DNA of 64,000 bases. It comes from Warburgia ugandensis. Lineage: Eukaryota > Streptophyta > Magnoliopsida > Canellales > Canellaceae. Below are positions 1 to 64,000 of this stretch, one piece after another. The stretch spans positions 43,155,880 through 43,219,879 of the forward strand of contig CP141132.1 of assembly GCA_035236585.1 (NCBI GenBank), given 5' to 3'. Below the pieces are notes generated by a model. That model was not told the origin of the DNA. It ran no database searches and saw only the letters and a program-made list of their open reading frames with translations. The first letter of the stretch is position 1. Each line of letters opens with the position of its first letter. The translations under genes were made by a program, and so were the position numbers.

Positions 1-360
1 GATGTTTTGATCAATTTTGAGCCCCTAATTCTTTTTCTAAAAATGCATTATTCCAATTTAACTCATTATTATATTTAATATCAGTTTCATTTAATATTTA
101 AATTTGTGAAGAATAAAATGTCTCTCCCCAATACTAAGAATATTTTCCATATCATTACAAATATAAAAAGGCGATGAGGAAATAAGAGAAAAGATAGGAA
201 GGGATAGAGGAAATCATGAGAGAAAGTTGGTACTCACTTTTTTTTATACAAGGAAAATGTGAGGGGGAGAGATGGGAGGATGAGAGTTTGGGGAGAAATG
301 AAAGGAGAATAGAGTGAGAGAGAGTCAAATAGGAAGTACTTTTGTGCACAATCCAAATAA

Positions 361-368
361 AAATAAGG

Positions 369-418
<50 letters not shown>
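361..418. repeat. (GA)n microsatellite
   Basis: A nearly pure GA dinucleotide run of about 48 bases at 370-418. It sits in a purine-rich tract (about 160-720) that is largely degenerate GA. Long open frames on the minus strand here are LSLS translations of this tract, not genes. Confidence 0.97.
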
Positions 419-419
<1 letters not shown>

Positions 420-718
420 GATTTGGAGAGTAAAGGGAATGAAAGAGAGTGAGAGAGTGAAGACTAGAGAGATGAGAGAGAGACAAAGTGAAAGAGAGTG
501 AGAGAGTTGAATGCAAAAGGATGAAAGAGAGCAAACTAGAGAGATGAAAAACATTCAAGGGAGAAAGAATAAGGGCGAGAGAGATGGAGAATGAGAAAAA
601 GAGTAAAGAGATTGCGATAGAGTGTGATTTTGAGAGAGATTAGGAATGAGGGAGAAAGAGAGAGGATGAGTGAAAGAATGAGAGTGTGATATAGGGAGTT
701 TGGGAGGGAGTGAGAGAT

Positions 719-2482
<1,764 letters not shown>

Positions 2483-4555
2483 TGTAATGACCCGAGTTTT
2501 TGTAACAAATTTTGTAATACATTTTCAAAGGCAGGGCCCTTAGTAGTAAAAAATTTTCACAAAATAACATAGAGAAAATTCTTTTCTTTAAAACTTGTTT
2601 TGAAAAACCTAAGTCATCACTTCATACATAACATAAGTAGAATTTTTGTACAAGATACAATTCCATTGAAGGAATATATTTTTATTAAATTTCAGAATCC
2701 ATCCAGTGGTTCACAGTATAGCCCGGGTATCAATACAATACTTGGCCAAATTACATAATCCAAATTTCAAAACTCACCGTACATTAAAAACTCTCAATAC
2801 AATACAATGCTCTCAAATAAAATACATGCCTTCAAGGGATATACCTTGATTGATTATTCTTCCAAATCTTCTTGAGTCTTGAGCTCCTAATTCTCCTTCT
2901 CCTTATATGAGATATTGTAAACATTGAAACATTTACAATATCGCAGCAAGCTATACTTGGTAGGGGATTCAAGAAGAATAATAATCTAATAGTTTAATCC
3001 TAATACTTCATAATCCCATTATTCATACTCATGGAGCAATCTCCTTACTTTGTCTTATATGTACATAGTTACAAATACATATGGTATACTATGTATAGAT
3101 ATATACATATAGTCAAAACTATGAAAAATAGTTAATATCTCAAAACATAATCATATCCAACTTATGCTGAGTTGATAAATCATCCAAACTCTGCTAGAAA
3201 TACTCTCTCATTTGAGTAGTATCGGTAATCCACGATTACCTGGCATCTCATCATGCCATATCATACGGCATTTCATTATGACATGCATCATAATGCAAAA
3301 ATACTCAAAGGACTACTATGCATGTAGTCAGAATCCATACCAGCGCACCCGGATAACTGCCAAATAATCCACCTATACCATCCTTGGTGGAAATCACAAT
3401 ATCCATATCCATATGGGGAGGTCCATGGCTGTCACAGTGGTGGCCTTCCCATAATTGCCCCACCCGACTTTTAACCTCATTTAAGCTTGGTATCTATATA
3501 ATAACAAGTTTTGGAGAGCAGGTGGCCAAACCCTACTAACTCTCTTAGCATAGCATCACTAGGCCTATGCCTGTTTAAAACAAAACCACAAGCCTCCATG
3601 CTTGTATGTAAAGTAATTCTCGTATGTATCAGACAATCCATCTATTTACTTAGGGCTGGAATATCTTCTAGTTCCATATTCACTTTAGAGTCTATTCTTC
3701 AATTCTAACTTAACCATTTCATATGTGTTTTGGTTGGATCATAAGGGTTTTCAATGGGTTTTATACAAGTATTTACATTATACTTGTCAACATTTTCAGA
3801 CATAAGATCATGTATACAACATGTACTTCTCATGTAGATGCATTCATAAAATCCTCCTACCTTCAAGTAGTGATCCATCTATTCAAATCTTCCATGATCC
3901 TGACTGATGTATGTAATCTGTAAATCCATACACACTATCAATACAAATACAATCTGAATAATCCTTTATTTTTTATCCTATTTATATTCTTTGTCTAATC
4001 TTGTCCTTTGATATAAAGGATCTAGATCTTGTGTCTTATCATAATCTATCTTCCTCAAATAGTGTTTATCCTATTGATCAAAGATCTAATTGTTAGAATA
4101 ATCTTCTAATCTTTCAAATCTAAGTATTTTCTATTCTAAGTCCTTGTGTATTCCTTTCTTTGATCTTGATCTTTGATAGATCCTTTGATCAACAATTTAT
4201 ACTTGTTGATAAAGATCAAGGGCTTAGATCTTCTATCATTTAGTTCTTCTTTGATTTAAGTTTAGTTGTTTGATCATCCGTAAGGAAGATGATCTTGGTT
4301 CTCTTGCTTTAATCATAATTGATCAAGGGTTCAGATCTTCTATTTGATCTAAGATCTTCTATTCTATTTTATCTAAGTTACAAGCAATATATATATATAT
4401 ATATATCATCATCAAGAAGTATTTATTTCTTTTTATTGTTCTTGATCATTCAAGATCCAATGGATCTTGTTTGATCATCCTTATCTTGCTTACAATTTTT
4501 ATTAAGGTTAGATAATTTACTAACATTTTATGCTCTTATTATTATTATTCAATTA
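2483..4555 (-). mobile_element. Truncated Tekay/Del-like LTR, copy A (reverse orientation)
   Basis: On the plus strand it begins TGTAATGACCCGAG, the reverse complement of the LTR 3' end seen in sister copies (13113 and, reversed, 60823). It shares the hairpin followed by CAGCAAGCTA (2911-2950) with copies at 13.57 and 53.28 kb. The segment 3520-3600 (GTGGCCAAACCCTACTAAC and on) is an inverted match of 47965-48055. A GATC-rich part follows to about 4555. The LTR 5' half is missing, so the right boundary is approximate. Confidence 0.75.
4387..4406. repeat. (AT)n microsatellite
   Basis: Ten AT units inside the LTR fragment. Confidence 0.95.
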
Positions 4556-5700
4556 GTTAATGTTTTACTGGTTGACGACAACTTATTTCAGCCTAAGTGT
4601 AGACTACTCTTATTTCCAATTGGCTAAGGGTTATTAGCTGAATGGGTGAACATAAAGTGGTTACTCCAATCCTCATGTAAGGAGGCATTTACACCTCACA
4701 AATGTCAACTGAAGGTAGGGGAAGAGCGAGGCTCTATTAGAAAACCCCCTTAACCACCATGTTCAACATTCACTAGAGTGACCTTAGCTCAACCTTTCAT
4801 GAGGTTCCTATGAGCATGTTAACCCTATGTACTCTTTCTAATTGATTTTAATTAAGTCCATGAACATTTAAAATGTCATTCATGGGGTTTATTATTCTCC
4901 TAGTTCGGGCCAACGATTTGTTAATCCTTATATTGTCCTACTAACTATAGCCCTTAGTAATTAAGTTCAAGACAAATAATTCACTCTTATTTGTGTCATA
5001 AAACTCTACATTCTCATTAGATCCTATTTTTTGGTGTTTTATTCTCTTTATCTCATAACTACTTTAACAATTAAATCTACTAATAAAATTTAACCATAAA
5101 TGAATTATAACTTTAAAGCATAAAACTACACAATTGAACAACCTAATGATAATGGTACAAGGTACTTACGATTATACTAGCATGATTTCTAACTAATGTA
5201 CTTTATCTAATAAACTCAAATTAAGCACTCTAACCATTAAGCATTAAGCCATAAAAGTAAGCCACTAAGCCACATGAGAGCCATGCCACATGGAGTCACA
5301 CTATTGGAGGAGACCTTTCAAGTAATTTCATGCTAAATAGTGAATTTCAAGGACTAATTGGAAAGGAATTTGGGTGATAATCAATGTGGTAAGATATGCG
5401 TGCATAGGTGGACCAATCAAGAGAGAGACCAAGTCTATTTTTTTCTTTTCCCCACTCTACAACTCCACTTCCTTATTCCACTCCTTTCTGAACTACCACA
5501 TGTTCCTACCCATTTCCTCCATCTCTCTTACCTTTTTCCACCTTCCTTCCATCCCAACATGCAAGATACCTTAATGAGAGGGATTCCACCCTAATCCCTT
5601 GGAATTCAATGCCCCCCTTCTTCACTTACAATTAGAAAGTCCACTCACCTAACCTTCAAATATTCTATCTCCAATCACCACCTAACTTCCCTACCTTGAG
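4556..5700. other. No gene seen
   Basis: AT-rich, no protein-like frame. It may include the outer part of the Athila-like 5' LTR, whose start I cannot fix without a matching 3' LTR. Confidence 0.4.
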
Positions 5701-7169
5701 TCCTACTTCTAATCTAAGGGAGTTGATTCTAACTCCTTCAAATCAAGCACATCAACTTGGAGATCTTCTTTGGGTTTTGCACTTCAACACCATGGCTACT
5801 TTTCTTTATTTTCCACAACATTTTCCTTGCTTTATTTCTTTGGTTTTGCACTTCAATTCTAGGTTGGTACCTTGTTTTAATTTCTTGATTCCATTGCTTG
5901 TTTATTGCTTTCTTTGTTGCTTAACCTTCCTACACATAGTTTCATTTTGTTCTCCTTTCACTCTTGCTTCCACTTCTATGATTTTTCTTGCTTAATTCTT
6001 AAAGATCCAAGTTACCTTTTATTTGGTAGTGACAGCCAAGAGAAACAGTAGCTTAAGTCACTTTGGTTTTCCTCTTAATGTTCTCTTGTTTCTTACTTTG
6101 ATCACCTTGCTTTTCCCTTATCTACTTGCTTGTTCTTTGCATCTTTCTCTTTGATTTTGTTTCTTGACTTCACATGCATGGCATCTGAGTTTAGATTGGG
6201 ATCATTGGAGTACGTATAATTTTTATTTGAAGTTGAGATATTGCTTAAGAAGAGTGCACAATTTTAAGCCTTGCTCTCTATGTGCATGTGCACCATCTTT
6301 TGATGTGATTTCAAGTCAATGAATAAACTTGTTTGATGCCTACTATTATCGACTAATTTCAATAGTAAGGTACTTCAATTCTTGGCTGTTACATTCAATG
6401 AAAAGTTCTTTCTAATTTTCTTTCCATGCCTTACATTATTTGAGTTTCATATGCACCATGTTGCTGGAAATTTTCAGCTCATGGTTAATGTGCAATGTCC
6501 AGCAGTCCATACACTTTGTTTGCTTAAAATCCTAGGAACCCATTGAGCTTTTTAGTTATTTTAGTGAATGCTTTGATTAGTTTTCATGTTAGTAGCTTTT
6601 AATTCCTAATTTTTGGCCATCTTTCACTCCATAAATCATGTGCACACTTTCATGCTCATTTGCTGAAGTTCATCTCTAAATTGTGGTTGATTCGTACCTT
6701 AGGTTAAGTTTAGATTTTAGTAGTTACTTATTTTGCATCTTATGTTAGTTTATAAAGTTTCTAATTTATTTTTAGAAAGTTTTAGGTTTAAGAAAGTGTT
6801 AGTCTAGGACAGTGTCATTTTTAGCAAGTTTCCTTAAGTAAAGTTTCTTAGATTCATTCATTCTTGCTTTGAATTTGTTTCTTTTCTCAACTGCATGTTA
6901 GTTAGGAAAGTTTCTAAATCTGGTGAAAATCTTTATTTTTAGAAAATTTTCTTTAGTTCATGTTTCTAATTTTGTACATGTTTCCCCTTCTATGTTGTTT
7001 AAATTTCTAGTTAAAAAACCCTCTTTGTTTGGCTAAGATAATCAACTTAAATGAGATCTAATCAATATTCAAATATGTGAGATTCCTCGTGGGATTTACC
7101 TCTTTCACATGCAAATTACTACTTTGATTTGTGTGCTTGTAAGTAATTTTAAATGTACACCAAGTTTTT

Positions 7170-7187
7170 GTCACCATTGCCAAGGAA
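7170..7187 (+). other. Primer-binding site, tRNA-Asp type (decayed)
   Basis: The stretch TGTCACCATTGCCAAGGA matches the Athila-type site TGGCGCCGTTGCCGGGGA, complementary to the 3' end of tRNA-Asp, at 13 of 18 positions. Four of the five differences are G to A. The bases CA at 7159-7160 are a plausible end of the 5' LTR. Confidence 0.7.
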
Positions 7188-7504
7188 TGGTGGCAACGGA
7201 TTTGTGGTTGGATCTTTGTTTAGATTGTTTATATCTAGTCTTAGCTTTAAGTTGCATGAGGTTAGGGTTTTTGTATCATATCAGCATATTTTGCTAATTC
7301 CTCACAAATTGACTATCCTTCTTTCTTTTTGTGCAAGGGGAATTTGGCAAACGGAGTGACAACAATCTTATGGGCCAAAGCTTCATCAACTTAATTAGGA
7401 TTTCCTTGCTTTCTTAGATTAGGTTTTTGAGTGAACTTGTAGTGAGACTCCATTGTAATTTGTAATTATTTCTTTCATTTTAAATGGGTTGTAATAATAC
7501 AGGC

Positions 7505-7533
7505 CAAGTGTGGGGTATGGTATCCCACACTTG
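7505..7533 (+). other. Perfect 10-bp inverted repeat in the Athila-like leader
   Basis: Arms CAAGTGTGGG and CCCACACTTG flank a 9-base loop. It lies in the untranslated leader between primer site and gag; function unknown. Confidence 0.8.
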
Positions 7534-8289
7534 AGCTTCATCAAAAACCCATTGTAAGCTTCTCTCACTCTCTTTTATTTTTTTAATGTACTTGCATTTA
7601 GTATAGTTTTCATATTGATTGGTAGTGTAATTCACTATAGTTGTTGCATTTTATTTAGGATTGTTCTATTAGATTGCAGCTATTTAATAAAAGGTTACTT
7701 TATTAGATAGCATATGGGCAACCATTAGTTTTCCTTCCCTTGCATTGCATTGCACATTTATTGCTTTATTATAAATGGAACACATTGATAGTAAGGTTCC
7801 CATAGGAACCTTTATAAGATAAGGACTAGATTTCATCACTAGATCCTTGGCCCACCTAGGTAATCAAATCAATTCCTTGTGTGTTCGCTATCCCAACCCT
7901 TAAAAATCTTAATTTAAAATTAAGTAGTAAGAGACTTAGGGTTTCAAGTTGTGAGAACCTTTTGGATAGAAGAGATCTATTGTCACTGCAATGGCTTATG
8001 AGTATTGTGGTTATAGTGGGTATCCAAAATCCAAGTGATTTTCCCAATCCTTTTTTTAAAGTCTAAATGCCTCCTTCCATGGGAATTGTATTAAACACCT
8101 TGAGTAGAACCTAACTTGTAAGCAATAGCCAAGTCAAATAAAAGGAGTTGTTTAGATCTAGGTCTAAAAGCTATCACCCTGCAAATTAACAAAGATTATC
8201 AAAATAGCTTAGTAGTGAATCATTAGGGATTGTTTGATTGCACATCATTTAGAGTTGGGAGTCATGTTTAGTGGTAGGATGTATCATTT

Positions 8290-9890
8290 AGGGTTTTTCA
8301 TTATAGTAAATGTAAGGTCGTCAATCTCAAAACACTAAGTTAGTATTAGTTCCTAAGATTGAACATACCCATAGGCAAGGGGTGGGAAATCAAATTCCTA
8401 ACCCCATGGTAGACCAACAAGTTATATTTGTATACAAGGCCATTAGAGATTTCTATGCACCATTCCAACTAAATACTTCATCATGCATCACCTTACCACC
8501 CACCAATGCAGACCACTTTGTACTAAATTCAAATTCTAAAATGTTTTGGATGATTTTATAAGACTTAGGTGGTTTCCCTTCTCATTGAAAGATAAGGCCA
8601 AATCATGGTTGAACTCTTTAGAGATCAGTTCCATTGCCACATGGGACCAGTTGCCTAAAAAGTTTCTAAGCAAATTCTTCCCCATCTGTAAGACCAATGC
8701 CCTTTATAAGGAGATTATGAATTTCTAGAAAAGATATGTTAAGCAATATTATGAAAGTTGGGAAAGGTGGAATGAGTTATTTCAAAAGAGTTCCTACCAT
8801 GGATCCAAAAAATGGTAGCAAGTTCAGTACTTCTATGAGGCACTACAACTCAAAATAGATAGATAGTAGATGCAGCTAGTAGATGGGCCCTCATGTTGAA
8901 AAATGATACAAAGACCTCAGAGTTCTTCCAAACTTTAGCTGAGAATTCCCTGAATGGGATTATTCTACTATGATAGAGAAAAATACCCACACTCAAAAGA
9001 AAGGATGCCTTTATGAAATAGAAGTTCCCCTAGATATGTCTTATAAATTTGACTCCTTGGCAAGACAAGTGGACAAGGTAGAAAATATGTTCTAGAAAGT
9101 TGATGCAAAACTTGACGCCTTCATGGCTAGAAGTGCCTCCATGAAACCTCCACAAGAGTTTTGTGCTATTTGTTCTAGCCTGGCACATTTAGCTACAACT
9201 TGTCCATCTAATAGTGTGTACATTGAATATCTTTTGGAACAGGTAAATGCTCTAAATGAATATCTCAATCCTAGTAATAATCTATATTCTAATACCTATA
9301 ATCTAGGATGGCTAGGCATCCTAACTTATCATGGTCAAAGAACAATTACTAAGGAGGGCCATCTATGAACCCCTGCACAAAACTTTCCTAAAGCTTTAGT
9401 TCCCCTATATCCATCAGTTGAGGACAATATGGAGTTTCTCCTTAAGCAACAAGAGGAGACTAATAAAGCCTCACATAATATCCAGAATGAGAGTAGATAT
9501 AGATCAACTTTAAATTACCAAACTATTGCTAAATTAGAAATGCAAATGAGCCAATTATCTATTGCATTGAATGATAAAGGAAAGGGACAGTTTCCTAGTC
9601 AACAAATTCCAAACCCTAAGGGACAGTTTGAAATAGGGTCTAGCTCCCATACCCAAAGACCCCATGAGCAAGCAAAGACCATAACTACCCCTAGGAGTGG
9701 CAGTCAAGTTGATAATAAAGTAGGGCAAACTAAGGAAACTATAAAGGGGAATGAACCAGCTAAAACACGAGGAAGAAAACCTCCCACTCCATCTGAGCCT
9801 ATAGTGGACGCACCATATGTTCCTAAAGGCTCATTCCCTAAGTTACTAAAAAGGAAAAGAAAGGAACCAATTTTAATGAGATAATGGATG
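8290..9890 (+). pseudogene. Athila-like gag (broken)
   Basis: The capsid core is at 8546-8728 (RLRWFPFSLKDKAKSWLNS), the standard Retrotrans_gag sequence of the Athila lineage. A zinc knuckle CX2CX4HX4C (CAICSSLAHLATTC) lies near 9162-9205. A hydrophilic linker follows (9429-9884), ending in a PFPxLLKRK-like stretch (SFPKLLKRKRKEP). Stops and frameshifts separate the pieces, for example after 8728 and 9368, so no working Gag can be made. Confidence 0.82.
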
Positions 9891-10049
9891 TGTTCGAGCA
9901 TGTTCAAGCAAATATTCCATTGATCAATGCTATTAAAGATATTACTACTTATGCCAAATTTTTTAAAGATCTCTGCACACAAAAGCAAAAGCTTAATGTA
10001 CAAAAGAAAGCTTTTCTCACTAAAAAGATAAGCTCTTAATCTAGCACCA

Positions 10050-10500
10050 AACCCCTCCTAAGTTCATAGATCCAAATTGTCCTACCATCTCTTGTATTAT
10101 TGGAAACCATGTCATTGATAGGGAATTACTAAATTTAATGGCTACTAAAAACCTATTGCCACTCTTTGTCTATAAGCAACTAGGTCTCAGTGACCTTAAG
10201 CCAACAAATACTACCTTTTAGTTAACAAATAAGTGATTAAAGATTTCAGGTGGTATGGTTGAAGATGTTCTAATACAGGTGGACCAATTTTACTTTCTTG
10301 TAGAATTTATGATCTTGGATATCCAGCCTGTGTCAAACCCTGATAGTCAGATCCCAGTAATTTTTAGACGTCCATTTTTGGCAACATCTAATGCCATCAT
10401 CAATTGTAAAAATGGTACGATGAAGTTATCTTTTAGCAATATGAAAGTCAAGCTCAATGTTTTTAATGCCAATCATAAAAATTTAGACTAGATGATTCTT
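10050..10500 (+). pseudogene. Athila-like aspartic protease (broken)
   Basis: The segment VEDVLIQVDQFYFLVEFMIL and the later RRPFLATSNAIIN correspond to the flap and the conserved GRPFLAT block of Athila-type proteases. The D-L-G-A active-site block expected about 130 bases upstream is replaced by a degenerate match, and stops interrupt the frame. Confidence 0.75.
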
Positions 10501-10539
10501 GTGTATTCAATTTAATTGAAGGTCTATTTCAAGATCTTA

Positions 10540-11730
10540 ATCCACCATTGTCCATCTTAGACCTATTTGAGGCATGTCTAGCACACTTTAACTATGATTT
10601 TGATAGAGACCGGCCCATAGATGAGGTTAATAATATTTTAGATGATGAACCTATCATAGATACCTCCAAATGGGGACCTCTAGTGGAACCACTCCCTACT
10701 TCAAATTCTGTCCATGTGCCCTCAGTAGAAAAACCATATACTATGGTCCTTAAGCCATTACCTGAAAATCTAAAATATTCTTACTTAAGACCAAATGAGT
10801 TCTTGTCTATAATAATAGCCTTAGATCTAGCTCATGAATAGGAAGGTAAGCTTCTTGATGTTGTCAAAGAACATAAGATAGCCTTAGAGTGGACCATAGC
10901 AGACGTCAAAGGAATTTGCACAGCTTTGTATATGCATAGAATTTACCTAGAAGAAAATGTTAAACCATCTAAGGAAACACAAAGGAGGCTAAACCCTAAT
11001 ATGAAGGAGGTTGTGAGTGATGAAGTGCTTAAACTCCTAGATGTTGGTGTCATCTATCCATATCTAACAGTACTTGGGTCAGCCTAGTTTAGGCTGTCCC
11101 CAAGAAGTCAAGAGTCAATGTAATCCAAATTGAGGATAATGAGTTAGTTTCCACTCGCATTATTATTGAAAAATTGGACTCGATCAAAACGAAAGACCAC
11201 TTTTCTTTTCCCTTCATAGACCAAATGCTAGAAAGGTTAGCCAATCATAGTTATTATTACTTTCTTGATGGATACTATGGCTATACCTAAATCCCCATAG
11301 CACCTAAGGACTAGGAGAAACTACCTTCACCTGCCCTTTTGGGACCACCGCCTACAGTCGTATGCCTTTTGGACTTTGTAATGCTCGAGCTACTTTTCAA
11401 AGGTGTGTGTTGAGCATATTTTTTGAAATGGTGGAGAGGTTCTTATAAGTTTTTGTGGATGATTTGTGTTTGGTTCTTCATTTGATGAATGCTTGCACCA
11501 TTTAAAACTTGTCCTTACTAAGTGTTAAGAAAACAATTTAGTGTTAAACTGGGAAAAATGTCATTTTATGGTTCAAAATGGCATTGTTCTAAGCCATGTC
11601 ATATCACACAATGGCATAGAAGTAGACAAAGGCAAAGTGGATTTAATCTCTACCTTCCTCCTCTAAGAACTGCAAAGGAAGTTTTCACTTTTTTAGGCCA
11701 TGCTAATTTATATAGATGATTCATTAAGGA
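10540..11730 (+). pseudogene. Athila-like reverse transcriptase (broken)
   Basis: The RT lead-in is at 10548-10841 (MVLKPLPENLKYSYL). Then come LLDVGVIYP (near 11035), DQMLERLANHSYYYFLDG (11220 on) and the catalytic F-V-D-D box at 11452-11463. The post-catalytic segment at 11522-11719 reads as the usual KCHFMVQNG and FLGHANLYR blocks with errors. At least three frame changes and several stops occur. Confidence 0.85.
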
Positions 11731-12180
11731 CTTTAGTAAAATTTCTAAGCCTCTATATACTTTACTTCTACACCAATTATTCGACTACCAAAATGGAATG
11801 CACCATTTGAAATAATGTGTGATGCTTCAGACTACGCGATCAGAGCTGTGTTGCTGTATTAATAAACTTCCCCATGTGACATTATGCTAGTAAGACTCTC
11901 AATGATGCCCAACTCAATTATTCCACTATAGAAAAATAGTTGTTGCCAGTTGTTTTTGTCCTTGATAAATTTTGACCTTACCTGCTATGATCTAAGGTCA
12001 TAGTCTGTTCAGACCATGCAACATTGAGATACCTTCTTTCTAAGAAAGATGCTAAACCTAGGTTGATCTGATGGATACTATTGCTATAGAAGTTTGATTT
12101 AGAAATTCAGGATAAAAAAGGTTTTGAAAATGTTGTAGTAGACCACTTGTCCAAATTAGTTGGGGAGTCTACTAGCAAGA
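11730..12180 (+). pseudogene. Athila-like RNase H (broken)
   Basis: CDASDYAI (11817 on) matches the catalytic D-A-S block, and KFDLEIQDKKG... VVVDHLSKL (12090-12160) matches the end of the domain. Multiple stops. Confidence 0.75.
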
Positions 12181-12239
12181 ATGTGCCTATAACAAAAACT
12201 TTTCTAGATAAACAATTGCTGAACATTTCCCAGTTGCCT

Positions 12240-13112
12240 TATTATGTAGGTATAATTAATTATCTTATCACAAGTCAAATGCCTAATCATTAGTCAAAAC
12301 AAGATAGAAAAAGACTCATTGCTATGGTAAAACACTTTACATGAGACGATCCGTACTTGTTTAAGTACTATTCTGATCAAGTAATTAGGAGATATATACT
12401 AGATAATGAGCATCATAAAATCATTTTCTTTTGTCATGACTATGCATGCAGGGGCCATTTACATTCTAAAAAGACGATTGCAAAGATTTTGCAGTGTGAT
12501 TTTTATTAGCCCACCATTTTTAGGGATTCACATGCTTACTACATAACATGTGTTAGATGTCAATAGTTAGGGAGCAATGGAAAAAAGAAATATGATGCAA
12601 TTAAACTCCATTCTTATCATTGAACCTTTTCATGTTTAGGCATTGATTTTATGAACCTTTTTCTAACTCTTTTGGTTATCTGTACATCCTTATGGGAGTG
12701 GATTATGTGTCTAGGTGGGAAGAAGCTATATCGTGTAAGACCAATGACCAAAAGGTAGTGGTCAAGTTGTTAATGGAAAATATATTTGCACTCTTTGGTA
12801 CCCCTAAGGCTATAATTAGTGATAGAGGAAACACTTTTGCAATAGAATTTTGAAAATTTAGAGAAAAAATATGGTGTTATTGATAGAAAAGGTACCCTTT
12901 ATCATCCTCAAACTAGTGGATAGGTAGAAGTGTCAAGTAATGAGATGAAATGAATTTTAGAAAAGACAGTCAATTCAAATATGAAAGAGTGGTTTTTAAA
13001 ACTTAGTGATACTTTATGGGCCTATCATACTACATATAACATCCATATAGGCTTGTCACCCTACTACTTGGTTTGTGGAAAGGCCTACCACCTCTTAATA
13101 GAACTTGAGCAT
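12240..13112 (+). pseudogene. Athila-like integrase, cut by an LTR insertion
   Basis: A degenerate HHCC region (CRGHLHSKKTIAKIL, near 12450; CVRCQ, near 12550) precedes the core. The core includes GTPKAIISDRG (12796 on), YHPQTSG (12902 on) and LSDTLWAYHTTYN (13000 on). The sequence breaks after LIELEH at 13112, where TGTAACACCC of the inserted LTR begins. Confidence 0.87.
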
Positions 13113-13565
13113 TGTAACACCCTGGGTTTTATCAACAATAAAATAACAATTTACAAAATGTGTTGAGATCCCTGTTTTAAAAGTTTGATTTTTAAAGTGA
13201 CCAAAAGCAAAACTTGATAAACACAATACAAGACATGACACATGGGAGACTCAGTCTCCATGCCCATCCATCCGAATCAAATACTATTTTTCAATAAAAA
13301 TGTGTCCTCCAATAGTGGATAAGAAAATCAAGTCATGACAAAATACTAAAGTCTGTCCATACAGTCATCACATCCAACAGAATTTTATATCCTCACATCC
13401 AAATCACATTGCAATTATATTATAGTATGGTTCATAAACAATAACTAAAGTGAGGTCCTAAACAAACTTTGTCATCTTTGAAATGTCCTCAATACTCCAC
13501 GAGAAACTGTCATCCCTTTTGTCTGCTCTATCAATGCATCAACTTGTTGCAAATCTCTATATTTA

Positions 13566-13600
13566 AGGCATTGCAAACAAAGCAATGCCTCAGCAAGCTA
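13566..13600 (-). other. Conserved LTR hairpin, copy B
   Basis: A 9-bp perfect stem, AGGCATTGC (13566-13574) with GCAATGCCT (13582-13590), is followed by CAGCAAGCTA. Equivalent hairpins lie at 2911-2942 and 53278-53306 with different but still paired arms. Confidence 0.8.
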
Positions 13601-13805
13601 TGTTTGTGTAGGTGATTACATTCAATAAGTAAATACAATGAAATCATGTGGTGCGAAATATCAATATCTTGGCGAATCTCATAAGATAAAACATGTACAA
13701 GGCATGTCAATAATCAGACGTGGATAATGAATAACACATGAAAATCATAAATCTAAGCAAATCGATATCAAATCTAACCATCATGACATGCAAGGCATGA
13801 GTAAT

Positions 13806-13949
13806 ACATGGATTAGCATCCATCAAAAGCAATAAGAATATGTGTTCACAACACATGGATATGCATCCATCAAAAGCAATAAGAATCTATGTCCGCAACA
13901 CATGGATATGCATCCATGAAAACCAATAAGAATCTGTGTCCACAATATA
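13806..13949. repeat. Three-copy tandem repeat, ~47-bp unit, inside LTR B
   Basis: CATCCATCAAAAGCAATAAG recurs at about 13818, 13864 and (with one change) 13911. Confidence 0.85.
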
Positions 13950-14049
13950 GTACAAATGCATGTCATGATGAACGGTGCACTGTGCACAATCAAGCCCTAT
14001 GAGTGTCTCAACTACATTCACGTAATGGTAATGAGTACTCATTCCAAAC

Positions 14050-14155
14050 TTGGGTCCCCTCACGTGTAGCCCGCATCAGCCCTCAGGCCTGGCTTATCTC
14101 GTGATCCCTCACATGCAGCGCACTTCAGCCCTCAGGACCACCTTACCCTATGATC
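14050..14155. repeat. Two-copy tandem repeat, ~48-bp unit, inside LTR B
   Basis: Two units each contain CAGCCCTCAGG and end in a TGATC stretch; moderately diverged. Confidence 0.6.
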
Positions 14156-16899
14156 ACATATACAACCATGTCACATGAGCATACAAAATAAGAGTATGGG
14201 CTCTTATGCTGCAATGGCAACCACACTAGGATCTCAATCACTACTGCTCCCCGTTAACACCATAACAGGAGACTTCCTCCGTCCCACATGGGGGGAACAG
14301 ACCTGTAAGGCAGACTACCCATGATACCACCACCTACATACCTGGCCCTCTCAGGGCGATGTCTAATCATCATCATCATCACAAAGTCAGAGGGAGGGTG
14401 ACCAACCCTACATCTTAGCATAGTACCCACCAGGCAGAAGCACTCATCATAAATCAACAGCCATGAAGCAAGTATCGAAAATCCATGCATAATCATTCTC
14501 GATAAAACCAAATCGAGAGAGTAATTCAATATATCAACTTCATGCATTGAAAATCAGTGTATAACATCCTCAATAATCAAATCAATGCAAAGTAAAATAT
14601 ACTAGAAATAGTGCATAAATCATGCACAAAATGAGTAGCAAGCATATCAATGATACATGCTGAAAAATAATCTCATGCAAACATGGCAGAGCATAAAACC
14701 CATGCCTCAAAGTTTCAAATAATACATCATGATTGAAGAAATCATGGAAAAATCCCAAATGTAATCACCTACCTCAGACAATGTACTACTCATCTGTACC
14801 TCCTAATTTAGTTAGACCCATCTCTAACGCAATCCACCACAATTCCATCACCTGGATACACATCACATCTAGTCATACTCGAAATCTACTTTATCTACTT
14901 GGATTCTTAATCACACAACATTATGTTTTCATATTTCATTACATCGCGTTCAAGACATTTCAATAGTTCCCAGCCCTGGAATCTCAAGGTAGGGCCCACT
15001 CATAATCATCTAGTCCTTAATCATATCTATGTATATTTTAGAGCCATTAGGCTTAGATCACACCAATCTTAAGTAATTTATTATTTAAATTAACCAATTG
15101 TGCATCATTATATGAATATCATGCTCAATCATATCTAATTGAAATCAAATCACTCTATCAAATGATTAAGACAATAATTTTACCTTGAACAAGTCAATCT
15201 GAATAATATCCAACTATTTACATGGTCAAATCGTCCATCAATTGCTTTAACTGTACCTGATCATCAAATATCCATGCTAAACTCATTAAAGATCCTCACC
15301 TGATCACCCCAGATCACATAACAACATAGTAATTCTAGTTAATTAATCTAATTAAGAATTCTAAACAATTGAGATCATTAAATTGGACCCAATTTCATAC
15401 TTAGATATTCAATTGATCTCAGTCGTTGATCAAGATCAGCTAAATAATGTCAGATCATCTCAGATTAGACAATTCAAAGTCTAATCAATGGTTTGGCCAA
15501 ATCAATGGTTAGATCTTCCTTGATTGATAAATGGGAAGATGGTTATCATTCGTCGCGTTGCCAGGGTCGCAAGGGTCCTCTCGGATCTTCAAGATCCCTC
15601 CTAGATTTATCAGAATCACGCTTCAAAGTTCAAGGGATAAAAGGGTCACTGGGTCAACTCAAACCCTTCCAAAACGAGTCAAGAGTGGGTTGACTCAGCC
15701 AGTCAACAAAGAAAAACAGGGTAAGAGGAGAAATGGTGAGTGGCGGTGATTGTGGGGGTGTGGCGATCCTGACTATAGGAGAGGGGGGGGGGGTTTCCTA
15801 GCAAGTAGGCCCACCCATGGCCTGAGCGTGCGAGTGGAAGGGGAGGGTAAGACTAGAAAGACAAAGGGGAAGGGAAAGGATTTTTGGGTGCGTGGCCACC
15901 AACTGCCTGTTCGATCACTGCCCGAACCCCATGGGGAAGAGATGCAAGGGGGGGATGGGGGTTTTGCTTGCTAAAAAAAACCCAATTTGGGTTCCTACCA
16001 TTGCTAGAAGAAATGGGGGGAAGAGAAATTAAGCGTCAAAAGACCAGATTAGGAGGGGTGACTACACGCCGATGAAACCCATTTTGGGTTTTTTTTATCA
16101 CCGTTAGAGAGAGGAGGGAGATTGCCGAAGAAGAACCCAGTTTGGGTTTCTTTCCATTTCTGGGAAAACACTTGATTGGACGCTGGGGAGAGGGCTGTGT
16201 GCGCGGGTAAATAGGAACACATAGGGTTTACTGCTAGCAATGGCTGTCAGACCCCTTCTATCTGAGCCCGATGAAGAATAGAGGAGAGGGAAGGGTAGAT
16301 CAAAGGAGGGGAGGCTTTTGGGTCGCCAATTTTTCTGGCAATCCCCCTCTTTTCTTCCAATTTTAGCTATACCATGCGAGGGGGAGGTGGTGGAGTAGGT
16401 GGTGCGTGGCAACACACCTGTCACGTCAGACTACTAGGGGTGTCAATATTAATTTTGACCCCCTCTAAATTAGTAAAATTTTTGGGTTTTTTCACCCCTA
16501 TCTCCGTTTCATACAAAATTAGTGTCGTTCGTATCATATCGATGCATACGTTCCAAATTTGATAATCCCAAGTCCAAATTTTAAGCCCATAAAGAGGTCA
16601 TTTTTATAAAATTAAAATTTCTTATCCCCATTAAAATTATAATTTTAAATCATGAAAAATGTCCTAAATTTTAGAGTTGTTACAACCTATAGGCTAACCT
16701 CAAAAAAGAGTGTGGAAGGTAATGGGTTAGTTGCAAAAGAAATTAAGTAGTTTAGGCTGTCTTTATAATGAGGTGATTAAGATGCCCCGTTGGACCAGCA
16801 GTGGTACCCTTGGAAGATTAAGCATCAAGATGGAAACTATACCTTAGTAAAAACTAGTAGCATGCTCTTTGTTGGGAAACTTAGATAGGTTAAATGAAC

Positions 16900-19806
16900 T
16901 AATATCATAAATCAGTGCATTCCCGATCTTTCCAAATTGTACCCATGTGTTGTTTATGTGCTAAATATATGCGTACTCATGAAGTATAAGAAAAGCCACC
17001 TGAATAACTTGAGAATGAATGACTCTGTTTCACTTAGCCATGTTTCACTTAGCCATATTTAGAATAATATACATAGTATAGCATGAATAAAAGGATTGAA
17101 TGACAAACTAAGAACAGTGAACAAATGCATTATACCACAAAGAACAACATCATGGTAGGTTGAAGGAAAACTTCACGGATCATGCTTTGAAAATTTTGAC
17201 TTATGCATGGGTAACTCAGAACTTTCAGACTTTTGCAATAGTCTGCAAAACACTTAATTTTGAGCATGATGATTGATAACGATTTAGGCAAGCTCTCTCA
17301 GAGCAGCTGTAAGGCCTACTAATGTATTTGATTGATGTTTTGGGAGACCACTGAACAAGCAGGTTGAGTCAGTTGCTGCCCTAGAGGCAAGCTTGCTTCA
17401 TGCAACTGTAAGTCCTAAGAACCTATATTAGGAGTAGTTGGCCCCTACCCTTTGATATTATATTAGATACCAGCTCAGGAGGAGCTTTGTGAAGTGTGGT
17501 TTTCATAGGACCGCTCTGTGTGTAGCTAGTAAACTGCCCGTGGGAGCCAGTGCACAAGTTCACATGGTATCCGTGGGAACGTAAGTGATGGTAGTTAAGA
17601 AGAGGTAATGGAAGCATCTACAAGCATAGAAGTCAGTTATATATATTGTAATGCATGTTGATCATGTCAGGTCACTCGGAGGAGTTGGACTGCCCACTTC
17701 TTCTAGATAGTGTGCATGTTCTAGTTGGTAGGACGTGAGTTGCCAGCGTCCCCGTGACAAGACGAAATTGCTACTCGTATGCCACTATGTGAGTTCTCTT
17801 TTCAATTTGATGCGCATCTTTAAAAAGACCATTACACCTTTCTTAACAAAGTGTGGCATGTAGTTCACCACATTAGATGTTTTTACCAAATCATTGATTT
17901 ATGCACAAATGTACTTGAACTATTTGGATTAAAATCCATGAGCATCATAGCAGCATGTTGTAATTGAATTAGCACATCCATGTAAATATGCACCTATCAC
18001 AAAATCTTGTAATAATCTTAGTTTAGTTGAGCTTGTAAGTTGAATTCTTATCTTTTAATGAGCCACTTGTATATTTTAGTACGTATAATTACATAGAATT
18101 CTTATCTTTTAATTAGCCACTTGTATACTTTAGTAATTTTAATTACATATATATGTGAGTTCCCAAAAGGCAACTTTATGCCCACCCAAATCATTTTCTA
18201 GGGTTTAGGCCTTTTGGGGTGGAGCAAGATAATCTCATTGCTGCTAATTCCGACAAGAAGGAGAAGAAGTAGAGGCAGAGGACTCTTGAAATTTTGGCAA
18301 ACAGGGGCTCCAACGCTTTTTTCCTTGGAAAATGCTTTTTGATTGTCAAAAGCGCCTCATCCTATCTAGGGCCCTCCTTTGCATTCTCTGATCCACTCAC
18401 CATTTGGGCTTGTCTTAGATTGGCTAGTCACCAGATTTTATAACCATTGGAGGATTTGAGCCATGTTATTGCTATTCCTTTGAACTTTTAACTGAAAGAG
18501 CTAATATTTAGAAGCCTTCAGTGATCATGAATTTTTTTTATGCAACCTACATAGAACAAACCCAACAAGATGAATAGTTTAGATTTCCTAAATTTGTCGC
18601 TAGCATTCCTCTAGAAGAACGCCTTTTCTTTTTCCTAAAAATCTCATTTATTTTAATAAAATTTGTTTTAATATTTAAAATAAAAAATGGCCCAAAACTA
18701 CAAAAGCACAATGGAGGGACTTATAGTAACACATACTTGTGTAGTGAACTGAAAATTTGAGACTTTGGGAACTAGACTGTCATTGAAATTAGTTGAGGGT
18801 AGTAAACTATACTTTTCTCTTCTCTTATTTAATAAAATCCAAACTAAGTACTATTAGGATCAAACTCACGAAATATGTGCTAGCCTAGGACAAGTGTTGC
18901 ACCATATAAAATCTTCAGCAAGTGTGACGCAAATACATTTATACAATTCATAATATTGACCAAGGACTATGCCTAAACTTCTTATCCATTGCTCAAACCT
19001 ATCTGCTCTTCTTAGTTTCTCAAAAATCTGAGGCTTACCATCTTCCAAATGGTCTGAACCTCGTCGCTGACTCATTAAATAAGTGGAGACCACTTGAAAT
19101 ATAGCCAATTGTATTACCTTTTTAGTTGCAAGAGAAGAATTACAAGGCAAATCACTTCCATACTCTCACTCACACGCCTAATCTAATCCCCTACAAAGGG
19201 GAAAGCAGCATCAGATTATCCTATCGTCGAATAAAAACCTTTGATGTTACTGAATGTCAAGCTCTCGGTTGTCTCTCCAATAGATTCATCATCAAGCAAA
19301 ATTGAAGCCAAAATTCATTCAAAACACGAATGCAAAATTGCACTAATCTGTAGTTTTTGGGAGATGGTTTGTTATGCAACAACATTTCTCTCCATAGATT
19401 AGTGTTAAATCAAAGGAGCTCTGCCAATCTTGGCATTCCTTGAGCAAATTGAACTTTTCAATGAACTTATAAATAAAAAGGAAAAGAAAAAAGGACAAGT
19501 TTCACTGTTATCAGATACATGATTATGAGATAATAAATAAGGGTTTGGATATGCACAAAAATCCAAGATTTCCTCCTTTTCACACTTGACTCAGACACTA
19601 ACATTTAAGAGTCTTTTGGTTGAAATTTTCTTTATGGAATAAGGTTAAATTAGTATGAAAAATGATGTCTCCACCATGCAATAGAAGAAGCGCTATACCC
19701 ACCACTATCCAAAGGTTGGAAATCTCCTCAATCCTTCCTCCTTCCCTACTCCCCAGCCGTAACTATTACCCCATCCTTTGTCCAAGACAGCCTCCAATGA
19801 ACCAAA
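16900..19806. other. No gene seen; one 54-bp tandem duplication
   Basis: Unassigned DNA, possibly including 3' remains of the Athila-like element. At 18042-18149 a 54-bp unit beginning GAATTCTTATCTTTTAAT is tandemly duplicated with a few differences. The minus-strand frame at 18866-19150 (94 codons) resembles no family I know. Confidence 0.5.
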
Positions 19807-20448
19807 TGTATGGACAGCTATAGCTCAAACACAGGTTTATGTTCAGTCTCAATGGGAAAATGGAACACCTAACAATGCATCTTCATAGACCAAGAATTAT
19901 GAGATCACTCCTTTCATTTTGGGTGACAAAGGGAACGTACCATTTGAGCCTTTTTTCATGCTTTTCCTAAAGGTCTGGAGAAAGTAACAACCAATAGGAT
20001 TTTCCTAATCCTCCCTTCCTAAAAGAAAGAAGGTGAAATTCTAGGGACTAAGAGATTGGATCTAACCATAAAAAGTTGGTATAAATAATGCATTTCTTGG
20101 TCTTTGACCTCTTCAGTCACTACAAATGCCCCCCAATCAATGTAATGGAATGTGGAATGTGTCTATTTATCTATCACTTAACTCAAAATGGGAGCAGGTT
20201 TGAAAAAGGATCTTAAAATGTCTAAGATTAGGCAAAGAGGGTCTCTTAACGCCTTCTTTTCTTCTTATCGAAGTTATCTTACAAAGACTTGTCATAATAA
20301 GGTGTAAGGAAGAAAGGGGAACAAACACACTTGAAGCAATACAATAGAGAAGCGTATGATGCATTTGAGAAGGATGAATCACTCCTGAAAATGAATCTAT
20401 TGATTCTCTCCCAATTGATTGAATTGTAGGTGCAATGATTTACTTCAC

Positions 20449-20483
20449 AAGTGAGGTCGTTGGTTCAAGCTCAAGATGGCCCA
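20449..20483 (+). pseudogene. trnI-GAU: Plastid-derived trnI-GAU exon 2 remnant
   Basis: GGTTCAAG and GATGGCCCA match the T arm and acceptor end of plastid trnI. Mutations in the stem (CTCAAG for TCCAG) break pairing. Exon 1 is absent. Confidence 0.8.
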
Positions 20484-20541
20484 ACTGTGCTAAGGAAAAG
20501 AACCTAAAGAAGTATCTAACTCCATGCTCCACTTGGCTCAG

Positions 20542-20579
20542 GGGGATATAGATCAATAGGTAGAGCTCTGCTCTTGCAA
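20542..20579 (+). pseudogene. trnA-UGC: Plastid-derived trnA-UGC exon 1 remnant
   Basis: GGGGATATAGATCAATAGG and on to CTCTTGCA match plastid trnA exon 1; the anticodon TGC is kept. D-arm changes (GATCAATAGG for GCTCAGTTGG) and loss of exon 2 leave it non-functional. Confidence 0.82.
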
Positions 20580-20630
20580 TTGGGTCATTGCAATTAAGGG
20601 TTTGATGTCTAATTGTCCAAGCGATAATGA

Positions 20631-21849
20631 CACGTACGATCCATTTGTAAACATTGTATCTATTTACATACTCTCAAATGACCCCTTTCTCATAATGAGA
20701 ATGTACAGATCTGATGATCGAGTCTATTCCGCAATTATAAGTTCATAACCCTAGCCTATTTTAATTTTGGGTGGAATAAATCTACTAATTATTTTATTCC
20801 AATCATTAAGGGGCATCTTGAACTAAGAAATAGACCCTAGAAACTAAAAGAGTGTATCCTAAGCAAGGAGAAGGAAGACTAGAATGCCAATAGACGTCTA
20901 CTATCTATTCCTCCAACTCAATAGTACCCATTTTCTCCTCAACCTTTTCTTTTTCCAAGGCCCCTAAACATTGTAAGGTATATTAACCCTTATTAGAATG
21001 GTAGGTCTTTAGTTGAAGCATTTTTCATCTAGCACTAAGACTTCAATGTTGCCGCAAAGAGCTTCCTCTTTATTCATGTTGCCAAGCTTACAAACTATTC
21101 TAAGTCTTCAAATGCCTTTGGTTTTGAGATGCCATGTTTGTTGTTCTCTTCTAAATCTGAACATGCCTAGTTCTATGGCGTACTATACGGCTTTCTTATG
21201 GGTCTATTCTTCATATACATTCATCAAGACTATTTTCTTCATGGTGCCTGGTATCTTATCTCAGATCTGACTATGCCTGGTTGTGAGGCTTGCCACACCT
21301 ACTTCTCTTATTATTATTCTTTGATTCATATTTTACTATAGGATGATGAAACTAAGATGAGAGAACTCTTCTTTGATGAGTTTTTCAGTCTCTCGATCTT
21401 CCTCCTTGTGTTCTTTTGTTTGTTATAATCTTTCTTATGTTTCAACTTTTCAAGTTCATGTATGTCTTTCATGAGTATAGAACTCTCTTGATGGTGACAG
21501 ATCTTTTAGGACAAGACAAGTAGCATGACTTTTCGAATGAAAAAATAATCAAATAATGTTCCTTTCGATGAATGCAACCACTTGAAGTAATGAATATTAT
21601 TTGGATTAAGAGAAGAAAAAACTTTCCTCAATCATCTTGAAATGTTTTCCTAGCTACCCGTGGCTCGAGAACAATTGAAGGAGCCTTTTGAAGAAACATT
21701 GATGATGAAACCCAAAATGGGTGGCAAAAGGAGAAATTGGATGGTTATGGAAGATCCAATTGTTTGGTCATCAAAGGGCAAAAGAAAGGATGAGAAAAAG
21801 GACGATTGACAAATCAGAAAAGAGAGAATTTAGGGAGAGAATCATTCGT
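20631..21849. other. No gene seen
   Basis: AT-rich unassigned DNA. A frame at 21013-21270 has low-complexity hydrophobic composition and no family match I recognise. Confidence 0.5.
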
Positions 21850-22114
21850 ATCTAATGTATCTATTCAAAATATTGGGCCTGCATGTATAATATAAAACAG
21901 GAAGGAAATCACACGAACTACATCCAAGGAAAACACAAGATGTAAGGATTCTAAAGCCTGGTCTCCAATCAACATGATGCTCGGTTTTCACCAAAACATA
22001 ACTCAAGTTATAGCACACGAGAGGAAAACAGCGATTGAACCACAAGGAAATTTAGAGCTATATCAACAGTAATAGCGGAGATCATAAACTAATAAACCAG
22101 ATTATCCTGTCGGC
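21850..22114 (-). other. TMEM230: Probable 3' untranslated region of the TMEM230 gene
   Basis: On the minus strand, the roughly 265 bases after the TAG are TG- and TTG-rich, non-repetitive and without a long open frame, as expected of a plant 3' UTR. No clear AATAAA was found, so the end is a guess. Confidence 0.35.
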
Positions 22115-22194
22115 CTAATAACTGGGGATTAAAGCAAAACGATATCCGTTTGCACCCCTCCATGAATAATACGCAACTCGAGTTTCATAGAAAC
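22115..22194 (-). CDS. TMEM230: TMEM230 exon 2 (C-terminal 25 residues and stop)
   Basis: This 80-base exon is too short to stand out as an open frame; it was found by searching for the missing family C-terminus. It completes Gly88 (G|GT) and encodes [19 protein letters not shown] followed by ALIPSY and TAG. The acceptor is GGTGCAG|GTTTC on the minus strand, with a CTGAC branch-point-like motif about 25 bases upstream. Phase matches exon 1 exactly. The FYETR and YYSWRGA motifs are the typical plant TMEM230 ending, so chance is very unlikely. Confidence 0.93.
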
Positions 22195-25100
22195 CTGCAC
22201 CAAGAGCACATGCGTCAGTCTTCATATCAATAAATTCAGGAACTCTGATGATTTTTATCAGGAAGCATGAATTATGCTCAAAACTATAGAATACAATGAC
22301 CCATCTGGCGGAACACTACAAACCTAACAGAGCATTTCAATTTACAGTTCACTAAGCTTTCAAACACTACAAACCTAGCACTCGATAAGATATCCCGCTT
22401 CATTGTTGAACTCTATGACTGTATTAAAATGCAAATTTTGCAGCATTACAGACATTGCATTGGTAGAAAAAGAATACTCGCCAGATCGATTCCTCCAATT
22501 TAACTATCACGATAATATCTGATAAAAAAACTCTTATTCATTGGCAACAAACGCTACATTAAATCTGATAAATAATTTCCCCCTTCTAGTTTTGAGCAAC
22601 ATATTGGATAAGCATATGATTTTTCGCTAGGGAGGTGTTAGAAAATTATTGTAATATGTTTCTGCAGGACTTTTGGCTAAGATCAAGAGTAGACTATATA
22701 CACATTCGGTAAGTGGCCAAATAGGCATATACAAGGAAGAGATTCAGGCTAGATTTTGGTACATATGGAGTATGGTTTCCCATTATTGCTTTATAGCTTT
22801 CTCCACTTCCTCTCCTCTTACTTTGCATAAACACATACGTTTGCTGGTTGCGTCAGAACAAAGTTAGACCTAGCCATGTTTCTTTTCCAATTTACCACCT
22901 GTTACTTCAGTTTCTCCTTTTCCCTTCTGTTCTACATTCTGTGCAAGCTATACTATTGAAAGATGCACGCCAGATGTTCATTGCTCATGTCCCCTTAAAA
23001 ACAGACTTTTAGCATAACTGTAAGCCATCCATCTCCTCCCAGCTTACGATCCTTACATTCTCTCGCTTCTTTCATTCTTTCCAGTTTCTATTTTCCAAAG
23101 CATAGAGTCGTGTCCTCTCTTTTTCTTCATTTTCTATGTTCTGGTATTCTTTTTCACTCTCTAGATCTTCATACCCCATCCAGTCCTACCTAATTTTCAT
23201 TCATCTCTTTTCGAAACAAAAAACTCAGTTCTTACTCTTACTGTCAATGCATCCAACACAACCCTGCCACATCCAGGATTTTTTCATTGGTATATCCATA
23301 CAACACAACCCTGCCATTTCCATGATTTTCCTATACTTGTCACTGGTGACCTACATTAATCCCTTCACCTGTAACATCTCTTTTATTTGAACGCTACTTC
23401 TCAAAGATCCTTTCACTTCTACCAACAGACTCAATTTCTATATTTTACCAATCCTTTCGCGACTTACTTGATTTCTGGACATCCCCTTTCACTCTTAAGA
23501 CCTCTACTGAATTTTAGTTCTCTCTTCCACTTTGGTTTCCGCTTGATATCCGATTTTAATTGCAGTTTTACACTGTCAGTCCTTTCACTTTTACCAACAT
23601 ACTTATTTCTATATTTTACCCAACCTTTTACATCTCCTTAAATTCTGGACATCCCTTTTTACTCTTCAGCCCTCTACCTAATTTTACTTCTCTTCAACTT
23701 TGGTTTCCTCTTGATACCTGATTTGAACTCCATTTTGACACTGTCAGTCTTTTGTAATGTAAAAATTTATGCATTGCTGTCAATCCAGCTTCTTTTACTA
23801 TCACTGTCTCCTCTTTTCTAATCTCAACAAATGTGCATTTTCGGCTTCTTATACTATCAGTTGTGTCACTCCTGACTATGTTATTGGTTGATACAGCTAC
23901 AACATACAAGGTAAATACCAGAAAAATAAACAAATAAGTAACAGAATTGACAGGTCAGCAACAGAGTTTGTTAAGAAGATAAAGCTTTACACATGGCAGG
24001 TCCTGATTCACTTACCAGAAATCAGTTAGTTAGATGGTTACAAAGGAGACTTTAATAAAAGAAGGAAAGAAAAGGACGGAAGAGAAGAAATTGGAAAGTT
24101 ACTGGAGGCAGCAGCTCCTCAAATGGCTGCAGATTTTTCTTGTTTTCCTCTGTTTTCTTAAGCTTTCTCTGTGCAAGCTGTAAAAGTTGTAATCTTTTAG
24201 AGAGAATCTGCCATTTATATCCTAGATCAATTTGTTTTTGTTGAATTACTCTTCTTTCTTTAAAGGACTGCATCAATTTGGTATCAGAGCCTTACCTCCC
24301 GGGCATAGTCAATACACAAATGCAAGGAAGACTGAAAGCACTAGAGCAGAAATTTAAACATGTGTCAACAGATGTTCAATTGAGAGATTACTTGCTTGAG
24401 AAGTGGGAAATGATGAAGCATAGAGAAGCTAAAGGATTGAAACAGAAACAGAGCCCAGATCCTTCCGAGCAAACGCCGATGGGTGGGATCACAAGCACAG
24501 GTCCTTTCAATAGCTTGAAAGGAGAAATCCAACCTGGGTGCAAACGCTGTTAGGCTGGAATCCAAAGGTTGGAAACTAGAATTACCCATTTTCAAAGGGG
24601 AAGATCCCTACGGATGGGTGTTCAAAATGGACTGGTATCTACAAGCAACTGGTGTATAGGGAGGAGAGAAATTGCTCTGCAGTAGTTTGCCTGTAGAGGA
24701 GTGCCCTAGTGTGATATCAGTGGGTTGAAACATGGGCACCGATCAATAACTGGTCTGATTTCTAAATCCCGATGATCCAACACTTCAAGCCATCTTAGCA
24801 AGGTAAGTCTTACGAATCGTTGATGGATCTCCATCAACAAGGATCAGTGACAAAATATCGAGAGAAGTTTGAGATGATCACCACGTCCATGGTCAGAGCT
24901 TTCACAGAGTTGTTGCTACGAGCTTTCATTCACAGATTATAGGAAGAGATTAGGGCAAAACTGCAGTTTAAACAGTCTAGCAACCCTAACAACGACAATG
25001 GAACAGGCGCACAAGATAGAGGAAAGAAATTGGGTTTTAAATGGGGCCGAAGAAATTATGGCAAAAGGATAGTGGGCCAGACCACCCTCCCTACCCAATG

Positions 25101-28100
25101 GATCTCACTTATTTCCAGGCATCCACCAATGACATACCCAGAAACCCAACACCCAACGGCCCACTAAAATCGTGAGAACCCTACTGTGAGCAGGGATGAG
25201 GACTGCCAATTACCCAACAGACAAGGAAATGAAAACTGATTTCCCAACGGTTGGAAAGAGGGATTTCGGAGTCAGGAGATTAACGGAGGAGAATACAATT
25301 CAAACGGAAAATGGGTTTGTGTTCCACATGTGACGAAAAGTTCAATCCCAGTCATCGTTGCTGAAATCAAACTCTGCAAGTCTTCATGGTGTCCACCGAA
25401 GAGGACGAGAAGACCGAACCTAACCCAGATGGCAAACAAACAGTGGATCCGACATCTGCAAGTAACCTGTAGAACTTTTCCTCAGTTCTTTACTAGGTAT
25501 TATTTCGACCAAAGCCATGAAACTGAAGGGATTAGTGGGTACTCAAGACGTTTGATTTTGATCGATTCAGGGGTGATTCATAAATTCCTATCCAACAATT
25601 TAATAGTGGAGTTACAGTTGACAGTCACCCCTATCAGATCTTTCACTGTTCAGGCAGAGGACGGCCATGTGATTCACAGTCAAGGAGTTTGTAAGAATAT
25701 CACTCTCGATTTTCAAGGGATCACCATTATGTAGAAATTTTTCCCTTTGGATCTAGCCAAAGCAGATGTGATTTTGGGCATTGCATGGTTAGAATCCCTC
25801 AGTGATGTATGGTCCAATTGGAAGCAGCTAACTATGAAATTCAAGTATGAAGGCAAGCAGGTCTGCCTGCAAGGGGATTGATCCTTAGTACAAACCGTGA
25901 TCTCACTTAAACATATGATGAAATCTCAGCAATCAACCAACAATGCATGTTATTTCGAATTGTCTATCGTCGGTGATGATCACTAAACCACCGGACTGCT
26001 AGTTGCTCCAGAGATTAAATTGGTGTTACACAAATTTTCTGGCCTCTTTGATGTTCCCATTGAATTACCACCTCCACGACTACAAGATCACACTCATTTT
26101 GGAGGGAACCCAACCCCCCAACATTTGGCCATACAAATATCCTTTTTACCACAAATCTGAGATCAAGAAGATTATCAAGGAATTGCTGGTAGCAGGGGTC
26201 ATACAACCAAGTGTCAGTTCTACTTGTCAAGAAAGGAGATGGGAGCCAGAGGATGTGCATGGATTACCGAGCACTTAATCAGTCTATGGTAGTTGATAAA
26301 TTTCTAGTTCTGGCCATTGATGAATTGTTGGATGAACTCGGGTGCTACAATTTTTTCAACCTGAACCTGAAATAGGGATATCACCAAATCAGAGTTAGAC
26401 AACAAGATACACATATGACAGCTTTCCAAACACATGAACGACATTACAAATTCAAGGTAATGCCATTTGGGTTAACCAATACTCCAACTTTTCAAGCACT
26501 TATGAAAACTATCTTCCTCGCTCATTTAAGAAAATTTATTATGGTATTCTTTGATGATATATAAGTATATTCATCGGATCTAACCACTCATGTGAAGCAT
26601 TTGGAAGTCACTCTTCAGATTTTGGGTGACAACCAGTTGGCGTAGAACCAAAACAAATGTTCGATAGCCCTAACTAGTTTATTTAGGTCATCTTATCTCT
26701 TCTAAAGGTGTAGCTGGAGATCCCTCTACGATTGCATATATCATATGATGGCCCATTCCTTGTACTATCAAGGACTTGCAAGGCTTTCTAGAGTCAACAG
26801 GATATTACTGCAGGTTTGTGAAAGGCCATAGTATAATTACTAACCCCCACACTCAAGTACTCAAAAAGGACAGTTTTCAGTGGAATGATCAAGCCACAAA
26901 AGCATTTGAAACTCTAAAAACAGCCATGACTATGGTTCCTGTTCTAGCCATGCTTGATCTTACAAAAACATTTGTTATCAAAACTAATGCATCTAGCACA
27001 GGTCTTGGCACAGTTCTAAGGCAGGAAGGCCAACCAATAGCATATCTCAGTGAAGGACAATCAGCACGAGCACGACTCAAGTTGGTATACAAAAGAGAAC
27101 TTATGCCAATTGTATTCTCTGGACAAAAATAAAGGCACGACCTAAAGGGAGGTCATTTTATCATTTGGATGGATCAAAAGACCTTAAAATTCCTAATGGA
27201 ACAACTGTTTTGGAGGAAACCCAGCAGAAATGGGTGATGAAGTTGATAGGATATGATTTTGAAATACAATATAAATCAGGTAACGCTAACCGAGTGGCTA
27301 ATGCCCTATCCAGAACACCCCAATCTTCTCTGTTCCTAAGCATATCCATTTACAATTTTGTAGGATGGGAGGAGTTAGAACAAGAAGTGCGGCAGGATTC
27401 AACATTGTGCACCATTATTCAGGACTTGATAATTGATTCCAGTAGCCATCACAGATACCAGCTGTAGCATGGCTACCTAACTTATAAAGGTCGACTGGTA
27501 TTGCCTAAGAATTCTAATCGGATTCCCCTATTCTAACATGAATTTTACTCCATTCCTAGTGGGGGTCACTCAGGCTTTTACATGACTTACAAAAGGATTT
27601 TCAGGGTACTGTTTTGGGAAGGTTTACCAAGGGACGTCAAAGCATTTGTAGTAGCTTGTACAATATGTCAGAAAAACAAATACACCACTTTGTCACAGCA
27701 GGATTATTGCAACCATTGACGATTTCCCAATATCTTTGGGAGGATATATCAATGGATTTCATTGGTGGGCTCCCTAAGGCACATGGTTTTCTATACTAGC
27801 TTAGTGGTGGTTGATAGGCTCACCAAATTTTCACACTTCTTCCACTATATCACCCTTTCTCAGCCAAGGAAGTAGCTGTGATCTTCATAAAAGAGATTGT
27901 ACGTCTCCATGGGCTTCCGCATTCACTTGTTTCCGATCGTGACAAGGTTTTCATCAGCCATTTTTGGGCTAAACTATTCAAGCAAGCTGGAACTATCTTA
28001 AAAATGAGTTCTGCCTATCATCCTCAAATGGATGGACAGACATAGGTCATAAACAGGTGTCTGGACAAAGTGGAAGTTTGAGAGGAGGTTGGGGGGAAGG

Positions 28101-31100
28101 GTGGTGTTGTTGTTTGATACAGCTACAACATACAAGGTATATGCCAAAAAAAGATATGAATAAGTAACAGAATTGACAGGTTAGCAACAGAGCACATGGA
28201 GAAGATAATGCTTTACACATGACAGGTCAGCAACAGAACACATGAGGTTGGGGTGGGGGGGGCCGGGGTTGTTGGGGGAGGGGGAGGGTGGTGTTGTTGT
28301 TTGATACAGCTACAACATACAAGGTATATGCCAGAAAAAGATACGAATAAGTAACAGAATTGACAGGTCAGCAACAGAGGACACGAAGAAGATAACGCTT
28401 TACACATGGCAGGTCCTGATTCACTTACCAGAAATACTATTATAGAGGAGACTTTAAAAAATACAAGGAAAGAGAAGGAAGAGGTCAAAGAATAAATTGG
28501 AAAGTGACTGAAGGCAGCAGCTCCTCAAATGGCTGCAGATTTTTCTTCTTTTCCTCTGTTTTCTTAAGCTTTCTCTATGCAAGCTGTAACAGTTGTAATC
28601 TTTTAGAGAAAGAATCTGCCATTCAGATCCTAGATCAATTTGTTTTTGTTGAATTCCTCCTTTCTTTAAGAATTGCATCATTGGTCTTTTAGTTTGTCTC
28701 CCTTCTCTTTCTACTTCTAGCAGTTCATTTTTTTATCTTTACTTAAATTTACATGAATGTGTTTTCTTTCTTTCTTTCACTATTTGCTTCATCTTTTATT
28801 GTTATCTGATCAATCTTCTTCCCAAATTAAGATAGCAAATAACCATTTTACTCAAAGACACATCCTTACCCTCCCTAAATATTTCTATTCCACTATAGAC
28901 CCTTTGTAATCTGCCCCTTTCCCGAACCCCTCATATAGGGGAGCTTCGTGCACCGAGCTACCCTTTTCTCTTCTTTTTTTTATAGACGAATTCTCTGAGA
29001 AGGTGGACTTCATAAGCTCTTATGGTAGAACATCTACAGCAAAGCTAGTGAAAAGGTTCCAGACTGCAAATCTAAACTCCACCCTTACAAAGTTCTATCC
29101 AGATATTTCTTCAACAAATACTTAATGGAAGACATTGGAAGAATTCTCACTATTTCTAACGAAAATGTCGTCCCTAGTGGTCTGACCCATCTCATTCACA
29201 AATGTCCTAGACTAGACCCAAAGCCAACGCAGGACATTCAAAGAAGGCCCGGCCCCTTCTAGGAAGCAAAGAGCCAAGCTATACATTTTGACCTAGATCG
29301 ACTCATGGCCACGTCTGTAAAGGCAACCTTGCTTAGATCTCTAGATTGTACAATAGGTTTAGAACACTACATCAACCCAATACCACCTAGAATTCAAGCA
29401 CCCACTAGGCGAAGGGGGCCACCGTCATCCACACCAAGTGGGCTGGTATTCAATGTACATTATTGTATCAATAAGAATGCATTAGATGGATGCCCAGGCA
29501 TAGCTCAATGAGAGTTAGTCAAGAGCAAGGAATTCAATCTTGTCCCTTTTGTTGGTAAGCAAGAAAGCTTTTCTTGTTCTCATCAGCACTCCCTTTGGCA
29601 GCATCTACTAATTTAGAACTTAATTTGAAAGTCATATTTCAACTGGATGTTTTCAAGATGCTTAGATCTTATCACAAGTCTGGATACAAAGAATCTCAGT
29701 CCTTTCCAAAACTCCTAATTGGATTCCCCCTTACTCCATAGGGCCCATCCACTCTAATTCATGACTCAGTCAAATCACTCATGTCGGAAGTGCTACTATT
29801 TCTTCCATGTTTGGTCCCTTGTTCCTAATATCAACATTGTTCACAGATCGCAAGACAGACTCCATTCTACTTCTTCATATCATAGTCTCTTCATGCTAAA
29901 GATTAAGTGCTTGAAACTAGACAGCAATAGTAGTTTGGATATGGCAAGTAATTTGCGCTTTGATCTGGGCAGAAATCTATTGCTGAAACATGCTAAAGCA
30001 CTACTCTTGTCAAGCTTAATGTTTATGTGTCATTTCTTCCAAAACTCAAGCAACAACTACATTAATTTCTTCTCCCGTAAAGATTTTCATAGGTATAGAG
30101 GCACTTCCAGGAAAAGGACAGTGTTTACCATTGACGTGTGAATAGCAGTCACTGTCACGTGAATAGTAAGGAAAACAGTAATTGGGGAATGGATTATCAT
30201 GAAATGGCTTTAGCCTGTCATGAAATATTCTTGTGCAACCTTAAAGAACACATCTTTACCCAACTACATCTTTTTACCCTATTATATATCTCTATTACTA
30301 AGAAGGATTATAATAGTATTTGGTTTATCTTTTTCTTAATATCTTATCACATACTTTAATTGGGGCAACCTAGTTATGACTACTTCTATCATATACATTT
30401 TCTCCTATTATTATTAGACATGTCTATCTTCACTTATATTAAATCTTATCAACCATTTTAGTTTTTATTTTTGTATTCCTAGTGGCTTATGATATTTCGC
30501 AGCAAGCACAATTGGTTTTGACAACTATCATTGTCTTTCTCACCTGAATTGCTTTCCACATCAACAAGAAGATCAAGACATGGATGGCAATGTACAATGT
30601 TGATCCCAATTCTTCTAACCTTCTCATTCTCTATCATTTTATAATACTTTCACTTATCTTTTACTCCAATTATTAGTATACATATTTTCTAGGTTACTAT
30701 TAAAGTGGAGCCAAGAGAGAAAGATAGAGAGACCCTTAGAATGGGTGAATGTGTGTTAATTGTTCTGCACCTCACACTTAACTCATATATATATTATACA
30801 TACCCCTAACTGTACAATGTGGGACTAAAAATAAAACAAAAATAAGACTAAGGCTAGGTAAAGCTATACAATACAATGCTATATTCAACACTCTCCCTCA
30901 AGCTGGAGCATATAAGCCATATGCACCAAGGTTGTTACAAATGTGTTTAATTCGAGGCCTTCTGAGAGATTTCGTGAAGATGTCTGCTAATGGATCATTT
31001 GAATTGACGAAGCTAGTAGCAATACATCCTGACAAGATCTTTTCTCTAGTGAAATAACAATCCACTTCTATGTGTTTAGTCCTTTCATGGAAAACGGGAT

Positions 31101-34100
31101 CAGATGCAATATGTAAGGCTGCTTGATTATCACATATTAGCTTTATACTTCCATCCTCTCCGAGTTTTCATCTCTTGGAGTAGTTGTTTCAGCCAAATAA
31201 GTTCATATATTGCCAGAGTCATGGCTCGTTACTCAGCTTCTACACTTGATCTGGCAACTACATCTTATTTCTTGCTTTTTCAAGATACTAAGTTACCTCC
31301 AACAAAAACACAATATCCTGAGGTAGAACACCTGTCTGAAGGAGAACCAGCCCAATCAGCATATGTGTATCCAACAATTTGAGCATGGCCTTTATCTTCA
31401 TATAACATACCTTGACTTGGTGCTGCTTTATTTTATCGAAGAATGCAAACCACTGCATCCCAATGACTATCACACAGTGACTATAGTAATTGACTAATTA
31501 CACTTACAGCAAAAGAGATATCTAATCGAGTAATGGTGAGATAATTTAGTTTACCCACAAAACTCTAATATCTTCCAGAGTCTACTAGAGGCTCCCCCTA
31601 GGTACAAGCTTAACATTCGGATCCACGAGGGTGTCCACGGGCTTACAATCTAACATACCAGTCTCTTCCAAGAAGTCTAAAGTATACTTTCTCTATGAAA
31701 TGGTAATACCTGAACTAGACTGAGCCACCTCAATTCCCAAAAAATACTTAAGTTTTCCCAGGTCTTTAGTCTAAAAGTGATGGAAGAGATGTTGTTTAAG
31801 TCTCTGAATGCCAACATGATCACTGCCTGTGATGACAACGTCATCCACATAGACCACTAGAAGATACACTGACCCGAAGAGTTGTGCCTGCCCATTGAAA
31901 AGAGAAAATACTGATTAGTGTCAGGAAAATAACAATCATACCCCTTCTAAAGCCTAGAATATCCCAAGAAGATGCATTTTGTGGCCTTTGCGGAAAGCTT
32001 ATCTTGCCCAGGTGCAAGGTTGTGTACAAAACAAGTACATCCAAAAACACAAGGAAGAAGATAAAGAGGTTGTGTGGGGAAGAGAATGGAATGGGGAATC
32101 TAATCATGCAACAAAGAGGAAGGCATACGATTAATTAAATAGCAAGCAGTGAGAATAGCATCCCCCCAAAAATGACAAGGAACATGACTGTGAAGAAGTA
32201 AAGTGCGAGCTGTCTCTATAAGATGAAGATTTTTGCGTTCAGCTACTCCATTTTGTTGAGGAGTGTGAGCACACGATAAGAATTCCTTGTTGAGACATAA
32301 AGGAAGAAAAAGGTATAGAAGAATATTCTCGTGCATTGTCACTCCGTAAAACACGGATAGCAGCATTAAATTGAGTTTGAATTTTAGCACAATTTTTGAA
32401 AATTTGAGAATAATTTAAGTCGATTCTTCACAAGGAATAACCAAGTACATCAAGAATAATCATTAATAAAAGTTACAAAATACTGAAAACCAAAAGTAGA
32501 AATAGTACAACTAGGACCCCAAACATTAGTGTGGACAAGTTCAAAGGGGAACAGCCTAATTATTGAGATGCTTTAGAAACGAAACACGAGTATGTTTTCC
32601 AAGTTGACAAGACTCACACATAAGAGACGACAGTAGAAAAATTAAGAACCATCTTTTGAAGTTTGGAGAGACTAGGATGGCCCAAACAATTGTGAATAAG
32701 AGCAGGAGAAGCAGTGAAGATGCAAGTGGCAGGAGCTACAAGTTATGTGAGATGGTAAAGGCCTTCAAACTCACGCCCTATATTTATCATCTTCCCCGTA
32801 CCCTAGTCCTGAAAGATTACAAATTTATCAAAAAAAGTGCGAGAGCAATTAAGAGTGCAGGTCATTTCACTGATGGAAATAAGATTAAACGAGCACTCAG
32901 GAACATAAAGCAAAGAGGTGAGAGAAAGAGTAGGAAGGGGATGAGTCAAACCAATGCCTTTACCTACAGTTTTGAAATAGTTGGCTAGAGTGATAGTAGG
33001 TAAAGTAAAAGAACTAGTAAGAGAGGAGAAAAGGTGTTTGTTACCAGATATGTGATCAGAAGCTCTAGAGTCTAGAATCCACGGGCTAATAGAAGAAGAC
33101 TGAGTAAAGCAAACAATGGGATTACCAATCTGAGAGACAGAGGCAACGGAAGATGACTTGCTGCCTGATATTGGAGGTACGCATCATAGTCACTACCAAT
33201 CAGGGTAATACTCTGAGATGTGGAACCCTCAGATGAGTTAGGTAACTAGGTGTTAAATGATTATGCGATGTTGGCAGAGCGAGGAGGTACCCCATGCAGT
33301 TGATGACACCGATCCCATGTGTCCAATCTTATTACAGTATGTGCACTAAGGATGCTGTCCTCGATTATAACCACCACCACGATTGCCTCGAGTATTTGCT
33401 TGAGAGGCCAAAACTGAGGAATCTGAAGGGCCATTAAAAGTAACTGTTTGAGTAGAGGAGATACACAACAAGCAGGTAAATACTTCATCCAATGAGGACA
33501 CCAAAGGGCTTGTAAGAATTTGATCTCTGACGGATTCACAGTCAGGGCAGAGCCCAATGAGAGTCAACAACATCAAAACTTATTGATGAGTTTGTTGGGC
33601 TTCTGTACTATTAGTACGAGGCATCAGAGACAAGAACTCCTCCTTAAGGGACGCAATCTTTCCGATGTAAGTCAAAAGATCCATGTCCTGCTGTCTAACA
33701 TAAACAATGTCAAAAACAACTTTGTGAAAACCTTGAATATCATTCATGTATAATCCCTTGGCCTGGGTCCAAAATTTGAAACATGTTTTATAGGTGCGAA
33801 GATGATGTAAAATTTTGTGGTCAACGAATCACCATAATAGGCTGCATTAATTGTGGATCAATCTTTTTCCATTGCAATTTGTCTACAGCAGGAATATTCT
33901 TCATCTTTCTTGACCAAATGGTCTTTATAACCTTGACCCATAAACCATAATTCCACAGAGGCAGACCAAGACAGATAATTTTTACTACCAATTAATATCT
34001 CCAACGTAATAACAAGAGATCTAGAAATTACAAAGTGAAAATATCATTTTTGGAAGCCATGATTACTTATCTGAAGGCTGATACATTTAGATCGAAGGGA

Positions 34101-36293
34101 GCTCAAGAAGGTGAGTGGTTAGCAACTGTCCAAGACAAAAGGTGTGTGGCGGTGCGGTGATGGTCACTGATGGCACAGACAAAGATGGCGGCAATTTCTG
34201 GGTGGTCCATGGCGAAGATTTGTGCCGGAGGAGGCCGGACATGCTCCACGCGTTGGCGCATGGGTGACTAGCAGCGGCTAGGGCAACATGTGATGACACA
34301 TGGGATATGTAGATCGGCACCCTCTAGCTCAGAATATGGGGTGACCTGATGTAAAAGAAGTTGCCAAAAAAGTCACCGGCGACGACAACAATCTGGAGAC
34401 GGTAACATCAATCGGGGAACGCCAAAGACGACGGAGGGGTGACCAGTAAAGAAGCACGGTTACCAAAGGTATCGCCGAAATAGATACACAGCCAAACCAA
34501 AAAAAGGAAAAAAAGAGAAGGTAGAAAATTAGGGTCTCTTACAACTTTGATACCATGTTAAAGTGGAGCCAAGATAGAGAGATAGAGAGACACCCTTAGA
34601 ATGGGTAAATGTGTGTTAGTTGTTTTGCACCTCACACTTAATTCATATATATACTAAACAGGGATAGTTACATGCTCCTAACTGTACAATGTAGTACTAA
34701 AAATAAAACAAAACTAAGGCTAAGACTAAGCTATACAATACAATGCTATATTCAATAGTTACCTATATCATCACAAAGGGTAACCCAAAGGGCAGCCTCT
34801 AGGCAATCTCTCTCTAATTTAACTTACCTCAAAACTTATTTCTCATGTATTCATTACTTTGCCACTTGTTGCACACGAGTGACAAAGAGAGGCAAATGTA
34901 AATGCCTAATTCTTATTTTTGAGATATTTTTCTAAGTAAATAATATGAAGAATTGAAACAATAACACCCAAATTACTTGTCTATTATTTCCTCATTTAAA
35001 GCAACATGCAATCAATTAATTCAAAAGGTATTTTCATTCATAGTGAAAATTCCAACTCATCTCTCTCTCTCTCTCTCTCTTAACCTAGACTTTACCTCCT
35101 CTATTCTCCTTCTTACATTCTCTTGACTTTTTCTTCAGCACAAGTTTAAACATCCCCTCTTGTCTTCACTATCTTCAAATATAACAAAAGCTTCCTTTCA
35201 CCTACACCTTACATCGACGAAGGCTTTCTAGTTCTCACACTACATCGGGGCAACATCAATGCCATCCATCTACTCCACCTTCACACATAAGGCTTTTCAC
35301 AACCAGCCTAATTTTTTATTGGGAAGATCCTCTTAACTCTTTTATTGTTTCATATTAGTCTTTTGTTCATGTCTATTTTGTTCAATCTTGACTTAAATCC
35401 CTTTTATTTATTTGTTAGTTGTTTATTGTGTAGCTTTTATGTTTGGTTTATCATTAGGTTTTCATGTTTAATCCATTGATCTTTTTAATCAAGTCATCTA
35501 TTATAAAACAATTGCAAATTACATGATCTTGATTCATCCTTAAGGCACTTGGCTGTATCCCATATTTCCATTTCCCTAAACTTCCAACTAAATAATACAA
35601 TTTTATCATATTTATTTATTTTCTTCATTGTTTTCATCAGTTTTAGCAAAATCCAAACCAAGTTTTAGCCATTTTAGAACTTAACGACACAATAAATCGT
35701 TATATGTTTAGTAGAATAGGATAGCAAGATAACACCCCTCCTTATCATTTCCTCAAAGCCATTACATCAAAGACTTAAAAAAAGGCATGTTCTAGTTCCT
35801 TAAGCCCAATGCACCAGCTAGGACCTTATAAATATCCAAAACTTAGATCTATATTTGCTCTAAGGAAGATGCACAAGAAACCCAATATTTCATACTCATG
35901 GAATATGAACAAAACAAACAGATGCATTTTCATTTTGATACTATAGTCAATGAAATATGAATAAATAACTAACTGACAGAAACGAAAGAAAAAATATGAT
36001 AAAGGGAAACACAAAGTTTAGTTTTACATACCTGGAAGAAAGGAGAGGATACCAAGGACCAAGAGACCCCATGCCTGGGACCGATCACCTCCCATATGGC
36101 CAATGAAAATGAAAAAAGAGAGGGAAAGAAGCAGTGATCCTAGAACAAGGAGGAAAAGGGCAAGACAAATGGACTTCCATGGGACCTTGTCAAAGGACTT
36201 AGGTAAGTAGGCAAACCGATGGTCATCCCCACCATCACCATCCCTCTCATCTGTAGGAAGAGGGGCATAACGAACTTGCCGTCTCATTGCCAT
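22115..36293 (-). CDS. TMEM230: TMEM230-family transmembrane protein, two exons joined across a ~13.8 kb intron
   Basis: Joining 36293-36032 to 22194-22115 on the minus strand gives an uninterrupted 113-residue protein. Residues 1-40 are a polar cytosolic N-terminus with the plant-type start [14 protein letters not shown] and the stretch [13 protein letters not shown]. Residues 42-65 form one hydrophobic membrane segment, 66-73 the hallmark loop HMGGDRSQ, and 74-90 a second membrane segment ending FLPGFYETR. The tail is [13 protein letters not shown] and ends at TAG. Plant homologues are about 110-120 residues, so the protein looks complete. The family (animal TMEM230) is linked to vesicle trafficking in the secretory and endosomal system; a role here is by homology only. 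The start MAMRR was chosen because homologues begin M-A-x-R-R; an in-frame Met 16 codons upstream has no family support. The intron holds one antisense gypsy and one sense copia element. It is the only open, family-matching host gene I find. Confidence 0.93.
23889..24275 (+). repeat. Gypsy 5' LTR
   Basis: TG...CA ends, directly followed after three bases by the TGGTATCAGAGC primer site; preceded by TSD TTGGT. Confidence 0.94.
24278..25100 (+). pseudogene. Gypsy gag (broken)
   Basis: An N-terminal helical stretch (24278-24553) is followed by the gag core [19 protein letters not shown] near 24602-24657, then stops (for example directly after that block). Confidence 0.8.
25330..25880 (+). pseudogene. 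Gypsy aspartic protease (broken)
   Basis: [15 protein letters not shown] (near 25557-25601) holds the D-S-G active site with the following A-T changed to [15 protein letters not shown] (near 25766) matches the second conserved block. A stop lies between them at 25732. Confidence 0.88.
26000..26790 (+). pseudogene. Gypsy reverse transcriptase (broken)
   Basis: [19 protein letters not shown] opens the domain; MDYRALNQS, a mutated LDLKSGYHQIRV block, MPFGLTN and the catalytic F-F-D-D-I box (near 26551) follow. At least two frameshifts and several stops. Confidence 0.9.
26790..27310 (+). pseudogene. Gypsy RNase H (broken)
   Basis: [20 protein letters not shown] (catalytic D replaced by N in the D-A-S block), then [11 protein letters not shown] with a stop at 27130, and [11 protein letters not shown] at the domain end. 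Confidence 0.88.
27400..28080 (+). pseudogene. Gypsy integrase, C-terminus deleted
   Basis: The zinc-binding region ([13 protein letters not shown]) and core ([36 protein letters not shown]) are present in shifting frames. After VINRC the sequence jumps to LDKVEV, which resembles the usual end of this polyprotein, then the polypurine tract. Confidence 0.87.
28084..28301 (+). repeat. Duplicated polypurine tract and partial LTR start
   Basis: The G-rich polypurine tract plus TGATACAGCTACAACATACA occurs twice: at 28084-28243 (130 bases of LTR, starting 28114) and again at 28245-28301 leading into the true 3' LTR. Offset is 188 bases. Confidence 0.9.
28302..28680 (+). repeat. Gypsy 3' LTR
   Basis: TGATACAGC to TTGCATCA; followed by TSD TTGGT. 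Confidence 0.94.
30698..30890 (-). repeat. Copia 3' LTR
   Basis: On the minus strand TGTTGAATATAGC to ACTTTAATA; the terminal CA has become TA. Confidence 0.93.
30900..31490 (-). pseudogene. Copia RNase H (broken)
   Basis: [20 protein letters not shown] (near 31360-31300) is the RNase H core block; [14 protein letters not shown] is the usual end. Several stops. Confidence 0.9.
31490..31880 (-). pseudogene. Copia reverse transcriptase, C-terminal half only
   Basis: The catalytic Y-V-D-D box is at 31851-31840 ([20 protein letters not shown]), then [18 protein letters not shown] and [12 protein letters not shown]. The preceding RT fingers are absent: sequence jumps from the integrase C-terminal region to just before YVDD. 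Confidence 0.92.
31880..32830 (-). pseudogene. Copia integrase (broken)
   Basis: [14 protein letters not shown] (near 32620) belongs to the HHCC region. [13 protein letters not shown] (near 32260) and [18 protein letters not shown] (near 32170-32115) are core blocks. The C-terminal part [16 protein letters not shown] follows after a frame change. Confidence 0.93.
32900..33240 (-). pseudogene. Copia protease (broken, DSG changed to DSR)
   Basis: [20 protein letters not shown] near 33085-33030 is the protease block; the catalytic D-S-G reads D-S-R. Confidence 0.85.
33240..34060 (-). pseudogene. Copia gag (broken)
   Basis: Starts MASKNDIF near 34060. [39 protein letters not shown] and a zinc knuckle CTYC...GHMG (near 33330) in alternating frames match copia Gag. 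Stops and frame shifts throughout. Confidence 0.86.
34556..34757 (-). repeat. Copia 5' LTR
   Basis: On the minus strand TATTGAATATAGC to CCACTTTAACA, next to the primer site; the first TG has become TA. Confidence 0.93.
36032..36293 (-). CDS. TMEM230: TMEM230 exon 1 (start codon to first base of Gly88)
   Basis: This exon encodes residues 1-87 plus the first base of Gly88. It holds the N-terminus, membrane segment 1, the GGDRS loop and most of membrane segment 2. The donor reads CTTCCAG|GTATGT on the minus strand, a strong GT donor in phase 1. Without splicing the frame reads a Met and stops within a few bases, so the exon cannot be a complete gene alone. The frame is open upstream of the chosen Met, so the exon may carry 5' untranslated sequence. 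An acceptor-like stretch about 55-60 bases upstream (TTATTTGTACTTGAAG) would allow an earlier non-coding exon. Confidence 0.93.
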
Positions 36294-37920
36294 TCTAATC
36301 CAGCCAAATACTATACTCCGAAATATCCAATTGAAAGACACATGGAACCTTCAAGTACAAATAAAATTTAGCCACCTTTTAATTTCGGATGAATTAAAAA
36401 ATGAACCAAAATCATGAACAAAAGAAACTAGAAACTAGGAGGATAACAATGCCAAAAAGCATCAAGAATCAACGAAATGCCACAAAATCCATTGTTGGAA
36501 TGAATGAAGACACAAACAAACAAGTCCAAATAATAATAATTACCTAAAAGCAAACAATTGATACAATAGTAAGGAAAACACCAAAGATGCATGTCCTTAA
36601 ACAATCTCAATTCCCAAAATTATAAACATGAATAGCAAATTGCTAGGGCAATGCCCAGGAATACAAGTCTTGATAAAGGAAATGGAACACAAGGCAACAT
36701 ATTTAGAATGCCAATTGGCATCAAATTTTGAATTAAGAAGAGACCATAATAAATGTGTGATGAATTGGGGCTCGACCATTTGAAGAAAGAAAAGCCATGT
36801 AGCTTAAAAAGAAAGGGTGTACAAAGCACCATTAAATGGCCCACTCACTCAACTAATGAAATAGTATATAGTATAAATAACTAAAAGGTTAGAAAACGAA
36901 CATATGGTGAAAGAAAAAGAAAAAAAAAAATTCTAGGAACGAAGTTGTAAAGTCTAAGAGAATGAAGGATCTAAAGGAGGAAAAGTTAGGTATTCTTGTA
37001 TAATTATGCCACTAAAAGAGTGACAATAAATGAAGAAAAATCTTAATAAGAGAAGTACTTACTCAAGGACAACAAACACGTTCTAGGACCCACGTGTTGT
37101 AATGATCTAGCCCATTAATCTAGTAGGTGATCAGAAGCCCATCTCATTGGTGCTAATTTTGCCTTTATTGGACATTCCTAAACCCTTAATCTAAAAAGTT
37201 GTGTTCAAGATTTTTCTAAGAAAATGTGAACCATTGATTTTTGGTGTACAATAGTTTGCCAATGATAAGTCCATTTGACTTGAGACAAAGGGCATATAGG
37301 TTTGCTTTTGATGTTGGACAAGTTTTATCAATAGGCAGACCTCTTATGTAGAACCACGAAATGCCTCTGCCTTAGATGGAAAAAGTGTCATAGTTGGCAA
37401 TCCCACTAATATTGAAGTAAGTAGAAGAATGAGAGTGGTTAGTTAAATTAAGAAGAGGAATGGTAGAGTATTGCACTATAGGACAGAAATGTAATACACC
37501 CCAACTTTAGCTTGGTGTCAACCAATGGAGTTACCCAGATGTTAAAATGAAAGCATATTATACTAACTTATATTTTGTAGTTCATTACTCTACCATTTCT
37601 TGTATTAAATTTAAGTAATCATTCTCATTCTCCATCTTTCCTTCAATATGAGTGGGATCACCAAATATTGCACTTTTTCCATCAACAGGAGAAAGGCACT
37701 CCGTGGGTCCACATGGAAAGTCAACCTCCTAAAAAACTTGTGCATCATCAAAAGCAAGCCTATTTGACTTTCACTCCATGCCAAATGGAAATTTCACTAA
37801 CAAATTATAGTACACCAAAAATCAATGATTTGCATTTTCTTGGAAAAACCCTACACAAGGCTTTTTAGATCAAGGGTATGGCACTTTCCAATCAAGTCAA
37901 TATTTACACCAATGGGGTGG
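36294..37920. other. No gene seen upstream of TMEM230 exon 1
   Basis: AT-rich, with many short frames and no family match. It may hold the TMEM230 5' UTR or be part of a 5' UTR intron. Confidence 0.5.
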
Positions 37921-37990
37921 GCTTCTCATCATCCATCATATTAGTGGATTCAACCGCTTCTCATCATCCATCATATTAGTGGATTCAACC
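37921..37990. repeat. Perfect 35-bp tandem duplication
   Basis: The unit starting GCTTCTCATCATCCATCATA occurs twice head to tail without a difference, so it is recent. Confidence 0.97.
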
Positions 37991-38589
37991 ATGCCAACTA
38001 CCAACCAGTCTTAAGTAGTAATAACATTTTGGTGTCGGTTGAAGCTTTCTGCGAGGGGACTTGTACTAATCACTTTAGGAAAATATGCTTCAATTCTATG
38101 TGAGGTCTATAGTAAAAGATGATGGCTAGATTTAAAGAAATCTTACCATTTTCTCCATTAGTCACCTTGGGATATTAAAGAAAAAAATGCCTAAACCAAT
38201 TACAGCTCAGACCAAATCATTTCTCACTTGCACACATAAAAGGGCAGCCCAATTCATGAAGATTCTGCACATATAATGCTTGAATATCACACTCAACCCC
38301 CGCAACCAGACCAGGACTCCAACTCAGCCACTTGCATACAATCTACTATTTAACAAATTAGAGGAAGAACATGGGAAAAAAAGGCATTCTGATCATTAAA
38401 AGTACCATCTCCTTCATATTAAGAGTAATTTAGGAAATGAGGATCAAGATGCTACATAGTCATCTCATTTTAAAATGTAACACATGAGAATCAAGTAAGT
38501 CTCTAGAAGATTCTATTTTCCCTAACTTGAACTGCCACTGATCAAAGGATTAGGCTTTGCTATACTAGCTTATGGTGGTAGGCCCACTA

Positions 38590-39000
38590 TACAAGAGGCA
38601 TGCATGTGTGGCAAATGAGGTTGTTGATTTGGTAAGCCACCATGACGTACATCATCACTCTGGATGAGTCTTGCATGTATTTCTAATAATGGTTAATCAA
38701 GGTAATACTCTGACTACCACCCTAACATGCCAGAAATGGGGAGTGCAAGTGTGAAAAATGAGGTTGTCGATTTTGATCTGCCACCATGACACAGATCACC
38801 CCTTTGGTGTAAGATGAGCCTTCCATGTACATTCTGCTAGTGGTTTGCTACAGTAAAGCTCCAACTGCCACCAAAACATACTAGAAATGGAGAGTGCATG
38901 TGTGGTAACTGGGGGCTGTTGATTTGGTCTGCCCCTACGATATATATATTATCCCTTTGTTATGAGGCGAATCTTGCATGTACAATGATTTAGCAAAAAC
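38590..39000. repeat. Three-copy minisatellite, ~147-bp unit
   Basis: The block TGCATGTGTG...TTGATTTGGT...GCCACC recurs at 38601, 38744 and 38895 (spacings 143 and 151), each followed by an ATCA(C)CC(C)TTT stretch and CTTGCATGTA. Moderately diverged. Confidence 0.88.
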
Positions 39001-39594
39001 ATGCTTAAGGAGTTCACAGCGACTACAAAATACTCATTAAAGGATAATCACAATCCTTGTTCTTATATCTTTCTTGATCCACTGCTACTCATCTGCATAT
39101 TTGTCATTAAGTAAGCAAGACCACAAAGACCAAAATAACAAGATGCACCATGAAGAATCTGATCTAACAATAATGGATCAACTTGTAGTCGTGTCATGTG
39201 ATACCTCTACAAATATGTTTTGGTTACTAAATTAATCCCAACCAAAGAAAGGGAAGAAAAGATCAAAGATAACTTTCTCCCCGCCATTAGCAGCTTTAAA
39301 ACATAGATAAATAGCCCTAAAACATTAGGTGCTTGTTCTTAATTCTAACAATGCTCAAAATTGGGGGAGTTTGAAATTTTCATAAGCATTTGTCCTCTTG
39401 AAAACCAAGGTATCAATAAAAGCTCAGTACTTAGTTGAATCATATAGACAGGTTTCACACTAGTAGTTGACATCCATTAATAAACAACGTAAAATATACA
39501 TTAACCATGTCTGAAGAGTCCAACTGCAACATCACAACCCCAATATCAACTAAAGAAAATGACAAAATGTTGGTTAGTAAGGATCATATCTACA

Positions 39595-39890
39595 TTAGAG
39601 AAAAGTTAGAAGTAGCACCAATAGGTAACAAGATGGGGAAAGGTAAACTTAGATTGCTTGGACATATCCAAAGGAGACTAAAAAAGACACCTATTAGAAG
39701 TGAGTCTATCCAAGTCGAAGGCTCTAAAAGGGCAAGGAAAAGATCCAAAAAGACATCAATAGAAATTGTGAGAAAAGATTTAAAATCTTTTGAACTAAAC
39801 GATGCCATGACTCAGAGGAGAATGGAGGAACAAGATTCATGTAGTCGACCCCTAATCGAGATCAGGCTTTGATGATGATAATGATGATTT
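39595..39890 (+). mobile_element. 5'-truncated RTE-type LINE, 3' end
   Basis: VAPIGNKMGKGKLRLLGHIQ, IQVEGSKRARKRSKKT and IVRKDLKSFELNDAMT match the C-terminus of the RTE LINE at 43.6-46.0 kb, ending with the GATGATGAT-type tail typical of the clade. The frame is open because this copy is short; it is not a gene. Confidence 0.88.
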
Positions 39891-40171
39891 ATCTTTTTTA
39901 AGATGTTATGACTTCAAAGTTATGAGATATGGATTATGGATGATCTTTTTTTCAATTTTTTGTATATTTTTCCTGCTTTTTGTGATCTTTTTACGATTTC
40001 TTAATAATTTTTGTATTTTAAGTATAACATATGAATATATTTTTATAATCTTTTGATACAGAAAACAATATTGAAATCGAAATCTAGATTGAAATTTTGG
40101 TATCTACTCTCGAACCGATACGATGTACGATACGATATTCACAATAGTGGTTCCCTTCTCCTACATTATTT

Positions 40172-40182
40172 TGGTATCAGAG
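40172..40182 (+). other. Orphan initiator-Met primer-binding site of an LTR element
   Basis: The exact string TGGTATCAGAGC follows CTACATTATT. The upstream ~250 bases may be LTR, but no coding match follows. Confidence 0.4.
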
Positions 40183-40601
40183 CTCTTGTCAAAATAGCTA
40201 CATGTAGTGGCAAAACCTATAAGGGAGATTGAATTACAGTCAAAGAGATGATTTGCTTCTACAACTTGCTAGAAAGTTGGTGAATCTTGATGATCAAGTC
40301 CTGTCTAATAAGAGTGGAGATTTCCAGGAATAGCTAGTTAGATCGAAAGGACAACCATTATCTAATGTCCATGGATCATTACCGAATAGTTCAAGAGCAT
40401 TTATCCTGATTTTTATGATCAATAACATTCCTTTCACTCAACGGAGTCGAGTCTTTTCAAGGGTCTGAAATGATAAGGATCGAATCTACATTAGTGGGCT
40501 GAAGTTGGGCTCACAATAACATACATAAAGCCCACTCTAGTGGATGGTTGACCAGATTGCATATATCTCTACAGGATTTTTCTAATCTGCTTACACGAAT
40601 A

Positions 40602-40780
40602 CCAAAGTTGACAAGACTTGATTGGCTTAGTTTCCCATAAGTGCCTATGAATATCAGCAGAAAAAATTTGACAATTGATTGGCTTTAGTTTCTATAAATG
40701 CCTATGCATTATTGGATAACCAAAGTTGACCAGATTCAATTACTTTTTGCTAGCATAAATGTTTATGCATTCTAGGAAGG
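40602..40780. repeat. Degenerate three-copy repeat, ~60-bp unit
   Basis: CCAAAGTTGAC...TGCCTATG-like units start near 40602, 40666 and 40720. Confidence 0.55.
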
Positions 40781-41908
40781 TATGAACATAGGGATCTGGG
40801 AAGTATTGGTTTTAAGCTCTATAAGTTTCACGTAGAAGCCTTTGAAATCAACAAAGAAGTAAGAGGTTTTGCAGCTGTAATGGTAAGGTGTGATGCCTTG
40901 TCCTTTGAAGTGATTCTCAAGAGAAATCCCAATGGTGTGACTCGATTAGTGGCATTCAAGCTGTTGATGTTACTTCAATTTGCTTGTAGGCATACTACAA
41001 GTGTGATTTCTATAATACTATCCTAGTCTTTTGAACTGATTCCAAGACAATTTCTGTTTCCACAAGGCTTCAACTATTTGGATTAAATTTTGGGACGAGT
41101 TCCTCTCAAATCTGTTCTCTCACCTTGCCTGCATCATTTGGTTAGCATGAAAGCTCCTTGATTCTCATAGGAACTTCATGATATGCATTTTCATGTATCC
41201 TTTCTTAATGGCATGAGTTCTTAGAATAATGGAAGAGAAAAACAAGTTGTACGAGTAGAAAAGAAGATAGATTTAGCTCCAATAAACAGAAGCAGTCCCA
41301 AGTCATTTAAAAGCTACCACACAGTCGCCATCCATTATCTTTAAAGTCATTTATTATTTGTTTGTGTTACAAACATACAGAGTATTGAGAAACAGCAAGA
41401 TAGTAAAAACATTAAGGAATGGAACAAAAAAACCACTAAAGGGGCCACATTAAAATAAATTCTAAAATCAGATAACAAGTCACTTAAAATCCCTACAGAA
41501 GAAATAGAAGTATAATAAAGCTTCAATAGGGCAAATAAACAAGGGCATGGCTAATCCATTATTCAAAATATTCAATATGGTTCTAGCCTTAAAATCTGTA
41601 GGGAAAAAAAAACAAAAAACAAAAAGCAAACTCACTCTGACAAAGTAAACTTGCTAATATAGGAAACTAAAAGCTACCACATAATGAGCATACAAGACTT
41701 TAGTAAGACTTCCTTTTATTTTTAGATACTTGTATAGAAGCATATTCTGATCAGAAAAACTCCCGAGTGTTGTAATGATCTGCCCCTAGCCTGGCAATGT
41801 AGAAGGACGTAGAAGCATATACAAGACTTACAAAATTCAACAAACTTTTGAGTAAGAAACAATCAGTAAGGGCTTTCCTTCAATCATGAATCAAGCAAAA
41901 TGACTAAA

Positions 41909-42090
41909 GGGCAGACCCAGTGCATGAAGCTCCCACCCATGCGGGGTCCGTGGAAGGGGTGGACCACAAGGGCCTAAATTACATAGATTTACCTTGCATT
42001 TTGCAAGAGGCTGTTTCCACGCCTTGAACCCATAACCTCAAGGTCACATGACAACAAATTTTATCGTTGTGCCAAGGCTCCCCTTCTAAG
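41909..42090 (+). mobile_element. Au-type SINE, nearly full length, with TSD
   Basis: GGGCAGACCCAGTGCATGAA, TGCGGGGTCCGTGGAAGGGG, GCAAGAGGCTGTTTCC and GCCAAGGCTCCCCTTCT are the diagnostic blocks of the angiosperm Au SINE, in order. A 14-bp duplication CAAGCAAAATGACT flanks it (41892-41905, 42091-42104). The internal RNA polymerase III A-box region is recognisable; non-coding. Confidence 0.92.
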
Positions 42091-42189
42091 CAAGCAAAAT
42101 GACTGAGAAGCTATAACCATTAATCAAGCAAAATGATTGAGAAAGTGAGAAGTTTTGGGGAGGTACCGTTTTGGTTTGCTAAGCCATAT

Positions 42190-42317
42190 TTAGACCAGAG
42201 ATGGAGATCCGGTGATCATTGTGGACAGAGATCTAGCTAGATCTAGACTGAGGAGGCATGGGTTGAATCTAGGCCGAGAGAGGCGGAGGGGTGAATCTGG
42301 GGATTCAGAGGCAGTTG

Positions 42318-42377
<60 letters not shown>

Positions 42378-42670
42378 AAGGGACACAGGTCTGGCGGCCG
42401 CAAGGGAGGGTTTCACGGGAGTTGGCCCTACCTAGAGGCAATGCGAGAGCAAGAGAAAGAGAAACTAAGAGAAAATGGTAAAGATAAAGAAAGACAGAGA
42501 TCTACCTTATTGCCGGAGATGAAGCCTTGCTCCACCGGTAGAGGACTGTAGGAGTTGCCAGAGAGGAAGTTTCCGATGAAAATTTGGGAAATACAAGGGG
42601 TGGGCAGGGATGAAGGTTGGAAAGGGCAGCCCAATGCAGCGTGTTAGCTCTCTACAGGTATGGGCCAATT
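42190..42670 (-). promoter_or_regulatory. Candidate promoter and 5' UTR exon with CT tract and Site II-like boxes
   Basis: This stretch is clearly GC-richer than its surroundings. On the minus strand it reads, in order: GGCCCA (TGGGCC on plus, 42661-42666), TGGGCT (42628-42633), a pyrimidine-rich leader, a donor-like AATAAG|GTAGAT near 42507, and a long (CT)n tract at 42320-42375. TGGGCY boxes (Site II) and CT-rich leaders are common in plant housekeeping promoters. The nearest downstream minus-strand coding exon is TMEM230 exon 1, 6 kb away, so this could be its promoter with an untranslated first exon. No transcript evidence is available; it could belong to another gene or be a chance GC-rich patch. 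Confidence 0.35.
42320..42375. repeat. (GA)n microsatellite
   Basis: About 27 pure GA units; read as CT on the minus strand. Open frames across it are repeat translations. Confidence 0.97.
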
Positions 42671-43577
42671 TATTTTCTTGAGAAGAAGTCAAGCCAAGAT
42701 GTAAGTCATTCAAATGTCAAATTAATGCCGATTGAATGTCTTTAACTTGTGTTTCTTTGATAAAACCGACAGTGATCAACCATGTCGTGTTGATTTTTTA
42801 AAGACCCAAGAGATATTAGTTGGGACGTTCAAATGCATTTAACTTTGTGGGTAACTAATTTTGGCGCAGCAATTGTGAAGAGCTGCTCAGATCAATGGTA
42901 AAGTTTCATCATGCAAGAAAATCAAGTGCGTGGCTCAGACTCTATCATTAAAAACAACAAAACCATAAACTTGTTGAGGTTTTTCAAATAAGTCATGGGT
43001 TGTGAACTTGTCATGTACACCCTGATATTTGGGTTTTCTTTTTTTTCTAATACTTGCATCACATGGCATGCCTAAGTGGCAATTAACCTCCTACTATTAT
43101 TTGACTTGCCCGCAATTTATACAAATCCCATCTTCCATCTTTCCCACATGAGCATATAAAGTCCTAGAAAACCAAAAAGGAAAAGAAGAAAAAAGGTCAT
43201 TATCCATGATACATGCAGTCCTTCTTTTTCCTCATTAACCCTTCAATAAAATGATAAGAACAGCTATAACTTCATGTGAGCCTAACCATTGGCATAGATG
43301 GGCCATGCTTTGATATATTGAGTGATCCTAGCAACTACTACTAATTGTGTAACGGTTAATCAAACTTTTTACCTGCCATGTTTCAACTCAAAAAAATGAG
43401 GCTAAGATCATCTAATGTGTGATAATTTCAAAGCATGACCTATTTAAGCAAAGGAAAACATTGTAAACAATTCAAATACTATTCTAAGCGTTATTATGTG
43501 AAATTGGAATTTTTTACCTAGAGAAAATAAATTTTTATATAGAAATGGAATTTGCAGCTGAAACATAAATATTTGGA
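42671..43577. other. No gene seen
   Basis: AT-rich unassigned DNA between the candidate promoter and the LINE. Confidence 0.5.
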
Positions 43578-45975
43578 ATCATCACCATCATCAAGACCTT
43601 ATCCCAATTAAGGGTCGGCCACATGAATCTTATTCCTCCATTCTACTCTATTAAATATCATGGTTTCATTTAGTCCTAAAGCTTTTAAATCTTTCCGCAC
43701 CACTTCTATCCAAGTTCTTTTAGGCCTTCCCCTTGCCCTTTTAGAACCTTCTACTTGTATTGCCTCACTCCTAACTGGTGTCGTTGTTGATCTCCTTTGA
43801 ACATGTCCAAACCATCTAAGTTTAATCTCCCTCATCTTATTACCTATTGGTGCTGCCCCTAAATTTCCCCCAATATTTTCATTTCTAATTCTATCATTTC
43901 TTGTCTTACCACTCATCCATCTCAACATCCTCATTTTTGCGACGCTCATCCTATGAGTATGATGTTCCTTAACTGCCCAACACTCTGATCCATCTGGCCT
44001 TATAGCCATCCTATAGAATTTTCCCTTTAGTTTGAGTGGCACCCGCCTATCACATAAAACACCCAATGCACGTCTCCATTTGTTCCAACCCGCTTGGATT
44101 CTCTGAGTAACCTCCCTCTCAATCTCTCCACTCTCATGGATCAATGATCCTAAGTATCAAAAGTGGTCTTTCACGGGGACCTCTTGGTTATCAATCTTGA
44201 CTGATGTTCCACTCCTCTCCTTGCTAAAATTATATTCCATATATTCTGTCTTAGTTCGGCTAATTTTAAATCCTTCAGATTCTAATGCTTCTCTCTATAA
44301 CTCTAGCTTTATGTTTACACCCTCCCTTGTCTCATCAAATAGGACTATATCGTCTACAAATAGCATGCACCATGGAATCTCCTCATGCAAATGTTTTGTT
44401 AACTCATCCATAACTAATGTGAAAAGGTATGGACTCAATGCCGATCCTTGGTGCAAGCCGACAATGACAGAAAAATCACCAGTCACGCCACTAGTGGTCT
44501 TAACATTTGTTACCGCTCCCTCATACATATCTTCAATTATGTCTATATACCCCTGAGAAAACCCTTTACCAGCCAACACCCTCCATATTAACTCTCTAGA
44601 GACTATCATAAGCTTTCTCTAAGTCGATAAAGACCATGTGGAGGTTTTTTCTCCTATCCCTATATTTCTCTAATAATTGTCTTAGTAAGAAAATAGCTTC
44701 CATGGTAGACCTCCCAGACATGAAACCAAACTGATTCTCCAATACACTTGTTTCATGCCGTAGCCTCTTCTCAATCACTCTTCCAAAAAGTTTCATGGTG
44801 TGGTTCATAAGTTTGATCCCTCGATAATTAGTGTAGCTCTGAATGTCTCCTTTATTCTTATAGATTGGTACAATAGAGCTTTTCCTCCACTCATCAGGCA
44901 TTTTCTTTGATTTTATAATCTTGTTAAACAACTTGGTCAACCAAATTACCCCAATATCTCCTATATGCTTCCAAGCCTCTATTGGTATACCATCAGGCCC
45001 CATGGCCTTTCCTGATTTCATCTTTCTCAAGGCCTCTTTTACTTCAGGTATTCTAATCCTACGTTCATATCTATAATATCCAATGTTATTTAGATTTACA
45101 GTAATTTCAATCCCTATATTCTCAGGGCCATTGTCATTTAACAATTTTTGAAAGTATATTTCCCACCTTTGTTTGATCTCATCATCTTTGACTAATACCC
45201 TTTGATCATTGCTTCTAATACACCTAACATGCTCTAAGTCCTTACCCTTCTGCTCTTTTACTTTTGCAAGTTTAAACACATCTTTCTCACCTTCTCTTAT
45301 TCCTAGTCTATTATAGAGCTCGTCATATGCTTTAAGTTTAGCCTCACTTACTATTCTCTTAGCAACGTTTTTAGCATTCTTATATTGTTCATAGTTTTCA
45401 TTATTTCTAATCTTTTGCCATACTTTAAAACGCACTCGTTTTTCTTTAATAGCTTTTTGCACTGTTTCATTCTACCACCATGTTTCCTTTGTTAATAGCC
45501 TTTTACCTTTAGATACTCCTAAGACATCTTTTGCCACTTTCTTAATGGACTCAACCATATTAGTCCACATGGTATTTACTTCTGTTTCATAGTTCCACTT
45601 TCCTTCTACCATCAACTTATTTTTAAATAAGGTTATTTTCTCTCCTTTTAAGTTCCACCACTTAGTTTTTGGATGTGTATTAAGTTCAATTCTTTTACTC
45701 CATCTTTTGATATGAATATTCATAACCATTAACCTATGTTGTGAGGTTAAACTCTCACCGGGTATCACCTTACAATCCTTACATATAGATCGTTCATTAT
45801 TCCTAAGTAGAAAAAAGTCTATTTGGCTTTTATGAAGTCCACTTTTAAAGGTTATTAAGTGTTCATCCCTCTTCTTAAAGAGTGTATTTGCAATGGATTG
45901 GTTATATGACAAAGCAAAATCAAGGATATTCTCCCCCATCACGTTTCGTTCACCTATACCATACCCCAATGATAT
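43578..45975 (-). pseudogene. RTE-type LINE: endonuclease C-terminus, reverse transcriptase, 3' tail
   Basis: On the minus strand the single RTE protein can be followed from GYGIGERN (45965) to the ATGATG-type tail at 43578. The endonuclease end reads HLITFKSGLHKSQIDFFLLR and GESLTSQHRLMV. RT blocks are GKAMGPDGIPIEAWKHIG, QFGFMSGRSTMEAIF, FIDLEKAYDS, GLHQGSALSPYLF and the catalytic F-V-D-D (44360-44349). The C-terminus is LRWFGHVQRR and RPKRTWIEVVRKDL. Lesions: TGG to TAG near 45472, a frameshift near 44600, stops near 44295 and 44160, and loss of a few residues in IRP..GSECWAV. The first half of the endonuclease is absent. Confidence 0.94.
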
Positions 45976-45984
45976 AAAGAACAC

Positions 45985-48650
45985 TGAAATCGAAATTCGG
46001 ATAAATTTCGCCCCAAAATTTTACTATTCCATGATCAAGTTATGAGTTTTCAAGAAATATATCTTTAATAGGATAATAATTTGGAACTAAAACTAAAACC
46101 ATTAGATAGTACTCAGAAAATAAAATCCAACAAGCTAAAGAATGTTGAAAACAGAGTCTGTATGAAGAAGTTATGGGACTTTGAAGTTAGGGGCAATACA
46201 ATAATTAAAAGATAAAAAAAAAAAACTCAACGGAGGGGTCCAAATTGATATTGGCACCCCCCCTCACATTGGAAACCCGACGTAATGTCGGGTCTGGTTC
46301 TTTCCAAAACCCGACACCGACAACCCCAAACCCCAGAGCTCCCTTATTTTCGGCAATCACCGGAAGGGCATCCAAACAAGGCCAGCCCTTGGGCAGGCTA
46401 GTATGCCGAGCCCTCGTCGGGTTTTTCATTCCCAGCAAAGCCCCAGTAGTTTTCCCTCTGCTTCTCTTCCTCGAGCAAATCCTTAGTGGATCTATGCTTT
46501 TCCAACGACAGAAGAATACCCAGATCGGGTTCCCGGGCTCTCTTTCCTTCTGGTTTTTCGATGACCAAGAAGAAAACCCAGATCGAGTTTCTAGGTCAAG
46601 CCAAGTTTTCCTTATCCAATTTTTTTGGCGACCAACAAGAAACCCAGATCGGGTTTCTCTGTCAGCCTACATGCTAGATCCACCTAGAAAACCCCATTTC
46701 CCCTCTATTCTCCGATGGATTTGTACCAGACAGTGACTAGAAGTCACCAAATCTCTAGCAAACCCATTTTTTGACATGCTTAGGTTGCACCGGCCACTCG
46801 GGCTTTCCCGTTTTCCTTGTCTTCCCCAGGAGCCAGCATGGCCAGGCTTTCAGGCTAGCCAATGTACTCTATTCCCCCTGACCAGATCGGGTGGTGGCCA
46901 GGAATTGGAAGCCACCCAACCACCACCATCCCTGCCAATCCCCTGCATTTTCCTATTACTAGCACGACCCAATTTTCAAGCGTGCTTGTGTTTTCTGATG
47001 GCTAGGATCGGACATTGCTAGTCCGCCCACCGGTCACCATCCGCCCCTATTTTCCCTGTTGTTTCATAGTCGCCAAAGTTGGTCGCCTCCGACTCGGTTG
47101 GACGGGACCCAGTTTAATCCTTGACCTTCAAACCTGGATTTTGAGCAATCCAGGAGTTTTGAAAATTCGAGAGACCCTCGCGATCCTTAGGATGCGAGGA
47201 ACAAAACCCATCTTCCCAATTTTTGATCTGGGAAGATCTGACCGTTGAAATTGCCAGACCTTTCATCAGGGGTCAGATCGCCTGATCTATGACAATCTGA
47301 CTTCGTTTTTCCAATCCAAATAGTCTATCATGACCATTAGGAAGTGTAGATCAAGAATCTGATGAGAGATTTAGGATCAAAAGCTTGATTAGAGAAGATT
47401 TCATTGATCTTAATCAATGGTCGAGATCAATCTAGGATCTAGGTATGGAAATTGATCAAGTTCTATGATCGTGATCAATGTAGCCTATTCAATTAGATTG
47501 TTTAGTTAGAAGTTACTAATTAATTGTTTGATTTGGAGGGTCCAAGTAAAAATGAGGATTTTACCACCATGAATGGATGGCAATCAATGCTAGTGGAATT
47601 GAAGAACGCATCACACTAGGTGAAAATTTAAGACAGCATGTCTAAATAATAAGATGCATGTTCTAAACATGATCTTCTGATTATAAATGTTATGAAACTC
47701 AAATGGTATTATTGATATTCGACATGCTTTAAATTGTAATGATGAAAATAATGTTATAATTGATACTTATAACTTGTACATCATGTATGTGAATTGTGAA
47801 ATTATGTTTATGGTACATAGGTACCACGTCAATATTGATGATGAATAAGTCTAGGTTTATAGGATACATCCTTGGTGGATTATCACCAAATAAGTGAGGA
47901 TGTTATTCTTATTATGAAATATATGAACAGGCAAATCACCTTTTATTATGATTACTTTACATCTGAACATGGAGGCCTGAGAGTTTTGTTTTATACAGGC
48001 GTATGCATAGGGATGCTATACTAAAAGAGTTATGAGGGTTTGGCCACCCGCTCTCCAAAATGTGATATATGATGATACCATGCCCAAAGAGAGGAAAAAG
48101 GTAGGGTGGGGCAATTATGGGAAGGCCACCACTGTAACGATTTGTCTCCCCATTTAGACATGACATAGATGATTTTCCACATTTGGTATCCATGGAGTAT
48201 GAAAGCAGTTATCCGGGCGCACTATATGGATCAGACTGCATGCATAGTAGTCCTTATATTTGATGCACTATAGTGCTTATATGATGGCATTATGAAATGC
48301 CTCATATGATGTGGCATGATGATATGCCTTATATTGTTTTTCCAGCAATGGATGGAGGATTTTAGACCCCGTACAATGAGGGGCATGAGGATTATATTGA
48401 TATACCAGCAGAGGCTGGATGATTATGAACCTCACATGATGAGAGGTATGATTCTGAAACCCAATATAGTCTAGGAATGTAAATTAGATTATGTTGATTA
48501 TATTCATAATTTTGTATGACTTTTAACAATTTTCATATATGTGTATGTATGCTATATGTATATGATGGAGGGCATAGTTTCATATAAGTTTCATATAGGT
48601 ATATGAATGGGTACAACTGTTATGCAGGAAATCTAAGGCTAAAATCAACG
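45985..48650 (+). mobile_element. Truncated Tekay/Del-like LTR, copy C
   Basis: It starts at AACACTGAAATCG directly beside the truncated LINE 5' end and shares the layout of copies B, D and E: an AT-rich start, GGCACCCCCCCTCAC (46253), a GC-rich middle (46.25-47.25 kb), a GATC-rich part (47.25-47.5 kb). Around 47965-48130 it contains the inverted match of copy A. Its 3' end, hairpin and primer site are missing. GC-rich open frames here have no family match. Confidence 0.72.
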
Positions 48651-50297
48651 AGTTAAGAGATGAATCAATGACCAATGTTGATTACACCTAGGGCTATCCT
48701 AAGCTCCCTTAAATTGGTCCATTTTTCAATGGGAAATAACTTGCTAAATTGAAGATTTTTAGGTAAAATTGGAGAGAGAAAAGGACGGAGAGAAAGGGCA
48801 AATGAACTTATACTTCTCAAATGCGATTTTGTGAGAAATTTTAGGATTTGAAGAGGCATTCAAGGAAGATACTCATAGGTAGACCAATGGGAATGCGTGA
48901 AACGAGGAAGTTGTTTAAGCTAGAGAGGCCTAAGAAAAAGACTTTTCTAATGGGAGGAAACACACAAGTGCAAAATGTGTTGCTATTTGCAAGGGCAAGA
49001 ACTTCATTTAAGAAGGAATGAAAAACATGTTTTGGAGAGAATGAGGCTACATTTGATTTTTTTTAGGAGGCGTGATTCTCTTTTGGGGGAGATGTGTTTT
49101 AATTTTAAAAAGACGTCGTGCAACTTCAGGCAAAATGGATAGGACGGTTCAAAGAGTTTCACTTGGGAAGAACTTTATTCAAGAGTTTTAGATGCTTTTT
49201 TTTTTTAGCGGGTGCTATTCACCATTTCACGAGGAGACATCTTTTGGAGGGGAGTTCAAGTTGATACATGGTTTTAAGGAGTGGGGCAGCCCCAGTGCAC
49301 AAAGCTCTCGCCTATGCAGGGTCCGAGGAAGGGGTGGGCCACAATAGCCTCACTTCGAAAGGAGTAAGAGAGCAAAATGACTGGTTTTGGAAAAACTACG
49401 CCTCACTTGGAAAGGACGGTTTTCTGAGGAGGATATTTTCTTAGGAGACGCCTAAACATTCTTCTGGGAGGTGTTTTTTGGTTTTTAATTGTGAATCTTT
49501 TTTTCTTGTCTTTGGTGAGTGACACATCAAAGAATGAGAGCTATTTTCTTATCTTTGGTAAGGAGTAGAACCTAGAGTGCTTGGTACGTGACATATTGAC
49601 AAGAAGCTACTAGGCATCCATCTTCAATCTGGGAAAGTTTGATTTTACTTTTCTTTATTTTGATGGTTGGATCTTGAAGTTGTTCATCTTCAATCCGAAA
49701 AAAGTTCAATAAAGTTGTTTTTCTTTGGTTCATCTTGAAGATAGTTAATGTTTTGTTGCTCAGATTTAATGGTTGGATGCTATGGTTCTAGTGTTTTTTT
49801 CTATCTTTTAGATGTGAATTTATTTTCATGTTTTAGCACTAGTATTTTAGTTTTATCTTAACCTAGTTTAGGATTTATTTTGTTCTTAGTTTAGCCTAGG
49901 ATTAAGCAAAGTTTATAGCCATCCTAGGATGTTTTTTCACCAATCCTAGGCATAGCTAGAAAATGCGCTAGTCTAAGCTAAATTACGATGTATTTTACTA
50001 TAGTTTTTAGACATGTTTTCCTCTATAGTTTTAGGCTCATTTAGGATGTTTTATTTGCACTATTTTAGAATGGTATAAATAGACAATTTTTCTAGGATTT
50101 ACAACATGTTAGGCTAGATTTTATTTGACTAGGATAGTGTAATTCTAGCCTACTACTAAGTAACCCTACTAATAATTTTCTAATGATTTATAAGTCTAAA
50201 AATTAATATTAAAATTATTCTCAATTTGAAAAAGGTAAAATTGTCCTTAGCAAAATCTTTTGCTTCCATGTTATTATTTTTCATGATATTTCTTGGT
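48651..50297. other. No gene seen apart from a SINE fragment
   Basis: Unassigned DNA; the part 49.75-50.2 kb is rich in CCTAGG/TTTAGG motifs without a clear unit. Confidence 0.5.
49283..49350 (+). mobile_element. Au SINE 5' fragment
   Basis: GGGGCAGCCCCAGTGCACAA to GGGCCACAATAGCCT matches the first ~70 bases of the Au SINE; the 3' half is missing. Confidence 0.8.
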
Positions 50298-50354
50298 TTT
50301 AATCAATGCTCTATTATAGTTAGATTTTACATACGATTCTTAGGATATGACAAT

Positions 50355-50395
50355 AATCATCATCATCGAGACCTTATCCCAACCAGGGGGTCGGC
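50355..50395 (-). mobile_element. ~40-bp RTE LINE 3' tail, copy 1
   Basis: Minus-strand GGTTGGGATAAGGTCTCGAT plus ATGATGATG matches the 3' end of the LINE at 43.58 kb. Flanked by TAGGATATGACAAT and TAGGATTTGACAAT, a 14-bp target duplication with one change. Confidence 0.85.
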
Positions 50396-50633
50396 TAGGA
50401 TTTGACAATCTACCTAGTTTTTAATGTTTGATGATTTCTAGAATAAAAAAATTTCAAAGAAAACACCTTTTGAGAAAATAATCATAGTTTTGATTTAATT
50501 TTTGAGATACAAAAAACTAATAATAACTAGTGAGCCCTAATTTTAGCTTAGGTGATATCTAATCCGTGTTCTTAGATTTAATCAATGCTCTATTATAGTT
50601 AGATTTTACATACAATTCTTAGGATTTGACAAT

Positions 50634-50671
50634 CATCATCATCATCAAGACCTTCCCAATTAGGGGTCAAC
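50634..50671 (-). mobile_element. ~40-bp RTE LINE 3' tail, copy 2 (by duplication)
   Basis: Same tail, slightly shortened, flanked by TAGGATTTGACAAT on both sides (50620-50633, 50672-50685). Confidence 0.85.
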
Positions 50672-50857
50672 TAGGATTTGACAATGTACCTAGTTTTAAA
50701 TGTTTGATGATTCCAGAATAAAATTTTTTTAAAGAAAACACCTTTTGAGAAAATAATCATAGTTTTGATTTAATTCTTGAAATACAAAAATATAATAACA
50801 ACTAGTGGGCCCTAATTTTAGCCTAAGTGAAATCCAATCCATCTTTTCTAATTTAAT

Positions 50858-52787
50858 TCATTCTCATCTCATTTATTTTATTTGATCATCATCTCATCTA
50901 TAATTCCATTTAATTTAGTATCATCCATGCATCATTTTAGGTTCATTGGACTATAATAATCATGCATTTATTTATCATACTATATCATCTCTCTGGAATC
51001 TACCTTGCAAAATTTAACTTGAAATAAAATGCCTCTTTTTCTACATCCACAAAGCATTTGCCCTAGTCCAATACCAATAAAAGAGAAGAATATACTTGTC
51101 AGAGTCCTACTAAGTATGTACACTTAAGAGGAGAGGAAGGTGTACATGGCCATTTTTTCTTGCAAAGGTAAGAGGAGAGAGGAAGGTATACAAGAATTTT
51201 TTCTCTCAAGGCAAGTTTTTTAATATAGATCTAATTTGCTCATAATATTAGGAATGGTATAGATAGGCTAGAACTCAAATTTTATGCCCATTGAATGGTT
51301 GTAACCTGCTTCTTTTAGGTGAAATTTACAATATCCATTTTTATATTTTTTTCAAAAACCCAAAACAAATGGTTACAATCATCAAAAGCCTTGCTTTTTC
51401 ATGGGTTACATATTTTTAGCATTTTGAACAGGATGAATAGCTTAGATTTACAAAAAATGTTCTACCATGCATAAAAGATAGACATGTACCCCTTTCTCTT
51501 CTTTTGAGCATGTATGCATATCAGGACTCTAATTGTTAAGCTACTTTTATTTCTTACTTGAAATTATGAAAACACACATATGCATAAGAGAGCTGCTGGA
51601 AAAACACCTCTCAGAGCTGCTAGAAAAACACGTTTCTCATTCTTACAGAGATGTGCAACATATTATGTAACATTATCCAAGTCAAAAACTAGCAACATTG
51701 GTAAAAGCAATCATGCTTTCATATTAAAAACCAATTAAAAGTGTTCTCATTTTCATTGCAGTTACTCTGTATCTATCAATCAATCTATACGTGTGTGTGT
51801 GTGTGTGTCAGCTTTCTCCTCCTCTGGGAAAAAACAGGCCAATGACGCATTCTTAATCAAGGTTGTTGCACTCTTCGACAATCAACAGCTGCCCCACATG
51901 GTTTTGGTCCTCACATGCTTGAAAACAATAAGCTCTCCAAACAAAACCGTTGATGATGCTTCATGGATCAAGGGTTAGGAAATCACAAAGCAGTAATAAT
52001 GGGATGCATGTGTGGCTTCTAGCTAAATTAGAGTAGCCCATCATCTCTTAGCAGTAAAATGCATTGTCCTACAACCAATCCCTTTTGATTCTAGAGAAGA
52101 TTAATTGTTAGTATCTTGTATCTTCCCCTCCACATGCCCAACTGCACATGTAGGGCATTGCGGTATCTTGTCAACCATGAATAGGCAACCCTTTTTTAGT
52201 TCCACTTGAAGCCCAAAACCAATCACAATGATTTGCTCTGATATAGTTAACCATTCAATTTTGACGGTGAAATTGAACGAAATTGATCTAGGACTTCTTC
52301 GCATCCATGAAAGTGAAATGAACCCAAACTAAAAGGTCTTATAGTGACCTATTACATTATCATATTCATTTACATCCCTATTAAGAGGGAACATGATAAG
52401 CTTTTAAGGTTTTATAGCAACTTATTCACCTTGGTAAACTCGAGCATGAAGAAGAGTGGAAAAGGATTACAGTAAAAAATTTGATAGTGATCCCTCAATT
52501 TTACTTTTCTAAACATGTAACTAAAAATTACATGGAGCAACCAAACGTGAAAAAATTCTGGTTGCTTCTTTTAACTTCAGCAAAAACTAATGGCTAAATA
52601 TTAAAAAGAAAACCCAATTTTGCTAGGTTTGTTCAATTTAAATCCTGAATTCATCAGCTTTTCATGTACACCCCACAACCTGAGTTTTTAAGCATATTTT
52701 CAAATTCTTTTTCGAAAGTCAAGATCCCTGGTTCAACATTTTCTTTTTGAAAACAAACCATGAAAGCATTTTTCTATGAAGAGATTT
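50858..52787. other. No gene seen; one (GT)n microsatellite
   Basis: The GT run is at 51791-51808. A stretch at 51.8-52.3 kb gives a protein-like translation with six in-frame stops; no family recognised. Confidence 0.45.
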
Positions 52788-55700
52788 TTCCCAAACCCCG
52801 AGTGTCATTTTTGTTCACAATACATAAATTTGAAGGTGAAATGAACCTTTCATTTCTATCAAAAATTCAAAAGAGTCTCTATTTGACATAATGCATTTAT
52901 GCATGTGATGCAATAAACCTAATAGACACATCTTTCAAAATTTAAGATACCAATGGAGACTTAGTCTCCACACCGGCACATTCAAATACATTTCAGTAGT
53001 TTTAAAAGTTTTTCTAAGTTAAAGAAGTTCAAAACAGGATTTACTATTTCCTAGAAATCATTCCAGTCATAGCCCAAAGTCCAATATATGTATAACATGT
53101 TTAGACATGTCTAGATCGTAATAACCATGAGTCATATTTATACAGTCACATTTAGAAGACAAATGTGAGCATTTTTCTTGAACATACATCATCAATACAG
53201 TCTTGTGCTACTTTCATCCTCGTTCAAGTTTCCTTCTAAATTGAGCTGCTTTTCCTTCAAGTCAAATTCTTCTAATATGAGATATTGTAAATAATACAAT
53301 ATCTCAGCAAGCTGGTGTTTGTATAGGTATATTAACATCTAATTCGACAATTGATATAAATCCAAATCCAAAAGGAATTCAATGCCATTTATAAATCAAT
53401 TCTAAAGAATAACATGTGTCCATAAATTCATAAGCACATCAAACACATTATTATAATAAAATTCCATCCAGAGTTAAATCTATCCATGCACAACATAGTA
53501 TAAAATTTGCAATGCATCCATGCCAATACAAATCCATATTGTTTGAAATGCATCAGTATAGGGTGCCATCACCCTATCGCGCCCAATGCACTATGCCTTC
53601 TTTGAAATCATATCAGAATACATGGATCACAATGCATCACAGCCAGAATCCTAGGTCCATCTACATGCTCAGCTGCCAATACTATAGCGAGGAGACTACA
53701 TTCATCTCACATGAGGGGAGCTTGGACCTAAGGTGGGGCCTTCCCATGATGCCCACACTAGAAAGAGCCACTCATAATAGTATTAGGTATCTAAAATTTC
53801 AAAGAGCAAATGGCCAACCCTACTACCCTCCTAGCATAATGTCCACTGGGCAAAAATGTCAATCTAAAACAAATCCACAAAAATCAAGGCAATAAATCCC
53901 AATACCTCTATACCCAATATGAATTACTAGTTGTGTACTAATTATTCGTGAAATTAAACTGCTGATCATAAATCAATATTATATATAAAATATCATTTAT
54001 GCATAATTTGAAACACACTTCAAAACTTGAGTTTTCAAAGCATCATATCATGCAAAAATTGGACACATTTAGTGTCTTTGCAAACTTGAAACCTCGCCTT
54101 GTAAGGTGTAAGATATTTATCAATACACATTTGTAAGTAATCTCAATGTAGTGTAAAAATCTCATTTAGTGAGAAATCCAAAGCACTTAGAAGTCTACTA
54201 GTGTCTTACTGTACCAGCTCTCATTGGCCACCTCATCGACTACCCTCAAGTGAAAGCCAACATAGTTTTGCAAACTATAACCATGATAGAGTATAATTCA
54301 CGAACTGAAATACAAATTATGGTCAAAAACACAAAACCCATGACACAGGATGTAAAATTCATCCAAGAATAGTTCCAAAACGAAGTATGCATCATGAGTT
54401 TAATACTCATACATCAAATCTAAAATGTTCATTCAAGAACAATAACATACATTAAATACCAACATGATATAATAGGAACATCATTCAACATGGATTAAAA
54501 TAGTTCTAATAATTTCCCAGATTTCACAATTCATTTGAAACTTCATAGGACTAGACTACCTACCTCTTGTGACGCCTCTTCAACCTGTCTTTTCTTCAGC
54601 TCGAATTACAAATGAACTCAAATTATGCCTCAAAACCTAGATAGCATATCAAAAATCCAAATTGCGCACCAACATTATTTGCATATCAAACATTCCAGAT
54701 CTCACATTGCACAGATAATACATTAAATATTTAGATGGCGCATCTAATCTCAGATCACGCATCAACATAGAGTACAATTTCATAATAAATCTCACCTACT
54801 TGACAATCGAACAATCTGGATTACCTAATGAATGAAAGATCATGATATGAAGAATATAACGTCACAGATTGACAGTTCAGATCTTCCTAGATCATATGAG
54901 GGTCATTATCAATTGTAGATCAGTTTTATGTCACTGATCAGTGAAAGGGCCATGATATCTCAAGCATCAAAGTCACTGATTCAATTTTCCAACCTTAGAT
55001 CTAAAATAACAGTCGCTGGAAATTTGGATCCTCACAGATGGTTGGTGATCAATGATCCAGATCAATGGGTGCATCTCTAGAATCATTGATCCATGCAAGA
55101 GAGGTTGCTAGTTTTGCATTTCAGTGACTTTATCCACGGATCAACTATCGATTCACTATTTGGATCGCTGGATCTTTGGTTAGCACATCGTAGGCGGTAG
55201 ATGGTGGTCGAATGAGTGTTTTTTTGGCCATCTGACGGCGGTCAACTAGTTTAACAGAAAATTCAAGCTGTAGGAGTCTAGATCTAGTTCTCTTACCATC
55301 GACCAATGAATAACAATTGTTAAAAACTCAAATCTAGTCGTTTGAGAGTAGAATGGTGATTAACAGTAAAAAAATCAGTCGATTTACCTCTGTTTGCAGT
55401 TAGATCTAGTGTTTTCGACTCAAAATCAAAACGAACAACAATTAATACCACTGAAAAACCCTAGATATAAGCATGGGCATGCTACAGAAAGAGGAATAGA
55501 AAGAAAAAAAAAAAAAGTGAAGTTCCTACCTGATTTTGTGTTTTTCGCTCAAGAATGTCGTTAGAGAAGATGGGTCTTAAAGCGATTTCAACACCGGACT
55601 GTAACAGTAGATGTGCACCTTTGTTCTTCCCAAAATCTGATGCAAAACTCCTAGATCATTGACTATTGCATGGGGATTTTGGTTGTTCTTGTCGGGGAAG

Positions 55701-56312
55701 AAGAAATTGTAGTTGGTTCATCAATCTAATGCCATTTTTACACTATTTCTTTTCGATTTTTTTACTGTTTCAAGAATGCTCAGGGTGCCGTTCTTCTCCT
55801 CGTGGGTGAAATGGAAGAAAGGAGAGGAAGGAAGAAAGATTGGGGGAGATGGGTTTGAGAAGAACTCAAGGAAGGAGGGATTGAAGGAGATCGGGTGTGA
55901 GAGAGAGAGAGAAAGAGAGAGAGAGAGAAATGAATAGGGAAGAAGATGGTTTTCTTCTCTTTGTTTCCTCTGTTCTTTTTAAGGTAACGTAAGAGTTGAG
56001 CTTCACGTGGTGACTCGATTCTAAGTGTCAAGGTCTTCCAGAGTCATCCATGTGAGCCCCATGTGACTAAAGTCCCTCCAGTGTCTTTTTAGCCCTCCTC
56101 AACTCATTTACAAAATTTTTGCGTTTTGAGATCTCACTCTTTGTTTTGTACATTTTTATTGTTGTCGGAAAGCTGTTATTAAGGTTTCAACGGTTAATTT
56201 TATATCTTTAAAATTTATTTCCTAGACCTAGGAAGTAAATCTGGAATTTATATTTCAATTAGAATTTAACAAAAATCATATAAAATGGAATTAAAAAATC
56301 AAGGTTATTGCA
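52788..56312 (-). mobile_element. Tekay/Del-like 3' LTR, copy D
   Basis: On the minus strand it starts TGCAATAACC right after a polypurine tract (AAAAGGGGAAGAA, 56325-56313) and ends near CACTCGGGGTTTGG, aligning with the end of copy E (CACTTGGGTCTTCACA). The terminal CA is lost. It carries the hairpin at 53278-53306 and the segment similar to copies A and C at 53700-53850. GA-rich frames near 55.9 kb are low complexity. Confidence 0.82.
53278..53315 (-). other. Conserved LTR hairpin, copy D
   Basis: A 12-bp perfect stem, TGAGATATTGTA with TACAATATCTCA, 5-base loop AATAA, followed by GCAAGCT. Confidence 0.85.
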
Positions 56313-56650
56313 TTCTTCCCCTTTTACAGAAATTTTGTCCTCGAAATTCTCTTTACATCAATCATCAAAAAGTACCAGATATGATATCTCATTACCTCCT
56401 CAGTCTCCCATATGACTTCCTCCATGAAATGATGCTACCATAAGACTTTGACTAATGAAATAGTCTTAATCCTGAGCTCTTGTACCGTACAATCCAAAAT
56501 TCACACTTCCCTCTCTTCAAAGGTTAAGTCAAGTCTTAGTTTTATCTGTACTTGCTAATGCACATGAGAAGTGTCCACCATGTACTTCTACAACATTGAC
56601 ATGTAAAAGACATCATGAACATCCACAAGCCACGATAGCATATCCAACTA
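56313..56650 (-). pseudogene. Tekay/Del-like pol 3' end with chromodomain (broken)
   Basis: On the minus strand DLTFEEREV and VQELRIKTISLVKVL lead to a chromodomain-like HHFMEEVIWETEEVMR, then the usual end and polypurine tract. The rest of pol is missing: the element is cut at about 56650. Confidence 0.83.
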
Positions 56651-57032
56651 GTAAGTGAGAGAGTATTATTTTTTACTATATGAATTTGAAGGCCGTACAT
56701 ATTATTTCAATGAATTGGAATTAGGGAACATCAAAGATGTTCTTTAATTTAAAGATGATCTCTTTGTTTTGGATTTGTGAATTCAAAAGAGTAAGTTTGA
56801 GAAAATCTGTTTATGAATACAATTGAAATTTTATGATATGAATTGGCATTTTATCTTAAATGATTATTTGAAGAAATGAAAAAAGTTATTTGTACTAAAC
56901 ATATATGAAAGTTATGGAAAATTATTTATGAAAGGATAAATTTTGAATTAAAATACAGATGTCTTTTTAGAATTGTTTGAAAGATATCATGAAAAGAATT
57001 TTGAGGAAGAAATTCTTCTAAGAGGGGAAGAA
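56650..57032 (+). mobile_element. 3' internal end of a plus-strand Tekay-like element with polypurine tract
   Basis: Matches 62955-63330 nearly base for base (AGAGAGTATTATTTTTTACT and on), ending AGAGGGGAAGAA before the LTR at 57033. Confidence 0.88.
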
Positions 57033-60000
57033 TGTAACATCCCTAACTTTTAAATCTTAATTTAAGTAAATGTTGGAGTTTTGTTAAAGAGGGATGAAAA
57101 GTGAATATTGAATTTTCTATTTTGGAATTCTAAAATGTAAATTTTTTATAAACATCAAATCAAGTGTTGAGACCTCCAAAATTGGATTCTACTAAAAAAG
57201 ATGATTTCAACAACACTAAGAACACCAAAATCTGAGTTCAAATAAAAAAGTTATGACACTTAAAATATGAAGAAGATTTTTGTAAAAATAAGATAGGAAA
57301 AAACAAGAGAAGAAATTCCTAAAATAAAGGGGGCATTATTTGATATTGGCACCCCTCCCCACTTAAGTGAATCGAAGAACAAATTGTTAGGTCTGTTCCC
57401 AAACCTGCACATAGAAGGAAAACCTAACGGAGAGAGAAAGGAGAAGAAGAAAGAAGAGGGGGGGCAGGGGCGGCGGAAGAGCCCTACTCAATGGAAAAAG
57501 CCAGCCACACCGAAGAAGAGCATATTTTAGGGTTTTTGGGTTATTTGGAGAAACAGAGCTCGCCAGTGACAATAGCGGCTCTAATCTCAAATCCGACCAT
57601 CTAACTTACTCTGCACAAAGGGATGATCAAAAGCCCTTTGATTCCACCATGATCGGAGGAGGAGTGACATGGAATCAAAGGAGGAACAATACGCATGGGA
57701 ACAGTCGCTCGGAAAATCCATGAATCACATCTTCTCCAATGATGATTAGAAACTGTAATCACTACGGAGATAGGATTTCTGCAAGCCCAACTTTGTTTTT
57801 CTTTGAATTCATTGTAGATGCATGTAGATCTAAGGTTTTAAGAGAGAATAGAGGACAATTTCTTATCTCAATGGTTATTAGAAACTAATCAGAACACTGA
57901 GAATCTCCGTCTAAGTTTTGATCATCAAATCTAAAGCCATAGGTACAGATCCGATCATGTATAGTGAACCTTAGCCATCAGATCATCTGTAGAAGGTAGA
58001 TCCAACCACTCTTAACAAGTTTTGGTTCTTTGATCATCTGTAAAAGATAGATCCGACCAATTTCAATTAATTTTAGTTGTCAAATCATTTCTAAAAGGTT
58101 GATCCGACCATGTAATCAGATGGAAAACACTAGATCTAGATGTCTACATGGATCAAACCATTGATCTCATCCCTATATAAAGGACAGAGATCAACTAAAA
58201 CTTTGATCAACCCACAAGAGTTTTGATCTTCCATTTAAAGATTCGATATTTATGATCCAGGTTCTGAACTGCATTGGATTCCTAAAATTAGGATCAAAAG
58301 TTTACAATTTTAGAAATTTATGATAATCCAAAGTTGATCAGAGCCCTGATCAATTGATTAAAACTTCAATCAAATGTTGGATCCTTGAGATCTCACACTA
58401 ATTAGAATTGATGGTCTTGATTAGTGAGTGAATTACACGAAATTCTTGATCTGGATAAGGAAAATGCATGAATCATTCCCTGATTTCAAATTCACCCCTC
58501 TAATTAGTAGAAATTATGCTCATGTGATTTCATATAGTGATTATATGAGGTGTATTCCCATCCAGTGAAGAGATGTAGCAAGTCATGCCCAAACTGACTT
58601 TTAAAATTATTAATTATCAATGACAAACATAATTTGACAGCTTTCAGTAGTTGGATCAATGATCAAGAAAATGAATGGCAGATTAGATAAGGATATGATC
58701 ATATCTCCATGTCTAACCAAGGAACAGTAATTGTAAAACATCAGATTACACAAATATGGCTATCAAACGATGAACTGATTAAATGATTTACCATTAACCA
58801 ATGATAAATTGTAAATCTAACAATTTCATGGCTTTGGAATGACCCGAACTAACACATCAATCAATTGACCTATAAGTTGAGTTGTTTATAATGACGTGGA
58901 TCAGTAGTTTCAAATATGAGTTAGTTGATTTAGACCGTTAATATAAAAACAGCTGTGCATATATGAGATTCTAGTATCTAATGGATATTTAATCAATAAT
59001 TAGGAAACAATATTGTATTCAGTGATACCCTATAATGCTAGTTTCTAATTAAATAATAATATCAGGAACCCTATAATCTTATGAGTAAATAAGATAGTAG
59101 TATGGAGTTTTAAACTAAATTGAGTTGTGATACTTGGATGTGTTGTTTTAGGTGATATTGAATTTGAATTGAGAAATAAACTGACAATACTAGCCGAAGA
59201 TAAGACGTGTTGATAGTTGAAGAAATGTTATAAGAAATAGGTAATCTAATATTGCCAAGTTTCAAATGAACTTCAAAATGAGAAAGTACTTGTGAACTAT
59301 TTCGGTTTAGGATGGTTTGATTATCATACCAATAATTTGATACATATGTATGTTATGCTTGCGTATATGATTTTCATGTATATTCATGATTTATCATATG
59401 TTCTTTATATGACATTCTTATAAATGAGGCGTTTATGATTTCAAGTTTATGTTGTATACCTAATTTTGAAAGAATAATGAATTATTCAGGTCAAAGTATC
59501 CAAATGTTTACTTTGCATGTGAGACATGAGAAAGATTGTGGTTGTACATGCATGATTTTCATACTTTGCAATGAATGCTTGAAAATACATAGTTTTGCAT
59601 AAGGTATGAAACAACACATTTTCGCAGGTGATTGTAGGTAGCCCATCTCCCTATTATGAAAAGCAAAAACAGGAGCTACGGGCTATGGCAAGGCCATCTC
59701 TTGCAAAGTGGATAATATATCTGAAAGCTAGAGTGACTATGGCAAGCCCATCTCCTCTGTGTGTATGAAAGTGATGCGTTCTTAGGAGGTTGATTGTGGG
59801 TTACCCATCTCCCTTCACATGAAATAAAGTCACGATCGGTGACTGTGGGTAGCCCATCTCTCAGAAGGCTAATAATATTATATATATATATCAATTGTTA
59901 AAATGAGTTTTCTTGAGGTTATGTGATGAATAAAGTATTGATTTTTTTAAACTGATAGTTTTGTCCTGTCATATTTACTAATGTGTTATATGAATTGAGT

Positions 60001-60823
60001 ATTTTATGTGATCCTCCATGATCAAATACTAATTCATACCCAACAGGTGTTGACAAAAGACATTTTGTGGTATTTGTGTCACTATCTATTATTTGTTTTT
60101 ACATGTTGAGCTGGTTATTTAAAGAATAATACATTTGGTAGTTTAAAATGATGGACATGTAGTTTAACAAATTACTATGAGTTTTAAAGTAATCATTTAT
60201 TACTTGATTTGTCAAGTTTGATATGGATTTTATGGATGATATACATACACACGTATATATGCATATGTGTGCTTATGATGCATTCCATGTGATGGCTTGT
60301 GGCGAAGTGATTTTATCATTTAGAAAAACCTTTCTTCAAATCATTATATGGGTGTGCTATGACTTCATTTTTGTAGTATTGGATTATCTACTATGTTGTA
60401 TACTCACCCTACCATTTTTATCACAACTTAATTTGAAAAGAATTAGAAAGGAGTCTAAGACTTTAAGAAAACCACTTGAAGATTTTGAGACAATAAGAAG
60501 CAAGGTAATCTAGAGTTTCTTTGAGAAACAAAATTATATTGAATATAAGTAATATTTTGATCTTATATGTGATTTAAATTGTAATTGGGTTGTGTCTAAT
60601 AAGTCCACGAAATGTTGCATGTTAGATGTTTTTGAAAAGGAGACAGTCTCCAATCATGTTTTGAAATTTAAATGAATGTTTATCAAGTGTTTGGCAATGA
60701 TATGCATTAAACATCTTATATTAGGAAAACAAAGGAAACTCTGCTAAATTTTTGGTAGAAATGTAGCACTCATTTTACTGAGAATACTTTTTGAGAAAAG
60801 GAAATGACACTTGGGTCTTCACA
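57033..60823 (+). mobile_element. Full-length 3.79-kb Tekay/Del-like LTR, copy E
   Basis: TGTAACATCCC to GGTCTTCACA, preceded by a polypurine tract and followed by primer site TTGGTATCAAAGCCC (60825-60839, initiator Met). About 86% identical by eye to the start of copy F. Confidence 0.92.
59629..59860. repeat. Five-core tandem array in LTR E, ~53-bp spacing
   Basis: Cores of the form TGACTGTGGGTAGCCCATCT lie at 59629, 59680, 59734, 59791 and 59840 (spacings 51, 54, 57, 49), with diverged spacers. Confidence 0.88.
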
Positions 60824-63330
60824 GTTGGTATCAAAGCCCAGATTCATTTTATTTACTGTAAATTACAAATGAAAAATCATGAATAGTCAACAGTATTACG
60901 AGAAATTTATGTCCTAGTGTAAGTAATTAAAGAAAACACTTAACTAGGATTAGTATAATTTGAAAGAAGATGTCACATTAAAGACAAGGGTAATAAGAGT
61001 ATAAGTACTCACTTAGGGTCAGTGTAAATGTGAAATTTCAGAGATGTCACATAGGCAGAATAGAAGTTCGACCCTAGGAATAAGAGTAAATCTACAAACT
61101 CCTTCAAGTAAGAAGCTCCATCAATTGAGACTATACAAATGTTCATGCAACATGTACATCAGTTTTCTTTTAGAAAATGAGAAACAACAACTAGAACTAT
61201 GGAATTAGATAATGCTGATGAAAGAATAGATGCTCAATTGGAAAGATTCAAGAAGTTGGTTCATCATTCTTTGGAAAGGATGAATCTTACTTAGTAAAGA
61301 AGTGAATTTTTGGAATAGTGTAAGATCGTGGAAGTAATGAAAACTTTTAGAGAGTAGAAAGGCACTAATGGCTACCTTTATCTTGAAAAGAAAAGCTGCC
61401 CTTGGTGGGGAACAATCGAACAAGTAAATTTTGAAAGACGAGAACAAGAAATTATGAATTTTGAACTAGAAAATTCTACGGTAACATAATATGAGAACCT
61501 CAAAGGAATCTAACCCCTTGAAACCAAGATGGTGTACTTGCTACCACTTTAGTGCAAGCACAGATGCCAGATACAAGATAAAAGGTAGACTTCACATACA
61601 TATAACATACTTGTTAAGATACATCAATGTATACAAATGGAGAGATTGTGTATTTCTAATAGGCATGAGTTTTGTATTTGAGGTAGGTTGTTCTAACATT
61701 TTTTATTCATCTGTATATTTAGATTATGACCAAATTATTGGTTTAGGACCAGATTATTGGTTTAGTCAAATAACATATATTTAGTCAAATACATGTTATG
61801 ATAGATTTTGATGAATTGATAGATGATATGATTACAAATTCTGAATGCATCATTCTTCAAGGATTAAATAAGATGGAATATATCTTCCATTGACAATGAT
61901 AGTATTAGGCGAATACCTTGGCATGTGGACGTGATTTGAGATATGTGAATTATAATGATATATGGATGATACTGAGACACATGAGTGATAATGATAAAGA
62001 TGTGGAGTATCCAATACTTTTAGCTTAAAGTTTAGTTAATCCTCTCATAGCCAACTCGTTATGACAAAAAAAAATATAGTCAACCAATGAGTGTTGGTTG
62101 GTAAGTTTGAGTAACCGAGATAACTCATATAGGTAATGTTGACCAATAAGAAACAGACTCCACCTATGAAGGTTGGCATACTTTAAGAAAACAAATGAAT
62201 TGGATTTGTATTTTATTTCAAGAATGACTCTTGAATTATCTATTTAAAATAGAATCAATTTTGATATTTGAATTTGTATCCAATTTGAGACATGTTCAAT
62301 CGGTTATTTAATTTGGTATACTTTAGTTTACTTGACTAGTGTTTGATCAATGCTATGATTTCGATTCTTCTGATGAGGAGTATTTGTTTATACCCTGCAA
62401 CTAGGTGATCTGAACCTCATCTAATAAATGGGGTAGTGTAGTTTTTGGACCATATGTTAACGGTATCACTTCTAAACTAGATCTTCAAATCTTCTAGCCA
62501 ATGATTAATCAATGTTGGATTTTTTATGTTTGGATTCCTTGGATAGGAGAATTGATGTAGCCACCATAGTTTGGTATTTTCAACCTTATCTGATCAATAA
62601 GGTGGGTGAACTTGTTTGAGTCATATGCTAACGGGGATCACCACAATTATCTATATTTGTATGTACCAATAGAAATGTTTATGTATTAGTATTTGAAAGT
62701 ACAATGGTGCTATATTTGTATTTGAAAACATCAATGGTGTTACTTTGATATGTGAATGTGATTGCACTATTAGTATGAGTTCAATTATTCATTCAATGTC
62801 GTTAGTTTCGTGTTGCATTTGAGAAATATTGAAGATGTTATTTATGTGTTCAAATTTGAATACACTAAAGAGTGTAATTTCAGTTATAAGATTTTGATTT
62901 GTATAAATGTTATCCTGAGAATTTGTATTTGAATGTTATCATCTAGACTTAAGTCAGAGAGTATTATTTTTTACTATATGAATTTAAATGCCATACATAT
63001 TATTTCAGTGAATTAGAATTTGGGAACATAAAAGATGTTCTTTAATTTAAAGATGATCTCTTTGTTTTGGATTTGTGAATTTGAAAGAAAAAGTTTAAGA
63101 AAATCTATTCATGAATACAATTGACATTTTATGACATGAATTGGAATTTTATCTTAAATGATTATTTGAAGAAATGAAAAAAGTTATTTGTACAGAACAT
63201 ATATGAAAGTTATGGAAAATTATTTGTGGAAGGATATGATTTCAGTTGAGATAAGGATGTCATTATAGAATTGTTTGAAAGATATTATGAAAATAATTTC
63301 AAGGATGAAATTCCTCTAAGGGGGGAAGAA
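60824..63330 (+). pseudogene. Internal region of Tekay-like element, gag remnant only
   Basis: After the primer site, a gag remnant at about 61190-61500 reads AQLERFKKLV... WWGTIEQVNFERREQEIMNF, the W-W block and following helix of Tekay-type Gag. A degraded zinc-knuckle-like stretch (CTCYHF) is near 61530. Protease, RT and integrase are not recognisable; 61.8-62.95 kb is unassigned. The end is the 3' non-coding part with polypurine tract GGGGGGAAGAA. Confidence 0.8.
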
Positions 63331-64000
63331 TGTAACATCCCTGATTTTTAAATATTAATTTAAGTAAATATTGGAGTTATGTTAAAGAGGGATGAAAAGT
63401 AAATATTGAAATTTCTATTTTGGAATACTATAAAGTGAAATTTTTATTAACATTAAATCAAGTGTTGAGACCTCCAAAATTGGATTGTACTTGAAAGGAC
63501 AATTCCAACAACACTAAGAACATCGAAATTTGAGTTCAAATGAAGAAGTTATGGCACTTTAAATATGAAGGCATTTTTGAAAAAATAAGATAAAAAAGAG
63601 ATGAAATGCTTGAAATAGAGGGGGTTGTATTTCATATTGGAACCCCTCCCCATTTAAGTGAATCAAAGAATAGACCATTAGGTCTATTCCTAAACCCGAG
63701 ACATAGAAGTAAAACTCAATGGAGAGAGAAAGGAGAAGAAGAGGAAAGAAGAGAGAGAGAGGAGAAGGGTGAGAAAAGAAAGAGAGGGGAAGAGCCTTGC
63801 TTAGCGAAAAAAGCCAGCCACACCAAAGAAGAGCAGATTTTGGGGTTTTTGAGTTATCTGGGAGAACAAAGCTTGCCGACGACAACAGTGGCTCTTATCT
63901 CTAATTTGACCATCCAACTTACTCCACATGGGGATGATCAAAAGCCCTTTGGATCCACCATGAATGGAGGATGAATGATACTAGATTGAAGGAGGAATAG
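63331..64000 (+). mobile_element. Tekay/Del-like 3' LTR, copy F (runs off the window)
   Basis: Starts TGTAACATCCCTGA and follows copy E from its first base through GGAACCCCTCCCCATTTAAG and the purine-rich part. The last ~3 kb lie outside the window. Confidence 0.9.

Follow-up and report, generated by a model that had tools for sequence, protein, structure and literature searches.

The window, i.e., the whole stretch of DNA analysed here, covers 64,000 nt (C7:43155880-43219879, with zero N) of the Warburgia ugandensis genome (1,122,538,268 bases in 14 contigs) and carries on its minus strand a gene whose two exons lie 13.8 kb apart. The coding part of exon 1 (36293-36032, 262 nt) starts at the ATG at 36293 and holds codons 1-87 plus the first base of codon 88, while exon 2 (22194-22115, 80 nt including the stop codon TAG) encodes 26 residues, with a glycine codon spanning the junction. 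The intron between them (22195-36031, minus strand, 13,837 bp, phase 1) runs from 36031, after the donor CCAG|GTATGT, to the acceptor GGTGCAG|GT at 22195, whose pyrimidine tract we judged by eye to be modest. Joined, the two exons encode a protein of 113 aa, and intron retention would stop the frame after 89 residues (FLPGM*), at the TAA at 36026-36024 just past the donor. These exon coordinates and the 113-residue product had been proposed in a sequence-only reading of the window, and both were correct.

The joined protein matches the Pfam family PF05915 (TMEM_230_134) at E 1.7e-23 and 83.4 bits (curated cut-off 26.8 bits) over profile positions 45-119 of 119, in agreement with the TMEM230 assignment made by the sequence-only reading. 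Taken separately, exon 1 with its read-through to the intronic stop (89 aa) reaches 42.7 bits at profile positions 45-95, and the 26-aa exon-2 peptide 30.6 bits at positions 94-119; exon 2 thus supplies the end of the domain that exon 1 lacks. Hydropathy analysis (Kyte-Doolittle, 19-residue windows above 1.6) yielded a single hydrophobic stretch, within residues 36-69, and no second one in this protein or in that of its paralog on contig C4 (see below). Human TMEM230 isoform 2 is described as having two transmembrane segments, and animal TMEM230 has been reported in association with vesicles and Rab-linked trafficking (PMC7426619); by analogy with the animal protein, the plant protein may have a role in membrane trafficking. 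The family comparison used the Pfam profile and copies from the same genome. A PDB sequence search with the protein gave no meaningful relative (two matches, best E 0.27), and a literature search on TMEM230 and plant gave no title on plant TMEM230 among the matches listed.

Elsewhere in the window, Pfam analysis of 20 of the 94 ORFs of at least 66 aa outside the gene returned one domain, RVT_1 at 44596-45471 (minus strand, E 1.3e-11), which is adjoined by long frames (43608-46666) and probably belongs, as a guess, to a LINE-type element. An inverted repeat at 37112-37947 (215-nt arms, 76% complementary, 406 nt apart) lies ~0.8 kb upstream of exon 1 and, close to the promoter as it is, may represent a MITE or a foldback element, and a 275-bp unit is tandemly duplicated, with 88% matches, at 50290-50840.

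Retroelements and older repeats in the intron

Two decayed LTR retrotransposons occupy most of the intron. The first, on the plus strand and hence antisense to the gene (23889-28680), is a Ty3/gypsy element, as indicated by its LTR pair (23889-24275 and 28302-28680; 387 and 379 bp, K2P 0.113 over 373 sites), TG..CA ends, a putative primer-binding site recognized by eye (TGGTATCAGAGC), a 5-bp target site duplication (TTGGT at 23884-23888 and 28681-28685), and RNase H and integrase domains. Four of its five coding pieces matched Pfam (protease, RNase H, integrase zinc-binding, and rve, the last below cut-off), and the piece at 26193-26372 had no Pfam match at 0.01. An extra, partial gypsy LTR start (28115-28228, plus strand) lies before the 3' LTR as a tandem duplication at 187-bp spacing; the duplication, seen at 28093-28415, includes the end of the gypsy internal region and the LTR start, reaches into the 3' LTR and shows 93% identity over 136 bp.

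The second, a probable Ty1/copia element on the minus strand and thus in the sense of the gene (30698-34757), has its 5' LTR at 34556-34757 and its 3' LTR at 30698-30890 (202 and 193 bp, K2P 0.092 over 188 sites), with copies of the target duplication GTTAC at 34758-34762 and 30693-30697. Pfam recognized Pol_BBD in one of its five pieces and nothing in the other four, the domain order being read by eye only. Primer-binding-site-like sequences were seen by eye for the elements, and the coding pieces of both stand in separate, stop-broken frames. Both LTRs recur in the genome, with at least 43 matches for that of gypsy (its own included; best 40 of 131 candidates scored) and at least 40 for that of copia (itself included; best 40 of 752 candidates scored). 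A gypsy-type and a copia-type element, as claimed by the sequence-only reading, are both present, each with an LTR pair and a 5-bp target duplication. Counted with one target copy each, they make up 8,862 of the 13,837 bp (64%) of the intron, and both inserted more than 1.2 kb from either splice site.

The remaining 4,975 bp (36%) consist in part of an older dispersed repeat that flanks the copia element. Upstream of copia, this repeat (34758-35607, minus strand) continues across the copia-free junction at related sites on contigs C5 and C11, and downstream of copia (30194-30692, minus strand) it was recognized from the genome search and the same copia-free sites. When the two copia flanks were joined, the repeat could be followed without a break across the insertion point at C5 (1,120 columns, 72%) and C11 (758 columns, 67%), where apparently a single copy of the target could be read. 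Because these copia-free relatives are unbroken, the copia element must have landed inside an older repeat, and the intron grew stepwise. The segment next to exon 2 (22197-23883), which includes a 168-bp tandem duplication (23408-23753), matched only itself in the genome search; the middle part of the intron contains several dispersed repeats with at least 42 matches (best 40 of 1,488 candidates scored), and the part next to exon 1 gave 30 genome matches, itself included. AATAAA occurs 13 times on the gene strand of the intron, against ~10 expected from base composition, including one instance within copia (31432) and none in the copia LTRs.

Relatives elsewhere in the genome

Searching the genome with the PF05915 profile gave 14 matches, seven of them above the cut-off, among which the window's own exon 2 counted only together with its neighbours in frame, while a search with the protein gave 11 (E values of up to 10). 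Besides exon 2 itself, the matches covering most of residues 88-113 were those on contigs C4, C2, and C13, and a fragment on C11.

The copy on C4 is a paralog whose exons measure 274 and 80 nt and whose 2,655-bp intron has the donor GTATGC; its protein is identical to that of the C7 gene at 73 of 109 aligned residues and scores 80.3 bits against PF05915. The site and phase of the intron are identical in the two genes, and the agreement of phase and splice sites noted by the sequence-only reading holds. The part of the C7 intron outside both elements had no clear similarity to the C4 intron (best E 0.006), so that the two introns are tied by position and phase only.

The C11 fragment (C11:20792644-20792912) is intronless and crosses the exon junction, though it is frameshifted and contains an in-frame TAG. 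Its identity is 85.5% to the spliced C4 coding sequence (332 columns) and 69.0% to that of C7 (229 columns), which suggests that a C4-like transcript was once spliced exactly at the homologous junction, an indirect indication for C7. At C11:20792480-20792930, the C4-type coding fragment follows a repeat that occurs in multiple copies and contains, as judged by eye, a copia-like primer-binding-site motif; 30 of the 43 matches found with the fragment cover only this leader of ~70-87 bp. The fragment has the appearance of a spliced host mRNA captured by a retroelement. A search of 10 kb around it, and of 10 kb around a related fragment on C10, revealed neither an LTR pair nor a complete capturing element. 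That C10 fragment (C10:55621472-55621989) is a sister of the C11 one (79% over query 180-753), having the same non-gene sequence downstream and most of exon 2 lost. The copies on C9 and C10 are exon-1 fragments, with only chance-level short matches to the remaining coding sequence within 10 kb around each.

A second branch of the family is represented by copies on C2 (C2:76611476) and C13 (C13:43070401), which look like a duplicate pair. In the C2 copy, a 95-bp intron lies at a different site, ~15-20 residues earlier than the C7/C4 intron, which follows ...FLPG, and the protein is 38% identical to that of C7, with GGDR and PGFY-TR-AYY stretches in common; the C13 copy was left out of this alignment.

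Comparison with C4 also bears on when the elements arrived. The LTR divergences (~0.09-0.11) amount to about one-tenth of the synonymous divergence between C7 and C4 (0.8-1.2), which places both insertions after the gene duplication irrespective of the absolute rate. In keeping with this order, the C4 intron is shorter than either element, and searches of the C4 stretch with pieces of both elements gave only matches of up to 39 bp (best E 4e-4). Assumed substitution rates of 7e-9 to 1.3e-8 give LTR ages of 3.5-8.1 My, and one of 1.5e-9 gives 31-38 My.

Between the C7 and C4 coding sequences, dN/dS was 0.218/1.094 = 0.20 (NG86), 0.258/0.785 = 0.33 (YN00), and 0.231/1.155 = 0.20 (LWL85). Differences at codon positions 1, 2, and 3 numbered 20, 18, and 55 over 109 codons and 3, 2, and 15 over the 26 codons of exon 2 (15 of 20 at the third position), with P values for the third-position excess of 3e-7 (whole coding sequence) and 1.7e-4 (exon 2). 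As averages over both branches, these selection figures are compatible with a loss of C7 after the insertions.

A probably intact gene across an expanded intron, and the alternatives

We consider it highly probable that the locus is a two-exon TMEM230/TMEM134-family gene, still intact, in which LTR-retrotransposon insertion has enlarged an old phase-1 intron to 13.8 kb; the splicing of this gene is predicted from the exons and their signals. The ancestral position of the intron, shared in site and phase with C4, and the transposable-element majority of its length mark it as a large TE-expanded intron. The statement of the sequence-only reading that the gene is probably intact was borne out by the C4 intron site, the C11 copy of the junction and the purifying selection between C7 and C4, exon 2 included. 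In this gene's history, gypsy landed antisense in the ancestral phase-1 intron and copia in sense, inside the older repeat; the whole unit would most likely be transcribed by Pol II, with read-through tolerant of heterochromatin, as for Arabidopsis intronic elements, and the spliceosome would excise the intron using the ancestral splice sites. The product would be the 113-aa protein, carrying a hydrophobic helix around residues 40-65 and, towards its C-terminus, a conserved stretch of 11 residues.

Alternatively, the insertions may have disabled the gene, such that transcripts end in the intron to give the 89-aa product or none, leaving exon 2 as a relic in decay. A retained intron does end the frame just past the donor, the sense copia LTR may end transcripts early by supplying a poly(A) site, as published for COPIA-R7 in RPP7, and the C9 and C10 copies look like exon-1-only fragments within the 10 kb around each. 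Against this, neither exon has lost its reading frame or its splice site, exon 2 shows a strong third-position excess, and the C7 protein fits PF05915 as well as that of C4 (83.4 vs 80.3 bits). Moreover, in a neutral-decay simulation using the LTR-derived distance and indel rates (5,000 runs per clock), whose outcome depends on the indel rate chosen, the C7 frame survived in 5.3% of runs on the gypsy clock and 7.7% on the copia clock, and in 37% and 48%, respectively, when only stops and start loss were scored, without indels. The simulation lends modest support to the gene having stayed under constraint after the insertions, and we regard its disablement as unlikely.

A further reading, to which we give only a slim chance, sees the sense-oriented copia element as a switch, whereby a heterochromatic intron would yield the 113-aa protein and otherwise intronic transcript ends would yield an 89-residue protein that lacks the conserved C-terminus. 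The parallel would be RPP7/COPIA-R7, with a host gene of the TMEM230 membrane-trafficking family instead.

It is barely credible that transcripts use a nearer last exon inside the intron, with 22194-22115 having no function as exon 2. For a plant, 13.8 kb is a long distance to an exon of 80 nt, and no other support for a nearer exon was found. Against it, six-frame translation of the window contains the 11-residue exon-2 motif, with up to four substitutions allowed, just once, in exon 2 itself, tblastn of the window at E up to 10 found no further exon-2-like place, and the genome matches over most of residues 88-113 lie, apart from its own, only on C4, C2, C13, and C11. The closer exon 2 that might have overturned the sequence-only reading was hence not found in the window. 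Equally far-fetched is an assembly artefact in which, e.g., two repeat-rich pieces were wrongly fused into a chimera. Although intronic repeats could mislead assembly, the window lacks N and lies inside an 82.8-Mb contig, each element has its own target duplication, which a mis-join would not produce, and no other copy of the segment adjacent to exon 2 was found in the genome.

As a probably intact gene with a large intron made mostly of transposable elements, the C7 locus is like the TE-filled introns of Arabidopsis, where RT-PCR confirmed six of the eight tested introns longer than 5 kb, including a 10,233-bp intron that is 96.6% copia-like (PMC5575664). Unlike those cases, its intron, the last one and within the coding region, combines an older repeat with two LTR elements, and its splicing is predicted from sequence. 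Grapevine offers a genome-wide survey, with 2,697 EST-mapped introns of 3-100 kb, transposable elements filling ~80% of the expanded space and gene splitting at large introns reported as an annotation error (PMC3058033), whereas ours is a single locus in another plant. As for how such introns are traversed, loss of heterochromatic marks at intronic elements, under IBM2/EDM2, is accompanied at the tested loci by early polyadenylation and by transcripts that lack the downstream exons (PMC4417168), and EDM2 suppresses polyadenylation at the COPIA-R7 5' LTR in RPP7 (PMC7529245). In common with RPP7/COPIA-R7, the C7 gene has a copia element in a host-gene intron and needs read-through for its downstream exon (PMC7529245, PMC4417168); unlike RPP7, it is not an immune receptor gene.

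TE-expanded plant introns and the annotation errors that result from them have already been published, and the C7 gene is a further instance that changes no concept; its short last exon is one that annotation could miss, and the truncated exon-1-only gene model that the sequence-only reading foresaw would be an error of the kind published for grapevine. Together, the nested insertion, the datable LTR pairs, the paralog with a shorter intron at the same site and the copia-free sites make the locus a clear illustration of how an intron can grow in a large plant genome.
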